From Deltaproteobacteria bacterium (GTDB taxonomy: Bacteria; Desulfobacterota; GWC2-55-46; JADFVP01), in contig JAJCZH010000011.1 of assembly GCA_029262515.1 (NCBI GenBank), positions 1-55,164 of the forward strand: DNA of 55,164 nucleotides, in the 5' to 3' direction. The notes beneath the pieces are model-generated. The model did no database searches. It worked only from the letters and a program-made list of their open reading frames with translations, and was not told the DNA's origin. Position 1 is the first letter of the stretch. Every line of letters starts with the position of its first letter. A program made the position numbers and the translations under genes. Shown here one piece after another: positions 1-55,164 of the stretch.

Positions 1-174
1 GCTTACAACGTGTTCACCAAAACCACCAAGGTTATGCCTCGAAGTACCGATACCGTTTGCGGCGTCGCCTACTGCGTATGCGTTAGGGGCCTTCTGGTAG
101 GTACCTGCAGAAGCTGAACCGGCCATTACGAGTCCGAGGGAGGCTGCGAGAGCGATGGCTAAAAATCTTTTCAT
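1..174 (-). CDS. Exported protein, N-terminus only (possible c-type cytochrome)
   Basis: The first 58 codons of a gene that runs off the left edge. The start has a clear signal peptide: Lys-Arg at residues 2-3, a hydrophobic stretch at about 4-18 and a small-residue cleavage zone (GSASA) at about 19-23, so the product is exported. The ATG at 174 is chosen because AAAGGAG lies 7 nt upstream. The mature region contains SRHNLGGFGEH. Similar stretches precede the first heme motif in some exported multiheme cytochromes, but no CxxCH is visible in this fragment, so cytochrome is only a guess. The gene sits behind a strong promoter and a 277-nt structured leader, which suggests regulated expression. 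Confidence 0.6.
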   Translation of the reverse strand, partial: MKRFLAIALAASLGLVMAGSASAGTYQKAPNAYAVGDAANGIGTSRHNLGGFGEHVVS

Positions 175-451
175 GTGTGTACTCCTTTCGAGAGTAAGCA
201 AAAAATGTTTGTATGTACCGCTATTGTCGTCGCAGTATTTTTAGACACAAAAATGCCTGCGATACTACCAGCACCTTCATCAGTACTATAGTAGTACTAC
301 GGCATCCATCGCCTTAGACCCACCGAGCCCGCCATGAGACCGGTCGGAATATCTAATTACTTATCTCTGCTTGTAACTGATGTGGAATCTATAGCCTGCA
401 ACCTTTCTAAGACCCATCGTGAGACTGAAAGGAGCACACCGCTGTTTAGAT
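175..451 (-). promoter_or_regulatory. Long structured 5' leader with terminator-like and competing hairpins
   Basis: This is the untranslated leader between the promoter at 458-486 and the ATG at 174. On the minus strand a hairpin formed by 253-305 (outer stem ATGCC/GGCAT, inner stem TACTAC/GTAGTA) is followed by a run of five U, as in an intrinsic terminator. A second hairpin, 282-298 (AGTACT, 5-nt loop, AGTACT), uses part of the same bases, so the two exclude each other. Upstream, an imperfect direct repeat reads GTCTCA-CG(A/G)TGGGTCT(T/A)AG in leader sense, at 407-425 and, with an 8-nt insertion, at 313-340. This is the layout of an aptamer plus expression platform. It matches no riboswitch class that I can recognise. 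Confidence 0.45.
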
Positions 452-457
452 AATTTA

Positions 458-486
458 CTTATATGTGAAAAATAATAACTTGTCAA
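458..486 (-). promoter_or_regulatory. Sigma-70-type promoter for the exported-protein gene
   Basis: On the minus strand TTGACA (481-486) is separated by exactly 17 nt from TATAAG (458-463), a near-consensus promoter. It predicts a transcript start near 451 and therefore a leader of about 277 nt. Confidence 0.6.
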
Positions 487-1063
487 GCTTTTATTCTTAA
501 AAAATGATAATTTTGTAACTACTGTAACTTTATTTGAGTGTTTTTGCCATGCCGTGAAGATTATTTGTTGTATGGGGCAGGTCCGACCTTTTGTTATTGA
601 GCAAACTAAAACAGAAGTAGATAGTAATATAGTCATGACAGGCAGTCTGCTGCTAAGAAAATCCAATAAATATGTGTTGGCGGTCATTATTTTGTAATTA
701 AATCAGCAGATAATTGATGAAACTCAATGGGGCGCGCACCGGTTTTAAAGAGAGCCTCTTTAAGAGAAGCCTTGCTATGAGAGAAGTCTGGTTGAACGCC
801 ACGCATACATCCCCTTGTTCGATTTCCTGCTCTGCCTTACAGATAGTTGCCGCTATATCGATTCTCTTCTCCCGTTTTTATGCTATATTTTTATTATGGA
901 CGGAGTACCGAGCGGTCAGAAGTCCGCCTGAAGTCCTATGTTGCAGGCAATGGCGGTTGTACACGTGTAGAGTATAGAGTTTTTTCGTTTCTCTATTGTA
1001 CGGCTCTTGTACGGCTCTGTGAGTTTCCCCTTTTTTTCTTTAAAAGCTCTTGAGACGCTTGAC
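487..1063. other. Intergenic region, no convincing gene
   Basis: Open frames exist on both strands (for example 361-687 minus and 714-977 plus), but they lack ribosome sites, have Cys/Ser/Phe-rich compositions unlike neighbouring genes and overlap the promoter and leader of the left-edge gene. I see no repeat, RNA gene or clear terminator here. Confidence 0.5.
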
Positions 1064-1092
1064 TTGACAGCATACATAGCCTTTGCTATACT
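1064..1092 (+). promoter_or_regulatory. Consensus sigma-70 promoter upstream of the transglycosylase gene
   Basis: TTGACA (1064-1069), 17-nt spacer, TATACT (1087-1092). The predicted start near 1099 leaves a leader of about 109 nt before the GTG at 1208. No terminator is obvious within that leader. Confidence 0.6.
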
Positions 1093-1207
1093 ATTTGCTA
1101 CAAAGAGTTGAGGTCGGCTTTTTGCACTTATCAATAGGCTATGGTAGCCCCTCTCGGGAGTACTCTTTTCCTGTGCGGGGTTTTATCTATTTCAGAGTGC
1201 AGATGTA

Positions 1208-1927
1208 GTGAGCGCTAAAGTACTTCGATATACTGTTAATGGAGTTGTTTTGAGTATTTCAGGTTCAACATTATCTTTTAAGCGCCGTTACCTTCTGCCG
1301 GTTATCCTTGTGCTCTGCCTGGTGGTGATGCTCGGTTTTTCGCTAGGTTCAGGAGCTTTGGCCCCGGGTTTTTTCAGCTCTTCGGCAGCTTTTGAAGCGA
1401 GGCTGTTACAGAGCGCCGAGGCGTCGAGGCTCAGTTATATATCAGGCGTGCTCGAAGCGAGCATAACAGGGCTTAGCCAGGCCGAGGAGCGCTCACTCGC
1501 TCTTGTGATACTCGAAGAGAGCAAAGCGAACAGTGTCGACCCGCTTCTGGTGATGGCAATAATAGAGACGGAGAGCACCTATTACAACAGGGCGCGGTCG
1601 CGAAAGGGAGCGATAGGGCTTATGCAGATAATGCCGACTACCGGTATTTGGGTTGCGGGTATGCTCGATGTAGACTGGAGGGGAGAGCCGACGTTATACG
1701 ATCCCCATACAAATGTTAGGCTCGGCACCCGGTACTTCTCTATGCTCAAAGAGCGCTTTAATAACGATACCCGTGCCTCTTTAGCCGCATACAACGCAGG
1801 GCCTACTCGTGTATCGGCCCGTTTAAGGCGCGGCGCCAACCCGCCGGTCCGGTATGCCAACAAGGTGCTCAACAACTATAAAGAGCTGAAGCTGGAATTC
1901 AGGAACACGGATCCGTTCAAAAGCTGA
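1208..1927 (+). CDS. Membrane-anchored lytic transglycosylase (SLT domain)
   Basis: A 239-residue peptidoglycan lytic transglycosylase. An N-terminal membrane segment at about 28-48 anchors or exports it. The SLT/goose-lysozyme-like domain spans about 100-228, with the catalytic Glu in TES (E122), the GLMQIMP motif at 137-143 and AAYNAGP at 193-199, all hallmarks of family 1 lytic transglycosylases, which cleave the MurNAc-GlcNAc bond to give 1,6-anhydro ends. The start is GTG at 1208. The gene stands alone behind a near-perfect promoter and faces the minus-strand DUF502 gene across a hairpin. Its role is probably wall remodelling, possibly opening the wall for an envelope machine, but no partner is adjacent. 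The family call is firm and the exact role is not. Confidence 0.88.
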   Translation: MSAKVLRYTVNGVVLSISGSTLSFKRRYLLPVILVLCLVVMLGFSLGSGALAPGFFSSSAAFEARLLQSAEASRLSYISGVLEASITGLSQAEERSLALVILEESKANSVDPLLVMAIIETESTYYNRARSRKGAIGLMQIMPTTGIWVAGMLDVDWRGEPTLYDPHTNVRLGTRYFSMLKERFNNDTRASLAAYNAGPTRVSARLRRGANPPVRYANKVLNNYKELKLEFRNTDPFKS

Positions 1928-2002
1928 AGAGTTGAAAGCAGGCGCAGAAGAGCGAGAGTTCCGGGTTTTTACACTTTTATGAAGTTTGGTATTGAGTTTT
2001 AA

Positions 2003-2033
2003 GAGCCCTTCGGTCTTTAATTCCGAAGGGCTC
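2003..2033. terminator. Convergent-gene hairpin
   Basis: GAGCCCTTCGG pairs perfectly with CCGAAGGGCTC around a 9-nt loop. It lies between two convergent genes. There is no strong U-run on either side, so termination is plausible rather than certain. Confidence 0.5.
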
Positions 2034-2116
2034 TCACAGTTCTGTTCTGTGAAGTATGGGCGACGGACCTTTTAAGCCGCTTTCCGGCAAGCCCTTTGTT
2101 TGTTCTTAATCGACAC

Positions 2117-2704
2117 TTATCTCCGGGCAGTGCTTCTCATGATATCAATCTCGGTCTTGCCCATAGAGACCAGAGCCTTTAGCGTCTCGTTAACCGGCAT
2201 GTCGAGCGGTTTTACCCTCTTTTCATCCAGTATTATCAGGCGGCCCGATGTCGGGTTCGGCGCCCCGGGTATAAAGATTACCAGCTTCGTGCCTGTCGGG
2301 TTCAGTATCCTGTTGGTCACGAGGCCGAGCTCTTCCGAGTCCGTATCCCTGCTCGGTACCAGCACCGTCTCGTAGAAGATCGCATCCTCTCCTTCTCCGT
2401 ATCCTAAAATCTGTTTAAGCGTCTGGTACAGAGAGCCGAGCGCGGGCAGCCTGTCCAGCGTTCTGTCGATTCGCTTCCAGAGCCATCTGCCGACAAAGGT
2501 GGTGACGCCGAGCCCAATAAAGTAGATAAGAAGGACCGCAGCGAGCAGGCCGAATCCCGGAAAGTAGAAGGGCATCTTCGAGAGTCCGGAGCTTGAGATC
2601 GCGGACTCGAGGTACCCGACGGTGATTATAAGCCCGCCTACTGGCAGTATTGCGACGAGCCCGGCGATTACGCAGGTCGTTATATGTCTCTTTATCCGTT
2701 TCAT
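2117..2704 (-). CDS. DUF502 family membrane protein
   Basis: A 195-residue integral membrane protein with two hydrophobic segments (about 9-30 and 48-72), followed by a soluble domain. The stretch VIFIPGAPNPTSGRLIIL is the signature of the DUF502 family (in bacteria and plant COV1-like proteins), whose biochemical function is unknown. Length is typical. It is followed on the minus strand by a convergent hairpin and preceded by a small membrane protein gene 63 nt upstream, with which it could be co-transcribed. No catalytic motif is visible. The family assignment is good and the function is unknown. Confidence 0.82.
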   Translation of the reverse strand: MKRIKRHITTCVIAGLVAILPVGGLIITVGYLESAISSSGLSKMPFYFPGFGLLAAVLLIYFIGLGVTTFVGRWLWKRIDRTLDRLPALGSLYQTLKQILGYGEGEDAIFYETVLVPSRDTDSEELGLVTNRILNPTGTKLVIFIPGAPNPTSGRLIILDEKRVKPLDMPVNETLKALVSMGKTEIDIMRSTARR

Positions 2705-2767
2705 ACGACTCTTATACTGGAGTTAGGCTAAAGTGTCGATAGCTTTTTGCTTTGAGAGCTGCCAGCC

Positions 2768-2971
2768 CTACAGCGCTGCCAGCGAGAATATAAAGAAGAG
2801 CCCCGAGCCGAGAAGCAACAGGTGGCCGGATATTTTTATTATTCTAATCTTTCGCTCTACGTCTACGACCCCTTCGATATTAACCGTTTTCCAGAGTACT
2901 TTTTGATTCTTGGAAATTAACAAGAGACTTAGACCGGCGCAGAGCAGAAATGCAGCTATAATTATTTCCAT
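2768..2971 (-). CDS. Small two-helix membrane protein, unknown
   Basis: A 67-residue protein with a hydrophobic helix at about 2-20, a short charged middle (VDVERKIRIIK) and a second helix at about 50-66. GAGAAG sits immediately upstream of the ATG at 2971, supporting translation. It lies between the GTG-started HD-GYP gene and the DUF502 gene in the same orientation. I do not recognise a family. It could be a small accessory membrane protein of DUF502 or of the signalling gene. Confidence 0.5.
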   Translation of the reverse strand: MEIIIAAFLLCAGLSLLLISKNQKVLWKTVNIEGVVDVERKIRIIKISGHLLLLGSGLFFIFSLAAL

Positions 2972-3038
2972 CTTCTTCTCACATTTTCGTTTTTATAATA
3001 TTTAGTCCTGTATGTCGGGCAAAGCCCACACGTAATAT

Positions 3039-5207
3039 TTACGATGCCTTCTTCAGCCTGCGCCCCTGTTTGTGAAGCACTGTCAAGAAGGCCGTGACGA
3101 CCCTGGGGTCGAACTTCGTGCCGGCCCCGTTCTTGATTATGTCGACAACTTTACCGATTTCCATGGCAGGCCTGTACGGCCTGTCCGAGATGATAGCGTC
3201 GAAGACGTCGGCAACCGCCAGAATCCGCGCGCCTACGCAGATATCATCTCCGGCCAGCCCGTCCGGATATCCGGTGCCGTCATACGACTCGTGGTGCCCG
3301 GCGACCATCGGCAGCAGCTTTGCGTATGCCTTTATCGGCTCAAGTATCCGCCGTCCCGTCTCCGGGTGCGCGCACATCTTGGCGTACTCCTTGGCTGTCA
3401 GCTTCATCGGTTTATCGAGTATTGCCGGAGAGATGCTGATCTTTCCTATGTCGTGCAGCAGGGCCGCGCGGTGGAGGTCGACTATCTCGTTTTGTGCTAG
3501 GCCGAGTTCCCGGCCTATCTCGACGGCCATATTGGTAACGCGCTCGGAGTGGCCAGCGGTCCACGGGCTCTTTGCGTCAACGGTTCTCGCAAGAGCCGTC
3601 AGCGTGCCCCAGTTCAGCTCTTTCAGTTCGGAGACGAGCCTGGAGTTGGATAACGCGATAGTTACCTGATCCGCAAGCTGTCTTAGCTGCCCGGTCTCTT
3701 CGGAGTGGAGCCTGTGAGACTTGAACCATGCCACCGTTATCACTCCGGAGAGGCGTTCGTTTACCAATATCGGCATTAACAGAAATGACTTTAGTCCGCG
3801 CTCGGCAAGGGGGGCGAGGCAGTCCGGCAGCTTGTCGCCGGGACTTATGTCCAGGCTTTCGTGGATCGACTTCAGCCACTTTATCTCTTCAATCTTGAGC
3901 GTCAGAGGGGTTTCGCGCTTGTTTTTATTCGTTTCATTACCGGCGCCACTGTTCGTGCCATGCTCCGTACCCCGCAGGTAGAGCGTGGCCGTGTGGTCCG
4001 AGACAGGGTCTATGAGGGCGACGCTTACGGAATCGGACGGCAGGATCTCCCACATGCGGTTTATTACCGTATTTATGATTTTTTCGGTATTGAGCGAGGT
4101 CAGTATTGCACGGTCGATCTCGGCTATGGTCGCCAGAGCCTTGAACTGCATGTTAAGCTTTCCGGCCATGGAGTTGAGCGAGTGCGCGAGTTCCTCGAAC
4201 TCGTCCCCGCTCTTTACGTCGACCAATGTGCTGAAGTCCTTGTTGGCGATGCGGCGCGTGCCCTCGCGAAGTTTGGTGAGTGGGACAAGGCTTCTCTTTA
4301 TGAGGTTGACGCTCATGAGGGCGACAAATAGCAGAGAGAGAATAACGATAAAGGGGAACGTCCTCTTGAAGCCTATAATAGGGGCGAGCATGTGACTCTC
4401 CGGCTCGTTTAGAACGACCTTCCAGCCGGGGCGGAAGAACTCGTACTTGAGGAAGATAGACCAGTAGCTCGATATGTACTTCTCTTTTTTGTGGTACCAC
4501 TCAAAGGTGCCTCTCAAGTTTCCGGCCCTCTTTATTTTTTCCATCTGTGCGGCAAAACTCCCTTCGGAGAGCGTTGAGGTCAGTACCCTGTTCGAGTCGT
4601 CCAGTATCAGCGCCTCTATGGCCGGAGAGAGCATGCCCGGAGAGGTGACCTCCCACAGATAGCTGTTTCTGATTTCTCCTGTCAAGATCCCGCGTCCGGG
4701 CTCTTCGTGGTTAACTAATCTGCTTATTAGTACCCGGGACTCTTTGCCGGGGGCGTGAGCCACTTGAATAAGGGATTTGCCGAGGGCCATATGCGTTAGC
4801 TCGGCCCCGGATATTTCGGGCAAGGCGAACTCGGTACCGAGAATGGCGGTGGCAACACCTGAGGCGCTTGTATGGAGGAGGGCGGTAAAACCCTCTTTAA
4901 TGTGTTCGTTCTTCTGCATGGCTGCTATCAGGTCGACCTTATTAGAGTCGTGTTTAAGGTTTGAGGATACCATCTGGAGTTCGGAGCCGATATAGTGGAG
5001 GTGTTCGTAGATGTGCATGCCGACGGATTTACTCTCGCGAGCGAGCCTCTCTCTGCCCTGCTCGCTCATCTGTTTGGTGACCTGGGTGAGGCTTATGGTT
5101 GCGAGTCCTGCAATGGGTATGAGGGCGCAGATGATGAAGAGCAGAAATATACGGTGTGAGACCTTGCTCTTTAGAAGTTTTACATTCTCGTTCAGGTACC
5201 TGTGCAC
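3039..5207 (-). CDS. Membrane sensor with HAMP, GAF and HD-GYP (c-di-GMP phosphodiesterase)
   Basis: A 722-residue signalling protein. TM1 lies at about 20-42, a large periplasmic sensor (Cache-like by size) at 45-280, TM2 at 283-303, HAMP at about 303-355, GAF at about 367-520 and HD-GYP at about 532-722. Key HD-GYP residues are intact: HDIGK (585-589), HPETG (614-618), HHE (638-640) and DGTGYPDG (643-650). This family hydrolyses c-di-GMP to pGpG or GMP with a bimetal centre. The start is GTG at 5207, only 3 nt after the stop of the pseudopilin gene, so the two are probably translationally coupled. This links c-di-GMP removal with a pilin-like surface component. The signal sensed is unknown. 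Confidence 0.9.
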   Translation of the reverse strand: MHRYLNENVKLLKSKVSHRIFLLFIICALIPIAGLATISLTQVTKQMSEQGRERLARESKSVGMHIYEHLHYIGSELQMVSSNLKHDSNKVDLIAAMQKNEHIKEGFTALLHTSASGVATAILGTEFALPEISGAELTHMALGKSLIQVAHAPGKESRVLISRLVNHEEPGRGILTGEIRNSYLWEVTSPGMLSPAIEALILDDSNRVLTSTLSEGSFAAQMEKIKRAGNLRGTFEWYHKKEKYISSYWSIFLKYEFFRPGWKVVLNEPESHMLAPIIGFKRTFPFIVILSLLFVALMSVNLIKRSLVPLTKLREGTRRIANKDFSTLVDVKSGDEFEELAHSLNSMAGKLNMQFKALATIAEIDRAILTSLNTEKIINTVINRMWEILPSDSVSVALIDPVSDHTATLYLRGTEHGTNSGAGNETNKNKRETPLTLKIEEIKWLKSIHESLDISPGDKLPDCLAPLAERGLKSFLLMPILVNERLSGVITVAWFKSHRLHSEETGQLRQLADQVTIALSNSRLVSELKELNWGTLTALARTVDAKSPWTAGHSERVTNMAVEIGRELGLAQNEIVDLHRAALLHDIGKISISPAILDKPMKLTAKEYAKMCAHPETGRRILEPIKAYAKLLPMVAGHHESYDGTGYPDGLAGDDICVGARILAVADVFDAIISDRPYRPAMEIGKVVDIIKNGAGTKFDPRVVTAFLTVLHKQGRRLKKAS

Positions 5208-5210
5208 GGC

Positions 5211-5768
5211 TCAGTACTCCTCGGCTACACCGTAGTAGCCACCGTCATTGGCTCGTATTATATCATCACGGCTTTTCGCAGCCGTGAGCGGGGCCACGCT
5301 CTGGCCATCGGGGCCCATGCTGTAGAGGTCGAAGTCGGAATTGATCGGCACGAGGAACTGGTCTTTTCTGACAGCGCCGGGCGTTGCCGTTGCAATTACG
5401 AGGTACTGGTACGGATTGCCCCACGGGTCGGTTGCTCCGGCCTGGTTGATAACGCCGAGGTTGGCTGGAAAGTTATCGTTGGTGGCCTGATAGGCCAGTA
5501 TGGCATGCCCTAGCGAACTCAGCTCCGAAACGGTATTGGCGACCCTCGCCGCCTCTACCCTGCTGGTGTAGACCGGTATGGCAATGGTTGCAAGAATTGC
5601 TATTATAGCCACTACTATCAGTAGCTCTACCATGGTAAAGCCGCCGGCAAAGCCGCATGAGCCGCTCGCAAAGCCTCTGTTAGGCCTCTTTTTCCGAGTC
5701 CTGTTTCGATATTCATATATTCTGGCGAGCAATATTACTGGTCTGTATATGGGTAGCGTTATAGCCAT
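5211..5768 (-). CDS. Type IV pilin-like / type II pseudopilin (GspG-like)
   Basis: A 185-residue prepilin with the N-methylation/cleavage motif GG-FTMVELLIVVAIIAILAT at about 42-61 (Glu at mature position 5), followed by the hydrophobic assembly helix and a GspG-like C-terminal domain containing DPWGNPYQY. It is probably processed by a prepilin peptidase and assembled in a pilus or type II secretion pseudopilus. The leader before the cleavage site is about 43 residues, far longer than usual, yet the ATG at 5768 has GAGG 4 nt upstream and no better in-frame start is visible. It is immediately followed by the HD-GYP gene. No other pilus gene adjoins it; the only related part in this window is the ATPase at 29885. 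Confidence 0.85.
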   Translation of the reverse strand: MAITLPIYRPVILLARIYEYRNRTRKKRPNRGFASGSCGFAGGFTMVELLIVVAIIAILATIAIPVYTSRVEAARVANTVSELSSLGHAILAYQATNDNFPANLGVINQAGATDPWGNPYQYLVIATATPGAVRKDQFLVPINSDFDLYSMGPDGQSVAPLTAAKSRDDIIRANDGGYYGVAEEY

Positions 5769-6217
5769 GACCTCAAAATGAGTATTTAAGAGAGTTGCTT
5801 ATATATGGTGTCAGGTGCATACGGGTCTGTTCCAAGGCTTTTTTTAAGCGACCTGTGTTATGTGTAAGTGAAAATATATTCATTCATATATATGTGTTTC
5901 GGTTTTTCAAGGCAAAGACTTAAACAAAATCGATATTTTATTAGGGTGTTTCTGAGGCGGTAACTGCCTCGCAGGCATTTGCGCCTCCCTTGCGTTCCGG
6001 CGCTCTTTTATATCCGCTTGGGCTTGTGCGCCCGGTACGCCCTGTATACTCTACATACTCTTGACAATAGCCTGCTCCATTGTTACTTTATACAATGCTC
6101 TTTTTTTCATTCTGTCCTTGTTTTACGGTCTCTTCGGCCCTATATTTATACTTTTGAGGCAGATGGCAGGTCGCAGGTCTTCTTTTTATGGATTTGCTCT
6201 TAAAAGGCAAGAGTTTT
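5769..6217. other. Divergent intergenic region between pseudopilin and hrcA
   Basis: It must hold the promoters of two divergent units. A TTGACA occurs at 6061-6066 on the plus strand, but the -10 at standard spacing (TACTTT) is weak. I see no CIRCE element (TTAGCACTC-N9-GAGTGCTAA), so hrcA is not visibly autoregulated here. An AT-rich tract lies at about 5870-5945. Confidence 0.4.
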
Positions 6218-7312
6218 ATGGGAAGTCTAAATAAGAGTTTTACTGCCGGAGCAGCCGTTACCGAGCGTGCCGATATAATCTTGCGTGCCGTGGTGAACGA
6301 GTATATACGCACTGCCGAGCCGGTCAGTTCGCGCGCCATCAGCGCGCGCTACTCGCTGAGCCCGGCGACCATAAGAAACTCGATGGCGGAACTTGAGCGG
6401 CACGGTTACCTTACCAGCCCGCACACCTCTGCCGGCAGGGTGCCGACGCTCAAATGCTTTCGTTACTATCTCGATAGCCTGCTCGAACTCTCCGATCTTC
6501 TGGAGGAGGATAAAGATACTATTCACAAGAGCTGTCTCGGGTCGGGCAGGACCTTGTGGACCGACACGACACGCGCGCTATCCGGCATTACCGGCTGCGC
6601 GGGCCTGTTAATGCTTCCAGATCGCGAGCTCTTTAAGCTAAAGAGTATACGCCTCGTTAGAATAGATTCCATCTCCGTTATGGTTGTTCTGGTCTTTGTC
6701 GGCTCAGAGGTCAGGACGCGGGTCGTAAGGCTTAAGAGCGGCATTGAGAATCTCGACCTCGACCACGTCTCTAACTATTTGAGCGCAATAGGTGCGGGGT
6801 TGACGCTGCCGGGCCTTAAATGCCGGCTTATAGAGGAGATGAAGAAAGAGAAGAACCTCTATGATGAGATTATGAAGAGCGCCCTTGCGCTCGGCACGGC
6901 CATCTTTAATGCAGGGGAGAGCGGGGCCGACGGAGCGGGACAGACCGGTACTCTTTACGTTGAGGGCAAGCTTGAGATGCTTGCCCAGCCCGAGTTTCGT
7001 GATAACATTCACAGGATGAAGCGGATCTTTGCGGCCTTTGAAGAGAAGAGTCTGCTCCTTGAGATACTGGAGCATGCAATGGAAGAGAACGCGCAGGAGG
7101 GCGCAATCAATATCTCGCTCGGAGCGGAGTCGAGCGTAGAGGAGTTTGAGGACCTGGCGATTGTAACGGCGCCGTACTTCGCCAGCGGTATTGACGGGGA
7201 CGACTGTACCGTGACCGGCAGGCTCGGAGTGATCGGGCCTCTCAGGATGGACTACTCCCGCGTGGTGCCTCTGGTTGCTTATACCGCCGGTCTGCTCGGC
7301 AAGTCTATATAA
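6218..7312 (+). CDS. hrcA: Heat-inducible transcription repressor HrcA
   Basis: About 364 residues from the ATG at 6218. The N-terminal winged helix shows the family signature: a REPVSSR-like segment (AEPVSSRAIS), SPATIRNSMAELE and PHTSAGRVPT. A GAF-like central domain and dimerisation region follow, ending in GRLGVIGPLRMDYSRVVPLVAYTA, a standard HrcA C-terminus. HrcA represses class I heat-shock genes by binding CIRCE, and its folding depends on GroEL. An upstream in-frame ATG at 6188 would add 10 residues; neither start has a strong Shine-Dalgarno, and 6218 better matches the family. It is followed by grpE and dnaJ. No CIRCE is seen in the window, so its targets (groE, dnaK) lie elsewhere. 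Confidence 0.93.
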   Translation: MGSLNKSFTAGAAVTERADIILRAVVNEYIRTAEPVSSRAISARYSLSPATIRNSMAELERHGYLTSPHTSAGRVPTLKCFRYYLDSLLELSDLLEEDKDTIHKSCLGSGRTLWTDTTRALSGITGCAGLLMLPDRELFKLKSIRLVRIDSISVMVVLVFVGSEVRTRVVRLKSGIENLDLDHVSNYLSAIGAGLTLPGLKCRLIEEMKKEKNLYDEIMKSALALGTAIFNAGESGADGAGQTGTLYVEGKLEMLAQPEFRDNIHRMKRIFAAFEEKSLLLEILEHAMEENAQEGAINISLGAESSVEEFEDLAIVTAPYFASGIDGDDCTVTGRLGVIGPLRMDYSRVVPLVAYTAGLLGKSI

Positions 7313-7353
7313 TTAGCGCCCTCTTTTTGGGTACTTTTTTCATGCTGCGTTCA

Positions 7354-7380
7354 GGCCTTTCAGGCCGTACTGCTTTTTTT
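7354..7380 (+). terminator. Weak intrinsic terminator after hrcA
   Basis: GGCCT-TTC-AGGCC forms a short 5-bp hairpin, and a run of seven T follows at 7374-7380. A separate -10-like TATAAT at 7479-7484 downstream suggests grpE may have its own promoter. Confidence 0.4.
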
Positions 7381-7510
7381 AGCTCTGTTTGTTTTTTTAG
7401 AGACGAACGTGTAGAGACAAATAGAGAGGCGAAGACAAAAGCTGAAACCATTACTGCGGTCCCCGGACCGTTTCATTTTATAATTATAGTATGGAGTGAC
7501 GAGGTCAATT

Positions 7511-8107
7511 ATGGCGAGTATCGATATAGAAGATTTGGATAAGACTGAAGAAGAGAGTGACGAGCAGCTTAAGGAGGCTTCGGGCCTGGAGGATGAGGCG
7601 CAGAGCCTTGAAGAGCCGGGTGGGGAAGCTTTAGATGGTCTGCCGGACGACGATCTTGAGCGTGCCGTTCAGGAGGCCGCGTCCAATTACGAGAAGTACC
7701 TGCGCGCAGTAGCCGACCTTGAGAATTACAAGAAGCGGGCCGAGAAGGAGCGCATTGAGTTAAAGAAGTATGCCAACGAGAAGCTGTTGCTCGAAGTGTT
7801 GCCGGTTACCGACAACCTGCAGCGCGCGCTCGACCATGTCGATGGCGATGAGCCGAACAACCTGGCCTCGTTAACCGAAGGCGTCTCCATGACGATCGAT
7901 CAGCTCTTCAAGGTGCTCGCCCAGTTCGGCCTTACCGAGGTCAAGGCCGTTGGCGAGAAGTTCGACCCCGAGTTCCACCATGCCATAAGCCATGATAATA
8001 CGACGGACGCCGAACCCGGCACCATCGTCTCCGTGTTTCAGAAAGGTTATATCCTCAAAGGGCGGCTCATTCGCCCTGCAATGGTCTCTGTTGCGAATGA
8101 CGAATAG
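7511..8107 (+). CDS. grpE: Nucleotide exchange factor GrpE
   Basis: A 198-residue co-chaperone that releases ADP from DnaK. An acidic, disordered N-terminus (about 1-55) leads into the long dimerisation helix (YEKYLRAVADLENYKKRAEKE, in two parts), and the C-terminal beta domain contains GEKFDPEFHHAISH and the closing KGYILKGRLIRPAMVSVA, which are diagnostic. ATG at 7511 is preferred over the GTG at 7496 because GAGG lies 7 nt before it. A -10-like TATAAT is at 7479-7484. The usual next gene, dnaK, is missing: dnaJ follows after 112 nt. Confidence 0.95.
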   Translation: MASIDIEDLDKTEEESDEQLKEASGLEDEAQSLEEPGGEALDGLPDDDLERAVQEAASNYEKYLRAVADLENYKKRAEKERIELKKYANEKLLLEVLPVTDNLQRALDHVDGDEPNNLASLTEGVSMTIDQLFKVLAQFGLTEVKAVGEKFDPEFHHAISHDNTTDAEPGTIVSVFQKGYILKGRLIRPAMVSVANDE

Positions 8108-8219
8108 GTTTAGAGGCGACCGTGCCGCCCGTTTTTGACTTCGGTTCTTTTATGTGCTGAAGATGGATGCGTGAAATTATAGAGGGTGATAACCCCTCAC
8201 GAGGTAAGAGGAAGAGATA

Positions 8220-9335
8220 GTGAGTAAGGATTTTTACGAGATTTTGGGTGTGTCGCGCGATGCGAGCGATACTGAGATAAAGAAGGCATACAGGAAACTT
8301 GCGCAGCAGCACCATCCGGACAAGCACAGCGGCTGCAAAGATACCGAAGAGAACTTTAAGCTGATAAACGAGGCATACGACGCCTTGAAGGACCCGCAAA
8401 GGCGCGCGCAGTACGACCGCTTCGGCTCTGTCTCGGGGCCTGCGGGAGGCGGTTATCAGGACTCCGGTTACGGCGCCGATTTTCAGGACCTCTTCAGCGA
8501 GGTCTTTAGCGACTTTTTTGGCGGCGGCGGGGGGGGGGGAGGCCCGAGGCGTCCGGCTCCTGAGCGCGGCAGCGACCTCCATTACGAGCTTGAGGTAGAC
8601 TTTGAAGAGGCGGCCTTCGGAACAGAGAAGAAGATAAATGTAGAGCGTACCGTCAACTGCGATACATGCCGCGGCAGCGGCGCTCGTGCCGGCACTCAAC
8701 CCGTAACATGCAGCACCTGCGGAGGGCGCGGACAGGTCGCCTTTCAGCAAGGTTTTCTCTCTATTGCGCGTACCTGCAACGCCTGTAACGGCAGAGGCGT
8801 GGTCATCGAGGAGGCCTGTGCTGACTGCAGGGGGCACGGCAAGGTGCGGCGCACGAGGGAGATGGGGGTGAAAATTCCGGCCGGTGTTGATACTGGTTCG
8901 CGCCTGAGGCTGATGACCGAGGGGGACTTCGGTACCAGAGGCGGCCCTCCGGGTGATCTATATGTATCTATTTTTGTTAAAGAGCACCCGATCTTCTCGC
9001 GCGAGGAAAATGATGTGATCTGCGAGGTGCCGGTCAGCTTCTCGGCTGCCGCGCTCGGCACAGAGCTTGAGGTTCCGACCCTTGAGGGGCCGATCAAACT
9101 CAAGGTTCCGCCCGGCACGCAGTCAGGAAAGGTCTTCAGGCTCAAGCACAAGGGGATAGCCTCCGTCCGTTCGGGCAGAAGAGGGGACGAGCAGGTCGTT
9201 ATCAGGGTAGAGACGCCTACGAAACTAAATCGCGACCAGAGGGCGTTGCTTGAGCAGTTTGCCGAGATAAGCGGAGATGAGAGCACGCCTCTGCACAGGA
9301 ACTTCTTCTCCAAGGTAAAGGAAATCTTTGAATGA
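8220..9335 (+). CDS. dnaJ: Chaperone DnaJ (Hsp40, type A)
   Basis: A 371-residue type A J-protein. The J domain (1-70) has HPD at 32-34. The G/F linker (about 70-115) contains a run of glycines encoded partly by an 11-G tract. Four CxxCxGxG zinc-binding repeats follow (starting CDTCRGSG, CSTCGGRG, CNACNGRG, CADCRGHG), then the two C-terminal client-binding domains. It stimulates DnaK ATPase and delivers substrates. The start is GTG with GAGGAAGAG just upstream. A small hairpin (GAGGG/CCCCTC) lies in the 112-nt gap after grpE. The stop overlaps the next gene by 4 nt (ATGA), so the two are translationally coupled. Confidence 0.96.
   Translation: MSKDFYEILGVSRDASDTEIKKAYRKLAQQHHPDKHSGCKDTEENFKLINEAYDALKDPQRRAQYDRFGSVSGPAGGGYQDSGYGADFQDLFSEVFSDFFGGGGGGGGPRRPAPERGSDLHYELEVDFEEAAFGTEKKINVERTVNCDTCRGSGARAGTQPVTCSTCGGRGQVAFQQGFLSIARTCNACNGRGVVIEEACADCRGHGKVRRTREMGVKIPAGVDTGSRLRLMTEGDFGTRGGPPGDLYVSIFVKEHPIFSREENDVICEVPVSFSAAALGTELEVPTLEGPIKLKVPPGTQSGKVFRLKHKGIASVRSGRRGDEQVVIRVETPTKLNRDQRALLEQFAEISGDESTPLHRNFFSKVKEIFE
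8529..8539 (+). repeat. G11 homopolymer inside dnaJ
   Basis: Eleven consecutive G in the codons for the glycine-rich linker of DnaJ. The frame is intact in this copy. Loss or gain of one G would truncate the protein before the zinc fingers. Confidence 0.9.
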
Positions 9336-11335
9336 AAAGTAACTCTCATTCGGTTACGGCCCTGTCTGTTCTGCTTCTGCTCCTGCTTGCTCTGAGCCTG
9401 CCGGGCGATGCGCTCTCTTTTATGGGTTTTTTCGAGAAGAAGGACAAGAGCGAGTCCCAGCCGAAACCTCAATCTCAAACAGAAGAGCCGGCTCCGGAGT
9501 TCAGGCCTGTTCCTGTTCCGGGTCTTTTCAAGGGGGTGGATGATGCGGGCGAAGAGCCGGTTGGCGAGAGGGTCCTCTTTCCGGCTTCATTAGACGAGGG
9601 GTGGGATGTTGAAGAAAACGGCGCTGAAGAAAATGGCGCTGAAGGCGAGTACGGAGAGGGCGCAATTATAGTGCCGAACGACTCGATAGACGCTGCCGAA
9701 GATAACGGGGTTCCGCTACTCGGACCCGACGAAGGCGAAGCCGGAGTTGGGGACTCGAAGCAGGATGAGATGCCGGTGGTCTTCTATCCTATTGAAGTAG
9801 AGCAGGAACCTGTTGAAGAAGAGATAGATGTCGAACTCGACGATCTGCTCTTCGGGGCCTCTACCGACGAAGCCTTTCTACGCCTTGCGCGCCTCTTTAT
9901 GGTAAACGGAGAGGAGAAGAAGGCTGCAAAGACGTACTCAAGGCTTATAGAGGATTTCCCGGCGTCCGAGTCGAGGTTCGCGGCCTTTTACGAACTCGGT
10001 TATCTCCGTTACAGGGAGAGCAGGCTTAAAGAGGCGCGCCTTCTGCTCGAGTACGTGGTAAAGAACCACGATGCCGCGGTCACGCTCAAGGACTCTGCGC
10101 GCCGGTTGCTCGAAGAGATAGAGTCGATATACGAGCGCGGCTCAAAGAGCAAGGAGCGGGTCTCTATCGGGGCTCTGCTGCCGCTCGAAGGCAGGTATGA
10201 GAAGATGGGCAACGCCGCGCTTCGCGGTATTCTGCTTGCCACCGGGGCCTTTGAGTCAGAGGGGCTGCCGGTTGATGTATATGTGAGGGATACCGGAGCA
10301 GAGGCGCGCGGCGCAAAGGCCGCTATCGAAGAGCTTGTAAACAGGGAGAAGGTACGCGCACTGATAGGCCCTATGCTCTCATCCACCGCCGACGAGGCTG
10401 CACAGTATGCGCAGAGCAAGCAGACGCCGATAATCGCTCTCTCTCAACGGGACAAGCTTACCGACAGAGGCAGGTTCGTCTTCAGAAACTCCCTTCTGCC
10501 CGCCCGCCAGGCGGCCCTGGTCGCCTCTTACGCCTACAACGTGCTCGGCAACAGGACATTTGTTATTATCTACCCGCGTTCCCGTTACGGCTCTACGCTC
10601 GCTCGCGCCTTTGCGGCAGAGGTCGAGAGGCTGGGCGGCGTGGTCATAAACAAGACTTCATATAAACCCGGCTCAAAGGACCTTAACGAAGAGCTGCGCG
10701 ACCTCTTTCTGATTGAGGAAGAGGAGATGGTGAAAGGCAGGCGGACGATAAAGGAGTACAACCCAACGGTGGAGGCCGATGCGCTCTATCTGCCGGATTA
10801 CTACCAGACCGTTTCGATGGTCGTTCCGTACCTTGAGTACTTCAATATCGGAGAGCTTCAGCTGCTCGGCTCCAACGGCTGGAACTCTGAGAAGCTTATA
10901 GAACTAGGCGGAAATGGAGTGGAGGGTGCGGTCTTCGCCGACGGCTTCTTCGCAGGCACACGGAGGAAAGCGACCGCAGGTTTCCTAGAGAAGTACAGGG
11001 CCATGTACGGGGGCGAGCCCGGTGTCATAGAGTCGCAGGCGTATGACGCAACTATTCTTCTGCTTGCCGCGATTTCGAAGAACGGTTACGAGTGGATGGA
11101 CCGCGATAGCCTCAGGCGCGACCTTCTGAAAATTTCCGGCGTACAGGGCTCGATAGGCAGTATTTCGATAGAGCAGGGCGGGGAGGTAGACAAAGAGCTA
11201 TTCCTGTTAAAGGTTGAGCGAGGTAATATAGTCGAAGTTTTCGGGGTTCCGGAGTCCGGGGCGTCTGCCCCCTATAACGGCGCAGGTAACGGTGTAAACC
11301 AGGATGGTAGCGATGAGGAGAACGTATGGGATTGA
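9332..11335 (+). CDS. Periplasmic TPR plus leucine-binding-type domain protein (LpoA-like)
   Basis: A 667-residue exported protein. It has a signal peptide at about 1-28, a long acidic, low-complexity linker (about 35-165), TPR-like helical repeats (about 170-265, [19 protein letters not shown]) and a type 1 periplasmic-binding fold (about 275-640) beginning [16 protein letters not shown] and containing [10 protein letters not shown]. The combination of TPR and Peripla_BP_6 domains resembles LpoA, the outer-membrane activator of penicillin-binding protein 1A. No lipobox Cys is evident in this signal, so lipid anchoring is not supported. It overlaps dnaJ (4 nt) and moaC (10 nt), suggesting one operon. 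It could alternatively be an amino-acid-type binding protein, though no permease genes are near. Confidence 0.75.
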
Positions 11336-11814
11336 CGCATACTGATGATGCCGGCAAGGCGAAGATGGTGGACGTTAGCGTTAAAGATGTAACTACCCGG
11401 GAGGCCACGGCAGTAGGCACTGTGGAAATGAAACGCGAGACGCTCGATCTCGTACTCTCTAACGAGGTCAAGAAGGGCGATGTGCTGGGGGTAGCTCGGC
11501 TGGCCGGAATTATGGCTGCCAAGCGGACAGCGGATATAATACCGCTCTGCCACCCGTTAGGGATAACGGGTGTTGACGTCGATTTTGAGACAATCGAAGA
11601 GCCGCCCTCTATTGAGATAACCGCAACGGCTCGCATTGCTTCGCAGACCGGTGTCGAGATGGAGGCCCTTACCGCTGTCTCGGTTGCCGCGCTTACTATT
11701 TACGATATTTGCAAGGCCGCGGACAAGGCGATGGTGCTTACCGGTATCAGGCTCTTGAAGAAGAGCGGAGGCAGGAGCGGCACCTATGTTGCCGAAGAGC
11801 TGTTGGAAAAGTAG
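11326..11814 (+). CDS. moaC: Cyclic pyranopterin monophosphate synthase MoaC
   Basis: A 162-residue molybdenum cofactor enzyme. With MoaA it converts GTP to cyclic pyranopterin monophosphate. MoaC signatures are complete: an N-terminal MVDVSVK, the [14 protein letters not shown] segment with the functional His, and the C-terminal [19 protein letters not shown] plus KSGGRSG. The ATG at 11326 has AGGAG upstream and overlaps the preceding stop region by 10 nt. It is the only moa gene here. Molybdoenzymes would fit an anaerobic or respiratory lifestyle, but none is in the window. Confidence 0.96.
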
Positions 11815-11916
11815 GTTAAGAGCGGATCCGTAACCGTGTAGTTGGAATAGACGAAAGAGTAGACAAAAGAGCCGTACGGTATGCGTTCAATAGCGCGTTT
11901 GGGCATGCAGCGCTGA

Positions 11917-11958
11917 GTATGCCGGGCCGGGCAGATTAAAGTTGTATAGCCGGCATAC
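11917..11958. repeat. Inverted repeat between moaC and dksA
   Basis: GTATGCCGG and CCGGCATAC form a perfect 9-bp stem around a 24-nt loop, with no U-run. It could be a weak terminator or an RNA structure. Confidence 0.45.
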
Positions 11959-12028
11959 CGAATAGATAAGGATGGTTTGGCCTCTAATATGCAAGCGCAG
12001 CGGTGTTGAGCGAAGTTAAAATAGTTGC

Positions 12029-12057
12029 TGTACACACATAATTCTTTCGGTTATACT
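12029..12057 (+). promoter_or_regulatory. Promoter giving a probably leaderless dksA mRNA
   Basis: TGTACA (12029-12034), 17-nt spacer, TATACT (12052-12057). The ATG at 12065 lies 7 nt beyond the -10, where transcription should begin, and there is no room for a ribosome site. The same geometry occurs at 46113-46149. Confidence 0.5.
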
Positions 12058-12064
12058 TTTGAGT

Positions 12065-12427
12065 ATGGATAAAGAGACTCTGGAATATTTCAGGAACCTC
12101 CTGAACGGAATGCTTAACGACCTGCTGAACGAGGCGGGCCGCACGGTGAGTGATATGAGCGATTCCAATGAGGAGAACTTTCCTGACCCGTCCGACAGGG
12201 CGGCGCTTGAGACGGATAGAAATTTTCTTCTCAGGGTTAAGGACCGCGAGCGCAAGCTGATATCGAAGATAAAGGAGGCGCTCGGAAGGATCGAGGACGG
12301 ATCTTTCGGGATATGCGACCATTGCGAAGAGGATATCTCTGTCAAGAGGCTCGAAGCGCGCCCGGTAACTACCTCCTGTATCGAGTGCAAGAAGGAGGAG
12401 GAGGAGAACGAGAAGTCTCGCGGATAG
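12065..12427 (+). CDS. dksA: RNA polymerase-binding transcription factor DksA
   Basis: About 120 residues. A coiled-coil N-terminus carries the acidic tip region (DPSDRAALETDRN), followed by RDRERKLISKIKEAL-like helix residues and the C4 zinc finger (CDHC and CIEC) with RLEARPVTT between. These match the DksA/TraR family and especially DksA. It binds the RNA polymerase secondary channel and works with ppGpp in the stringent response. The ATG at 12065 is chosen because the alternative TTG at 12059 lies next to the -10 box. The mRNA looks leaderless. Confidence 0.9.
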   Translation: MDKETLEYFRNLLNGMLNDLLNEAGRTVSDMSDSNEENFPDPSDRAALETDRNFLLRVKDRERKLISKIKEALGRIEDGSFGICDHCEEDISVKRLEARPVTTSCIECKKEEEENEKSRG

Positions 12428-12563
12428 GGTTAGCATGAAGAGGTCTGTTGGCCGGTCCTTTTCCGTGCATATCTGTTACTGTTGTCTGCGCACAAAAAAA
12501 ATTGATAAATTATAGTAAATTACAACCCTTGAAGCAGAAAAATATAGAACGGATTGGAGAGAG

Positions 12564-13562
12564 ATGCCTGAACTGAGAAAAGACCCCATTATCGGCAGAT
12601 GGGTAATAATATCGACCGAACGGGGCAAGCGCCCGAGTGAGTTTGAAAAGGCGAGACCGGCTCAAAAGACCGGTTTCTGCCCCTTCTGTCCCGGACACGA
12701 AGACAAGACCCCGCCTGAGATTCTGGCTTACAGAAAGCATGAGGGAAAGCCGAATACCGGTGGCTGGCATGTTCGCGTGGTACCTAACAAGTTTCCTGCG
12801 TTAAAGGTCGAAGGGGAACTCGACAGGGTAGGGGACGGCGTCTACGACAGGATGAACGGCGTGGGTGCGCACGAGGTCGTGATAGAGTCGCCGGGGCATA
12901 AAGATACCCTCGCCTCGATACCGACCGAACAGTTCGAGGAGATACTCTGGACGTACCGCGACAGGATAATAGACCTCAAGAAGGACTCGAGGCTTCGTTA
13001 CGTGCTGATCTTCAAGAACCACGGCGCGGCAGCCGGAGCAACGCTCGAACATAGCCACTCCCAGATTATCGCCCTGCCGATCATACCCAAGCGTGTGAGT
13101 GAGGAGCTTGTTGGCGCAAAGGCGTATTATGAGTACAAGGAGCGTTGTATCTTCTGCGACATTATACGGCAGGAGATAATGCAAACTTCGAGGATCGTGG
13201 CAGAGAATGCCGACTTTATAGCGATTACGCCGTATGCCCCCAAGAGCCCCTTTGAGGTCTGGATACTTCCCAAGGAGCATGAGTCCAATTTTGAGAATTG
13301 CCAGAAGCACCATTATGACAACCTCTCTGTCTTCTTCTCCGATATACTCAGGAGGATGGACAAGGTACTCAACTTTCCGCCCTTCAATTTTATTCTCCAT
13401 ACCGCGCCGATACGCAATGGGAATATGAACCATTATCACTGGCACTTTGAGATAATGCCGAAACTGACGCGGGTAGCCGGGTTTGAATGGGGTTCCGGTT
13501 TTTACATCAACCCGACTTCGCCGGAAGAGTCAGCCAAGTTCCTGAGAGAGGCCAAGGTCTGA
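12564..13562 (+). CDS. galT: Galactose-1-phosphate uridylyltransferase
   Basis: A 332-residue HIT-superfamily nucleotidyltransferase. The N-terminal zinc site appears as CPFCPG, the active-site motif is EHSHSQIIALP (HxHxQ, the second His being the nucleophile), and the C-terminal half has CIFCDI and NHYHWHFEIMPKLT. It should exchange UMP between UDP-glucose and galactose-1-phosphate (Leloir pathway) or a related sugar phosphate. The HSHSQ variant, instead of HPHGQ, is common in environmental lineages, where substrate choice is untested. The ATG follows GGAGAGAG. It stands alone, with no galK or galE nearby. Confidence 0.88.
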   Translation: MPELRKDPIIGRWVIISTERGKRPSEFEKARPAQKTGFCPFCPGHEDKTPPEILAYRKHEGKPNTGGWHVRVVPNKFPALKVEGELDRVGDGVYDRMNGVGAHEVVIESPGHKDTLASIPTEQFEEILWTYRDRIIDLKKDSRLRYVLIFKNHGAAAGATLEHSHSQIIALPIIPKRVSEELVGAKAYYEYKERCIFCDIIRQEIMQTSRIVAENADFIAITPYAPKSPFEVWILPKEHESNFENCQKHHYDNLSVFFSDILRRMDKVLNFPPFNFILHTAPIRNGNMNHYHWHFEIMPKLTRVAGFEWGSGFYINPTSPEESAKFLREAKV

Positions 13563-13667
13563 TATCCCGGTTTTTACTGCCTGTCTTGCGCATAAAGCGC
13601 TCTTTGCGACCGGTGCCCCGCTTCTGGAAAGCGGTCCGGGTCGGGCCGTAGTCTGAGAGGGTTTCTT

Positions 13668-14870
13668 GTGGATAAGGACCTGAACCGTAAAGTGGCTGAG
13701 CTTGCAGAGTGTGGCTGTGCCATAGGGAGTGATCTCAACGAGGGAGCGCGCCTTGCGGTAGATGCTACAGGTTGCCACGCGGTCTCGGTTTACGCCATTA
13801 ATGGCTATGGGCAACGCTTCGAACTGAGGGCGCATTCCGGCAGAGCCCTTGCCGAGGGGCCGGTTACCGAAGTTGAGTTCGCACCTGAGCTTGAAAAACT
13901 CTTAGACTCCGGGGGAGTTTTGCCCGAAGGCCTCCTTGGCAGGTTGGCCCTGTCGGCGGCAGACGAAAGTTTTTCGATTATCTACCCTTTGGGCTCTAAG
14001 GAGAGCCTAAAGGGTTTTCTTCTTTTATGGGGCGCCGCAGGTACTTTGAAAGAGGATATTCTAAAAGACGAAACCCGGGTTCTGGTGGCCGTCATAGGGG
14101 CCGCAATCTGTGCTGCCATGAAGTGGCACGATGTGGCAAAGCAGAACGAGCAGTTAAGGTCCGAAGTGGGCGAACTCCAAGGTCGGATCAAGAGCATTGA
14201 GAAGTTTCTCTACCTAGGCGATATGGCCGCCATGCTGGCCCACGAGATCAAGAACCCGCTGGTAAGCATCGGCGGTTTTGCCGAGCGGCTTAAAAGGAAG
14301 ATGGATCCGGACTCTCCTGCCAATACGTATGTCGACCTTATGATATCGGAGATAGAGAGGATTGAAAAAATCGCCGATGGAGCCTTCAGGTGCACGGGAG
14401 GTGAGCATATGGAGGTTGAAAGGCAGGACATAAAGGGCATACTCTCGGAGACTCTCAGCCTCTTCGGCGACGAGTTCGAGCGGCTCGGCATAGAGGTATT
14501 AACAGAGCTGGAGAACGGCCCGCTGACGGTAATGGCCGACCGCGAACAGCTCAAAATAGCTTTTGACAACTTGATTGCCAATGCGATACAGTCGATGGAG
14601 CAGGGTGGCACTCTTGCCATCTCGGCGCGCAGGGATCCCGAAGGCGTCGAGGATATGCTGATTGAAATTACCGATTCCGGCAAGGGTATAAAAGAGGGTG
14701 ATATAGACTCTATTTTCACCCCGTTCTTTACCACGAAAAATTCAGGTACCGGGCTCGGCCTGCCGATAAGCAACTCTATTATCGCGCATCATCAAGGCGT
14801 AATAGAGGTTGTGAGCAATGGTGAGACCGGGACCACGTTTAGGGTCAGATTAAAGTGTTGTGAGAGTTGA
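13668..14870 (+). CDS. Soluble sensor histidine kinase, GAF-HisKA-HATPase
   Basis: 400 residues without membrane helices. A GAF-like sensor occupies about 15-165, then comes a short coiled coil. The HisKA phospho-acceptor is in AMLAHEIKNPL (about 187-197), and the HATPase domain has an N-box (DNLIANAIQSM), G1 (DSGKGI), F-box (FTPFFTT) and G2 (GTGLGL), all intact. It should autophosphorylate on the H-box His. The start is GTG with GAGAGGG upstream. The single-domain response regulator 245 nt downstream, in the same direction, is the obvious candidate partner. Confidence 0.9.
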   Translation: MDKDLNRKVAELAECGCAIGSDLNEGARLAVDATGCHAVSVYAINGYGQRFELRAHSGRALAEGPVTEVEFAPELEKLLDSGGVLPEGLLGRLALSAADESFSIIYPLGSKESLKGFLLLWGAAGTLKEDILKDETRVLVAVIGAAICAAMKWHDVAKQNEQLRSEVGELQGRIKSIEKFLYLGDMAAMLAHEIKNPLVSIGGFAERLKRKMDPDSPANTYVDLMISEIERIEKIADGAFRCTGGEHMEVERQDIKGILSETLSLFGDEFERLGIEVLTELENGPLTVMADREQLKIAFDNLIANAIQSMEQGGTLAISARRDPEGVEDMLIEITDSGKGIKEGDIDSIFTPFFTTKNSGTGLGLPISNSIIAHHQGVIEVVSNGETGTTFRVRLKCCES

Positions 14871-15115
14871 GGAATCTTTTTTCTCTTTTAACAGGAGCAA
14901 GACGAAAAAGTTATGGTACAGTTATAATGCTTGTTCCGCAGAGCTGTAATATTGTAACCTGGCGCGGGTTCATGCATCGGTTGCGCTTTAGTTTTTTTTA
15001 TACTTATCTTTTTTGATATTCTCTTTTCTTTTAGGCAGTGCCTGTTCGCCCTACCGGAGGCTCAGGTTACTGGAACATCGGCTTTAGTCCAGAAAGCGGT
15101 ATGGAGTTAGGTAAT

Positions 15116-15490
15116 ATGAGTGATCTAACGGGCAAACGTATTCTTGTGGTTGATGACGAAGAGGGACTGAGGCTTCTGTACAAGGAGGAGCTTGAGGATG
15201 AAGGGGTAGACGTAACGCTTGCCAGTTCAGGCAGCGAGGCGATGGAGCAGTTGGAAGAGGTCGACGGAGAGGTCGATCTTGTGCTGCTCGACATCAAGAT
15301 GCCTGGCATGGACGGGGTTGAGGTCCTGCGCAGGGTCAAGGAGCGATGGAAGGAGCTTCCGGTGATACTCTGCACGGCTTACCCGCACTACAAGCACGAG
15401 TTCGGAACATGGGCCTCCGACGCATATGTCGTAAAGTCATCCGACCTCACGGAGTTGAAGCAGACGATAAGGGAAATACTGCTCGGTTAG
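15116..15490 (+). CDS. Single-domain response regulator (CheY-like receiver)
   Basis: About 124 residues, a lone receiver domain. The acidic pocket is in VVDDEEGL, the phospho-acceptor Asp in VLLDIKMPGMDG, the conserved Thr in CTAYP and the Lys in VVKSS. It has no output domain, so it probably acts by protein contact or in a phosphorelay. ATG 15116 is preferred because GGAG lies 9 nt upstream and the product then matches the usual receiver length. Longer in-frame starts exist at 15101 and 15038. It is probably served by the histidine kinase upstream. A terminator follows. Confidence 0.9.
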   Translation: MSDLTGKRILVVDDEEGLRLLYKEELEDEGVDVTLASSGSEAMEQLEEVDGEVDLVLLDIKMPGMDGVEVLRRVKERWKELPVILCTAYPHYKHEFGTWASDAYVVKSSDLTELKQTIREILLG

Positions 15491-15524
15491 TTTTTTTATC
15501 CCATCAATCATAAATACGGGCAAT

Positions 15525-15560
15525 AGGGGCGGCTGATCTCAGGCGGCCTCTTTTATTTTT
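15525..15560 (+). terminator. Intrinsic terminator after the response regulator
   Basis: An imperfect hairpin (AGGGGC/GCCTCT core with wobble pairs, 15525-15551) is followed by TTTTATTTTT. It separates the regulator from the tRNA gene. Confidence 0.5.
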
Positions 15561-15594
15561 ACCTGTTTATAAATAGCCGGGTCCGGTTTATCAT

Positions 15595-15670
15595 GGGGGG
15601 TTAGCTCAGTTGGGAGAGCGGCTGGTTCGCAATCAGCAGGTCACCGGTTCGATCCCGGTATCCTCCACCA
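15595..15670 (+). tRNA. tRNA-Ala (anticodon CGC)
   Basis: A 76-nt cloverleaf with encoded CCA. The acceptor arm GGGGGGT pairs with ATCCTCC (two G-U pairs), D arm GCTC/GAGC, anticodon stem GCTGG/TCAGC with loop TTCGCAA, and T arm ACCGG-TTCGATC-CCGGT. The anticodon CGC reads GCG alanine codons. It is a single gene between two terminators. Confidence 0.97.
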
Positions 15671-15684
15671 GATATTTTTTTAAG

Positions 15685-15718
15685 GGGGTTACGAGTTTAC
15701 TCGTAACTCCTTCTTTTT
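15685..15718 (+). terminator. Intrinsic terminator of the tRNA gene
   Basis: GGGGTTACGAG pairs with CTCGTAACTCC (one G-U) around a 4-nt loop, followed by TTCTTTTTT. Confidence 0.9.
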
Positions 15719-15974
15719 TGCATGCTTAATGTTATGCATACTTCAACCAATAATTAATATATAGAATAAGGTCTGTGTGTTACCGCTGGATGGAACCACA
15801 TGAGTGCGGCTCCTGCACAGTTACTTTTTTATGAAGCTCGGTATTTAGCGGAAAAATAATAGGTTCATTACGGCATGGGCAGTTTGAAAGAGATGCGGAG
15901 GGTTGACTTGGTGACCGGCCGGGTCACTGTCACCGTACTGCTGTTCAGTTTAAGCACCTGAAGGGGCTGGCAAT
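15719..15974. other. Intergenic region before the diguanylate cyclase gene
   Basis: No gene or RNA is recognised. A small inverted pair (GACCGGCC...GGTC) near 15912-15926 may be incidental. Confidence 0.35.
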
Positions 15975-17786
15975 ATGAAGTTGGGCATCCGCTACAAACT
16001 TATCGTTGTGCAAGGGCTCGGGCTCGCTTTTTTTATTTTGTTGGCGGCGTTGAGTTATTACAGCATAACCTCCTACTCCTCTATCCATAACAGGGATATA
16101 GACCTGGCCTACAGGATGGAGCTGGTGGCAGACCTTCAACTGTTATTCGAGAGAAGCCTGATGCCGCCCAACGACTACCTTATAACAGGGGATATCAAGG
16201 AGAGAGAGCACTTTGCAGAGATTGTGCTCGATATGGCAAAACTCTTTGAAAAAGTCATGTCTGAAGAGAACAGGCCGGAAGAAGAGGTCCGTATCGGAAA
16301 TGAGTTGCGCAAAGAGATCATCGATCATGAGAAGATGGCGATGCTGTTGCTGTCTATCAGCGACCCTGTAGGCAACGAAGGCAGTGCAAAGCTGATGAAG
16401 GGGCTCGATGCAAACGGGACGCTGCTTGTAAAGAAGGCCGAGAAGCTCCACGAACTGATAAGGCTTGAGCTTGAAGAGCACAGCAATAATGTCTCCCGGA
16501 TAGGTGACAGGATAACTAAACTTTTTGCCGTAGTATTCTTTATCTTCCTCGGCGGAATGATCTACCTGATCTTTATGGTAAGAAGGAGCGTCTCAAGACC
16601 TCTTGATGAACTTACGAATGCCGCAAGCATAATAGCGCAAGGTGATCTGGACTACAGGGTCGATATAAAAACCGGCGACGAGATAGAGAGTCTGGGCAAC
16701 GAGTTCAATACAATGGCCAAGTCCCTGAAGGAAAAGAGTACCGAGACCCGTGAGTACGTCAACAAGCTCGAGAGGTCAAACTACCTGCTCGACCAGAATA
16801 TCCTGCGTCTATATACCCTGTACAATGTTAGCAAAACTCTTGCAACTACCGTTGAGGCGGAAAAGCTTCTGGAGCATATAGTAACCGAGGTGCAGCAATC
16901 ACTCAAGATTCACCGCATCACCGTTATGCTCGTCGATAAGGAGCACGACATTATTACCATCGCCGCAGGTGTCGGGCTCTCCAGTGAGGCCAGAGCGGCA
17001 ACGTTCAGGCTGCAAGACGGACTGTATGGCTGGGCGGCAATGACCGGCGAGTCGTCAATTGTCACAGACCCCTCGGGCGATCCGAAGTTTGTCCCGACCG
17101 AGGGGCTCGATGATGATGCAAGTTCCATTATAGTAGCGCCCTTTAAAAGCAGGGGAAAGGTCATTGGCATACTGACCGCGTACAAGCTCAGAGAAGAGCC
17201 TTTCGACAGACAGTCGTTCGAAATGCTGACGACCATTGCAACCCAGCTTGCGTTGACTATTGATAATGCCAGGCTCTTTGAGGAGACAATAAACCTAGCC
17301 ATTACGGACGGCATGACCTCGCTCTACAACTACCGTCACTTCAAGGAGTGTATCGCCGATGAATTCACCAGGTCGAAGAGGTATAAGAGGGCGTTGTCGC
17401 TCATAATGGTAGATGTGGATCACTTTAAGAAGTTTAATGATACCTACGGTCATCAAACAGGTGATGATGTCTTGAGGGGAGTCGCAAAGATTCTAAAACA
17501 ATCGGTCAGGTCTTCCGATATTGTTGCAAGGTATGGGGGGGAGGAGTTCGTTATCCTTCTGCCTGAGACAGGCAAGAGCGACGCCTTTATCCTGGCGGAG
17601 AGGGTCAGGAATGGTATCGAGTCGGCTGACCTTTCCGTCGATACGTCGAGTTCTTTTGACGGGGTCACGGTAAGTCTCGGAGTCTCTGCCATAGAAGAGG
17701 GCACCGAAGATTTCAAAGAGCTTATCAAGAAGGCAGACAGCGCACTCTATCAAGCCAAAGAGAATGGCAGGAATCGCGTTAATTGA
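15975..17786 (+). CDS. Membrane sensor diguanylate cyclase (HAMP-GAF-GGDEF)
   Basis: 603 residues. TM1 lies at about 11-33, a periplasmic helical sensor (four-helix-bundle type by appearance) at 34-180, TM2 at 183-204, HAMP at 204-256, GAF at about 292-436 and GGDEF at about 440-600. The active-site loop is GGEEF (521-525), so synthesis of c-di-GMP from GTP is expected. RSSD at 512-515 matches the RxxD inhibitory site, so product feedback is likely. It is preceded by GAAGGGG-type purines before the ATG. It stands apart from the HD-GYP gene at 3039, but the two have opposite activities. Confidence 0.93.
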   Translation: MKLGIRYKLIVVQGLGLAFFILLAALSYYSITSYSSIHNRDIDLAYRMELVADLQLLFERSLMPPNDYLITGDIKEREHFAEIVLDMAKLFEKVMSEENRPEEEVRIGNELRKEIIDHEKMAMLLLSISDPVGNEGSAKLMKGLDANGTLLVKKAEKLHELIRLELEEHSNNVSRIGDRITKLFAVVFFIFLGGMIYLIFMVRRSVSRPLDELTNAASIIAQGDLDYRVDIKTGDEIESLGNEFNTMAKSLKEKSTETREYVNKLERSNYLLDQNILRLYTLYNVSKTLATTVEAEKLLEHIVTEVQQSLKIHRITVMLVDKEHDIITIAAGVGLSSEARAATFRLQDGLYGWAAMTGESSIVTDPSGDPKFVPTEGLDDDASSIIVAPFKSRGKVIGILTAYKLREEPFDRQSFEMLTTIATQLALTIDNARLFEETINLAITDGMTSLYNYRHFKECIADEFTRSKRYKRALSLIMVDVDHFKKFNDTYGHQTGDDVLRGVAKILKQSVRSSDIVARYGGEEFVILLPETGKSDAFILAERVRNGIESADLSVDTSSSFDGVTVSLGVSAIEEGTEDFKELIKKADSALYQAKENGRNRVN

Positions 17787-18081
17787 TAACAGGCAGAGAA
17801 CCGGCTGCAGGCCTCGCTCCATATCACCTCAGTTGTCATCACACTCCATTGTCCCGGCAGCCTGTTGTAATAGATGCAACAGACCCGAAGCATTGGCAGT
17901 ATCGCAGTGCGCCTCAAGCGGTCGATTACGGCCATACGTACTCATCCCCGGATAACCTCCCGCAGTTGTACTCCGTGTCCCGATACGGTATATTAATACT
18001 TGATATCGAATTCGTACCTGTGCAGAACTCTTCAGTTCATAGGTGTATTGTTGGCAGTTACCTGTTCTATACAGAGGGAAG

Positions 18082-20559
18082 ATGGCCGAAGAGAGAGAGA
18101 GTAGTAGCGCTTTAACAGAAGAGTTAAAGCGCGTTGAAGCGAGGCTTGCCGAGAGCGAGGCCCGCTATGACATGCTTGTTGAACAATCCCCTGACAATAT
18201 TCTGATACACGACCTCGAAGGCACGGTGCTCTTTACCAATATTTCGAGGGTAGAGGTGCTTGGCGCGAAGAGTCCCGAGGAGGTGGTCGGCAGGAATGCC
18301 ATGGAGTTTATCCACCCCGACGACAGAGAGATGGTCATGGGGGTAATAGGGGGCGCATTCGAAGATTTTCAGAATGGGAGGGACAGCAAGAGGACCATCG
18401 AGCACAGGATGCTTCGCCTGGACGGTACCGAGTTCTGGGGCGAGGCAACAGGTGTCTTTTTTGTCTATGATGGCAAACCTGCGATACAGACGATAATTCG
18501 TGATATCACAGCACGCAAAGAGGCCGAAGAGGAACTGAAGAGGTATCGAGAACAGCTCGAAGAGCTGGTAAAGGAGCGTACCTCGGAGCTGTATAGTGAG
18601 ATTGAAGAGCGCAAGAGAACCGAGGAGGCGCTCAAGGATCAGATAAATTTCTTGCTAACGTTGATAAATACTATCCCCAGCCCGGTTTTCTATAAGGATA
18701 CAGAGGGAAGGTACCTCGGTTGCAATGCCGCTTTTGAAGAGTCTGTAGGGTTGAGTAGTGATGATATCTGCGGCAAAACCGTTTATGACCTTGCACCAAA
18801 GGAGGTTGCGGATAAGTACTTTGAGATGGACTCTGCACTCTTTGATAAACCCGGAGTGCAGGTATATGAGTGCCCGGTCAGGTATACGGACGGAAAAGAA
18901 CATGACATTATCTTTCACAAGGCGATCTTTTCCCGCTCGGACGGCTCTGTAGCCGGTCTTGTAGGGGTGATGCTCGATATAACAGAGGGGAAGCGCTCCA
19001 AGGCGGCAATAGAAGATGCCGTTAGGAAGTTCCGTACTATTTTCGAGTCTTCAAGCGATGCGATAATGCTGTTCGGTGATAACGGTTTTATAGATTGTAA
19101 TAACGCCACGCTCAGAATGTTCGGCTGTTCAGAGAGCGAAGAGTTCCTCGGAACGCATCCTGGCGAGTGGTCTCCCCCGGAGCAACCGGACGGGCGGGAC
19201 TCTATTGAAGCGGCAAACTCCAAAATCGCAAGGGCCTTTAAAGAGGGCAGGAATTTCTTTGAGTGGACCCATAAGAGAGCCGACGGTGAATCCTTCCAGG
19301 CCGAGGTGCTGCTCACTCCGATGCAGCTTGAGGGTAAAATGGTACTGCAGGCTACTGTGCGCGACATAACGGAGCGCAGGCGGCTAGAGTATGAAAAGTC
19401 CGAACTCCACTCTCAACTCCTGCAATCTCAGAAGATGGAAGCCATAGGAACTCTGGCAGGTGGCATTGCGCACGACTTCAACAATATCATGACCGTCGTA
19501 AAGAGCCTAAGTTCTCTGGCGCTTACTAAGGTGGCTCCGGGCAGCAAGCTGTACGAGTATCTTAAGCCTATAGAGAATGCGTCCGACAGGTGCACGGGTC
19601 TCATACAGCAACTCCTTATCTTCAGCCAGCGCAAACCCTGCGAGGTTGGCCCCCTGAGCGTCAACGATACTATAGAGAACCTGCTAGGCATGCTCCGTTC
19701 ACTTATAGATGAGGATATCAGTATAAACGAAGATCTTTGCAATGGATTGTGGGAAGTCTCAGGCGACAGGGGGCGTCTGGAGCAGGTTCTGATTAACCTG
19801 ATAATCAACAGCAGCGACGCGATGCCGCAGGGTGGCTGCATACGGCTCGGCACGGAGAATGTGACATTAACGAAGCAGGAGGCCTCAGGCATTTCAGGAG
19901 CAGTGCCAGGCGACTATGTTCGCATGACAGTTGACGATGACGGTATCGGTATAGAACCCGAGGTCATTGAGCATATCTTCGAGCCCTTCTTCTCGACAAA
20001 AAGTCATGGAGGCAACGGACTCGGTCTCTCGGTGGTTTACGGTATTTTGAAAGAGATGAACGGCTGCGTCGATGTGTCGAGCGAACCGGGTGCAGGATCG
20101 AAGTTCTCCGTCTATCTTCCTGCGACTACGGACCCGGTAGGGGGTGCGCAAGAGGCCTCTGTTAACGAGTTTATTGCGTCCGACGGGCAGGGGCGCAGGA
20201 TCCTTCTCGTCGAGGATGATATGTGGGTGCGCAGATCAACCGCTATGGCGCTTATGGAGAATGGTTATATCGTGGAGCAGGCCGAAGATGCCGAGCAGGC
20301 TATTGCGATCTTTTTCAAAGAGAAGGGGCGGTTCGACCTCGTTATCACCGATGTTGTGATGCCGGGCAGGGACGGGCTGCAGATGATGGAGCCGCTCTTT
20401 GAGGTCAACCCCGGCATCCCTGTGCTCTTCTACTCCGGGCATGTCGATAATAAAGCGCAGCTCGACTCTATTATCAAAAAGGGTTTCGCTTTTTTACAGA
20501 AGCCGTATGAGGTGCCTGATCTGCTAAGAGCCATTGAGGAGAGTATGGTGCGGGGTTAA
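18082..20559 (+). CDS. Hybrid histidine kinase, three PAS domains plus receiver
   Basis: About 825 residues and no membrane helix. PAS domains lie at about 20-145, 185-315 and 315-440, with a coiled coil between the first two. The H-box is GTLAGGIAHDFNNI (about 460), the N-box LINLIINSSDAM, and G1 (DDDGIGI) and G2 (GNGLGLSVV) are intact. A C-terminal receiver (about 705-820) has VEDDM, the acceptor Asp in VITDVVMPGRDG and Lys in LQKPYE. The phosphate probably passes to the attached receiver. ATG 18082 is chosen for the GAGGG 5-8 nt upstream; the frame stays open to 18043. A cytoplasmic redox or ligand input is likely. No output partner is adjacent. Confidence 0.92.
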   Translation: MAEERESSSALTEELKRVEARLAESEARYDMLVEQSPDNILIHDLEGTVLFTNISRVEVLGAKSPEEVVGRNAMEFIHPDDREMVMGVIGGAFEDFQNGRDSKRTIEHRMLRLDGTEFWGEATGVFFVYDGKPAIQTIIRDITARKEAEEELKRYREQLEELVKERTSELYSEIEERKRTEEALKDQINFLLTLINTIPSPVFYKDTEGRYLGCNAAFEESVGLSSDDICGKTVYDLAPKEVADKYFEMDSALFDKPGVQVYECPVRYTDGKEHDIIFHKAIFSRSDGSVAGLVGVMLDITEGKRSKAAIEDAVRKFRTIFESSSDAIMLFGDNGFIDCNNATLRMFGCSESEEFLGTHPGEWSPPEQPDGRDSIEAANSKIARAFKEGRNFFEWTHKRADGESFQAEVLLTPMQLEGKMVLQATVRDITERRRLEYEKSELHSQLLQSQKMEAIGTLAGGIAHDFNNIMTVVKSLSSLALTKVAPGSKLYEYLKPIENASDRCTGLIQQLLIFSQRKPCEVGPLSVNDTIENLLGMLRSLIDEDISINEDLCNGLWEVSGDRGRLEQVLINLIINSSDAMPQGGCIRLGTENVTLTKQEASGISGAVPGDYVRMTVDDDGIGIEPEVIEHIFEPFFSTKSHGGNGLGLSVVYGILKEMNGCVDVSSEPGAGSKFSVYLPATTDPVGGAQEASVNEFIASDGQGRRILLVEDDMWVRRSTAMALMENGYIVEQAEDAEQAIAIFFKEKGRFDLVITDVVMPGRDGLQMMEPLFEVNPGIPVLFYSGHVDNKAQLDSIIKKGFAFLQKPYEVPDLLRAIEESMVRG

Positions 20560-20629
20560 TGCAGGGCGTGTCGAGTTGCTTTATCAATTAGCTTGCTGTG
20601 TTGCTGTGTTGCTAATCTCACCATTCTTC

Positions 20630-21043
20630 TCAGCAGACCTTCTTTGTCATTACTAGTACGTTGCCGCTCTCTTTAGAGGCCGTATACTCCACTTTATCCA
20701 TTACGCTCTTTATTATGCAGACTCCGAGCCCGCCCGGTTTTATTTCGTTCAGGTCCCGCTCTATCTTTTCTATATCGAGTCCTCCGCCGCATTTGCCGAA
20801 GTCGCGAAGCGATATAGTCAGAGCATCAGGCGTTACAACAAACCGTATATCTATTACTATTGTGGAGTTCTCGCCGCAGCTATGCCGGATTATGTTTGCG
20901 CACGCTTCATCAAGCGCCAGCACTGTGCGGCAGCGCTCTTTGTTGGAAAAGCCCATCTCCGTGACGAGGCTCTCCGTTACGCCCCTGATAAGGTGGAGGT
21001 TCTTTGAGAGGCTCGGTATTTTGAGTACGATCTCTTCAGCCAT
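20630..21043 (-). CDS. RsbW/SpoIIAB-like anti-sigma factor kinase
   Basis: A 137-residue GHKL ATPase of the HATPase_c_2 type. The N-box is LALDEACANIIRHS (about 42-55), the G1-like motif is RDFGKCGG and the G2-like motif GGLGVCIIKSVMD. There is no HisKA domain, so it should phosphorylate a Ser/Thr on a STAS-domain antagonist or bind a sigma factor. It is transcribed divergently from the mla operon, which encodes a STAS protein (23487) and is followed by a PP2C phosphatase (25476): together these are the three parts of a partner-switching module. No sigma factor gene lies adjacent. Confidence 0.85.
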   Translation of the reverse strand: MAEEIVLKIPSLSKNLHLIRGVTESLVTEMGFSNKERCRTVLALDEACANIIRHSCGENSTIVIDIRFVVTPDALTISLRDFGKCGGGLDIEKIERDLNEIKPGGLGVCIIKSVMDKVEYTASKESGNVLVMTKKVC

Positions 21044-21374
21044 TTAATGTTTCCGGTCTACGGGATTAGTAGAGTACGGCGACTCATCTTTACACCGTTA
21101 CAGAATATATCGGCACGGTTGAACAAAAGATAAAGCCAAAATAGGCTCTTTTTATTCTATGAGAATGTCGGGCCGGTGTCAATCCGAGCCATTCTCTCTT
21201 TCCCCGGTCGATGCAGGTCACAGCGCGAATTAGGGGGGTGTGCCTGTTGACAACAGCCACGGTACAGGGCTACTATCAGAGTATCCACCAGACAATAAAT
21301 ATAGACTCTATCTGCACTCGAAAGCGGCCTAAATATTTTCTAAGGTTAAGCAAAACATTGTCCGATATGACGAT
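21044..21374. other. Divergent intergenic region, rsbW-like / mlaF
   Basis: The plus-strand promoter TTGACA (21247-21252), 18 nt, TACTAT (21271-21276) fits the mla operon and leaves a leader of about 90 nt. No operator palindrome is obvious. mlaF has no clear Shine-Dalgarno sequence. Confidence 0.45.
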
Positions 21375-22160
21375 ATGATCAGGGTAGAGAGTCTAAATAA
21401 TAAGTTCGGTCACATTACGACCGCCAATGATGTTTCGTGCCACTTCGAGGAAAAGAAGGTCACGGTGCTTCTCGGTGGAAGCGGTTCGGGAAAGAGCACG
21501 CTGCTTAAGCAGATGGTGGGGCTCGGGCGCCCGGACTCAGGCTCGATCATGTTCGACGGCAGGGATATTACTAAACTCGCCAGAAAGGAACTCTACGAGC
21601 TTCGCAAAAAGATGGGCATGCTCTTTCAGGGCTCCGCTCTTTTCAACTCATTGAACATTTATGAGAACATCGCATTTCCTCTAAGAGAGCATACCAACCT
21701 CTCGGACTCCGTAATAAAGACTATAATCAAGATAAAACTCGAGATGGTGGGGCTAAGAGGCGTTGAGAATATGATGCCGTCCCAGCTTTCGGGCGGCATG
21801 ACAAAAAGGGTGGGCCTTGCGCGCGCAATCGTGCTCGACCCCAAGGTGGTCTTCTACGACGAGCCGACCTCGGGGCTCGACCCTATCGCTTCGGGCGTCA
21901 TAGACAAGCTGATAGTCGATCTCAACAAGAAGCTCGGCGTTACCTCTATCGTCGTCTCTCACGATATCGATAGCGCTTTTAGAATTGCGGACAAGCTGAT
22001 TATACTCTTCTACGGCAACCTGATTGCAGAGGGAACGCCGGAGGAAATAAAGAACAGTCCCGACCCGAAGGTTCGCCAGTTCATAACAGGCTCTCCCGAC
22101 GGCCCGATTCCGTTTACGCTTACGGACAAGGATTTTATAGAAGATATTCTGATAGATTAA
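21375..22160 (+). CDS. mlaF: Phospholipid ABC transporter ATP-binding protein MlaF
   Basis: A 261-residue ABC ATPase. Walker A is GGSGSGKST (about 33-41), the signature LSGGMTKR, Walker B VVFYDEP and the switch His in VVSHDID. SGGMTKRVGLARAI plus the YDEPTSGLDPI stretch is characteristic of the MlaF/Ttg2A group. It powers the inner-membrane MlaFEDB complex, which moves phospholipids between membranes and keeps the outer-membrane surface free of misplaced lipids. First gene of F-E-D-STAS-A-C. Confidence 0.93.
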   Translation: MIRVESLNNKFGHITTANDVSCHFEEKKVTVLLGGSGSGKSTLLKQMVGLGRPDSGSIMFDGRDITKLARKELYELRKKMGMLFQGSALFNSLNIYENIAFPLREHTNLSDSVIKTIIKIKLEMVGLRGVENMMPSQLSGGMTKRVGLARAIVLDPKVVFYDEPTSGLDPIASGVIDKLIVDLNKKLGVTSIVVSHDIDSAFRIADKLIILFYGNLIAEGTPEEIKNSPDPKVRQFITGSPDGPIPFTLTDKDFIEDILID

Positions 22161-22243
22161 GATTTTATTACCGCAGCCGCAGCGGTCTTGTTAAAGAGAT
22201 TTTTGGATAGGGTTCAACTCAACAAATCACTGGCAGGTTTTTA

Positions 22244-23011
22244 ATGGAAGCTATAGCCGCACTAGGAAGAGGTACTTTAGGTACCGTACAGATTCTCGGT
22301 AGAAGCGCTCTCTTCATCCTATACGTCCTCTACTCGGCTTTCATCCCGCCGTACAGGTTTTCGAAGGTGATTAAAGAGATAGAGTTTATCGGGGCCAAGA
22401 GCTTCCTTATCATCCTGGTGACCTCGCTCTTTACGGGCATGGTGCTCGCTCTTCAGGGTTACTATACGCTCAGCAAGTTCGGTGCCGAAGGGGTTCTCGG
22501 GTCTGCGGTCGCGCTCTCTATAATACGTGAACTCGGCCCTGTTCTCTGTGCGCTTATGGTTACCGGCAGGGCAGGTTCTGCCATTACCGCCGAGATAGGT
22601 ATCATGAAGATAACCGATCAGGTGCCGGCCCTTGAGATGATGGCGGTGGAGCCTATTAAGTTTATCATCAGCCCGAAGGTCATAGCGGCGCTTATCTCGC
22701 TGCCGATCCTGACCGCGTTTTTCGACCTGGTCGGAATCTTCGGCGGATTTCTCGTCGGCGTCTTGATGCTCGGCGTCAATGAAGGCTCTTTTTTCGGGGA
22801 GATGATCAGGGCAACCGAGTTTGCCGATATATACGGTGGTCTTATAAAGTCTCTCGCTTTCGGTTTTCTTATCTCATGGATCGCCTGCTTTATCGGTTAC
22901 AACGCCAAGGCGACCACCGAGGGAGTGAGCAGCGCAACGACAAATGCGGTTGTAGTTACCTCGCTCTCAATACTTGTTATCGATTACGTAATTACTTCGG
23001 TACTGCTTTAG
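22244..23011 (+). CDS. mlaE: MlaE family lipid ABC permease
   Basis: A 255-residue integral membrane permease with five to six hydrophobic segments. Conserved MlaE sequences are present: the interfacial start (GRGTLGTVQILGRSALF), IRELGPVLCALMVTGRAG with AEIG following, and TDQVPALEMMAV. It forms the dimeric transmembrane core of the MlaFEDB complex with MlaF and receives lipid from the MlaD ring. It follows mlaF after 83 nt in the same direction. Confidence 0.94.
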   Translation: MEAIAALGRGTLGTVQILGRSALFILYVLYSAFIPPYRFSKVIKEIEFIGAKSFLIILVTSLFTGMVLALQGYYTLSKFGAEGVLGSAVALSIIRELGPVLCALMVTGRAGSAITAEIGIMKITDQVPALEMMAVEPIKFIISPKVIAALISLPILTAFFDLVGIFGGFLVGVLMLGVNEGSFFGEMIRATEFADIYGGLIKSLAFGFLISWIACFIGYNAKATTEGVSSATTNAVVVTSLSILVIDYVITSVLL

Positions 23012-23049
23012 GGGTACTGTTTTAGATTCTAGGATGTCAGGAGGAGCTT

Positions 23050-23490
23050 ATGTTCGCCAAGAAGACAGAAATGATAGTCGGCGTCTTTATGATCGTAGGT
23101 ATTGCCGCCCTTGTTTACCTATCTATCTCGCTCGGCAAGATAGACATAGGAGGGTCCGGTTACATAAAGGCGACGGCATCGTTCGACTCGATAACCGGTC
23201 TTCGAAAAGGGGCGACCATAGAGATTGCCGGAGTCCAGGTAGGCAAGGTCTCCGGGATCGGTCTCAAAGATGATCTGGCGGTTGTGGAGATGAGCATCAA
23301 CAGGGATGTGCCGATAACGGACGATGCGATTGCGTCGGTAAGGACCAACGGCGTTATAGGGGAGAAATATATCAAGATAACCCCCGGCGGTTCCGAAGAG
23401 TACCTTGAAGACGGCGGCAGCCTGATAGATACAGAGAGCGCTATAAGTATAGAAGAACTCATCAGCAAGTACATATTCGAGAAAGAATGA
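23050..23490 (+). CDS. mlaD: MlaD, MCE-domain lipid transport protein
   Basis: 146 residues. A single N-terminal membrane helix (about 8-28) and one MCE domain (about 38-115: ATASFDSITGLRKGATIEIAG and GEKYIKITPG). It is the periplasmic hexamer that passes phospholipid between MlaE and MlaC. GAGGAG lies directly before the ATG. Length is typical for the single-MCE MlaD type. Its stop overlaps the start of the STAS gene (ATGA), so the two are translationally coupled. Confidence 0.94.
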   Translation: MFAKKTEMIVGVFMIVGIAALVYLSISLGKIDIGGSGYIKATASFDSITGLRKGATIEIAGVQVGKVSGIGLKDDLAVVEMSINRDVPITDDAIASVRTNGVIGEKYIKITPGGSEEYLEDGGSLIDTESAISIEELISKYIFEKE

Positions 23491-23831
23491 AGATAACGGT
23501 TGAAAGAGATGATAAGGGCGTAGTGCTTGTCAAGATAGAAGGGGAGGTGGATATGCATACCTCCCCGGACGTCAGAAATGCGCTGCTGCCGTACTTCAAA
23601 CCTGATATTTCGGGTATCGTGGTAGACCTTTCGGGTGTCAAGTACATGGACTCTTCCGGTATAGCTACTATGATCGAGGGACTCCAGTGGGCCTCTAAAG
23701 TCAAAAGCCGCTTCGTGCTCGCCGGCATGAAGGAAGCGGTAATGGACGTTTTCGTGCTGACCAATCTCAATAACGTCTTTGAATTTTCACCCGATTCTGA
23801 AGCCACTTTCAACGATATAACAGGGAGGTAG
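23487..23831 (+). CDS. STAS-domain protein (MlaB position; RsbV/SpoIIAA-like)
   Basis: 114 residues forming a single STAS domain. VDLSGVKYMDSSGIATMIEGL (in two parts) contains the DSSG motif, whose serine is the phosphorylation site in anti-sigma factor antagonists. In E. coli the mla operon ends with mlaB, a STAS protein that stabilises MlaF; this gene holds a comparable place but keeps the antagonist-type serine. It overlaps mlaD by 4 nt. The RsbW-like kinase at 20630 and the PP2C phosphatase at 25476 flank the operon, so it may be MlaB, an RsbV-type switch, or both. Confidence 0.85.
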   Translation: MKITVERDDKGVVLVKIEGEVDMHTSPDVRNALLPYFKPDISGIVVDLSGVKYMDSSGIATMIEGLQWASKVKSRFVLAGMKEAVMDVFVLTNLNNVFEFSPDSEATFNDITGR

Positions 23832-23890
23832 AGCTTTGCCTTGCGCTCTTAGTGGTGCTTTATCTGTTATACTAAAAGAAGGGTACAACC

Positions 23891-24700
23891 TTGAAGAGAA
23901 AAACCACTGTTATTACGTTTCTGATGCTGCTGCTCTTTATATCCGTTAAAGCAAACGCCGCAACTACAACAAAAGCTTCAATCGAAGAGCGGGTTCAGTA
24001 TGCCGATAGCAGCATCTCTGATACACTCGGAGACGGTGAATACGAAGAGGACGACTTTGAGGATGAGTTCGGTGACGAAGAGACCTTAACCCCTATAGCA
24101 GACCCTTTGGAGGGGTTTAACCGGCTGACCTTCGCCTTCAACGACAAACTCTACTTCTGGGTCCTGAAGCCAACGGCAAAAGGGTATATGAAGGTAGTGC
24201 CGGAGCCGGGCAGGGTGGCCGTAAAGCATTTCTTCACAAACCTCGCCGCGCCGATCCGTATAATAAACTCCGCGCTTCAGCTTAAGTTCAAAGAGAGCGT
24301 TGTCGAGTTTGCGCGCTTTACGGTAAATACCACTTTCGGCGTGGCCGGTTTTAGAGACCCTGCAACCAATACATGGGGACTTCCGCTCTACAACGAAGAC
24401 TTCGGGCAGACGCTCGGGCATTGGGGGGCTGGCCCCGGTTTCTTCATAAACCTGCCGTTTTACGGCCCTTCGAGCCTTCGCGACGGAACCGGGCTTATAG
24501 TAGACATCTTTGCCGACCCGCGGACTTATCTGCCGCCGGAAGAGACGATTGAGAAGGTCGGAGTGCGCGCATACCAGGCCGTCAACTCGACCTCTCTCAA
24601 CATAGACTTCTACGATGATATAAAGAAGGATGCGATCGATCCGTATACGTTTATACGGGACGCGTACCACCAGTACAGAGAGAACCTCGTTGCGAAGTAA
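23891..24700 (+). CDS. mlaA: MlaA (VacJ-like) outer-membrane lipid protein
   Basis: A 269-residue VacJ family protein. It has a signal peptide at about 1-23, a long acidic stretch (about 45-70) and the MlaA domain from about 72, with DPLEGFNRLTFAFND, RDPATNTWGLP and NEDFGQTLGHWG as signatures. MlaA extracts misplaced phospholipids from the outer leaflet and passes them to MlaC. The start is TTG at 23891, supported by AGAAGGG 6-7 nt upstream. Unlike the usual lipoprotein, the signal peptide ends KANA-A with no lipobox cysteine, so it may be non-lipidated. Confidence 0.92.
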   Translation: MKRKTTVITFLMLLLFISVKANAATTTKASIEERVQYADSSISDTLGDGEYEEDDFEDEFGDEETLTPIADPLEGFNRLTFAFNDKLYFWVLKPTAKGYMKVVPEPGRVAVKHFFTNLAAPIRIINSALQLKFKESVVEFARFTVNTTFGVAGFRDPATNTWGLPLYNEDFGQTLGHWGAGPGFFINLPFYGPSSLRDGTGLIVDIFADPRTYLPPEETIEKVGVRAYQAVNSTSLNIDFYDDIKKDAIDPYTFIRDAYHQYRENLVAK

Positions 24701-24738
24701 CCTTTTTGCGCACTAACCTTTTATGGAGAGTACCGGTC

Positions 24739-25344
24739 ATGAATAATTCTTTTAAAACAGCGCTCCTGGCGGCTCTCGTCATTTTAATCCTCTCACCTGT
24801 GCTCTCGGTGGCCGGAGAGCCGACCGAGAAGATTCGCACAGCGATAGACGGTGTCATTGAGATACTCAAAACCGAATCACTTAAGGGAGAGCCGAAGGCG
24901 AAGATAAGGCGAGAGAAGATTCGCAGCGCCATACAGAGTCGCTTCAGCTTTGAGGCCATGACCCGCCGATCTCTCGGCAAGAACTGGAAGAAGCTCAGCA
25001 AAGAGGAGAAGGTCGAGTTCGTGGCGGTCTTCGGCACCATGATAGAGAACTCTTACATCGGCAAGCTTGAGAAGTATACCGACGAGGAGGTCTTGTACGA
25101 GAAAGAGACCATAAAGAAGACGAGCGCCGAGGTCAAGACCCAGGTGGTGACCTCAACAGGCACGAAGATACCGATAAATTACCGTCTGAGCAACAAGAGC
25201 GGAGAGTGGCTGGTCTATGACGTAGTCGTAGAGGGTGTGAGCCTTGTAAGCAATTACCGCTCCCAGTTTGCGCAAGAGTTGAAGAAGGAGTCGGTAGCAA
25301 AGCTCATAACGAAACTGAAGAGCAAGTCCGAAAACAATCTTTAA
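24739..25344 (+). CDS. mlaC: MlaC periplasmic phospholipid carrier
   Basis: About 201 residues from the ATG at 24739. A signal peptide covers about 1-25, followed by the MlaC/Ttg2D domain with RFSFEAMTRRSLGKNWKKLS and NYRLSNKSGEWLVYDVVVEG. It shuttles lipids between MlaA and MlaD. The ATG at 24739 has GGAGAG upstream and gives a normal signal peptide; a TTG at 24706 would add an unlikely extension. Last gene before a strong terminator, which closes the mla operon. Confidence 0.92.
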   Translation: MNNSFKTALLAALVILILSPVLSVAGEPTEKIRTAIDGVIEILKTESLKGEPKAKIRREKIRSAIQSRFSFEAMTRRSLGKNWKKLSKEEKVEFVAVFGTMIENSYIGKLEKYTDEEVLYEKETIKKTSAEVKTQVVTSTGTKIPINYRLSNKSGEWLVYDVVVEGVSLVSNYRSQFAQELKKESVAKLITKLKSKSENNL

Positions 25345-25360
25345 TAGAAACCTTTCATGG

Positions 25361-25394
25361 CCGGCCCTTATCTATTAAGCGGCCGGTTTTTTTT
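25361..25394 (+). terminator. Intrinsic terminator of the mla operon
   Basis: CCGGCC...GGCCGG, extended inside by CTTA/TAAG, followed by eight T. Confidence 0.9.
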
Positions 25395-25475
25395 AGTTAC
25401 TCCGTACCTGCCTTCTTCATAGGCAGGAGAGACGGTAAAGCAGTAAAAAGAGAGTATCTAAATTGAGGCGCGTGC

Positions 25476-26780
25476 ATGAAGTCTGAAAGAGTAACGGAGG
25501 CAGAGTGGACCGAAGCCCTCGGCGTACACAACCTGTTCAAGCGTCTCAATAATGCCGTTATAAACGAGCACAAGGATACCTCTCCGCTTGATCTCCTGAG
25601 TTACGCCTTTGAGCCGTTCGGCCTGTTAGCCGACGGCGTGGCAACACTCTACCCCAACTCCCAGTCGAAGACCTATTTTTTCCTCCGTATGTACCATGTA
25701 GGTACCCATTCCGAGTACAACCTCGATATCCATAATATGCCGGTCGGTTGCGGCGATTTCTTAAAGCGTGTCTCTGAGGCCGAAGAGCCGCTTCTTTTAC
25801 CCGATATAACAGGGGAACTGACCCCTGCGGACTTCGATACCCTGCCGTGGCTCGCCTCTATGCGCACGGCGCTTGTCGTGCCAACCATCGGCCTGAACGG
25901 CAACACGGCCTCTACCATCCTCTTTGCGAAAGAGCCCGATGCCTTCAAGGGGCCGGGCCTGAAGTCGAACATGCTCTTGACTTACGCCATTACAAACGTC
26001 GTGCTTACGTTGATACTGAGGGTGGAGGCCGATAGGGCCAGCGAAGCGCTAAATGAAGAGCTTACGAGCGTCGGGCGCATACAGAGGGAGTTTCTGCCAA
26101 AGGAGCTGCCCGACACAGAGGCCCTCTCCTGGGCGGTCTACTATGCAACGAGCGCGTGCGCCGGCGGCGATTATTACGATTTTTTCCCATTCCATGATGA
26201 CAAACTCGGTTTTATAATCGCCGACGTCTCGGGGCACGGCTCTCCGGCGGCGATAGTTATGTCTATGACGCGCCTTCTGCTCCACACGGCGCCTGTGGAG
26301 ACCACGGGGCCTGAAGAGATCTTTACGGGTGTCAACAACCTGCTGGTCGGTAACCTGCTTATGGGGCAGTTCGTAACAGCCTTCTACTGCATAATCGATT
26401 CGGTCACGGGAGAACTCGTCTACTCTAACGCGGGGCACTGCCCGCCCCAGGTCTATCGAGCCAATACCAAGACGATTGAGAAGCTGGTTACCACAGGCGG
26501 ACTTCCGTTAGGAGTAACGGCCAACGGCGGTTACGAATGCAGCAAGACAGAACTCGCTCCGGGTGATATCTTTGTATTCTATACAGACGGAATACGCGAA
26601 GCCATGAACTCCGAGGGTGAGATGTACGGCGAGGTCCGGCTCCAGAGGGTGCTGCTCGACTCGGAAGGAAGCGGCGCCGAGGAGGTAAAGAACGAGATAC
26701 TGAGAGACGTATGCGATTTTTGCGGCGGCGAGCCGTTAAAGGACGATCTCACCATAGTTGTGCTTACCGTAAACGGCTGA
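25476..26780 (+). CDS. RsbU-like PP2C (SpoIIE) phosphatase with GAF-like sensor
   Basis: 434 residues, soluble. A GAF-like region spans about 30-190, a short coiled coil (EALNEELTSVGRIQREFLP) follows, and the SpoIIE/PP2C catalytic domain covers about 205-434. Metal-binding acidic motifs are visible as GGDYYDFF, ADVSGHG, FYTDGIREAMN and DDLTIVVL, so activity is expected. The family dephosphorylates STAS antagonists in partner-switching pathways. The nearest STAS protein is 23487 in the mla operon; the RsbW-like kinase at 20630 would be its opposing enzyme. A terminator separates it from mlaC, so it is its own unit. Confidence 0.9.
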   Translation: MKSERVTEAEWTEALGVHNLFKRLNNAVINEHKDTSPLDLLSYAFEPFGLLADGVATLYPNSQSKTYFFLRMYHVGTHSEYNLDIHNMPVGCGDFLKRVSEAEEPLLLPDITGELTPADFDTLPWLASMRTALVVPTIGLNGNTASTILFAKEPDAFKGPGLKSNMLLTYAITNVVLTLILRVEADRASEALNEELTSVGRIQREFLPKELPDTEALSWAVYYATSACAGGDYYDFFPFHDDKLGFIIADVSGHGSPAAIVMSMTRLLLHTAPVETTGPEEIFTGVNNLLVGNLLMGQFVTAFYCIIDSVTGELVYSNAGHCPPQVYRANTKTIEKLVTTGGLPLGVTANGGYECSKTELAPGDIFVFYTDGIREAMNSEGEMYGEVRLQRVLLDSEGSGAEEVKNEILRDVCDFCGGEPLKDDLTIVVLTVNG

Positions 26781-26812
26781 TCGTTTTATACTCCATACTT
26801 GAGGAAACAGGT

Positions 26813-26896
26813 TATAATATAGTGTAGCAGCATTGCATAATTGAAGGTATACTGGTAGTAGAGTCTAGCGGGGTCGCTCTTTGCGGCTTTTTTTTT
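26813..26896 (+). other. Short possible transcription unit: -10 box then terminator
   Basis: TATAAT at 26813-26818 is followed by a hairpin (GTCGC 26873-26877 with GCGGC 26883-26887) and nine T. It could be the end of the PP2C transcript, an attenuator for the ABC genes or a small RNA of about 70 nt. The matching -35 box is poor. Confidence 0.35.
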
Positions 26897-26920
26897 ATTT
26901 ATAAATCCGGGTGATACGGT

Positions 26921-27646
26921 ATGAAGGCGTTAAGGATAGTCGATCTCAAGAAGAGCTACGACGGTAAAATTGCCATAGACGGTATAGACTTTACGATAGA
27001 GAAGGGTGAGTTCTTCGGCTTTCTAGGCCCAAACGGCGCCGGAAAGACCTCTACGATAAACTGTATAACCGGAATAGCTACTCACGATTCGGGTACGATA
27101 GAGGTCTTCGGGGTCGATGTCAAGAAAGAGTACAGGGAAGCGAGAAAGCTCATCGGGCTCGCTCCACAGGAATTCAATATCGACTTCTTCGCGCCTGTCA
27201 GAAAGACCCTCAATTATATGGGCGGCTACTTCGGCCTCAGGAAGAAAGAGCGTGAGGCGAGGGTAGAGCAGCTTCTGCACCTCATGGAGTTGGAAGAGCA
27301 TGCGGACAAGCAGTTCAGGCACCTCTCCGGAGGGCTCAAGAGGCGGGTTATGATAGCTCGCTCACTCGTTCACGACCCCGAGTTCCTGATACTCGACGAA
27401 CCGACCGCAGGGGTCGATGTCCACCTGAGGCACGAACTGTGGCGTTACTTGGAAGGGCTTAATTCCGAAGGCAAGACCATTCTCTTAACCTCCCACTATA
27501 TAGAGGAGGTCGAGAAGCTCTGCGGCCGCATAGCGATAATAAACAGGGGAAAGATAGTCGCCGAGGGAGACAAGTCCGAGTTTGTCGCGGAGGGCAAGAA
27601 TCTCGAAGAGCGCTATCTCTCTATTACGCAGGGTGAGGGATGGTAA
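26921..27646 (+). CDS. ABC-2 type exporter ATP-binding protein (YadG-like)
   Basis: A 241-residue ABC ATPase. Walker A is GPNGAGKT, the signature LSGGLKRR, Walker B FLILDEP, and the switch His is in LLTSHYIEEVE. AGVDVHLRHELW and HYIEEVEKLCGRI resemble the YadG/daunorubicin-resistance-type subgroup. It is paired with the permease that overlaps it by 7 nt, forming a two-component exporter. The substrate is unknown. A terminator hairpin lies 25 nt upstream. Confidence 0.9.
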   Translation: MKALRIVDLKKSYDGKIAIDGIDFTIEKGEFFGFLGPNGAGKTSTINCITGIATHDSGTIEVFGVDVKKEYREARKLIGLAPQEFNIDFFAPVRKTLNYMGGYFGLRKKEREARVEQLLHLMELEEHADKQFRHLSGGLKRRVMIARSLVHDPEFLILDEPTAGVDVHLRHELWRYLEGLNSEGKTILLTSHYIEEVEKLCGRIAIINRGKIVAEGDKSEFVAEGKNLEERYLSITQGEGW

Positions 27647-28404
27647 ACTGGGTAGGGCTCTATACGCTTATAAGGCGCGAGGTTGAGCGAACGGTACGCG
27701 TTGCCACGCAGACGCTCGTGACTCCGTGGATTTCGGCTCTGCTCTATATCTTTATCTTCGGCTCGGTGGTCGGGCGCAGGATAGATACCATTGCGGGCGC
27801 GACTTATATAGATTTCGTGCTGCCCGGAATACTGATGATGAACGTTATTACCGCGGCCTTTACGCACTCCTCATCTTCGCTGCACTTCCAGCGTTTCGTG
27901 CGCCATATAGAGGAGGTGCTCGTTGCGCCCTTTTCGCACGTTGAGATGATTCTCGGCTTTGTGGTCGGCGGCGTGCTGCGCGCTGTTCTGGTCGGCGGCG
28001 GCGTTTTTGTAATTGCGCTCTTTTTCAGCGCGGCAACCGTAGAGCACTTTCTGCTCTTCTTCTTCTATACTGTTTCTGTTGCGATCGTCTTTGCGCTTTT
28101 AGGCGTGCTCGCCGGGCTCTGGGCGCAGAGCTTCGAGCAACTAAGCGTAATGAACACCTTTGTCATCATGCCCTTTACGTTTTTAGGCGGCGTCTTCTAC
28201 TCTATCCATATGCTGCCGGAAAAGCTCCAGGTAATCGCCTACTTCAATCCCTTCTTCTACTTCATAGACGGCATCCGCTACTCGATGATCGGCATCAGGG
28301 AGTCGAACGCCACGATAGGTTTTATTGTAATATTCGCTATGATGATCTCGCTGTCAATTTTCGTGGAGTACCTATTTAAAAAGGGTTGGCGGCTACGCGG
28401 GTGA
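27640..28404 (+). CDS. ABC-2 type permease (YadH-like)
   Basis: A 254-residue membrane protein with six hydrophobic segments. The ABC2_membrane features include an amphipathic N-terminus, YIDFVLPGILMMNVI, and PFTFLGGVFYSIHMLP followed by YFNPFFYFIDGIRY. It ends KKGWRLRG. It forms an exporter with the ATPase that it overlaps. A remnant of a second permease C-terminus with the same last residues lies 47 nt downstream. Confidence 0.9.
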   Translation: MVNWVGLYTLIRREVERTVRVATQTLVTPWISALLYIFIFGSVVGRRIDTIAGATYIDFVLPGILMMNVITAAFTHSSSSLHFQRFVRHIEEVLVAPFSHVEMILGFVVGGVLRAVLVGGGVFVIALFFSAATVEHFLLFFFYTVSVAIVFALLGVLAGLWAQSFEQLSVMNTFVIMPFTFLGGVFYSIHMLPEKLQVIAYFNPFFYFIDGIRYSMIGIRESNATIGFIVIFAMMISLSIFVEYLFKKGWRLRG

Positions 28405-28450
28405 TATTTTGTCGGTGTAGACTCAAGTTTCTCTTTGTTAATGTGATTAC

Positions 28451-28480
28451 ATGAAAAAGGGCTGGCGCCTCCGGGGCTGA
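28451..28480 (+). pseudogene. Remnant C-terminal tail of a second ABC-2 permease
   Basis: The bases encode MKKGWRLRG and a stop, preceded by DY-like codons. They repeat the last residues of the intact permease (KKGWRLRG, stop) while differing at synonymous third positions. This indicates a diverged paralogue that has lost nearly all of its sequence, not a fresh copy. Confidence 0.6.
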
Positions 28481-28521
28481 CCCTTGAGTTGATCCATATG
28501 ATAAATACCGTCACCTCTTCA

Positions 28522-28601
28522 GTCCCCGAGCATCCACCCTGCTTCTTTTCGGCCGCGGCAGAGTAGATCCCGGGTTTGTTAGGAGAAGGTTCAAGAAGTA
28601 G
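28522..28601 (+). pseudogene. Decayed PEP-CTERM sorting signal
   Basis: It reads VPE, then after a one-base deletion STLLLF...GFVRRRFKK and a stop, closely matching the tail of the intact PEP-CTERM gene (VPEPSTLLLL...FVRRRFKK). More than 20 nt at the 3' end are identical. Only the C-terminal signal of a former surface protein remains, still followed by a perfect terminator. Confidence 0.7.
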
Positions 28602-28623
28602 TATTTGAATTGAGTATGTATTA

Positions 28624-28660
28624 AAGCCCGCCGGTCTTAAGACCGGCGGGCTTATTTTAT
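28624..28660. terminator. Perfect palindromic terminator after the PEP-CTERM remnant
   Basis: A 30-nt perfect palindrome (AAGCCCGCCGGTC and its complement) followed by ATTTTATTT. Confidence 0.9.
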
Positions 28661-29074
28661 TTCTGAAAAAAGTATATCGTGTTTATGTATGTGGAAAAAA
28701 CGGTGAGTTGATTCATTTTTTATGTCTGTTTTTACTCATTATCTAATTTAAGTGTCGAAAATTCTTACACATAGCCTGTGAACCCCTAACATAGTGAATG
28801 TTCAAGTTATTTTTCGATTATTGTCTGTTTAACGATGATAAATAACCGTTGAGGTGTTGAGTTTTTTTACACTGGTACTACTTTTATTTTCTTTATGAAA
28901 CCATGGCTGAGCAATAGTGTGGGAATATATATATATAAATTAGCATGTTATAATAGACATGAATATTGTTCAATAATTTGGCGCAATATTTGCATATTAT
29001 TTACTTGTAAAGCGATTAAAACCATCAAGATTGCTAAATTAGTTATAAAATCTATAAATATCAGGAGGCAGAAA
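28661..29074. other. AT-rich regulatory region upstream of the PEP-CTERM gene
   Basis: About 410 nt with lower GC than its neighbours. It holds a sigma-54 promoter (28979-28995) and an extended -10 (TG-T-TATAAT, 28946-28954) that could serve sigma-70. I see no gene. Confidence 0.5.
28979..28995 (+). promoter_or_regulatory. Sigma-54 (-24/-12) promoter of the PEP-CTERM gene
   Basis: TGGCGCAATATTTGCAT: GG at 28980-28981 and GC at 28992-28993 with the required 10-nt gap. It predicts a start near 29004 and a 70-nt leader. Sigma-54 control through PrsK/PrsR is known for exosortase-linked genes in other bacteria. Confidence 0.65.
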
Positions 29075-29746
29075 ATGAGACTTTTCAGTATTATAACGTC
29101 GCTTGCCATCGCAGGTGTGTTGGCACTATCCGCTGCTCCGGCGCTCGCTGTACCTGTGACATATTCGGGTTATGACGTGGGTTCTTCGTCACTCGCTGCG
29201 TCACCAAATGCGACTTCCGCTGCTGCCTCCTTTGACGCTGCGGCCGGCTCGCTCTCCCTGATCGACTTCGAGTCCGGGCTTCCTGCTGGCGTATCGATGT
29301 CGAGTTCCAACATTACCAGTGTCTCAGGTTGTTCGGCGGCCTTATGCGGTTACAATACGACTGCAGGCGGCTCCATGTTCCACCTGCAGTATGGCGGCAG
29401 CACTGCAGGAGCCGGCTCCGAGACCTTCACCTTTGCCACTGCAATCGATTCATTCGGTGCTTACTTCACCGGCTGGCAGATCGGTACGCAGACCCTTACG
29501 TATACCGATGGCTCGACAGTAACACTCAATATGCCGGGCGCTAGTTCTTCCGGTGGTACCCTCTTCTTCGGCTTTATTGATGCCGGCGCTTCTATTTCCA
29601 GCATCACCTACGAAGCGGTAAACGATGTCGTTGCCATTGATGATCTTCGCTATGGCGTCGCATCTGTCCCCGAACCATCAACCCTGCTTCTTCTCGGAAG
29701 CGGCCTTGTGGGACTCGGTTTTGTCAGGAGAAGGTTCAAGAAGTAG
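29075..29746 (+). CDS. PEP-CTERM sorting domain protein
   Basis: 223 residues from the ATG at 29075, with AGGAGG 8 nt upstream. It has a signal peptide at about 1-25, a Ser/Ala/Gly/Thr-rich extracellular domain and a C-terminal sorting signal: VPEPSTLLLL, hydrophobic helix, then RRRFKK. In the exosortase/archaeosortase system such proteins are cleaved at PEP and deployed on the surface or in exopolysaccharide. Two Cys (in SGCSAALCG) may form a disulfide. The exosortase gene is not in the window. It is preceded by a sigma-54 promoter and followed by a terminator. A degenerate PEP-CTERM tail lies just upstream. Confidence 0.92.
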   Translation: MRLFSIITSLAIAGVLALSAAPALAVPVTYSGYDVGSSSLAASPNATSAAASFDAAAGSLSLIDFESGLPAGVSMSSSNITSVSGCSAALCGYNTTAGGSMFHLQYGGSTAGAGSETFTFATAIDSFGAYFTGWQIGTQTLTYTDGSTVTLNMPGASSSGGTLFFGFIDAGASISSITYEAVNDVVAIDDLRYGVASVPEPSTLLLLGSGLVGLGFVRRRFKK

Positions 29747-29767
29747 AAGTTTTAGATAATAAATCTC

Positions 29768-29803
29768 AAAGCCCATCGGCCTCAATGGCCGATGGGCTTT
29801 AAT
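29768..29803. terminator. Intrinsic terminator after the PEP-CTERM gene
   Basis: AAAGCCCATCGGCC pairs perfectly with GGCCGATGGGCTTT, then AATTATTT. It also lies at the 3' end of the convergent ATPase gene. Confidence 0.88.
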
Positions 29804-29884
29804 TATTTCTAAAAGAAGTATGTCGCGGCTTTATCGAGCTGAAAAGTGTCGGGCGCAGGCAGGAGTTCCGTTTCGGTCCTCTTC

Positions 29885-31768
29885 TTACTGCTTCCTGCAG
29901 TACGGGCAGAACTTCCAGTCCGGCTCTCTGGTGCGCGAGCAGTTGGGGCAGCGGTCGACAACCGCGCAGCCGCAGTACGGGCAGTTGAGGAAGTCGAGCC
30001 GCACACTCTCCCCGCAGGCGCGGCAGAGATGGATATCCTCCTTCTCTTCGATATAGAGAACCCTCAGGACCTCCTCAATAGACGTAAGCCCGGCTTTGGC
30101 CTTGTCGAGCGCATCCTGGCTCATGTACCGCATTCCGCTGTTGAGAGCGGCAGTTAGTATCTCGGTTTCGGTGGAGTCCGAGCTGATTGCCTCGCGTACT
30201 GCCGGTGAGCAGGTCATGACCTCGAAGACGCCTATTCGCCCTTTGTACCCGGTCTTGGAGCAGCTCTTGCAGCCAACCCCCCTAAAGAACTCAATCTTTT
30301 CGGCCTCGTTATCTTTAAGTCCCAGTTGCTTCAGTTTGTTTGCGTCCGGCTTATAGAACTCTTTACAGTTGTCGCAGAGTTTTCTCAGAAGGCGCTGGGC
30401 TACAATGCCGTTTATAGAGGATGCTATCAGGTAGAGCGGTACCCCGATATTCTTCAGGCGCGTTACTGCGGCTACGGCGGTATTGGTATGGAGGGTGGAG
30501 AAGACGAGGTGCCCGGTGAGTGATGCCTGCATGGCTATATTGGCGGTCTCCGCGTCGCGCATCTCACCTATCATAATAACGTCGGGGTCCTGGCGCAGTA
30601 CGGACCTCAGACCGTAGGAGAAACTGAGGCCCGTCTTCTCGTTTATCGCAACCTGCTTTACTCCGCCGAGTTCGTACTCTATAGGCTCCTCAAGCGAGAT
30701 GATATTTATTACATTCGACTTTATGTGGTTTAAGACCGCATACAGGCTGAAGGTCTTGCCGCTTCCCGTGGGGCCTGTTACCAGCACTATGCCCTGCGGT
30801 TTTTCAATTACCGAACGCAGGCGCTGGTAATCTTTCGCAGAGAGGCCCAGCTGGCTGAGGTCGAGCATGTCGTTCTGAAGATCGAGCACGCGGATGACTA
30901 TCGATTCGCCGTACTGTATCGGAAGGACCGAGATCCGGAGGTCTATCTCTCTGCCTTCTATCCGTATCCGAATACGCCCGTCCTGAGGTATTCTCTTTTC
31001 TGCAATATCGAGCATTGCGAGGACTTTGATACGGGTGGTTACGGCGCCCTGTACCCATTTAGGCAGTTCCATAGTATCGTGCAGCATTCCGTCTATTCTC
31101 GAACGGATCGCTACGTTCTTGGCTCGTGGCTCTATATGGATGTCGCTTGCACGGTGCCTTACCGCATTAAATATAATGGTGTTGACTATCTGGATTATAG
31201 GAGGGGCCGAGCCTTTGCGCATGGCGGACTCGACATTCTGGGTCATGTCGAGGCTGTCTGGAACCACCTCAACGTGGCCATCGGAAATCTGTTCGAGTAT
31301 CTCGTGAACCGGCTCCGACATGTGGTAGTGCCTCTGAATCGCTTTATTTATTTCAGTACCAACGGCCACGGTCGGTTCCACGCTCCTGCCGGTCACGAAA
31401 CCGAGGTCCTGAATAGCGAGAAAGTCGAGCGGGTCGGCCATTGCCACGGTAAGCACGCCCCGCTCTATGCTTATGGGAATAGAGCGGTGCTTCACGGCGA
31501 GTTTTTCGCTTACCAGTTCAATGGCAACCGGATCTACTACCGTGGTATCGAAGTCTGTAAAAGGGATGCCGATCTGCACCGAGAGGGTGCGGGCCATGTC
31601 TGTCTCTGTGATATAACCGTCGGCAATCAGGATCTCTCCGATACGGCCCCCGTTCTTTGCCTGTACGGAAACGGCGCTGGCGAGCTGCTCTTCGGTTATG
31701 TAACCGGATTCGAGCAGGATATTGCCTATCTTCTTGGAGTTGCCATGCTTTCTTTTCTGTTCTGTCAT
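29885..31768 (-). CDS. PilB/GspE-type ATPase with C-terminal double zinc ribbon
   Basis: A 627-residue assembly ATPase. Its GspE/PilB N-terminal domains lie at about 11-150, and the catalytic core covers about 190-540 with Walker A GPTGSGKT (332-339), an Asp box, Walker B around VIMIGEMRD (397-405) and the His box STLHTN (424-429). The C4 zinc site of the family is CDNC (465-468) and CKSC (500-503). An extra C-terminal module at about 581-624 has four CxxC pairs (CRAC, CPYC, CPNC, CPYC), i.e. a double zinc ribbon not usual for PilB/GspE. It powers pilus or type II secretion assembly. It stands alone, without pilC, pilM or gspF. The nearest pilin is at 5211. Confidence 0.9.
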   Translation of the reverse strand: MTEQKRKHGNSKKIGNILLESGYITEEQLASAVSVQAKNGGRIGEILIADGYITETDMARTLSVQIGIPFTDFDTTVVDPVAIELVSEKLAVKHRSIPISIERGVLTVAMADPLDFLAIQDLGFVTGRSVEPTVAVGTEINKAIQRHYHMSEPVHEILEQISDGHVEVVPDSLDMTQNVESAMRKGSAPPIIQIVNTIIFNAVRHRASDIHIEPRAKNVAIRSRIDGMLHDTMELPKWVQGAVTTRIKVLAMLDIAEKRIPQDGRIRIRIEGREIDLRISVLPIQYGESIVIRVLDLQNDMLDLSQLGLSAKDYQRLRSVIEKPQGIVLVTGPTGSGKTFSLYAVLNHIKSNVINIISLEEPIEYELGGVKQVAINEKTGLSFSYGLRSVLRQDPDVIMIGEMRDAETANIAMQASLTGHLVFSTLHTNTAVAAVTRLKNIGVPLYLIASSINGIVAQRLLRKLCDNCKEFYKPDANKLKQLGLKDNEAEKIEFFRGVGCKSCSKTGYKGRIGVFEVMTCSPAVREAISSDSTETEILTAALNSGMRYMSQDALDKAKAGLTSIEEVLRVLYIEEKEDIHLCRACGESVRLDFLNCPYCGCAVVDRCPNCSRTREPDWKFCPYCRKQ

Positions 31769-32149
31769 ACCGGTTTTTAGCCTTTCGTAAGTATGGGCGG
31801 TGGTATGTGGTTCAGAGTATTATTTCGGCAAAATAGCTATAAGATTTACGTATTATTGCACTTTTAAGGCTATTAAAAGACCTTGGCCGACCGAGCCCTC
31901 TACTTTGCGTCGGCGCGAGGCGTAAAGAGTGGAGCGAAAAGTCGCAATAGCGGGCTCAAAGATGCAATACCGTCTATACTCTTCATAGCGCAAAAACTGA
32001 TAACATGATGACATTAAAGCAGAAAATAGTAAAGTAGGTTTTGATCTTATAAAATATTCAACTTTTTAGTCGTATTCGTCGATATAGTACTTAAGAGCAG
32101 TAGTTGCGCTGCTATAGCATAGTATATAATGTCAAGAGTTGGAGACGCC
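31769..32149. other. Divergent intergenic region with promoter for the 32150 gene
   Basis: TATAAT at 32125-32130 would start a transcript near 32137, leaving only a 13-nt leader with GGAG before the ATG at 32150. No tRNA, repeat or terminator is recognised. Confidence 0.45.
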
Positions 32150-32758
32150 ATGAGCATTACACATAATGAAGGTATGCAGGCTACCAAGGCTGTTACGGCC
32201 TTTGACCCGCAACAGCAGCAGGATAAGAAACAGGTAGAAGAGCGGCAGTACGACAAACCGGAAGAGAGCGATGTTCGTACCTCTGAAAGCAAGCCGTATG
32301 TCGTAAACCTGACGGATGAGGCCGTTAAGCGCAGTAGCGACACGACCGAGTCGTATACGGGTGAGCCTAAGGCAGACAAATCCTCGCCCTTAATGTTAAA
32401 GACCGGAACGGAGCCCGCTCCTGTGAACTCCGGCAAGCTTGAGTTCGAGTATGTCAGCAGTACCGACGATGCAGCAGAGCGGGCAGCTTCTGGCGAGTCG
32501 GCAACGGAGAGCCCAAAAGTGAGTGAAACCGGGAAAGAGCCCGAAACCGGGGAAACAGAGTCTACGACTTCTTATAGCACCGCCCCTGGAGGCGAGAGTA
32601 TGCACCCTGTATCCGGGGCAGTAAAGCAGAGCGACGAGCCGGAGGAGTTGGTACGTCCCGGCACAATAGACCAGCCTGCCGAGAAGCGGACTACCGAGAG
32701 GGTAGACAAGCAGGATCAGGCAGAAGAACTAAGAAAGTCGATTTCAGTCTATGCGTAA
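32150..32758 (+). CDS. Acidic, low-complexity protein, unknown
   Basis: About 202 residues with no membrane helix or signal peptide. The composition is rich in Glu, Ser, Thr, Lys and Pro, typical of disorder; a short motif KPYVVNLTDEAVK at about 56-68 is the only ordered-looking segment and recalls small conserved patches in some flagellar or surface-assembly accessory proteins, but this is weak. ATG 32150 is preferred over 32129 because the latter lies inside the -10 box and GGAG lies 5 nt before 32150. No neighbour suggests a role. I do not recognise the family. Confidence 0.65.
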   Translation: MSITHNEGMQATKAVTAFDPQQQQDKKQVEERQYDKPEESDVRTSESKPYVVNLTDEAVKRSSDTTESYTGEPKADKSSPLMLKTGTEPAPVNSGKLEFEYVSSTDDAAERAASGESATESPKVSETGKEPETGETESTTSYSTAPGGESMHPVSGAVKQSDEPEELVRPGTIDQPAEKRTTERVDKQDQAEELRKSISVYA

Positions 32759-32985
32759 AGTCATAAAAAAAACAAGGCGTATGCGCCAGAGGCTCCGTTA
32801 CAACCTCTATTGCGCTTTAATAGACTTAAAGTCCCTCTTCCGGTCGGACTCCGGGCGGGGTTTCGGAGGTTTAACGGCGCTGCTGGTACGGAGTTTTGGC
32901 AGGCGGGGCAGGTAGCGGGTCCGCTTACTGCCAAAGAAGCCTATCTAACCACTTCCATTCTATACGGTTTCTTCTTTTCTTCTTG

Positions 32986-33267
32986 TCAATCTTTGAAGAG
33001 TTTCTTCAGTTCGTAGAAAGGGTCTCTCTTTTCGCTGGAACCGCCCCTGTTGCCGGTCGAGTACTCAAAGTATTCGCAGTAGTTTGCGCGCTCCTTCTCA
33101 ACTACCCGCTCGGCGTTCGGCTCGGCGCAGTCGTTGTACGTGCCGGGCTCGTAAAAACGGCAGTTGAGGCAGACCTTCAGGTCCGCCCCGCATCCCCCGC
33201 ACTCATCCCCCCTGCCGGGCCGTATGTCGGTGGGAATCTTTTTTGAACATGAGAAGCAGACTGCCAT
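32986..33267 (-). CDS. Small zinc-ribbon protein of a conserved unknown family
   Basis: A 93-residue soluble protein with paired cysteines: CFSCSKK, CGGCGADLKVCLNC and, farther on, C in NDCAEPNAERV and NYCEYF. The segment CLNCRFYEPGTYNDC is conserved in uncharacterised proteins of related anaerobic lineages. It probably binds one or two zinc ions. On the minus strand a -10-like TATAAT occurs at 33333-33338. Function unknown. Confidence 0.75.
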   Translation of the reverse strand: MAVCFSCSKKIPTDIRPGRGDECGGCGADLKVCLNCRFYEPGTYNDCAEPNAERVVEKERANYCEYFEYSTGNRGGSSEKRDPFYELKKLFKD

Positions 33268-33368
33268 CTCTTCCCTCCATTTTCATTTAACGAACTGGTA
33301 GCACAGTTGGCCTTGTGCCGGTACTTTTCGGTATTATACCATAACAGGCAGGGTTGGTGACATAGGAA

Positions 33369-33402
33369 GCCCTGCCCCCGGTACTTACCGGGGGGCAGGG
33401 CC
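33369..33402. repeat. Long inverted repeat, possible terminator
   Basis: GCCCTGCCCCCGGTA pairs with its complement around a 2-4 nt loop. There is no U-run on either strand. It lies downstream of the minus-strand gene 33543-34070. Confidence 0.6.
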
Positions 33403-33542
33403 GAGGGCAAAGAGGTTGCAGGAGTGGGGAAGGGGTGTGATGTTGCAGGGAGCGGAACTTTGATAATGGATAAGTTGTAATATCTATTCTGACTCCGTTC
33501 TTTCCAGTGCGCGGCGCTTCAGGTGGTTCATACCGCCTGAAG

Positions 33543-34070
33543 CTACGAAAGCTCCATGAACCTGAAGTGCTCTGTTGGAGCGCGCGCAATGAGCTCTTCA
33601 CGTACCAGCATCCAGGTATAGACTCCTACAGGCAGAGCGAAGATAAACTGCGCCAAACCTGTAAGGCTGAATAGCAGGTCGCCGGAACCGGTTGTAGACA
33701 GGGCTGTCCCGGCAGTCGCTATTTTGAGAGCGTATGCTGCCTTTAAGAGTATCTGCGACCATAGGCCGCCGTATATACCGATGCAGAGGAACCACCAGCA
33801 AGTGCTTATCAGGATCAGCCAGTAGAGCCCGCCCCGGCGGCCGTGTAACTGATAGGCCCGCCACGGTAAAATCGTCAGAATCGATGCCGCAAGTACCGTC
33901 CATCCCGACACAACCGCATATGGGCTGGAGAAGTTGTGCAGGTGGCCGTACATCTGGTGAAATAGACTGACGCATGCAAGCAGCAGTATCGCGCATACCA
34001 TTCTTCTTGCGTAGGCCATGGTCATCGGGCTCCTGTAGGCCGGGTCGAAACGTCGCCGTTTTCTATTCAT
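33543..34070 (-). CDS. Four-helix membrane protein, unknown, downstream of tetR
   Basis: 175 residues with four hydrophobic segments (about 22-42, 54-72, 83-103 and 128-155) and an Arg-rich N-terminus. GGAGAGAAG precedes the ATG. It lies 71 nt after the TetR-family gene in the same direction, so it is a likely target controlled with that repressor. No transport or enzyme motif is visible. I do not recognise the family. Confidence 0.7.
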   Translation of the reverse strand: MNRKRRRFDPAYRSPMTMAYARRMVCAILLLACVSLFHQMYGHLHNFSSPYAVVSGWTVLAASILTILPWRAYQLHGRRGGLYWLILISTCWWFLCIGIYGGLWSQILLKAAYALKIATAGTALSTTGSGDLLFSLTGLAQFIFALPVGVYTWMLVREELIARAPTEHFRFMELS

Positions 34071-34141
34071 CTTCTCTCCTTCTATTTATGTCCACTCTTC
34101 GATCCTCATTAATTTAATTATGAATTCGGTTATCGATTTTG

Positions 34142-34741
34142 TTATTTTCGTCTTTGAACCGTTGTGCGCCTGATAAGCTCTCGGGCGTTCTTTTGTGCTT
34201 CCTCAATTCCCATCTCTTCATCCGTCAAGTACTGCAGTAGCGAGGCCATGATGTTCGAGTGGATTATTGATGCCTCATGCCTGATTTGCGTGGTCACTTC
34301 CTTTATATTCTTTCCCAAAAGTCCTGTTATTGGAATAAGTACGGCAGAGCTCTCGTTAAAGAGCAGCGCTGCTCTGGAAGGTTCCTTGAAGAGCCCTGAG
34401 AGCATCTCGCACCAGAGCGGTTTATCGTACGCCGAGTATTGCGAGAGGTAGACGTCCGAGTAGGCATTTAGGCGCGATAGCCTGCCACCCTCGACGCCTG
34501 CGGCTTTGAGCGCGGCCTCTTGCGTGTACTTCTCTGTTTCGTTCAGCAGGACCGCAACGAGTATGTGGCTCTTCGACTCGAAGTAGTTATAGAGCGTGCC
34601 GACGGCGGCCTCTGCGCGCTCGGCAACCTCCTCCATTGTCGCTGCGCGGAAACCGCGCTCGTTGAAGAGGGTTAATGCGGCTTCGACGATAGAGGCCTCT
34701 GTGCGTCTCTTTTTTTTCTCTCTCAGTCCCGGTGGTGTCAT
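34142..34741 (-). CDS. TetR family transcriptional regulator
   Basis: 199 residues. The N-terminal TetR DNA-binding domain (about 10-60) is clear: IVEAALTLFNERGFRAATMEEVAERAEAAVGTLYNYF. The C-terminal ligand domain is not assignable. It probably represses its own promoter, because two tandem palindromes lie directly upstream, and may control the downstream membrane protein. Confidence 0.92.
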   Translation of the reverse strand: MTPPGLREKKKRRTEASIVEAALTLFNERGFRAATMEEVAERAEAAVGTLYNYFESKSHILVAVLLNETEKYTQEAALKAAGVEGGRLSRLNAYSDVYLSQYSAYDKPLWCEMLSGLFKEPSRAALLFNESSAVLIPITGLLGKNIKEVTTQIRHEASIIHSNIMASLLQYLTDEEMGIEEAQKNARELIRRTTVQRRK

Positions 34742-34768
34742 GCCGCCTGGTTATCTTATTTAACATAA

Positions 34769-34796
34769 ATGAATTTATTCATATTTGAATTTATTC
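34769..34796. promoter_or_regulatory. Tandem palindromic operator, probably for TetR
   Basis: ATGAATTTATTCAT (34769-34782) and GAATTTATTC (34787-34796) are two palindromes with the same GAATTTATTC core spaced 16 nt apart, 28 nt upstream of the tetR start. This is typical of autoregulation. Confidence 0.6.
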
Positions 34797-35142
34797 TTTT
34801 TTATAGTTGATTCATTTATATATGTCAAGCCTATTTGTTATTTTAATGCCCGGTGCATGCCTGTTGTTTGAGCCTGTATGGCGCGACGTTTGATGGTATG
34901 TGGCGCAGGCGCAGGCGGCTCTTCTCTTATTCTTACACCCATCCTTATAACCAACCTCTCGACCTTCTACACTAGAACCAACTTCTCGAACTCACTGCCT
35001 GAAAGACCGGACCGGTCACTCTCTATTCTTACTGCTTTAAGTCTTACTGCTTTAAGTCTTGCTCAATTGAGATTATTTTTTTCAAGTTCTTGATGCAGGT
35101 ACTGAATGGGGGTACGGGAATCGGAGGCTAAATAAGTGATAA
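34797..35142. other. Intergenic region between tetR and the iron permease promoter
   Basis: It contains a 15-bp perfect tandem duplication (CTTACTGCTTTAAGT, 35028-35057, with a partial third copy). No gene is recognised. Confidence 0.45.
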
Positions 35143-35187
35143 TGACTTTCATTTTCACTTGACAATGAAAGTCAAATTCGTTATACT
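35143..35187 (+). promoter_or_regulatory. Fur-like operator overlapping a consensus promoter
   Basis: Two 15-bp boxes, TGACTTTCATTTTCA (35143-35157) and TGACAATGAAAGTCA (35160-35174), each have the TGA-N9-TCA layout of a 7-1-7 Fur site, and one is nearly the reverse complement of the other. Together they contain an 11-bp perfect inverted repeat. The second overlaps TTGACA (35159-35164), which is 17 nt from TATACT (35182-35187). Iron-bound Fur would block this promoter. Confidence 0.75.
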
Positions 35188-35193
35188 GGTACT

Positions 35194-35295
35194 CGGTTAT
35201 CGCTCATGGCGGGCATAACGGTACTGCTCACGACGGGCACAGATCAAAGGTGAACCATTACTGGTGCCGCCGACGTTTCTAATCGGCGGCTTTTT
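35194..35295 (+). ncRNA. Short terminated leader: attenuator or Fur-controlled small RNA
   Basis: Transcription from the Fur-controlled promoter should begin near 35194. At 35266-35290 GCCGCCGA pairs with TCGGCGGC and five T follow, a convincing intrinsic terminator located before the iron permease start (35348). The resulting RNA is about 100 nt. GGCAC (35236-35240) can pair with GTGCC (35264-35268), which would break the terminator stem, so read-through could be regulated. A near-repeat CTCAtGgCGGGCA / CTCAcGaCGGGCA occurs within it. It could equally be a RyhB-type small RNA. Confidence 0.5.
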
Positions 35296-35347
35296 CATTA
35301 GATACTTCAACTTAAAGTAGGCCCTTAAGAGCGGAAAGGAGCCAGAG

Positions 35348-36157
35348 ATGCTGACAAGCACTATTATTACATTCAGGGAGGTCTTTGAGGCTGCACTCGT
35401 AGTCATAATAGTGCTGGCGTATCTTAAACGAACGGATCAGCTAAGGTATGTCAGAACGGTCTGGTTAGGCGTCGGGTTCGGGGTAACCCTCTCAGTGCTG
35501 CTCGCTTACGTACTGGAATCCTTTCTCGGCGGGCTTACCGGTGCGACAGAGAAGATTTTCGAGGGCGTTATGATGCTGACGGCTGTCCTCTTTATTACAT
35601 GGATGGTCGTCTGGATCTTCTCCTCCAGAAACGTCTCTAAAGAGATCGTCGTAAAGGCTACTCGCGCCGCAGGCGCTGGCAGCGCAATCGGTATACTGCT
35701 CCTTATCTCTTTTGCTGTCTTGAGGGAGGGTTTTGAGACCGCAATCTTCCTAAACGCCGCCAACTCGGCCGGAGGCGCAAGCCTAGCCGGTGCGCTTTTA
35801 GGAGTTGTGCTGGCGCTTATGCTCGGTTACGCTGTTTTCAGAGGGTCAAGAGCCGTAAACATAAAGACTTTTTTCAGGGTAACGACGGCTATGCTGGTGC
35901 TCTTTGCCGCAGGCCTGACTTCGCACGCGCTGCTAGAGTTTCAGGAGGCCGGGTTGATCTCTCCGGTCATCGAGCATATCTATGACATCTCCTGGCTCCT
36001 CGATAAGAGCAGTGCCCCGGGCTCTCTGCTCAATTCCCTATTCGGTTATACCGGAAGGCCGTCGCTTGTGGAGATGGGCGGTTATCTCAGTTACCTCATA
36101 ATTACGTACCTGCTCTATATTGCGGTACGCAGATCATACAGAACCGAGACCGATTGA
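35348..36157 (+). CDS. FTR1 family iron permease
   Basis: A 269-residue membrane protein with about seven hydrophobic segments. The two family motifs are present: REVFEAAL (about 9-16) and REGFETAIFL (about 122-131), whose Glu residues bind iron during transport. Related to EfeU and yeast Ftr1, it imports ferric or ferrous-derived iron. The partners efeO and efeB are absent nearby, so it may work alone or with distant proteins. GGAAAGGAG lies before the ATG. It is preceded by Fur-like boxes and a terminated leader, consistent with expression during iron limitation, and followed by a perfect terminator. Confidence 0.93.
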   Translation: MLTSTIITFREVFEAALVVIIVLAYLKRTDQLRYVRTVWLGVGFGVTLSVLLAYVLESFLGGLTGATEKIFEGVMMLTAVLFITWMVVWIFSSRNVSKEIVVKATRAAGAGSAIGILLLISFAVLREGFETAIFLNAANSAGGASLAGALLGVVLALMLGYAVFRGSRAVNIKTFFRVTTAMLVLFAAGLTSHALLEFQEAGLISPVIEHIYDISWLLDKSSAPGSLLNSLFGYTGRPSLVEMGGYLSYLIITYLLYIAVRRSYRTETD

Positions 36158-36186
36158 ACTTAGTCAACTGTGAAGAAAGAGTCTTG

Positions 36187-36220
36187 AAAACCGGCCCCCA
36201 TAAGGGGGCCGGTTTTCTTT
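36187..36220. terminator. Perfect intrinsic terminator of the iron permease gene
   Basis: AAAACCGGCCCCC pairs with GGGGGCCGGTTTT around a 4-nt loop, then CTTTA. Confidence 0.92.
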
Positions 36221-36331
36221 ATGCAATGAATTTCTGTTATGTTATACTTGCGTTCAACCGATAATTAAAGAAGTGTGTAGAATCATGGCATTAAATGATA
36301 TGGAACCATGGCTGTCTGGAGGAATTATATT

Positions 36332-36793
36332 ATGGATCTGAAGAGCTTTAGATCATTACTTTTCGCTGCCATACTAGGTTCCGGTCTGGCCGTATCCGGT
36401 TGCGGTGCGTTGCCTGTCACGCTTGTAAGCGTATTGCCGGTAATGGTATCCGGTGCCGGCGGAGGCATCGCCTATACGGTTACAAACGTTGCTTACAAGA
36501 CTTTCAGTTACCCGATAGATATGGTAACTGAATCTGTCCACGACGCCCTTACAAAGATGCAGATTGCCGAGGAGCCGATGGCCGAAATAGAGGATGGCGT
36601 AGAGATAACCGGGCTAACGCGCAAGCTCACTATCTATATTGATATAGAGGAGATAACCCCGAGCACCACGCGTGTCAAGGTGAATGCGAAGAGGGGGACT
36701 ATCATGAAGGATAAGGCTACCGCCAAGGAGATACTTGTGCAGATAGATGCCGCTTTGGTAAAGGTCAGCGAAGAGACGGATATAAAGGGTTAG
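36332..36793 (+). CDS. DUF3568-like lipoprotein
   Basis: About 153 residues from the ATG at 36332, with GGAGG upstream. A lipoprotein signal peptide ends at the lipobox AVSGC (Cys about 24). The mature domain (YTVTNVAYKTFSYPIDMV...) matches the DUF3568 type of small membrane-tethered proteins. The function is unknown. It is followed 43 nt later by a PilZ gene in the same direction, so the two may form one unit. Confidence 0.75.
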   Translation: MDLKSFRSLLFAAILGSGLAVSGCGALPVTLVSVLPVMVSGAGGGIAYTVTNVAYKTFSYPIDMVTESVHDALTKMQIAEEPMAEIEDGVEITGLTRKLTIYIDIEEITPSTTRVKVNAKRGTIMKDKATAKEILVQIDAALVKVSEETDIKG

Positions 36794-36836
36794 TGCTGTT
36801 TTAGCGCGTTGAAGTTCAGGGAGAGATATGTAGCCT

Positions 36837-37181
36837 GTGGAAGAGAAACGGAGTCACGATAGAAAAACTCTGAGCGCCGAGGTGCTTGTGGCGCACCATG
36901 CAACAGGTGAACCAATAGAAGCGGTGCTTCTAAACATCTCCAACTACGGCGCCTGTTTGAATACCTCGGTTTACCTCAAGACTTCAGATAAAGTGCGGTT
37001 CGCCTTGAAGGTAAATACCCCGGAGAGCAAAATCGAGTCCGAAGAGCTTCTGTGCACAGTGAGGTGGGTTGAGCGAAATAACGGTATCTATACGACCGGG
37101 CTCAGCTTCGACATGAAGGTCAAACCTGATACGTACCCTTTATTTATTGCTTGCCTTGAGTATACGCAGGTTCGCAGGTAG
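36837..37181 (+). CDS. PilZ domain c-di-GMP receptor
   Basis: 114 residues forming a single PilZ domain. Both binding motifs are intact: RSHDR (RxxxR, about 5-9) and NISNYG (NxSxxG, about 33-38), so c-di-GMP binding is expected. It has no attached output domain, so it would act by contact with a partner. GTG start. It may translate the signal made by the GGDEF protein at 15975 and removed by the HD-GYP protein at 3039. Confidence 0.88.
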   Translation: MEEKRSHDRKTLSAEVLVAHHATGEPIEAVLLNISNYGACLNTSVYLKTSDKVRFALKVNTPESKIESEELLCTVRWVERNNGIYTTGLSFDMKVKPDTYPLFIACLEYTQVRR

Positions 37182-37205
37182 CGCTCCTTTTAATCAGGCA
37201 TTGCA

Positions 37206-37245
37206 GAGGGGGGGTGCGGTTATAGCCGCGCACTCCCTCTTACTG
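37206..37245 (+). terminator. Hairpin after the PilZ gene
   Basis: GAGGGGGGGTGCGG...CCGCGCACTCCCTC forms an imperfect long hairpin followed by TTACTGATTTC. It is a probable terminator. Confidence 0.5.
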
Positions 37246-37412
37246 ATTTCAGTACTTGTTGCCTGGTTAAGGTTGATCGGAAAAGAGATTCTAGAAGTGT
37301 GATAAAAACGGCAAGCGCTCTTTGGGCCTGCTCTAGTATGATTTTACTGTTCCGCTTCTTTCTTACTGGAGTCATAGTATAAGCAACGATTATATGCTCT
37401 TTGGAGGTTTCT

Positions 37413-37757
37413 GTGGCTGTAAGTGACGAGTATCTCGATTTTGTGCTCGACCAGTTAGACTCCGTAGGTACGGTTGTATGGAAACGGATGTTCGGCGGGG
37501 TCGGGCTCTACCTCGACGGTCTCTTCTTTGCCATTATCGAGAACGATACCCTGAGGTTCAAGGTCGATGTATCGAACAGGGCAGTGTATGAGGATGCCGG
37601 CATGGGGCCGTTCAGGCCTTATAAGGACAAGGGGCATACGATGAACTTCTATGAGGTTCCCGTAGAGGTGCTTGAAGAGAGGCAAGAGCTTGCAGTATGG
37701 GCCAGGGATGCCTTTGGCGTTGCCGAGATGGCAAAGAGTAAGAAGTCAGGCAAGTAG
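37413..37757 (+). CDS. TfoX N-terminal domain protein
   Basis: 114 residues from the GTG at 37413, which has TTGGAGG 4 nt upstream. It is a TfoX/Sxy N-terminal fold: VVWKRMFGGVGLYLDGLFFAII and GHTMNFYEVP are characteristic. There is no C-terminal helix-hairpin-helix domain, so it is the short form. Sxy/TfoX controls competence genes with CRP in gamma-proteobacteria, but stand-alone N domains are widespread and of unknown role. The product ends KSKKSGK, rich in Lys. Confidence 0.85.
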   Translation: MAVSDEYLDFVLDQLDSVGTVVWKRMFGGVGLYLDGLFFAIIENDTLRFKVDVSNRAVYEDAGMGPFRPYKDKGHTMNFYEVPVEVLEERQELAVWARDAFGVAEMAKSKKSGK

Positions 37758-37771
37758 AGGGTATAATTTAG

Positions 37772-37815
37772 GCGGGCAGAGTGCATATGGCAAAGTACAG
37801 AGGCACTCTGCCCGC
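37772..37815. repeat. 13-bp inverted repeat
   Basis: GCGGGCAGAGTGC and GCACTCTGCCCGC form a perfect 13-bp stem around an 18-nt loop that itself has no U-run. It is 14 nt after the TfoX-like stop. Confidence 0.8.
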
Positions 37816-37851
37816 AGCTTGCTGGTGGTCTGTTCCTGACCGATAGTGGCC

Positions 37852-37938
37852 ATGAGCCATGCGGAACTCACTGAGGCCGAAGAGCTTGATGACTGTTATC
37901 CGGTAGAGTTCGGCGAGGTATGCCTGCCTGAAGTATAG
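37852..37938 (+). CDS. Possible 28-residue small protein
   Basis: ATG at 37852, an acidic peptide (MSHAELTEAEELDDCYPVE...) and a stop just before a perfect terminator. Codon use looks like that of the neighbouring genes. There is no clear ribosome site; a GTG 6 nt upstream is an alternative. It lies in the same transcript interval as the TfoX-like gene. It could be a real small protein or a remnant. Confidence 0.3.
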   Translation: MSHAELTEAEELDDCYPVEFGEVCLPEV

Positions 37939-37960
37939 ATATTGTCGAGTTGAAAGTGAA

Positions 37961-37997
37961 AGAGGGGGGCACGGAATATTCCGTGCCCCCCTCTTTT
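37961..37997. terminator. Perfect 34-nt palindrome terminator
   Basis: AGAGGGGGGCACGGAAT pairs with its exact complement, then TTTTAAT. Confidence 0.9.
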
Positions 37998-38164
37998 AAT
38001 AAAAACACATTCTAATGAAAACTCAGGTTTCCCTTTTTTCTCTCTCTCCGTCTCTGTAACTTTCCGGCTGTTTATAACCTTCCGACTTTATCAGAACCTG
38101 GCCCCGGCCTTTAAACCGGCCCCCCGGTCCCTCAATTGGCCTTGAACAGGCCCATGGGCAGAGG

Positions 38165-39967
38165 TTAGAAGGGGGCGAAAGTGAGAGGTATTTTGGCAAT
38201 GGAATGGTTGAGCGATTTCTCTTCGCTGAAGTAACCTGTGAGCTTCTTTACCAAGCCCTTCGCCGCCGAGCCTTCTGGAAGGTCTCTCGGGGCGAGTACT
38301 GACTGCGTTCCGTAGAGCTGAAACTCTATCTCTTCTTTGTCATCCGTAAAGTCTACCTTGACGAGCGAGTAGTTGCTGTCTCCGTAGAGCGCGAGCCTCT
38401 TGAAGCTGTAACCCTCTTCGGTCTCTCCGTCGTCCGGCACGCCGAAGACCGAGAAGAGGTAACTCTCCCAGAGAGGGATGTTGTACGTAATGGCGCTGGA
38501 GGTGAGCTGGTGGATGACGCTCGTGCCGTTACTTATCTTGAAGGCGGCGGCGATATGGACGTCGCCGCTCAAGATTACGACCCTCTGGTCATTATCATCG
38601 GCCGCTTTGAAGAGGGTTTCCATAAACTCTTTGCGCTCCTCTTTATGCTTACTGTTCTCCCACGAGTCCCTGAGGTCGTCCTGCAGCCCTATCCGCTCCG
38701 TAACCGAAAGCTCACTCAGGCCGGCTATTGTTGGGGATACATGAAGAACAGGCACGGCGGAGACTATGAAGATCACCTTCTTCGACTTAACCTCAGGACT
38801 CTTCAGCCAGTTTTTGAGACGCTCGAGCTGGGCTGCGCCGAGTATGCGGTTCTTATCCCTGTTTACGTCCCGCTCCCCTCTGCCGTCAAGAAAGTAGAAG
38901 GCGCTCTTTTCGCCGTGGTCGAAGTCATAGTCGTACCGTGTGGAGTCTCCGGGGTTGTGGCTGTGCTGGTACTCGTTGTAGACCTGCTTTGCCGCGTCGA
39001 ACATTCTGTCTTTAAGCTTCAGCAGGTCTTCGCGCTTGAGGCCCCTTGCCTTCAATTCATCTTTTTGCTTTTCGTACTCCGGGAAGAGTCTGTGGAGTTC
39101 GTCATCTTCATCGCCCTCGGACGTGAGCAGGTACGAACCCCAGCCGTCCCAGATCTCGTGGTCGTCCCAGATCATATAAGAGGGGTAGGAAGAGAAGATA
39201 CGGTTTATGCCGCGTATGCCCCAGTAACCCCTGTAGATATCTCTGTACCAGAGAACCATCTCATCTTTTGTGGGGGTAAGCTCTCCGTTCTCATCCTTCT
39301 TCATTCTTGTGTTGAGGTTCTTCGGCAGGTTTATCTCCTTATGATCGACGCCGTCGGAGTAGACCTGGTCTCCGCCGCCGATTATAAAGCGGAGCCCTTT
39401 GTCTTTGTGCCGTTTTAGCGTATCGTCCAGCGAGCCCCACATCTTCTCGTTCGAGAGGCGCAGGTCGCGCTCATCGTTATTATCCACCTTGTACGGCATG
39501 TTGCAGGAAAAGAGGGCGAAGCTGTACGGCTCTTCCGTAGCCGGCATGCTCTTGAAAGAGTGGGTACGGTCGTGCCCGAGAATTATCCGGTCTTCCTTTT
39601 CAGACTCATCTATATCCCGCCCATCTTCGCGGTAGACCGCGTAGCTGTATTCGGTGTCGGGAGTCAGATCCGTGAGTTCGAGCACGTTTGTGGTATCTTT
39701 ACTGAAGTCGGTTACTTCAAAAACTGTTTTTGCCACGTCTCCCGGCAGCGTGCTTATGTCGTAAGGAACGGCTTTGAAGCCGTTAAAGTGGTCTTCTGCC
39801 GAACCCGCTTCGACTTTCGGGTAATATATAAGGGTGTAGCTGCCAGTGCTTGCGGTTCTTATCCACAGGCGGCATGTCGTAGCGGTAGTATGGCCGACTA
39901 TAGCCCCTATCTTAAAACGCTTATTCGGCCATGAACGCTCCGATTTGTAGATATACTCTCTGCTCAT
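38165..39967 (-). CDS. PhoD-like metallophosphatase (alkaline phosphatase D family)
   Basis: 600 residues. An N-terminal FN3-like domain spans about 18-115 and is followed by the PhoD phosphatase domain. Metal motifs are visible: FALFSCN, GGGDQVYSDG (about 197-206), MIWDDHEIWDGWGS (about 265-278) and VVILSGDVHIA (about 470-480). It should hydrolyse phosphomonoesters or diesters with a Ca/Fe centre. No Tat or Sec signal is visible at the start (MSREYIYK), unlike exported PhoD, so it is probably cytosolic. No Pho box was recognised upstream. It stands alone between terminators. Confidence 0.88.
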   Translation of the reverse strand: MSREYIYKSERSWPNKRFKIGAIVGHTTATTCRLWIRTASTGSYTLIYYPKVEAGSAEDHFNGFKAVPYDISTLPGDVAKTVFEVTDFSKDTTNVLELTDLTPDTEYSYAVYREDGRDIDESEKEDRIILGHDRTHSFKSMPATEEPYSFALFSCNMPYKVDNNDERDLRLSNEKMWGSLDDTLKRHKDKGLRFIIGGGDQVYSDGVDHKEINLPKNLNTRMKKDENGELTPTKDEMVLWYRDIYRGYWGIRGINRIFSSYPSYMIWDDHEIWDGWGSYLLTSEGDEDDELHRLFPEYEKQKDELKARGLKREDLLKLKDRMFDAAKQVYNEYQHSHNPGDSTRYDYDFDHGEKSAFYFLDGRGERDVNRDKNRILGAAQLERLKNWLKSPEVKSKKVIFIVSAVPVLHVSPTIAGLSELSVTERIGLQDDLRDSWENSKHKEERKEFMETLFKAADDNDQRVVILSGDVHIAAAFKISNGTSVIHQLTSSAITYNIPLWESYLFSVFGVPDDGETEEGYSFKRLALYGDSNYSLVKVDFTDDKEEIEFQLYGTQSVLAPRDLPEGSAAKGLVKKLTGYFSEEKSLNHSIAKIPLTFAPF

Positions 39968-40036
39968 TCATTACCCCCCGTCTTCTAGTGTAATAGTAGT
40001 TGTCTGCTCTTTCATTTATATTTATATAACTTCTCT

Positions 40037-40759
40037 CTACTGCGTGGAACCTTTATTCTGCAGAACTTTTCTGACCCCCATTACGGCAGAGAGCAGATCA
40101 TGCCAGAAGAGTGCGCCGAAACTGATAAGAAAACCGGATAAGATCAGCCCCAGGACCTTATACAGAATATTGAAGGAGGTATCGGTACGGCTGCCAGACC
40201 TGAGGACCGTGAAGACATCTGCGCTCCACCCCAGTTTCAGCCCGGCCTCTTCTATCTCTTTGAGGACCGGTTTGAGGTCAGAGCCTGTTGCGCTTACCGT
40301 CCCTATCGGGCCCCCTGTTTTACTCTCTTGCGCCTCATACTCACCGATCTTTAGCTCCAGTTCATCTACGGCGAGCACAGCCCTCGCCATCATATCATTA
40401 TTTATGGGGGCATATTTCTAGATAGAGGTGTAGATATCAAAAAGTCGGCATTAATGCCGAATGCGAGCAGCAGGCCGAGTATCAGCGTATATGCGCTTTC
40501 TGCTTTTGACCTGTTCGGATATCTTCAAAAGCGTGCTGTCGTACATCTTCTCGACCTTCTGTTCGAAGTTGTCGAGCTGGGTAGTTACAGTTTTGTAGTT
40601 ATCTTTCGCCTTCTGCCCTATTCCGAGTTCAGTAGCTATCTTGTCGACCTCTCCTTTGTGCTCTTCTTTGTGCTCTTCAAAGAAACCGGCCAGTTCTCTG
40701 GCGGCCCCTTGTTTTTTTGTTTGCTCGCCAAATATACATTGCCAGTATATTCTACACAA
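40037..40759 (-). pseudogene. Frameshifted membrane protein gene, 5'-truncated
   Basis: Two open frames on the minus strand (40451-40759 and 40037-40393) are pieces of one gene. The first ends in the frame of ...VKSRKRIY. A +1 shift near 40487 gives a membrane segment LILGLLLAFGINADFLI, and a second shift at a run of five C near 40412 returns to the first frame, which continues PINNDMMARAV... to a C-terminal helix SFGALFWHDLL. The last two segments resemble a family of unknown membrane proteins with LNAD and GAPFWFDLL motifs. The usual N-terminal membrane helix is missing. It is decayed, or the shifts are assembly errors. Confidence 0.55.
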
Positions 40760-41104
40760 GAAAATATTGCAGTATTAAGTTTAAAGTGAATATTAATAGC
40801 GTATTCATCATGTATATCTGTAATTCAATGTTATCTGTGGTTTGTTTTGAATCCATTTCAGTAGTCGATAAGGTCGCCGGTAATCGTAGCGGAGTTATCT
40901 GTCCGGTCGTTGCTTGAAACCGGTAGGGATTTAACCAGCGAACAGGTATTCTGTATATGATATTGAATACTTTTTTTGTTTAGTTGGTGTCGAGTGTTTG
41001 CAAGCAGCCTTCATAATTTTAGCATTATGGATAATAATATTTTGAGTGAGTTGCTATCTGGTAATTTGTAGTGTAAAATACATCATGGAGGCTTAGTCAG
41101 GCGG
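40760..41104. other. AT-rich intergenic region before the hybrid kinase
   Basis: No gene or RNA is recognised. GGAGG at 41087-41091 serves the next gene with a long 13-nt spacing. Confidence 0.4.
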
Positions 41105-42808
41105 GTGGGAGACAAGAGAGAGCATAATAAAGACGCGCCCCCGGTTCACGAAGAGAAGAATCAGGGAGGTGATACCGGAAACCCTGTGGAGCTTGCAGGG
41201 AAAACGGGACAGTTGACCTTTAACCTTGATGATCAGGCACGCAGTCTGCTAGGTACTTGCTTCAACGAGAGCGAGATAGAGTATCGGCGTCTGGTCGAGA
41301 GCCTCAATGACGAATACTTCTTCTACTCACACGATACAGAGGGAGTATTCAAATATGTCAGCCCGTCCATAAAGAGCGTACTCGGTTACGACCAGCACGA
41401 ATTTCTTACCCATTACTCTGAATACCTTACGAGTAACAGTGTTAACAGCGATGTTGACCGGCATACCGAACTCAGTATCAAGGGTAGAGTTCAGCCTACC
41501 TACGAGTTGGAGATATACCATAAGGACGGCTCAACCCGTTGGCTCGAAGTGAAGGAGACCCCGGTCTTCGACGACCTAGGCAATGTCATTTCCGTAGAGG
41601 GGATTGCGCACGATATCTCCGGGCGCAAGAGAACCGAGCAAGATCAGGAGGTACTCAGGGCCCAGTTCCAGCAATCGCAGAAGATGGAAGCCATAGGCAT
41701 TCTGGCTGCCGGAGTCGCTCACGACTTCAATAACATCTTAACGACAATTGGACTTCATTCGGAGATAGCCATGAATGAGGTCGGCCCGGGGCATATTGCC
41801 TACAATAGCATGATGGAGACCTTTAAGGCGTCGAGAACCGCCTCTGAGCTCACCCGCCAGCTTCTGCTATTTAGCAGAAAAGAGGCTATGAGCTTTGAGA
41901 CAGGCGACTTGAATATTATCGTAGCCGGTCTGCTCAAGATGCTAGGCCGCCTGATAGGCGAGGATATTCAGATAAAGACCGACCTCGATGCAGCTCTTAA
42001 AACGACATTTTTCGATAAAGGCAGCATGGAACAGGTCCTTATGAACCTCTCGGTAAACGCAAGAGACGCTTTGGCGGAGGGAGGCAGCATAACGATAAAG
42101 ACAAGGAACGTGACGCTCGGCAGGAAAGAGTGCGAGGGCCGCATAGGGGCTCGTCCCGGCGAGTATATCTGCCTTTCGATCTGTGACTCCGGGGCCGGTA
42201 TGGATGACGAGACCAAAGCTCACATCTTTGAGCCCTTTTATACCACCAAGTTGGCGGGCAAGGGCACAGGGCTCGGCCTTTCGGTCGTTTACAGCATGGT
42301 GAAGCAGCATAACGGCTGGGTAGAGGTGCAGAGCGCACCCGGCAGGGGTACGGAGTTCAGTCTCTATTTTCCCGTCCAAAAGGAAGTTATTAAGAAGGTC
42401 TCTGTAGAGAGAGAGGCTGAGCAGCGTCTGATGGGCGACGGTGTCAGGGTACTATTCATAGAGGACGACCCCAATGTCCGGGACGGAGTTATGAAGATAT
42501 TGGTACGTAGCGGTTTTGAAGTGCTCGAGGCCGAGAACGTACAGAAAGCGTGCTCGATCTTCGACAGAGAGAAAGGAAGTATAGATCTCGTGCTCAGCGA
42601 TGTAATCCTTCCTGACGGCACCGGTTTAGAGCTTGTTGAAGAGTTTCTGCGCGTGAGCCCGGAGCTGAAGGTTCTTCTTTCGAGCGGTTATACGGACGAA
42701 AAATCGCAGTGGCCTATTATTCAGGAGCGTAAATACGACTTTATTCAGAAACCGTACAGCGTAAGCGAGTTGCTCGCTGCGGTTGAAAAGGCCCTTGAAA
42801 AAGAGTAG
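41105..42808 (+). CDS. Hybrid histidine kinase PAS-HisKA-HATPase-REC
   Basis: 567 residues, soluble. A PAS domain with a PAC-like tail lies at about 55-175, the H-box is AAGVAHDFNNI (about 200), the N-box LMNLSVNARDAL, G1 (DSGAGM) and G2 (GKGTGLGLSVV) are intact, and a C-terminal receiver (about 440-560) has IEDDPN, the acceptor Asp in VLSDVILPDGTG and Lys in IQKPY. The start is GTG at 41105. It is closely similar to the kinase at 43173, including a 29-nt identical stretch in the receiver, so the two arose by duplication. Confidence 0.92.
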   Translation: MGDKREHNKDAPPVHEEKNQGGDTGNPVELAGKTGQLTFNLDDQARSLLGTCFNESEIEYRRLVESLNDEYFFYSHDTEGVFKYVSPSIKSVLGYDQHEFLTHYSEYLTSNSVNSDVDRHTELSIKGRVQPTYELEIYHKDGSTRWLEVKETPVFDDLGNVISVEGIAHDISGRKRTEQDQEVLRAQFQQSQKMEAIGILAAGVAHDFNNILTTIGLHSEIAMNEVGPGHIAYNSMMETFKASRTASELTRQLLLFSRKEAMSFETGDLNIIVAGLLKMLGRLIGEDIQIKTDLDAALKTTFFDKGSMEQVLMNLSVNARDALAEGGSITIKTRNVTLGRKECEGRIGARPGEYICLSICDSGAGMDDETKAHIFEPFYTTKLAGKGTGLGLSVVYSMVKQHNGWVEVQSAPGRGTEFSLYFPVQKEVIKKVSVEREAEQRLMGDGVRVLFIEDDPNVRDGVMKILVRSGFEVLEAENVQKACSIFDREKGSIDLVLSDVILPDGTGLELVEEFLRVSPELKVLLSSGYTDEKSQWPIIQERKYDFIQKPYSVSELLAAVEKALEKE

Positions 42809-43172
42809 TCACTATTTCAATACTATAGCCGGTATATAATAAACTTCTTACACCCCGATAGTCTCTTCCAGAATAGAGTTCAACCTCATTACACAGTATT
42901 GCCCGCAGTGCAGGCTTTTTGCCATCATAACTGTTTAGCAATTGCGCCTCCAGCTGTCGGTAACCGACAATCCTCAAATCCTGAAGTCTTTATGGAGTTA
43001 CTCTGCTTTGGTCTCGATAATCCAAGCCTTAACCGGCGCCACTCTTTCTGAAATCAAAAGTTTTGAGCTTTAAACTTACCATGCGAGATGATAATATATA
43101 GATCAGTACGGTATGCGGACTTTCTTGTTCAGGGGTTCAAGTTACCTCAATTCTTCATTTAGGGAAGATGTG

Positions 43173-44459
43173 ATGGGTGATTCTTCCAAGACAAAAAAAG
43201 AGCTGATTCTTGAACTCGAGGCTTTACGCAAGTTGGTCGCTCCGTTACGCTCCTCCGGCACGTCCCGGGGTAGCGCCGAGCGGAAGCAGCACGGTCTTCA
43301 GCTACAGCAAGCGCGGAAGATGGATGCCATAGGCGTGCTCGCTGCGGGCGTGGCTCACGACTTCAATAATATTCTTACAACAATCGGGCTCAACTCAGAG
43401 GCTGCCATGGACGAGGTAGGCTCCGGGCACCCCGGTTATATGTGTATGGATGAGGTCTTAAAGGCATCGAGGGCCGCCTCCGAGCTGACCCGCCAACTTC
43501 TGCTCTTTAGCAGAAAAGAGACGCTACATTTCGTAGCCGACGATCTAAACAGGACGGTAGCCGACATGCTGGGGAAGCTTGCTTGCCTTACCGGTGAAGG
43601 TATTCAGATAGAGACCGAGCTCGATGCCGTGTTAAAACCGGTCTGTATTGACAGGGGCAGTATTGAGCAGGCCCTGGTGAACCTTTCGGTTAATGCCGGA
43701 GAGGTTATGAAGACAGGCGGCAGGCTAACGATAAAGACGAGTAACGTAAAGATCAAGGCAAAAGAGTGCAAGTCCCGTTTCGATGCCCGCCCAGGCGACT
43801 TTGTGCGCCTCTCGGTCTCTGATACAGGCGCGGGTATGGATTCTGAGGTTACGGCGCATATATTCGAGCCGTTCTTTACGAGCAGGGGCGCAGGCAAGGG
43901 CCCCGGACTCGCTCTTTCGGTTGTTTACGGCATAGCGAAACAGCATGACGGCTGGGTAGAGGTGGAGAGCGCTCCGGGCAAGGGCACGGAGTTCAGCCTT
44001 TATATCCCTGTGGAGAGAGAGGCGGCGGCTGCAAGGGAGATCGAGGCCCGGGAAGAGGAGCTGTTGAGAGTTGACGGACTCATGGCGCTCTTGATTGAGG
44101 ATGAACCGAATGTTCGTGCCGGCGTATCAAAGATACTTCAACGAAGAGGTTTTATAGTTCTTGAGGCAGACAGCGCTCAAGAGGCCCGTTCGCTTTTCGA
44201 CTCTCAGAAAAAAAATATTCATTTTGTGATCAGCGATGTAATGCTTCCTGACGGTACCGGTTTAGAGCTTGTTGAAGAGTTTCTAGGCGTTAGTCCGGAG
44301 CTAAAAATTCTTCTTTCGAGCGGTTATATGGACGAGAAATCGCAGAGGCCTCTAATTAAGGAGCACAAGTACAGGTTTATTCAGAAGCCGTACAGTGTCG
44401 GTGAACTGCTCGACGCCGTAAAAGAGAGCCTCAAAGAGCCCGCGAAACAGATTAGTTGA
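43173..44459 (+). CDS. Hybrid histidine kinase HisKA-HATPase-REC, paralogue without PAS
   Basis: About 428 residues from the ATG at 43173, with AGGGAAG upstream (an ATG at 43113 has no ribosome site). The H-box (AAGVAHDFNNI), N-box and receiver match the preceding kinase, but the PAS domain is missing and the G2 box reads GKGPGLALSVV instead of GKGTGLGLSVV, which may weaken ATP binding. The receiver keeps the Asp in VISDVMLPDGTG. Sensing must come from another protein, or the domain may act mainly as a phosphatase or scaffold. A terminator follows. Confidence 0.88.
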   Translation: MGDSSKTKKELILELEALRKLVAPLRSSGTSRGSAERKQHGLQLQQARKMDAIGVLAAGVAHDFNNILTTIGLNSEAAMDEVGSGHPGYMCMDEVLKASRAASELTRQLLLFSRKETLHFVADDLNRTVADMLGKLACLTGEGIQIETELDAVLKPVCIDRGSIEQALVNLSVNAGEVMKTGGRLTIKTSNVKIKAKECKSRFDARPGDFVRLSVSDTGAGMDSEVTAHIFEPFFTSRGAGKGPGLALSVVYGIAKQHDGWVEVESAPGKGTEFSLYIPVEREAAAAREIEAREEELLRVDGLMALLIEDEPNVRAGVSKILQRRGFIVLEADSAQEARSLFDSQKKNIHFVISDVMLPDGTGLELVEEFLGVSPELKILLSSGYMDEKSQRPLIKEHKYRFIQKPYSVGELLDAVKESLKEPAKQIS

Positions 44460-44585
44460 CAGCCAGCCTATTGCGGTCTCTATACGATACAACCGCTGGT
44501 CCAACTTCTGGTGCAACTGCTAATGACACAGAAAAAGATCACAGCCGGCTCAACGGTAACATAACACTGTTCCGGGAAGAAGCCC

Positions 44586-44620
44586 CCCCGACCCTATTAA
44601 AGGACTCGGGGTTCTTTTTT
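44586..44620 (+). terminator. Intrinsic terminator after the second hybrid kinase
   Basis: CCCCGA pairs with TCGGGG, with an inner CCT/AGG stem, followed by TTCTTTTTT. Confidence 0.8.
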
Positions 44621-44746
44621 ACGGTTACGATAACACGGTTATCTTTTTGATCTTACGGACCCGGGCTTATGGAACCTGCGTACTTCTGGCTGTGTGACCG
44701 GCCTGGACCGGTTATGTGAGAATCTGAATGGCCAATTCCAAGGGTG

Positions 44747-44775
44747 TTGACAGCCGGTGCCAGAGATTGTAGAGT
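44747..44775 (+). promoter_or_regulatory. Promoter of the broken acyltransferase gene
   Basis: TTGACA (44747-44752), 17-nt spacer, TAGAGT (44770-44775). Confidence 0.5.
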
Positions 44776-44852
44776 TCTGGGGGGGTAAATAGCCGGAAAT
44801 TTTGCTCTTGGGGTGGAGCAACAGACAGGGATGGGTCAACTGGGAGTCTTTT

Positions 44853-45906
44853 TTGAATCGTATTCGAAGTGTCGATATCTTCAGGCTGCTTGCCGTTGTA
44901 GCGATTATTTCAAGTTGTAGCGATTATTTCAATACATACGACTCCATTTTACCCTGACTCTCCGGGCGCTACGGAGACAGATCTCTACGTTTTTGTAATA
45001 GTTGACCAGTTAGCCAGGTCTGCCGTACCTTTTTTCTTTGTTATATCCGGTTATTTCTGGGGCGTTAAAGTCAGAGGTGGCAGTGGCCCGATACCTTCCG
45101 CTTTAAAGATGTCCAAGAGAATACTGATTATTTTCCTGGCGTGGTCTCTTTTCTACCTCCTGCCCTACAATATTTCCGCAATCTATTACTACGGGGCATC
45201 CGGCTCGTTCATGGTCGCTTACGCGAATATCACGCGCCTCATTCAGGATCCTCTCGCTCTTGTTATGCAGGGCACGAAAGTCCATTTGTGGTTTATGGTA
45301 GCGTTGCTCTTTGCCTGCTGTATAAGCGCAATCTTCATACACAAAAAATGGGTAAAGAGCCTGGTTGTACTCTCCGTACTGCTCTATACGGTAGGAGTTC
45401 TTGCAAAAGCGTATGCCGGAACCCCGCTCGGTTTGGAGATAGATTTTAATACTCGTAACGGACCGTTTTTCAGCACATTGCTCTTCGTAACTGGTTATCT
45501 ATTGTCGGGATTCAAAAGAGATACCAGGTGGCTGGCCTTCGGTTTGCTGCTCTTTGTTGCGGGGGCTGTGATCCATCTTTCCGAGATCTATGTAATCTGG
45601 AAAATATTCGGAACCACCCCGGTGCAAGATTTCGTCTTTGGTACTTATATAATGGGGGTTGGGGTGGCAGTGGCATCGTTGTCGGACCATCCTGTTCTAC
45701 AGAGCTCTGTGTTGAGTAAAGTCGGGCAGATGACTCTTGGAATATATGCTGTCCACTATCTCTATGTCGAGCTCTTTGTTGGAATAGGCAGAAGTATTAA
45801 ATCTCCAATTTGGGATATCTGCTACATACTATTAGTATTTTCTCTCTCAGCGGTATCGGTGCTCATTCTTTCCAGGAACAGGTTTGCGAGAAAGGGAGTT
45901 ATGTGA
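44853..45906 (+). pseudogene. Acyltransferase 3 family membrane protein, frameshifted by a 19-bp duplication
   Basis: The gene starts at TTG 44853 with GGGAG 6 nt upstream and opens RIRSVDIFRLLAVVAIIS. There a perfect 19-bp tandem duplication (44895-44932) shifts the frame and a stop follows. Removing one copy restores a continuous frame of about 344 residues, including the expected His (ISIHTTPF), the FFFVISGYFWG segment and the membrane helices to 45906. Such proteins transfer acyl groups to polysaccharides or lipids at the membrane. The downstream part (ATG 45109) is still open. In this genome copy the gene is off, and a slip could restore it. Confidence 0.85.
44895..44932 (+). repeat. Perfect 19-bp tandem duplication
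   Basis: GTTGTAGCGATTATTTCAA occurs twice in direct succession within the start of the acyltransferase gene. 19 is not a multiple of three. Confidence 0.98.
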
Positions 45907-46112
45907 CGCTTTGGTTTCACCCGGACCCAAACAGTGCGTTCTCTGCAAGGTGCGCGCATCATCGATATACAGTAGGTCGGGAATAAAAAAATAGAGGCCG
46001 TAACTCCAGTCTGTTTGACGCAAGTTTCGACCTGATCGCGGTTAGTCCCGCTCGATAGAGTCGACGATAGGCAAGACTCTCCACTAATACTTCTTTTTAC
46101 CTGAGCATAAAC

Positions 46113-46141
46113 TTGTACGCCTCCACTCGATATATTATACT
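46113..46141 (+). promoter_or_regulatory. Promoter giving a probably leaderless mRNA
   Basis: TTGTAC (46113-46118), 17-nt spacer, TATACT (46136-46141). The ATG at 46149 is 7 nt beyond the -10, at the expected transcript start. Confidence 0.5.
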
Positions 46142-46148
46142 TTTTCCT

Positions 46149-47930
46149 ATGAACCGTTTATGTAAATTTTTTCCTTTCTTGATTGTTGTCCTCGGTTTTT
46201 GGCTCTGGTCAGGAGCGCTTGAGGCCGGCTTTGCGCTTGATGATAGAATGTATATTCTTAATAATTTGGCCTTGCGCACACTTGACGGTACGCCACTATC
46301 GGACCCGCGCTTTATCGGCTTTCTCTCTTTCGCCTTAAATTATGTGGTCGGAGGCCTCAATGCTTTTGACTACCATCTCTTTAATCTACTTATTCACCTT
46401 GCGAATTCGCTCCTAATATTCTACATCTTGAAGGCCTCGTTCATAAGGCCGCAAAAGGTCGGACCCGCAGGTACAGAACCTCCGGATACAGACAAAATAA
46501 GCGTTCAGGCTACATTTGCATTTGTAACGGCGCTGATTTTTATGGCTCACCCCGTACAGGCGCAGGCTGTAACGTATTTAAGCCAGCGTTTTGCTTCACT
46601 TGCCGCACTCTTCTACCTTGCGGCCTTGCTCCTCTTCATAAAGGGGCGCCTCCTTGATATGTCGGAAGAGAGCAAAGGCGGAAAACTTTATTATCTCTTC
46701 TGCGTCGTTTCAACGCTTCTTGCAATGAAGACAAAGGAGATAGCCTTTACCCTGCCTTTTGCCCTCTTACTGTACGATATGATATTTTATAAGGGCATAC
46801 GCCGAAGCATGGGCGTATATATTCCCCTTGCGCTGACTCTTCTCATCATACCTGTCTCCCTTCTTTTAGATTCAAGTACTCTGGGTGGAACCGGTCTTGT
46901 GTCGGAGGTTACGCGAGTAAAACTGCTCGAAGCCAGCAGCATATCGAAAACAACGTACCTCTTTACCGAGTTTAGCGTCATTGCTTATTATATAAAGTTA
47001 CTATTTTATCCGTCAAACCTGCGTTTTTACTACGACTTTCCGGTAAGCGACACGCTTTTCAACCTGCGCACGATTTTAAGTCTGCTCTTTCTCCTTTTCG
47101 TACTCTTTACAGGCGCACTTACCCTCAAGAGATCACTCAAGCCGTCTACGGGTGAAGAGCCCAAGAGTATCAACACGTACGGCTTGATAGCCGCCTTTGG
47201 AATATTCTTTTTCTTTCTGGCGCTTTCAACCGAATCATCGGTCATACCGATCAAGGACGTCATATTCGAGCACAGGCTCTACCTCCCAAGTTTCGGCCTT
47301 ATCATTGCTTTTACATCCGGGCTCTGTTATCTCTCTTTAAAGGTATTCAGGGGCGGGCGGCAAAGAGTCGCCATTGCCGCAGCGTGCTTGCTCCTCTGTC
47401 TTGCGGTCGTGCCTCTTGGGGCCGTGCTTAAAGTGAGAAATAATATTTGGAAGGATCCGCTTGTCTTCATAAACGATAATATCGGGAAGAGCCCCAACCT
47501 GGCGCATCTTTATTATATACGAGGGTTGATATATATCGAACGAGGAATGCTCGAAGAGAGTATCGCCGACAATACGTTAGCGATAGAACTCGATCCAACG
47601 CACTTTCAGGCTTTTAATAACCGTGGTACCGCTTACCTGCGTTCGGGACTCAACAAGAAAGGTTTAAATGACCTTACGCATGCCCTTAAGATTAATCCCG
47701 AACACTTCGACTCCCTCACAAACCGCGCTTTAGCGCATGCAAGAATGAGCCATGCCGAGTTAGCGCTTTTAGACCTTAAGAGCGCCTATGAACTGGATTC
47801 CGATAAGACACGCCACATCTACTCCGAGTGGATATCTGCGGACCTCGCCCCGGCCTGCGACAAAGCCCGTACGAATAGACCCGGGGGGTGTTCTATAATT
47901 GAGCTGTTAGAGCAAGGAGAACAGGGGTAG
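46149..47930 (+). CDS. Membrane glycosyltransferase-like protein with TPR repeats
   Basis: About 593 residues from the ATG at 46149; a longer TTG start at 46113 falls on the -35 box. Eight to ten membrane helices occupy about 10-430, with the luminal acidic loop FALDDRMYILNN near the start and HPVQAQAVTYLSQR, characteristic of a GT-C-like family related to TMTC proteins. TPR repeats cover about 440-575 (YYIRGLIYIERGMLEESIADN and similar). It probably moves sugars from a lipid carrier to proteins or polymers. It follows a broken acyltransferase gene, so a surface polysaccharide role is plausible. Confidence 0.85.
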   Translation: MNRLCKFFPFLIVVLGFWLWSGALEAGFALDDRMYILNNLALRTLDGTPLSDPRFIGFLSFALNYVVGGLNAFDYHLFNLLIHLANSLLIFYILKASFIRPQKVGPAGTEPPDTDKISVQATFAFVTALIFMAHPVQAQAVTYLSQRFASLAALFYLAALLLFIKGRLLDMSEESKGGKLYYLFCVVSTLLAMKTKEIAFTLPFALLLYDMIFYKGIRRSMGVYIPLALTLLIIPVSLLLDSSTLGGTGLVSEVTRVKLLEASSISKTTYLFTEFSVIAYYIKLLFYPSNLRFYYDFPVSDTLFNLRTILSLLFLLFVLFTGALTLKRSLKPSTGEEPKSINTYGLIAAFGIFFFFLALSTESSVIPIKDVIFEHRLYLPSFGLIIAFTSGLCYLSLKVFRGGRQRVAIAAACLLLCLAVVPLGAVLKVRNNIWKDPLVFINDNIGKSPNLAHLYYIRGLIYIERGMLEESIADNTLAIELDPTHFQAFNNRGTAYLRSGLNKKGLNDLTHALKINPEHFDSLTNRALAHARMSHAELALLDLKSAYELDSDKTRHIYSEWISADLAPACDKARTNRPGGCSIIELLEQGEQG

Positions 47931-48367
47931 ATTGTGAGGGTAAAAGAGGAAAGTCTGGCCTTGAAACTTTCTTGTAAAAGAACGTATGGCTGTATGGTTG
48001 CGCTGCGATAATCTGCGGGCAGTTTATTAGCGGCCTATACTAACCGTTATATGTTGTGCAGGCCTATTCCTCTATTCCACAGTAGACTTTGTACGCGCAA
48101 TACAGTATATTTTTTATGAAATCTTCAATTTTCTCGGCCAGGTATTCAATGCAGCCTGAAACAGGTATGGGACTCACTACTGACGAGGTATCTCTGAGCT
48201 AAACGCAATAGTCGTGCACAGCCTGACTATTTCAGAATAGCTCGTGCGTTACCTGTTGTTGATTGAAGCTGATATGCCCGGGTTCTGTTTGAGAGATAAT
48301 ATTTGAGATCGAGTGAATAGTCGACTTACGATTAGCTAAGCTTAACCCTTTTGATTATACAGGTTTT
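47931..48367. other. Intergenic region before the sigma-54 activator
   Basis: About 440 nt with no open frame of note, tRNA or strong terminator. I see nothing else in it. Confidence 0.4.
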
Positions 48368-50242
48368 GTGGTGAAGAAGCTCGGGTTACGACAACAACTG
48401 GCGCTCGCGGTCTTTCTGTCGATAACCTTTGCAACGCTTGTTATCTGCGTAACTCTCTACTACTTCAATCAGAAACGCGTCTTTACCGACACCGTCAATG
48501 GGTCTGAAGAGATGGTTCAGGCGGCGGCGCTCTCTTTTTCACAGGCAATCGAGTTTAATGACGATGTATTACTTGACGCGTTGCTGCACGAGCTCCAGAG
48601 CCGTAAACATCTGCATATAACCGAAGCCTACGTTATACTGCCGGGTGGACGCATAAAGGCGCACTCCATCCCGGAAGAGTACGGCAAGACATATCCAATC
48701 CCCAAGCTCCTTGCCAGCACTAAGCCCTCACGCCTTTCCGAAGTGGCAACGCTGCAAAAAGATAAATTTTCCGTAGTCAGCCTGTTGCAGTTTAAAGGTT
48801 ATCCGATAGGCGCCCTCGTAGTAAGCTTCTCAACAAAGCATATATTCCAGAAGGCTTTACATGAGTTGTTCTGGATAATTATCGTGACGGTGCCTGTCCT
48901 TATCGTTGCAGGTATAGGGGTCTTCTTTTATGGTGAGAAGATAGTCCGAAGGCTCGACGTCATCAAGGAGAAGGCCCTTGGAATAGGGCGTGGAGAGCGC
49001 GGAGAGCCGCTGGCGGTAAGAGGCGATGACGAGATAAGCCATCTTGCTCAGGCCTTCAACGATATGAACTCCGACATTAGTGAGCTTCGCAAGAAGGACC
49101 TCGCCTCGGCCGAGAGAATAAGCCGGCTCAACAGTGAGCTGACCGGGCAGCTTTCCGAGATAAACGGATTGAAGGAGCAGCTTGCCGAAGAGAATATAGC
49201 CTTGAGGAATGAACTCAAACTGCTGCATGAACCCGGAGAGATCATAGGCAGTAACGGCACTCTCAGGTCTCTGATAGCGCAGGCCCGGCAGGTAGCTTCC
49301 CTGCCTGTGACGGTACTTATAACGGGTGAGAGCGGAACCGGCAAGGAGTTGATAGCACGGTATCTTCACGAGGCCGGCAGTCGTTCAAAGGGCCCGTTTG
49401 TAGTCATGAACTGTGCGGCAATGCCGACTACGCTGATAGAGAACGAACTCTTCGGTCACGAAAAGGGCGCTTATACAGGCGCTACCTCAATGGAAAAGGG
49501 AAAGTTCGAGGTGGCCAACGGCGGCACGTTATTCCTTGATGAGGTAGGTGAAATACCGATTGAGGCGCAGTCGAAGCTGCTGCGGGTTCTGCAACTAGGC
49601 GAATTCAAAAGAATAGGTGGCGAGACGGATATCTCGGTCGACGTACGCGTGATCGCCGCAACCAACAAGGATCTTCATGAAGAGGCGCAGAAGAGGAACT
49701 TCCGCGAAGACCTCTATTACAGGCTCAAGGTGGTTGAACTCACCTGCCCGCCTCTTCGAGACAGGCTTGATGATATACCTGTTCTTGTTCAGCACTTTAT
49801 TGAGCTTTATAGCAGAAAACTCGATAGAGAGGTCCTCGGAGTCTCTCCGTCCGCTCTAAAACTTCTCTCCGGTTACGCCTGGCCCGGTAATATTCGCGAG
49901 CTTGAAAACCTGACTGCCAGAGCCGTAGCCCTTACAGGGTCAAAGGTTCTCGGTCCGGCTGATTTTAAACTTGGCCGCGATGACGGTAAGAGTTCATACA
50001 AAGAGAGCTCTGAAGTATCGTCTGAAGTATCGACATCAGGTGATTTTGAGAGGCTTCTCGGTTTATGCGGACTCAACAAGGAGGATCTCTCTGAAGGTGG
50101 CTGGCAAAAGATTTTAGATAGCTGCGAATCGATATGCCTGAAGGCAGCCCTGGAAAGAGCGAGCAACCAGAAGGAGGCCGCCGAGACGCTGGGCCTTACA
50201 CAGACCAAGCTCCACCGCCTTAAGAAAAAACACCATATTTAG
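48368..50242 (+). CDS. Membrane-anchored sigma-54 activator (sensor-HAMP-AAA+-Fis)
   Basis: 624 residues. TM1 lies at about 11-32, a periplasmic sensor at 36-165, TM2 at 167-188, HAMP at 189-240, a coiled coil at 240-285, the AAA+ sigma-54 interaction domain at about 292-520 and a Fis-type HTH at 585-620. Walker A is GESGTGKE (320-327), the sigma-54 contact loop reads GAYTGA (367-372) and Walker B is in GTLFLDE. Sensor and activator are one polypeptide, without histidine kinase or receiver, so signal and transcription are linked directly at the membrane. GTG start. It may drive the sigma-54 promoter of the PEP-CTERM gene. Confidence 0.93.
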   Translation: MVKKLGLRQQLALAVFLSITFATLVICVTLYYFNQKRVFTDTVNGSEEMVQAAALSFSQAIEFNDDVLLDALLHELQSRKHLHITEAYVILPGGRIKAHSIPEEYGKTYPIPKLLASTKPSRLSEVATLQKDKFSVVSLLQFKGYPIGALVVSFSTKHIFQKALHELFWIIIVTVPVLIVAGIGVFFYGEKIVRRLDVIKEKALGIGRGERGEPLAVRGDDEISHLAQAFNDMNSDISELRKKDLASAERISRLNSELTGQLSEINGLKEQLAEENIALRNELKLLHEPGEIIGSNGTLRSLIAQARQVASLPVTVLITGESGTGKELIARYLHEAGSRSKGPFVVMNCAAMPTTLIENELFGHEKGAYTGATSMEKGKFEVANGGTLFLDEVGEIPIEAQSKLLRVLQLGEFKRIGGETDISVDVRVIAATNKDLHEEAQKRNFREDLYYRLKVVELTCPPLRDRLDDIPVLVQHFIELYSRKLDREVLGVSPSALKLLSGYAWPGNIRELENLTARAVALTGSKVLGPADFKLGRDDGKSSYKESSEVSSEVSTSGDFERLLGLCGLNKEDLSEGGWQKILDSCESICLKAALERASNQKEAAETLGLTQTKLHRLKKKHHI

Positions 50243-50402
50243 AAGAAGCTCAATAAACTCAAAAACAGAGTTATCAATTTCAAAAATAAAATAATTTCAT
50301 AAACGAAATCGGATTATTGGGTCTTAAGGGTCTGAGTTTTTCGTGATTTCAAGATAACTATTTGAAAACTATAGATATTACATACTTGGTATGGAGGTTG
50401 CA

Positions 50403-50978
50403 ATGAGTATAAGTAGAAGAATGCGGGTACCAGCCGTAACATATTGGGACCTGATGGTCATTTATAAGAGAACAACACAGACGGGTATCAAGAGATGGCA
50501 AGTTCATGTCATGCGAAAACTCTCTTTACGGGAAATAACGAAAAGTGTTCACTGGCGGCCGATGAGTCACATTATGGGGCTTATGCTGCTGATGCTCTTT
50601 CTGTCCTGTTCATCGGCCTCGGCGCAGGGCTCTTCCTGGGAGGTAGGCCGGGCAGTTATCTCCGGTGGAGAAGCAGGGAGTGGCCTTAGCCTGAAGATAA
50701 GCCTGCGCAACGCCGGTGCGCCGTCATCCGAATCTGTCAGGGTTCTCGGGCGCTGGACAGGGTCAGGACCCGGCAAGAAGTCCATATCCGGCAGCGACCT
50801 TGGAACCTTCGTCGAATTAGGTCTCTTTACCATGGAGGTAAAGATGAAGCAAACGGCGATACTCGACATGGGGCTCAGGCCGCTTGGCGCTATACCGGCC
50901 GGCATGAGGGGACTGGAACTCGCAATAATCACCGGCAAGTCAATAACGGACGGTGTCGTAGTATTGAAAGAGGAATGA
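50403..50978 (+). CDS. Exported or membrane-tethered protein, unknown
   Basis: About 191 residues from ATG 50403, with GGAGG 5 nt upstream. A hydrophobic segment near residues 55-77 (ending ASAQG) looks like a signal peptide that starts internally, so translation may also begin at 50511 or 50565. The mature part is a beta-rich domain with VLGRWTGSG and FTMEVKMKQTAILDMGLRPLG. No family is recognised. It is followed 29 nt later by a cytochrome c gene with a nearly identical ribosome site, so they are probably one operon, perhaps a periplasmic redox pair. Confidence 0.6.
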   Translation: MSISRRMRVPAVTYWDLMVIYKRTTQTGIKRWQVHVMRKLSLREITKSVHWRPMSHIMGLMLLMLFLSCSSASAQGSSWEVGRAVISGGEAGSGLSLKISLRNAGAPSSESVRVLGRWTGSGPGKKSISGSDLGTFVELGLFTMEVKMKQTAILDMGLRPLGAIPAGMRGLELAIITGKSITDGVVVLKEE

Positions 50979-51007
50979 ACTTGAGCAACAATTAAATGGA
51001 GGTTGTT

Positions 51008-51349
51008 ATGAAAAAGTTATTTACAGGAGTAATACTCTTTGCGCTCTTCATAGGTTTTACAGGCACCACCCTCGCTGCCGATGGTTCAGCTATCTTTAAA
51101 GCCAAGTGTCTGGCATGCCACGGTCCTGACGGTAAAGGTACCGTAATGGCTCCTGCTTTTAAGGGCAATGCTTACATCAATGACAGCACGGCAGAAGAGA
51201 TCACTGCGACAATCAAGGATGGCCGTAACGGCGCCGCGAAGAAGTATAAGAACTTCGCACTAGGTATGCCGCCACAGCATCTTAATGATGACGAGTTAAG
51301 CGCCGTGGTCTCGTACCTTAAATCTCTCGCTTCAGAGTCGGCAGAATAG
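51008..51349 (+). CDS. Small periplasmic cytochrome c (class I)
   Basis: About 113 residues from ATG 51008, preceded by GGAGG. A signal peptide ends at ALA-A (about 22), CLACH (about 34-38) binds heme and the Met of GMPPQHLND (about 85) is the likely sixth ligand. It carries single electrons in the periplasm. It follows an exported unknown protein and ends at a strong terminator. Partner oxidoreductase not evident, although other heme proteins occur in the window (53201). Confidence 0.93.
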   Translation: MKKLFTGVILFALFIGFTGTTLAADGSAIFKAKCLACHGPDGKGTVMAPAFKGNAYINDSTAEEITATIKDGRNGAAKKYKNFALGMPPQHLNDDELSAVVSYLKSLASESAE

Positions 51350-51371
51350 GTGTGGTAGAATATTCGTGAAA

Positions 51372-51409
51372 AGAGCCCGGCGGGCAGTTGCCCGCCGGGC
51401 TCTTTTTTT
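51372..51409 (+). terminator. Perfect intrinsic terminator after cytochrome c
   Basis: AGAGCCCGGCGGGCA pairs with TGCCCGCCGGGCTCT around a 2-nt gap, followed by a seven-T run. Confidence 0.95.
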
Positions 51410-51577
51410 ATAATGGTGAGTGGATAGAAAAAAACCGTAACACGCTCTGTTCCATTCAGAACCGGTGAACTGCCACTGTCTGTCAAATACTTCTGTTCAA
51501 CCCGTAAGCTACTTTCTATTACTTTGAGTCTTCCGGTCGGTACTCCAGCCGGAATGTTCAGAAGTAATATGTCCCGG

Positions 51578-52666
51578 TCAACTCTCTTTGTCTTTCTCTT
51601 CATCTTGTCGGTCGTTTTGGGAGGCGATAGCTTCCGCCTCGGAGCCGAGCAGGACCGATATCCAGCGTGTGCTCTCTCCGCTGTCGAGAGCGATCTTTAT
51701 GGTCATTGTCAGAGGCACGGAGAGTAACATTCCCATAGACCCGAAGACCCAGCCCCAGAAGACGAGAGAGAGGAAGACGACAAGAGTGGAGAGTCCGAGC
51801 CCCTTACCCATGACCTTCGGCTCGATCATGTTGCCGATCACCATGTTTACGACCAGGTACCCGAGGCCCGTTAGAAGGGCCGAGCCCGGGCCGAGTTGCA
51901 GGAGGGCGAGCAGCACGGTAGGAACCGCCGCTATTATAGAGCCTATGTTGGGCACGTAGTTGAGGAGAAAGGCGAGAAGGCCCCAGAGGAGCGGGTAATC
52001 CACGCCTATAATAAAGAGCCATACGACTATTATGCATGCGGTCAAGAGGCTCATCAATGTTTTTATAGCGATGTATCGCTGCACGTTGTTGATAAACTTC
52101 TCGAAGTAGTGGATAGACCTTTCCGGTTCCGCGAGAGCGGCGTACAGTTTAACCGGGAAGGTGGAGGCTTCGAGCAGTATGAATATCACTGTGAAGGAAA
52201 TCAGGAATCCGTTGGTGAGTGCGCTGCTGAGGCCGGTAAGCAACCCTGAGGCGAGTTTCATCGCGTCGCCCGGGTCGAAGGCCTCCATTAAACCACGGCT
52301 GCCTATATCGATACCGATGACGCTGAACCACTCGAGAGAACCGCCGAGTAGCTCACGTAGATTGTTCTGGTAGAGCGGCAGATCACGGACGAATTTATCT
52401 AATGACGTACCTACAAGCGTACCCACGCCGAGGCCTATGAATATGATTGCGGCTATTACAATGAAGATGGCGAGCGGTGTGGGCACCCCTTTACGCTTTA
52501 GCCAGAAGAGCGGCTGGGCGCTTATTGTGGCGATAAAGGCGGAGAGCATGAGCGGTACGATGATGTCGGATGCGGCGCGCATACCAGCCACAACTATTAC
52601 AAAACAGGCTCCGGCAAGGAGGAGTCGTGTAAGAGGCATCCGGTTTGTCTCTATAGAGGCTCTCAT
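51578..52666 (-). CDS. AI-2E (PerM) family transporter
   Basis: A 362-residue membrane protein with about seven to eight hydrophobic segments. The AI-2E/PerM signatures are present: LWGLLAFLLNYVPNIGSIIAAVP, then NMVIGNMIEPKVMGKGLGLSTLVVFLSLVFWGW. Members export varied compounds (AI-2 in E. coli TqsA) or act in pH and Na+ homeostasis; the substrate cannot be told here. A charged C-terminus (QNDRQDEEKDKES) ends the protein. It converges with the cytochrome terminator. Confidence 0.9.
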   Translation of the reverse strand: MRASIETNRMPLTRLLLAGACFVIVVAGMRAASDIIVPLMLSAFIATISAQPLFWLKRKGVPTPLAIFIVIAAIIFIGLGVGTLVGTSLDKFVRDLPLYQNNLRELLGGSLEWFSVIGIDIGSRGLMEAFDPGDAMKLASGLLTGLSSALTNGFLISFTVIFILLEASTFPVKLYAALAEPERSIHYFEKFINNVQRYIAIKTLMSLLTACIIVVWLFIIGVDYPLLWGLLAFLLNYVPNIGSIIAAVPTVLLALLQLGPGSALLTGLGYLVVNMVIGNMIEPKVMGKGLGLSTLVVFLSLVFWGWVFGSMGMLLSVPLTMTIKIALDSGESTRWISVLLGSEAEAIASQNDRQDEEKDKES

Positions 52667-52867
52667 ATATTCCTTGAACGATCTTTTATTTATCAGGCTG
52701 AGCTTTTAGCTCGTATAGTTTCGCATAGTGACTACAGATACTCTACCATTTTCGACCGGTAAAACTCAAATTGATGATAATAACCAACCTTACAAGTAAC
52801 TCGGCGAGTAAGCGGTAGATATTTTATTATTGAATCTCCTATAAAAAGACTTGGGGCTTTTGTGTGA

Positions 52868-53093
52868 GGGCAGGCTGCGTGTTACACCTACGACTCCAAC
52901 AGCAACAGGGAGAGCTTCACCAATTCCTCAGGTACCGTTGCTGCTCTCAACAACGCCTAGGACCAGCTTGTGAGTTATGGTGACTATACTTATATCGGCA
53001 CCGATAACGGCGAGCGTGCCGCCCGAATAGTGTTCGGTGTTATATGTGAAAAGTGTGTAGCACAGGAAGTACTGCTGAATTTACGGTGAGCTT
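52868..53093 (+). pseudogene. Possible coding remnant with an in-frame stop
   Basis: One frame reads YTYDSNSNRESFTNSSGTVA..., meets TAG at 52958-52960, then continues DQLVSYGDYTYIGTDNGERAAR to a stop near 53093. The codon pattern looks coding, but there is no start or ribosome site and no recognised family. It is probably a decayed fragment. Confidence 0.3.
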
Positions 53094-53200
53094 GGAGCAG
53101 AAAGGTTACAAGTTGCGTAGTACGCCTACAAATACGCACATTACAGTAAGGTTCAGAATTAGCAATTTTCGAGAATAACCAGCACTGCAATAAATATTCT

Positions 53201-54118
53201 TTATCCTCCCCATCTCCATACAGCGATAACGAAGATAACGCAGAATACGAGCGTGAGGTTCATGTATGCGATAAAGTAAAAGGCCTTCTGTGCCGGTGTC
53301 TTCAATGCTTTTTTTGTAGAATCGTAAGAGCCAACGCATCTTGGCCCCTCTAACTTCTCTGCACCGTGAGGCGCTTTCGCAAGCGAACCAGTCTGGTCGC
53401 TACCGGCGGTGTGGAGCCTCATGTGCGAACCTTCTTTCCACAGCCTTGAATTGCTCACATCATAGACCTTCTCTTTGTATGCCACAAAGGCCTGCCTGCC
53501 TGCCTTGCCGTCAAAGGCCGCAAGTGTCACTGTATCAAAGACCCCGTCCATCGGTGGTGCTAAGTGTTTTTTTGCTCGCCTGAGTCTTGGCCCTATAACC
53601 GTTACGACTATCGTTGCGGAGGCAACCATCGTGATGTAGATTAGTATCTTCAATGAGAGGAGAACACCCCATCGAGTCTCGTACAGAATGCTTATGTTGT
53701 TGATCCTTGATATCGTAAGTAACACACCTGTTGCGCCCACTATAGCCATAGCTGACAGGCCCAAAACGACCTCTCCTTTCGGCAGTCCTTTGGAGGCATA
53801 ACCCGGCCTCAACAGGATATGAACGTACAAGATGGTGCCTAACCACATGAAGGCCGTAAGCATATGTAGATATCCAACAAATAATCTTACTGGTTTTTTT
53901 ATAGGTGTCAAAATTCTGTAGCCGATTTTTGTAGGGGGCCAGTCGTAGCCTGAAGCAGCGAAATCGAGTCCCGTTTCGTTAAGAGCACCACCCATATTAT
54001 GGCAAGAGGAGCAGTCCTGCCCGGTATTGACTGCATACTCAGGCCTTGCCTCCACCTGGGTTGAAAAAAAGAAGATCGCAAACGTTATAAATAAAAGCAG
54101 CAACAGCGAGTATCTCAT
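53201..54118 (-). CDS. Heme c / CopD-like membrane / cytochrome b5-like fusion protein
   Basis: About 305 residues from the ATG at 54118 (GTG 54136 is an alternative). A signal peptide covers about 1-23, then a c-type heme site CSSCH (about 35-39) in the periplasm. Four membrane helices of CopD type follow (about 78-190, including YLHMLTAFMWLGTILYVHIL), then a cytochrome b5-like heme domain (about 198-270) with FDGKAG, YDVSNSRLW and His residues in GSHMRLHTAG and APHG. A last helix closes the protein. The chain can pass electrons between two hemes across the membrane. The electron donor or acceptor is unknown. Confidence 0.82.
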   Translation of the reverse strand: MRYSLLLLLFITFAIFFFSTQVEARPEYAVNTGQDCSSCHNMGGALNETGLDFAASGYDWPPTKIGYRILTPIKKPVRLFVGYLHMLTAFMWLGTILYVHILLRPGYASKGLPKGEVVLGLSAMAIVGATGVLLTISRINNISILYETRWGVLLSLKILIYITMVASATIVVTVIGPRLRRAKKHLAPPMDGVFDTVTLAAFDGKAGRQAFVAYKEKVYDVSNSRLWKEGSHMRLHTAGSDQTGSLAKAPHGAEKLEGPRCVGSYDSTKKALKTPAQKAFYFIAYMNLTLVFCVIFVIAVWRWGG

Positions 54119-54918
54119 GGTAGTAAAGGCCCCCACCTACGAAATGATGTCACGATATACTTCTGGTCAACATTCGGCCTGTTAATCCTCAACAAACTTC
54201 TCAAGATATATTTTTTATCATTGGTATGAAGATAATTGAAATAGTTAGAGCAATGACGAGTCCAAATATAAAAGACTTTATCCAGGTAAAAGAGTACTTG
54301 CGAAAATCCGATGTTAATAAGAACCATGAAGAAGGACGTGAAAAGTGACATAAAGAGTACAATCTAGCTACTGAACACGAGATCGAAATGTTTGCGTTTG
54401 ATCATCATATTACGAATTACCCCAATTATTCCAATGGACTCTCAATTCATGATTACTGTCTACATAACAAGCAAGATGGTTGCAGGTCTTACAATATACC
54501 TTAAGACCAATGCCTTTGATTTTTTTAGAACTCTATGGGGTCTCTGACCAAGCGGGCTGGTCGGTGATAGTTCAGAGAGCTGTGTGTCTGTTATGATATT
54601 ACTCGCTATTCCAGCATGGCGTCAAGGCCGAAGCTGAATTGCAGATTGCCGAATAAAATTTTATCTCAATTCTAGGCATGTTGATGCGGACTTCAGGAAT
54701 TACTCTTGAATTTATATAAGCTTGTCAAAGGATAGGAGCAAACGTTCGGCTTTTCTCGGCTACACTGCTTGTTTAGTAGGAGTGAAAGTAATACGATAAA
54801 TCCAGGTAGGTCAGTAGTTGATGCTTTACTAGCTTAGTGATGCTCGATCTAATAAATCACAGGGAACGACTGGGGGTATCAAGAGAAGAGTTGTAACAAC
54901 CGGGCGCGTAGTTATTGC
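54119..54918. other. Long noncoding region before the antiporter gene
   Basis: About 800 nt without a convincing open frame, repeat or RNA. Composition is AT-rich. A remnant of transferred DNA is possible but not shown. Confidence 0.45.
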
Positions 54919-55043
54919 TTGAACTGTGGATGAAGTGTATTAATATAGTTATTGTAATGAGATCGCCCTGCGAAGCGAGCCTTTCGCTAAGGTAACAGAC
55001 GCAAAAAAAAACCCGGGGGACCGGAGGAAAAAGGAAGACCAGA
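54919..55043 (+). promoter_or_regulatory. Promoter and possibly structured leader of the antiporter gene
   Basis: TTGAAC (54919-54924), 16-nt spacer, TAATAT (54941-54946) place the transcript start near 54953. The 90-nt leader contains a hairpin (GCGAA...TTTCGC, about 54969-54987), GGTAACAG, a run of A and CCCGGGGGACCGGAGG next to the ribosome site. This compact, purine-rich layout near a cation transporter recalls metal- or nucleotide-sensing leaders, but I cannot assign a class. Confidence 0.45.
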
Positions 55044-55164
55044 GTGACAGAACATCTGCTCATAGGACTTGCCGGAATAATTGTAATGGGCATCTCGGCG
55101 CAATGGCTGGCTTGGAGAATCAAGATACCCTCCATACTACTGCTCCTTATCTTCGGCATCTTCG
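55044..55164 (+). CDS. Cation:proton antiporter, N-terminus only
   Basis: The first 40 codons of a gene cut by the right edge, starting at GTG 55044 with AGGAAG 7 nt upstream. LIGLAGIIVMGISAQWLAWR followed by IPSILLLLIFGIF is the first helix pair of the CPA1/NhaP-type antiporter family. Such proteins exchange Na+ or K+ for protons and help set pH and osmotic balance. The full domain set (for example TrkA-like tails) lies outside the window. Confidence 0.75.
   Translation, partial: MTEHLLIGLAGIIVMGISAQWLAWRIKIPSILLLLIFGIF

Follow-up and report, generated by a model that had tools for sequence, protein, structure and literature searches.

The window analyzed in this study is a 55,164-nucleotide stretch of contig JAJCZH010000011.1 from a deltaproteobacterial genome (GCA_029262515.1), and it contains, on the forward strand, an acyltransferase gene whose reading frame is split into two open reading frames (ORFs). 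The N-terminal fragment (44853-44957) starts with TTG, preceded 6 nt upstream by the Shine-Dalgarno-like sequence GGGAG (44842-44846), and translates into the 34 codons LNRIRSVDIFRLLAVVAIISSCSDYFNTYDSILP before it is terminated by TGA at 44955-44957; this TTG aligns with the start positions of two relatives (L003 and L005). The C-terminal acyltransferase-3 part, recognized by translation, profile match and alignment, occupies the +1 frame (44902-45906; 334 codons and a TGA), in which the final upstream stop is TAG at 44899-44901 and no stop occurs across 44902-45903. The overlap between the two frames spans 56 nt (44902-44957). No ordinary start codon (ATG, GTG or TTG) appears in the +1 frame until ATG at 45109, past the first two membrane helices, and the sole downstream ORF initiated by one of these codons (45109-45906, 265 aa) would be missing TMH1-2 together with the catalytic motif.

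The gene is flanked by hybrid histidine kinases upstream and a TPR membrane protein downstream. No clear glycan gene cluster is seen among the neighbors at the locus, and the neighborhood leaves the substrate unfixed. The two kinases (41105-42808 and 43113-44459) are adjacent and share 71% DNA identity over approximately 1.1 kb. The second is without the PAS part and has GPGLAL instead of GTGLGL in the G2 box of its ATP lid, suggesting that it may be degenerate.

The frame is broken by a 19-bp unit, GTTGTAGCGATTATTTCAA, that is present in two identical copies (44895-44913 and 44914-44932, forward strand), identified by Tandem Repeats Finder and a search of the window as a head-to-tail repeat at 44895-44932 with a period of 19, 2.0 copies and a 100% match. 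Because 19 equals 1 modulo 3, the duplication, which sits in codons 15-21 of the gene, causes a +1 frameshift, and translation in each frame showed that the repeat number alters the reading frame of the acyltransferase gene. The unit, copy number, coordinates and effect on the frame reported by the sequence-only reading were thus all confirmed, as was its claim that the duplication breaks the gene. A third copy of GTTGTAGCGATTATTTCAA was not found on either strand in the rest of the window. The duplication greatly exceeds what chance would produce; among 40 windows simulated by a Markov model with the same first-order composition, perfect tandem duplications with units above 10 bp were absent.

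For comparison, 791 kb were sampled from the same genome, in which approximately 20 perfect duplications with units of at least 10 bp were identified. Those longer than 12 bp are mostly 15-bp units, lie at gene edges or in intergenic regions, or belong to a 23-bp array on another contig, and the 19-bp case is the longest among the perfect frame-shifting duplications within recognizable genes of this sample. Several other repeats were observed in this genome, including a perfect 8-bp duplication (CGATATGA CGATATGA) at 21363-21378 in the start-codon region of an ABC transporter ATPase gene (ATG at 21375), an intergenic repeat of 2.27 perfect copies of a 15-bp unit (TCTTACTGCTTTAAG) at 35027-35060 upstream of an FTR1-like permease gene, and an array of approximately seven copies of a 23-bp unit similar to CTGCAGCCCGAAAATTTGGCTCC (L031, positions 8955-9125, contig C9).

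The duplication is known from one metagenome-like draft assembly of 38 contigs, the single assembly of the species that was covered, and the second copy might accordingly be an error of assembly, or the assembler may have chosen a minority variant; in either case the population would carry one copy. However, the 38 bp of the perfect repeat fall short of the usual length of reads and k-mers and its flanks are unique, and the scarcity of other short tandem duplications in the sampled genome indicates that the assembly does not generate them freely, which makes this explanation improbable. As to how the second copy arose, the duplication is bordered by ...TTGCC on the left and TACAT... on the right, with 0 extra matching bases at either end, and hence no microhomology is visible at its endpoints. 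Duplication driven by a hairpin was rejected, as the stability of the folded strand is not above that of shuffled sequences (z = 0.50).

Assignment of the gene to the acyltransferase-3 family, as proposed previously from the sequence, is borne out by the match of the +1 fragment to the Pfam profile Acyl_transf_3 (PF01757), which scores 81.5 bits, with a cut-off of 31, and covers profile positions 12-323 of 326. At the RXXR position of TMH3 the protein reads MSKR, where the subfamily mostly has M-x-K/R-K/R (RVKR in L008). Sequence comparison with solved structures gave no match, and a Foldseek search with a predicted model gave no useful one (best E 0.56, TM approximately 0.1-0.2); the model itself (mean pLDDT 75) is all-helical as expected and adds little. 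The family assignment suggests that the enzyme probably functions in decorating surface sugars.

Enzymes of this family carry an R/K-X10-H motif in TMH1 (PMC7448272), and the R-X10-H residues are placed along the proposed acyl-CoA pore (PMC9833829). The motif is essential in OafA, in which the R14A and H25A variants give a signal of less than 1% of the wild type (PMC7448272). Either R-X10-H or K-X10-H is present in the intact relatives described below. In the two-copy gene, the break falls inside the motif, with the Arg 5' of the duplication in the N-terminal fragment and the His 3' of it in the +1 fragment, and no single polypeptide carries both residues. The separation of Arg and His points to a broken gene of the acyltransferase-3 family rather than a working member. 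Immediately downstream of the TAG, the +1 frame encodes RLFQVVAIISIH, a second instance of R-X10-H with no start codon upstream; the RLFQ at this position imitates the Arg by chance.

An intact enzyme might in principle be produced by recoding, in which ribosomes shift by +1 within the overlap at 44902-44957, with CCC TGA C as one candidate site. In favor of this, the two frames share 56 nt, and the CCC TGA C in which the N-terminal frame terminates resembles a prfB-type site. However, with a shift at CCC TGA the His would remain in the frame that is not read, with SSCSDYFNTYDSILP in place of IHTTPFYP, no upstream prfB-like Shine-Dalgarno sequence is present, and the frames of the relatives run straight through without a shift. 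Recoding is therefore considered highly improbable.

A scan of 84,980 species genomes recovered seven relatives, six of which have a full-length ORF; their hosts are two proteobacterial metagenome-assembled genomes (MAGs; one of Rhodocyclales), Undibacterium, Sulfuricella, a Desulfocapsaceae MAG and a Sulfurovum MAG. The frame is intact in all six, and four of them start with TTG, as does the gene in the window. The N-terminal and +1 fragments were aligned to these intact relatives separately and without mending. The N-terminal fragment covers the region from the start up to and including TMH1; within TMH1 the +1 fragment continues the alignment and remains co-linear to the last residue, so that the overlap of the two aligned fragments falls exactly at TMH1. 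Pairwise, the +1 fragment is 42-50% identical to the relatives, a range that also holds between one relative and another, and those that share 45-50% with it include beta- and other proteobacteria and Sulfurovum. The sequence-only reading had regarded the downstream piece as otherwise whole, which agrees with its co-linear alignment to the C-terminus and the His present in ...VVAIISIHTTPF; its view that the event is fresh is likewise supported, in that the event looks recent because the remainder of the gene is preserved. The +1 fragment retains 69 of the 79 positions that are invariant in the other six proteins (87%), whereas those proteins retain 91-99%. Overall, the downstream part has been kept well, possibly with a little relaxation, and the lower retention could reflect an older relaxation instead of a very fresh event.

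The gene was not found in the two other genomes of the genus or in the other member of the family, and it occurs in one of 47 other genomes of the order and one of 62 other genomes of the class, in a copy that is 34% identical. Its near-absence from the class, together with nearest relatives that belong to other groups, suggests that the gene was likely acquired horizontally. A viral source was rejected, as no match was found in IMG/VR. A second copy or paralogue within the genome was also rejected, since the downstream fragment matches only itself; other acyltransferase-3 genes of the genome comprise one intact full match on contig C24 that scores 115 bits and, on C2, a weak partial match. 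The downstream gene (46113-47930) encodes a membrane protein with C-terminal TPRs, and its counterpart in a sister genome of the same genus shares 76% DNA identity and has different flanks. The surroundings of the TPR gene are rearranged in the sister genome, which leaves no clean empty site.

The duplication had also been read as a potentially reversible on/off event, a claim that our results do not support. Such an event would make the two-copy gene the OFF state of a phase-variable locus toggling by gain and loss of the 19-bp unit. The duplication does break the frame within a gene likely to act on surface glycans, and there are precedents both in the pneumococcal capsule genes cap3A, cap8E/wchA and tts, whose tandem duplications are described as phase-variable events (Waite 2001, 2003, as cited in PMC4022640), and in Haemophilus oafA, a phase-variable acyltransferase gene (PMC6479036). 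However, only two copies and no repeat tract are present, and no relative or strain was found that holds the locus in another state. The six relatives have no 19-bp repeat at the corresponding site, and the same-genus genomes are without the gene; a conserved switch element was rejected on the former ground. Copy loss by slippage is physically possible, but reversibility in principle is a property of any two-copy tandem repeat and is not evidence of a switch. Strict definitions of phase variation, such as that in a recent review, require demonstrated spontaneous reversal at a high rate (PMC11868660), and in Xenorhabdus none of eight tested lrp mutant isolates, from a set that includes tandem duplications, reverted genetically (PMC6786866). 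An OFF state of a toggling locus is thus an unlikely explanation, and we give somewhat less credence still to a genuine reversible switch by which an uncultured environmental bacterium would toggle a glycan acyltransferase through a tract-free 19-bp duplication, perhaps under phage selection. If reads showed both states, switching by tract-free duplication, known in pneumococcus, would extend to an environmental lineage.

Several known systems are comparable. In the pneumococcal capsule genes, a short duplication lies within a surface-polysaccharide ORF and function is lost, as is probable here; the titles cited in PMC4022640 describe phase variation in culture, whereas a single static sequence is available here. 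Spontaneous tandem duplications also inactivate lrp of Xenorhabdus (26-116 bp there), although lrp is a regulator gene in which reversion was tested across diverse mutants, none of which reverted genetically (PMC6786866). The oafA gene of Salmonella Typhimurium is likewise an acyltransferase-3 gene split in two when the copy number of a short tandem unit changes, with loss of a 7-nt unit abolishing acetylation (PMC9426603). Its repeated state is the intact one and unit loss breaks it, in contrast to the unit gain observed here, and it encodes a different, SGNH-fused enzyme (PMC9426603). In Haemophilus influenzae, the frame of oafA is also set by repeat number, but with approximately 9-11 GCAA units and proven population heterogeneity, as opposed to two 19-mers (PMC6479036). 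Inactivation of an acyltransferase-3 gene by a tandem unit change is therefore a known kind of event, found here with another unit and in another lineage.

Taken together, we consider the two-copy gene to be a recent loss-of-function allele, or young pseudogene, of a surface-glycan acyltransferase, with a probability of about 0.77. In the proposed scenario, a polymerase slippage or template-switch error would have duplicated 19 bp in an intact, stand-alone acyltransferase-3 gene that was probably acquired horizontally. Ribosomes initiating at TTG 44853 would halt after 34 codons, and the +1-frame remainder would offer no usable start upstream of the first two membrane helices. Since neither fragment carries both halves of the R-X10-H acyl-CoA site, no active enzyme would be made, and a surface or periplasmic glycan of the cell would presumably go without one of its acyl decorations. 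The acyltransferase knocked out in this way may have been a dispensable, acquired gene. The locus also serves as a warning for annotation, because a 265-aa "acyltransferase" without the active-site helix would be called here. With one perfect duplication in the catalytic helix and the remainder still readable, it illustrates clearly how a surface-modification gene of probable lateral origin may come to be lost.
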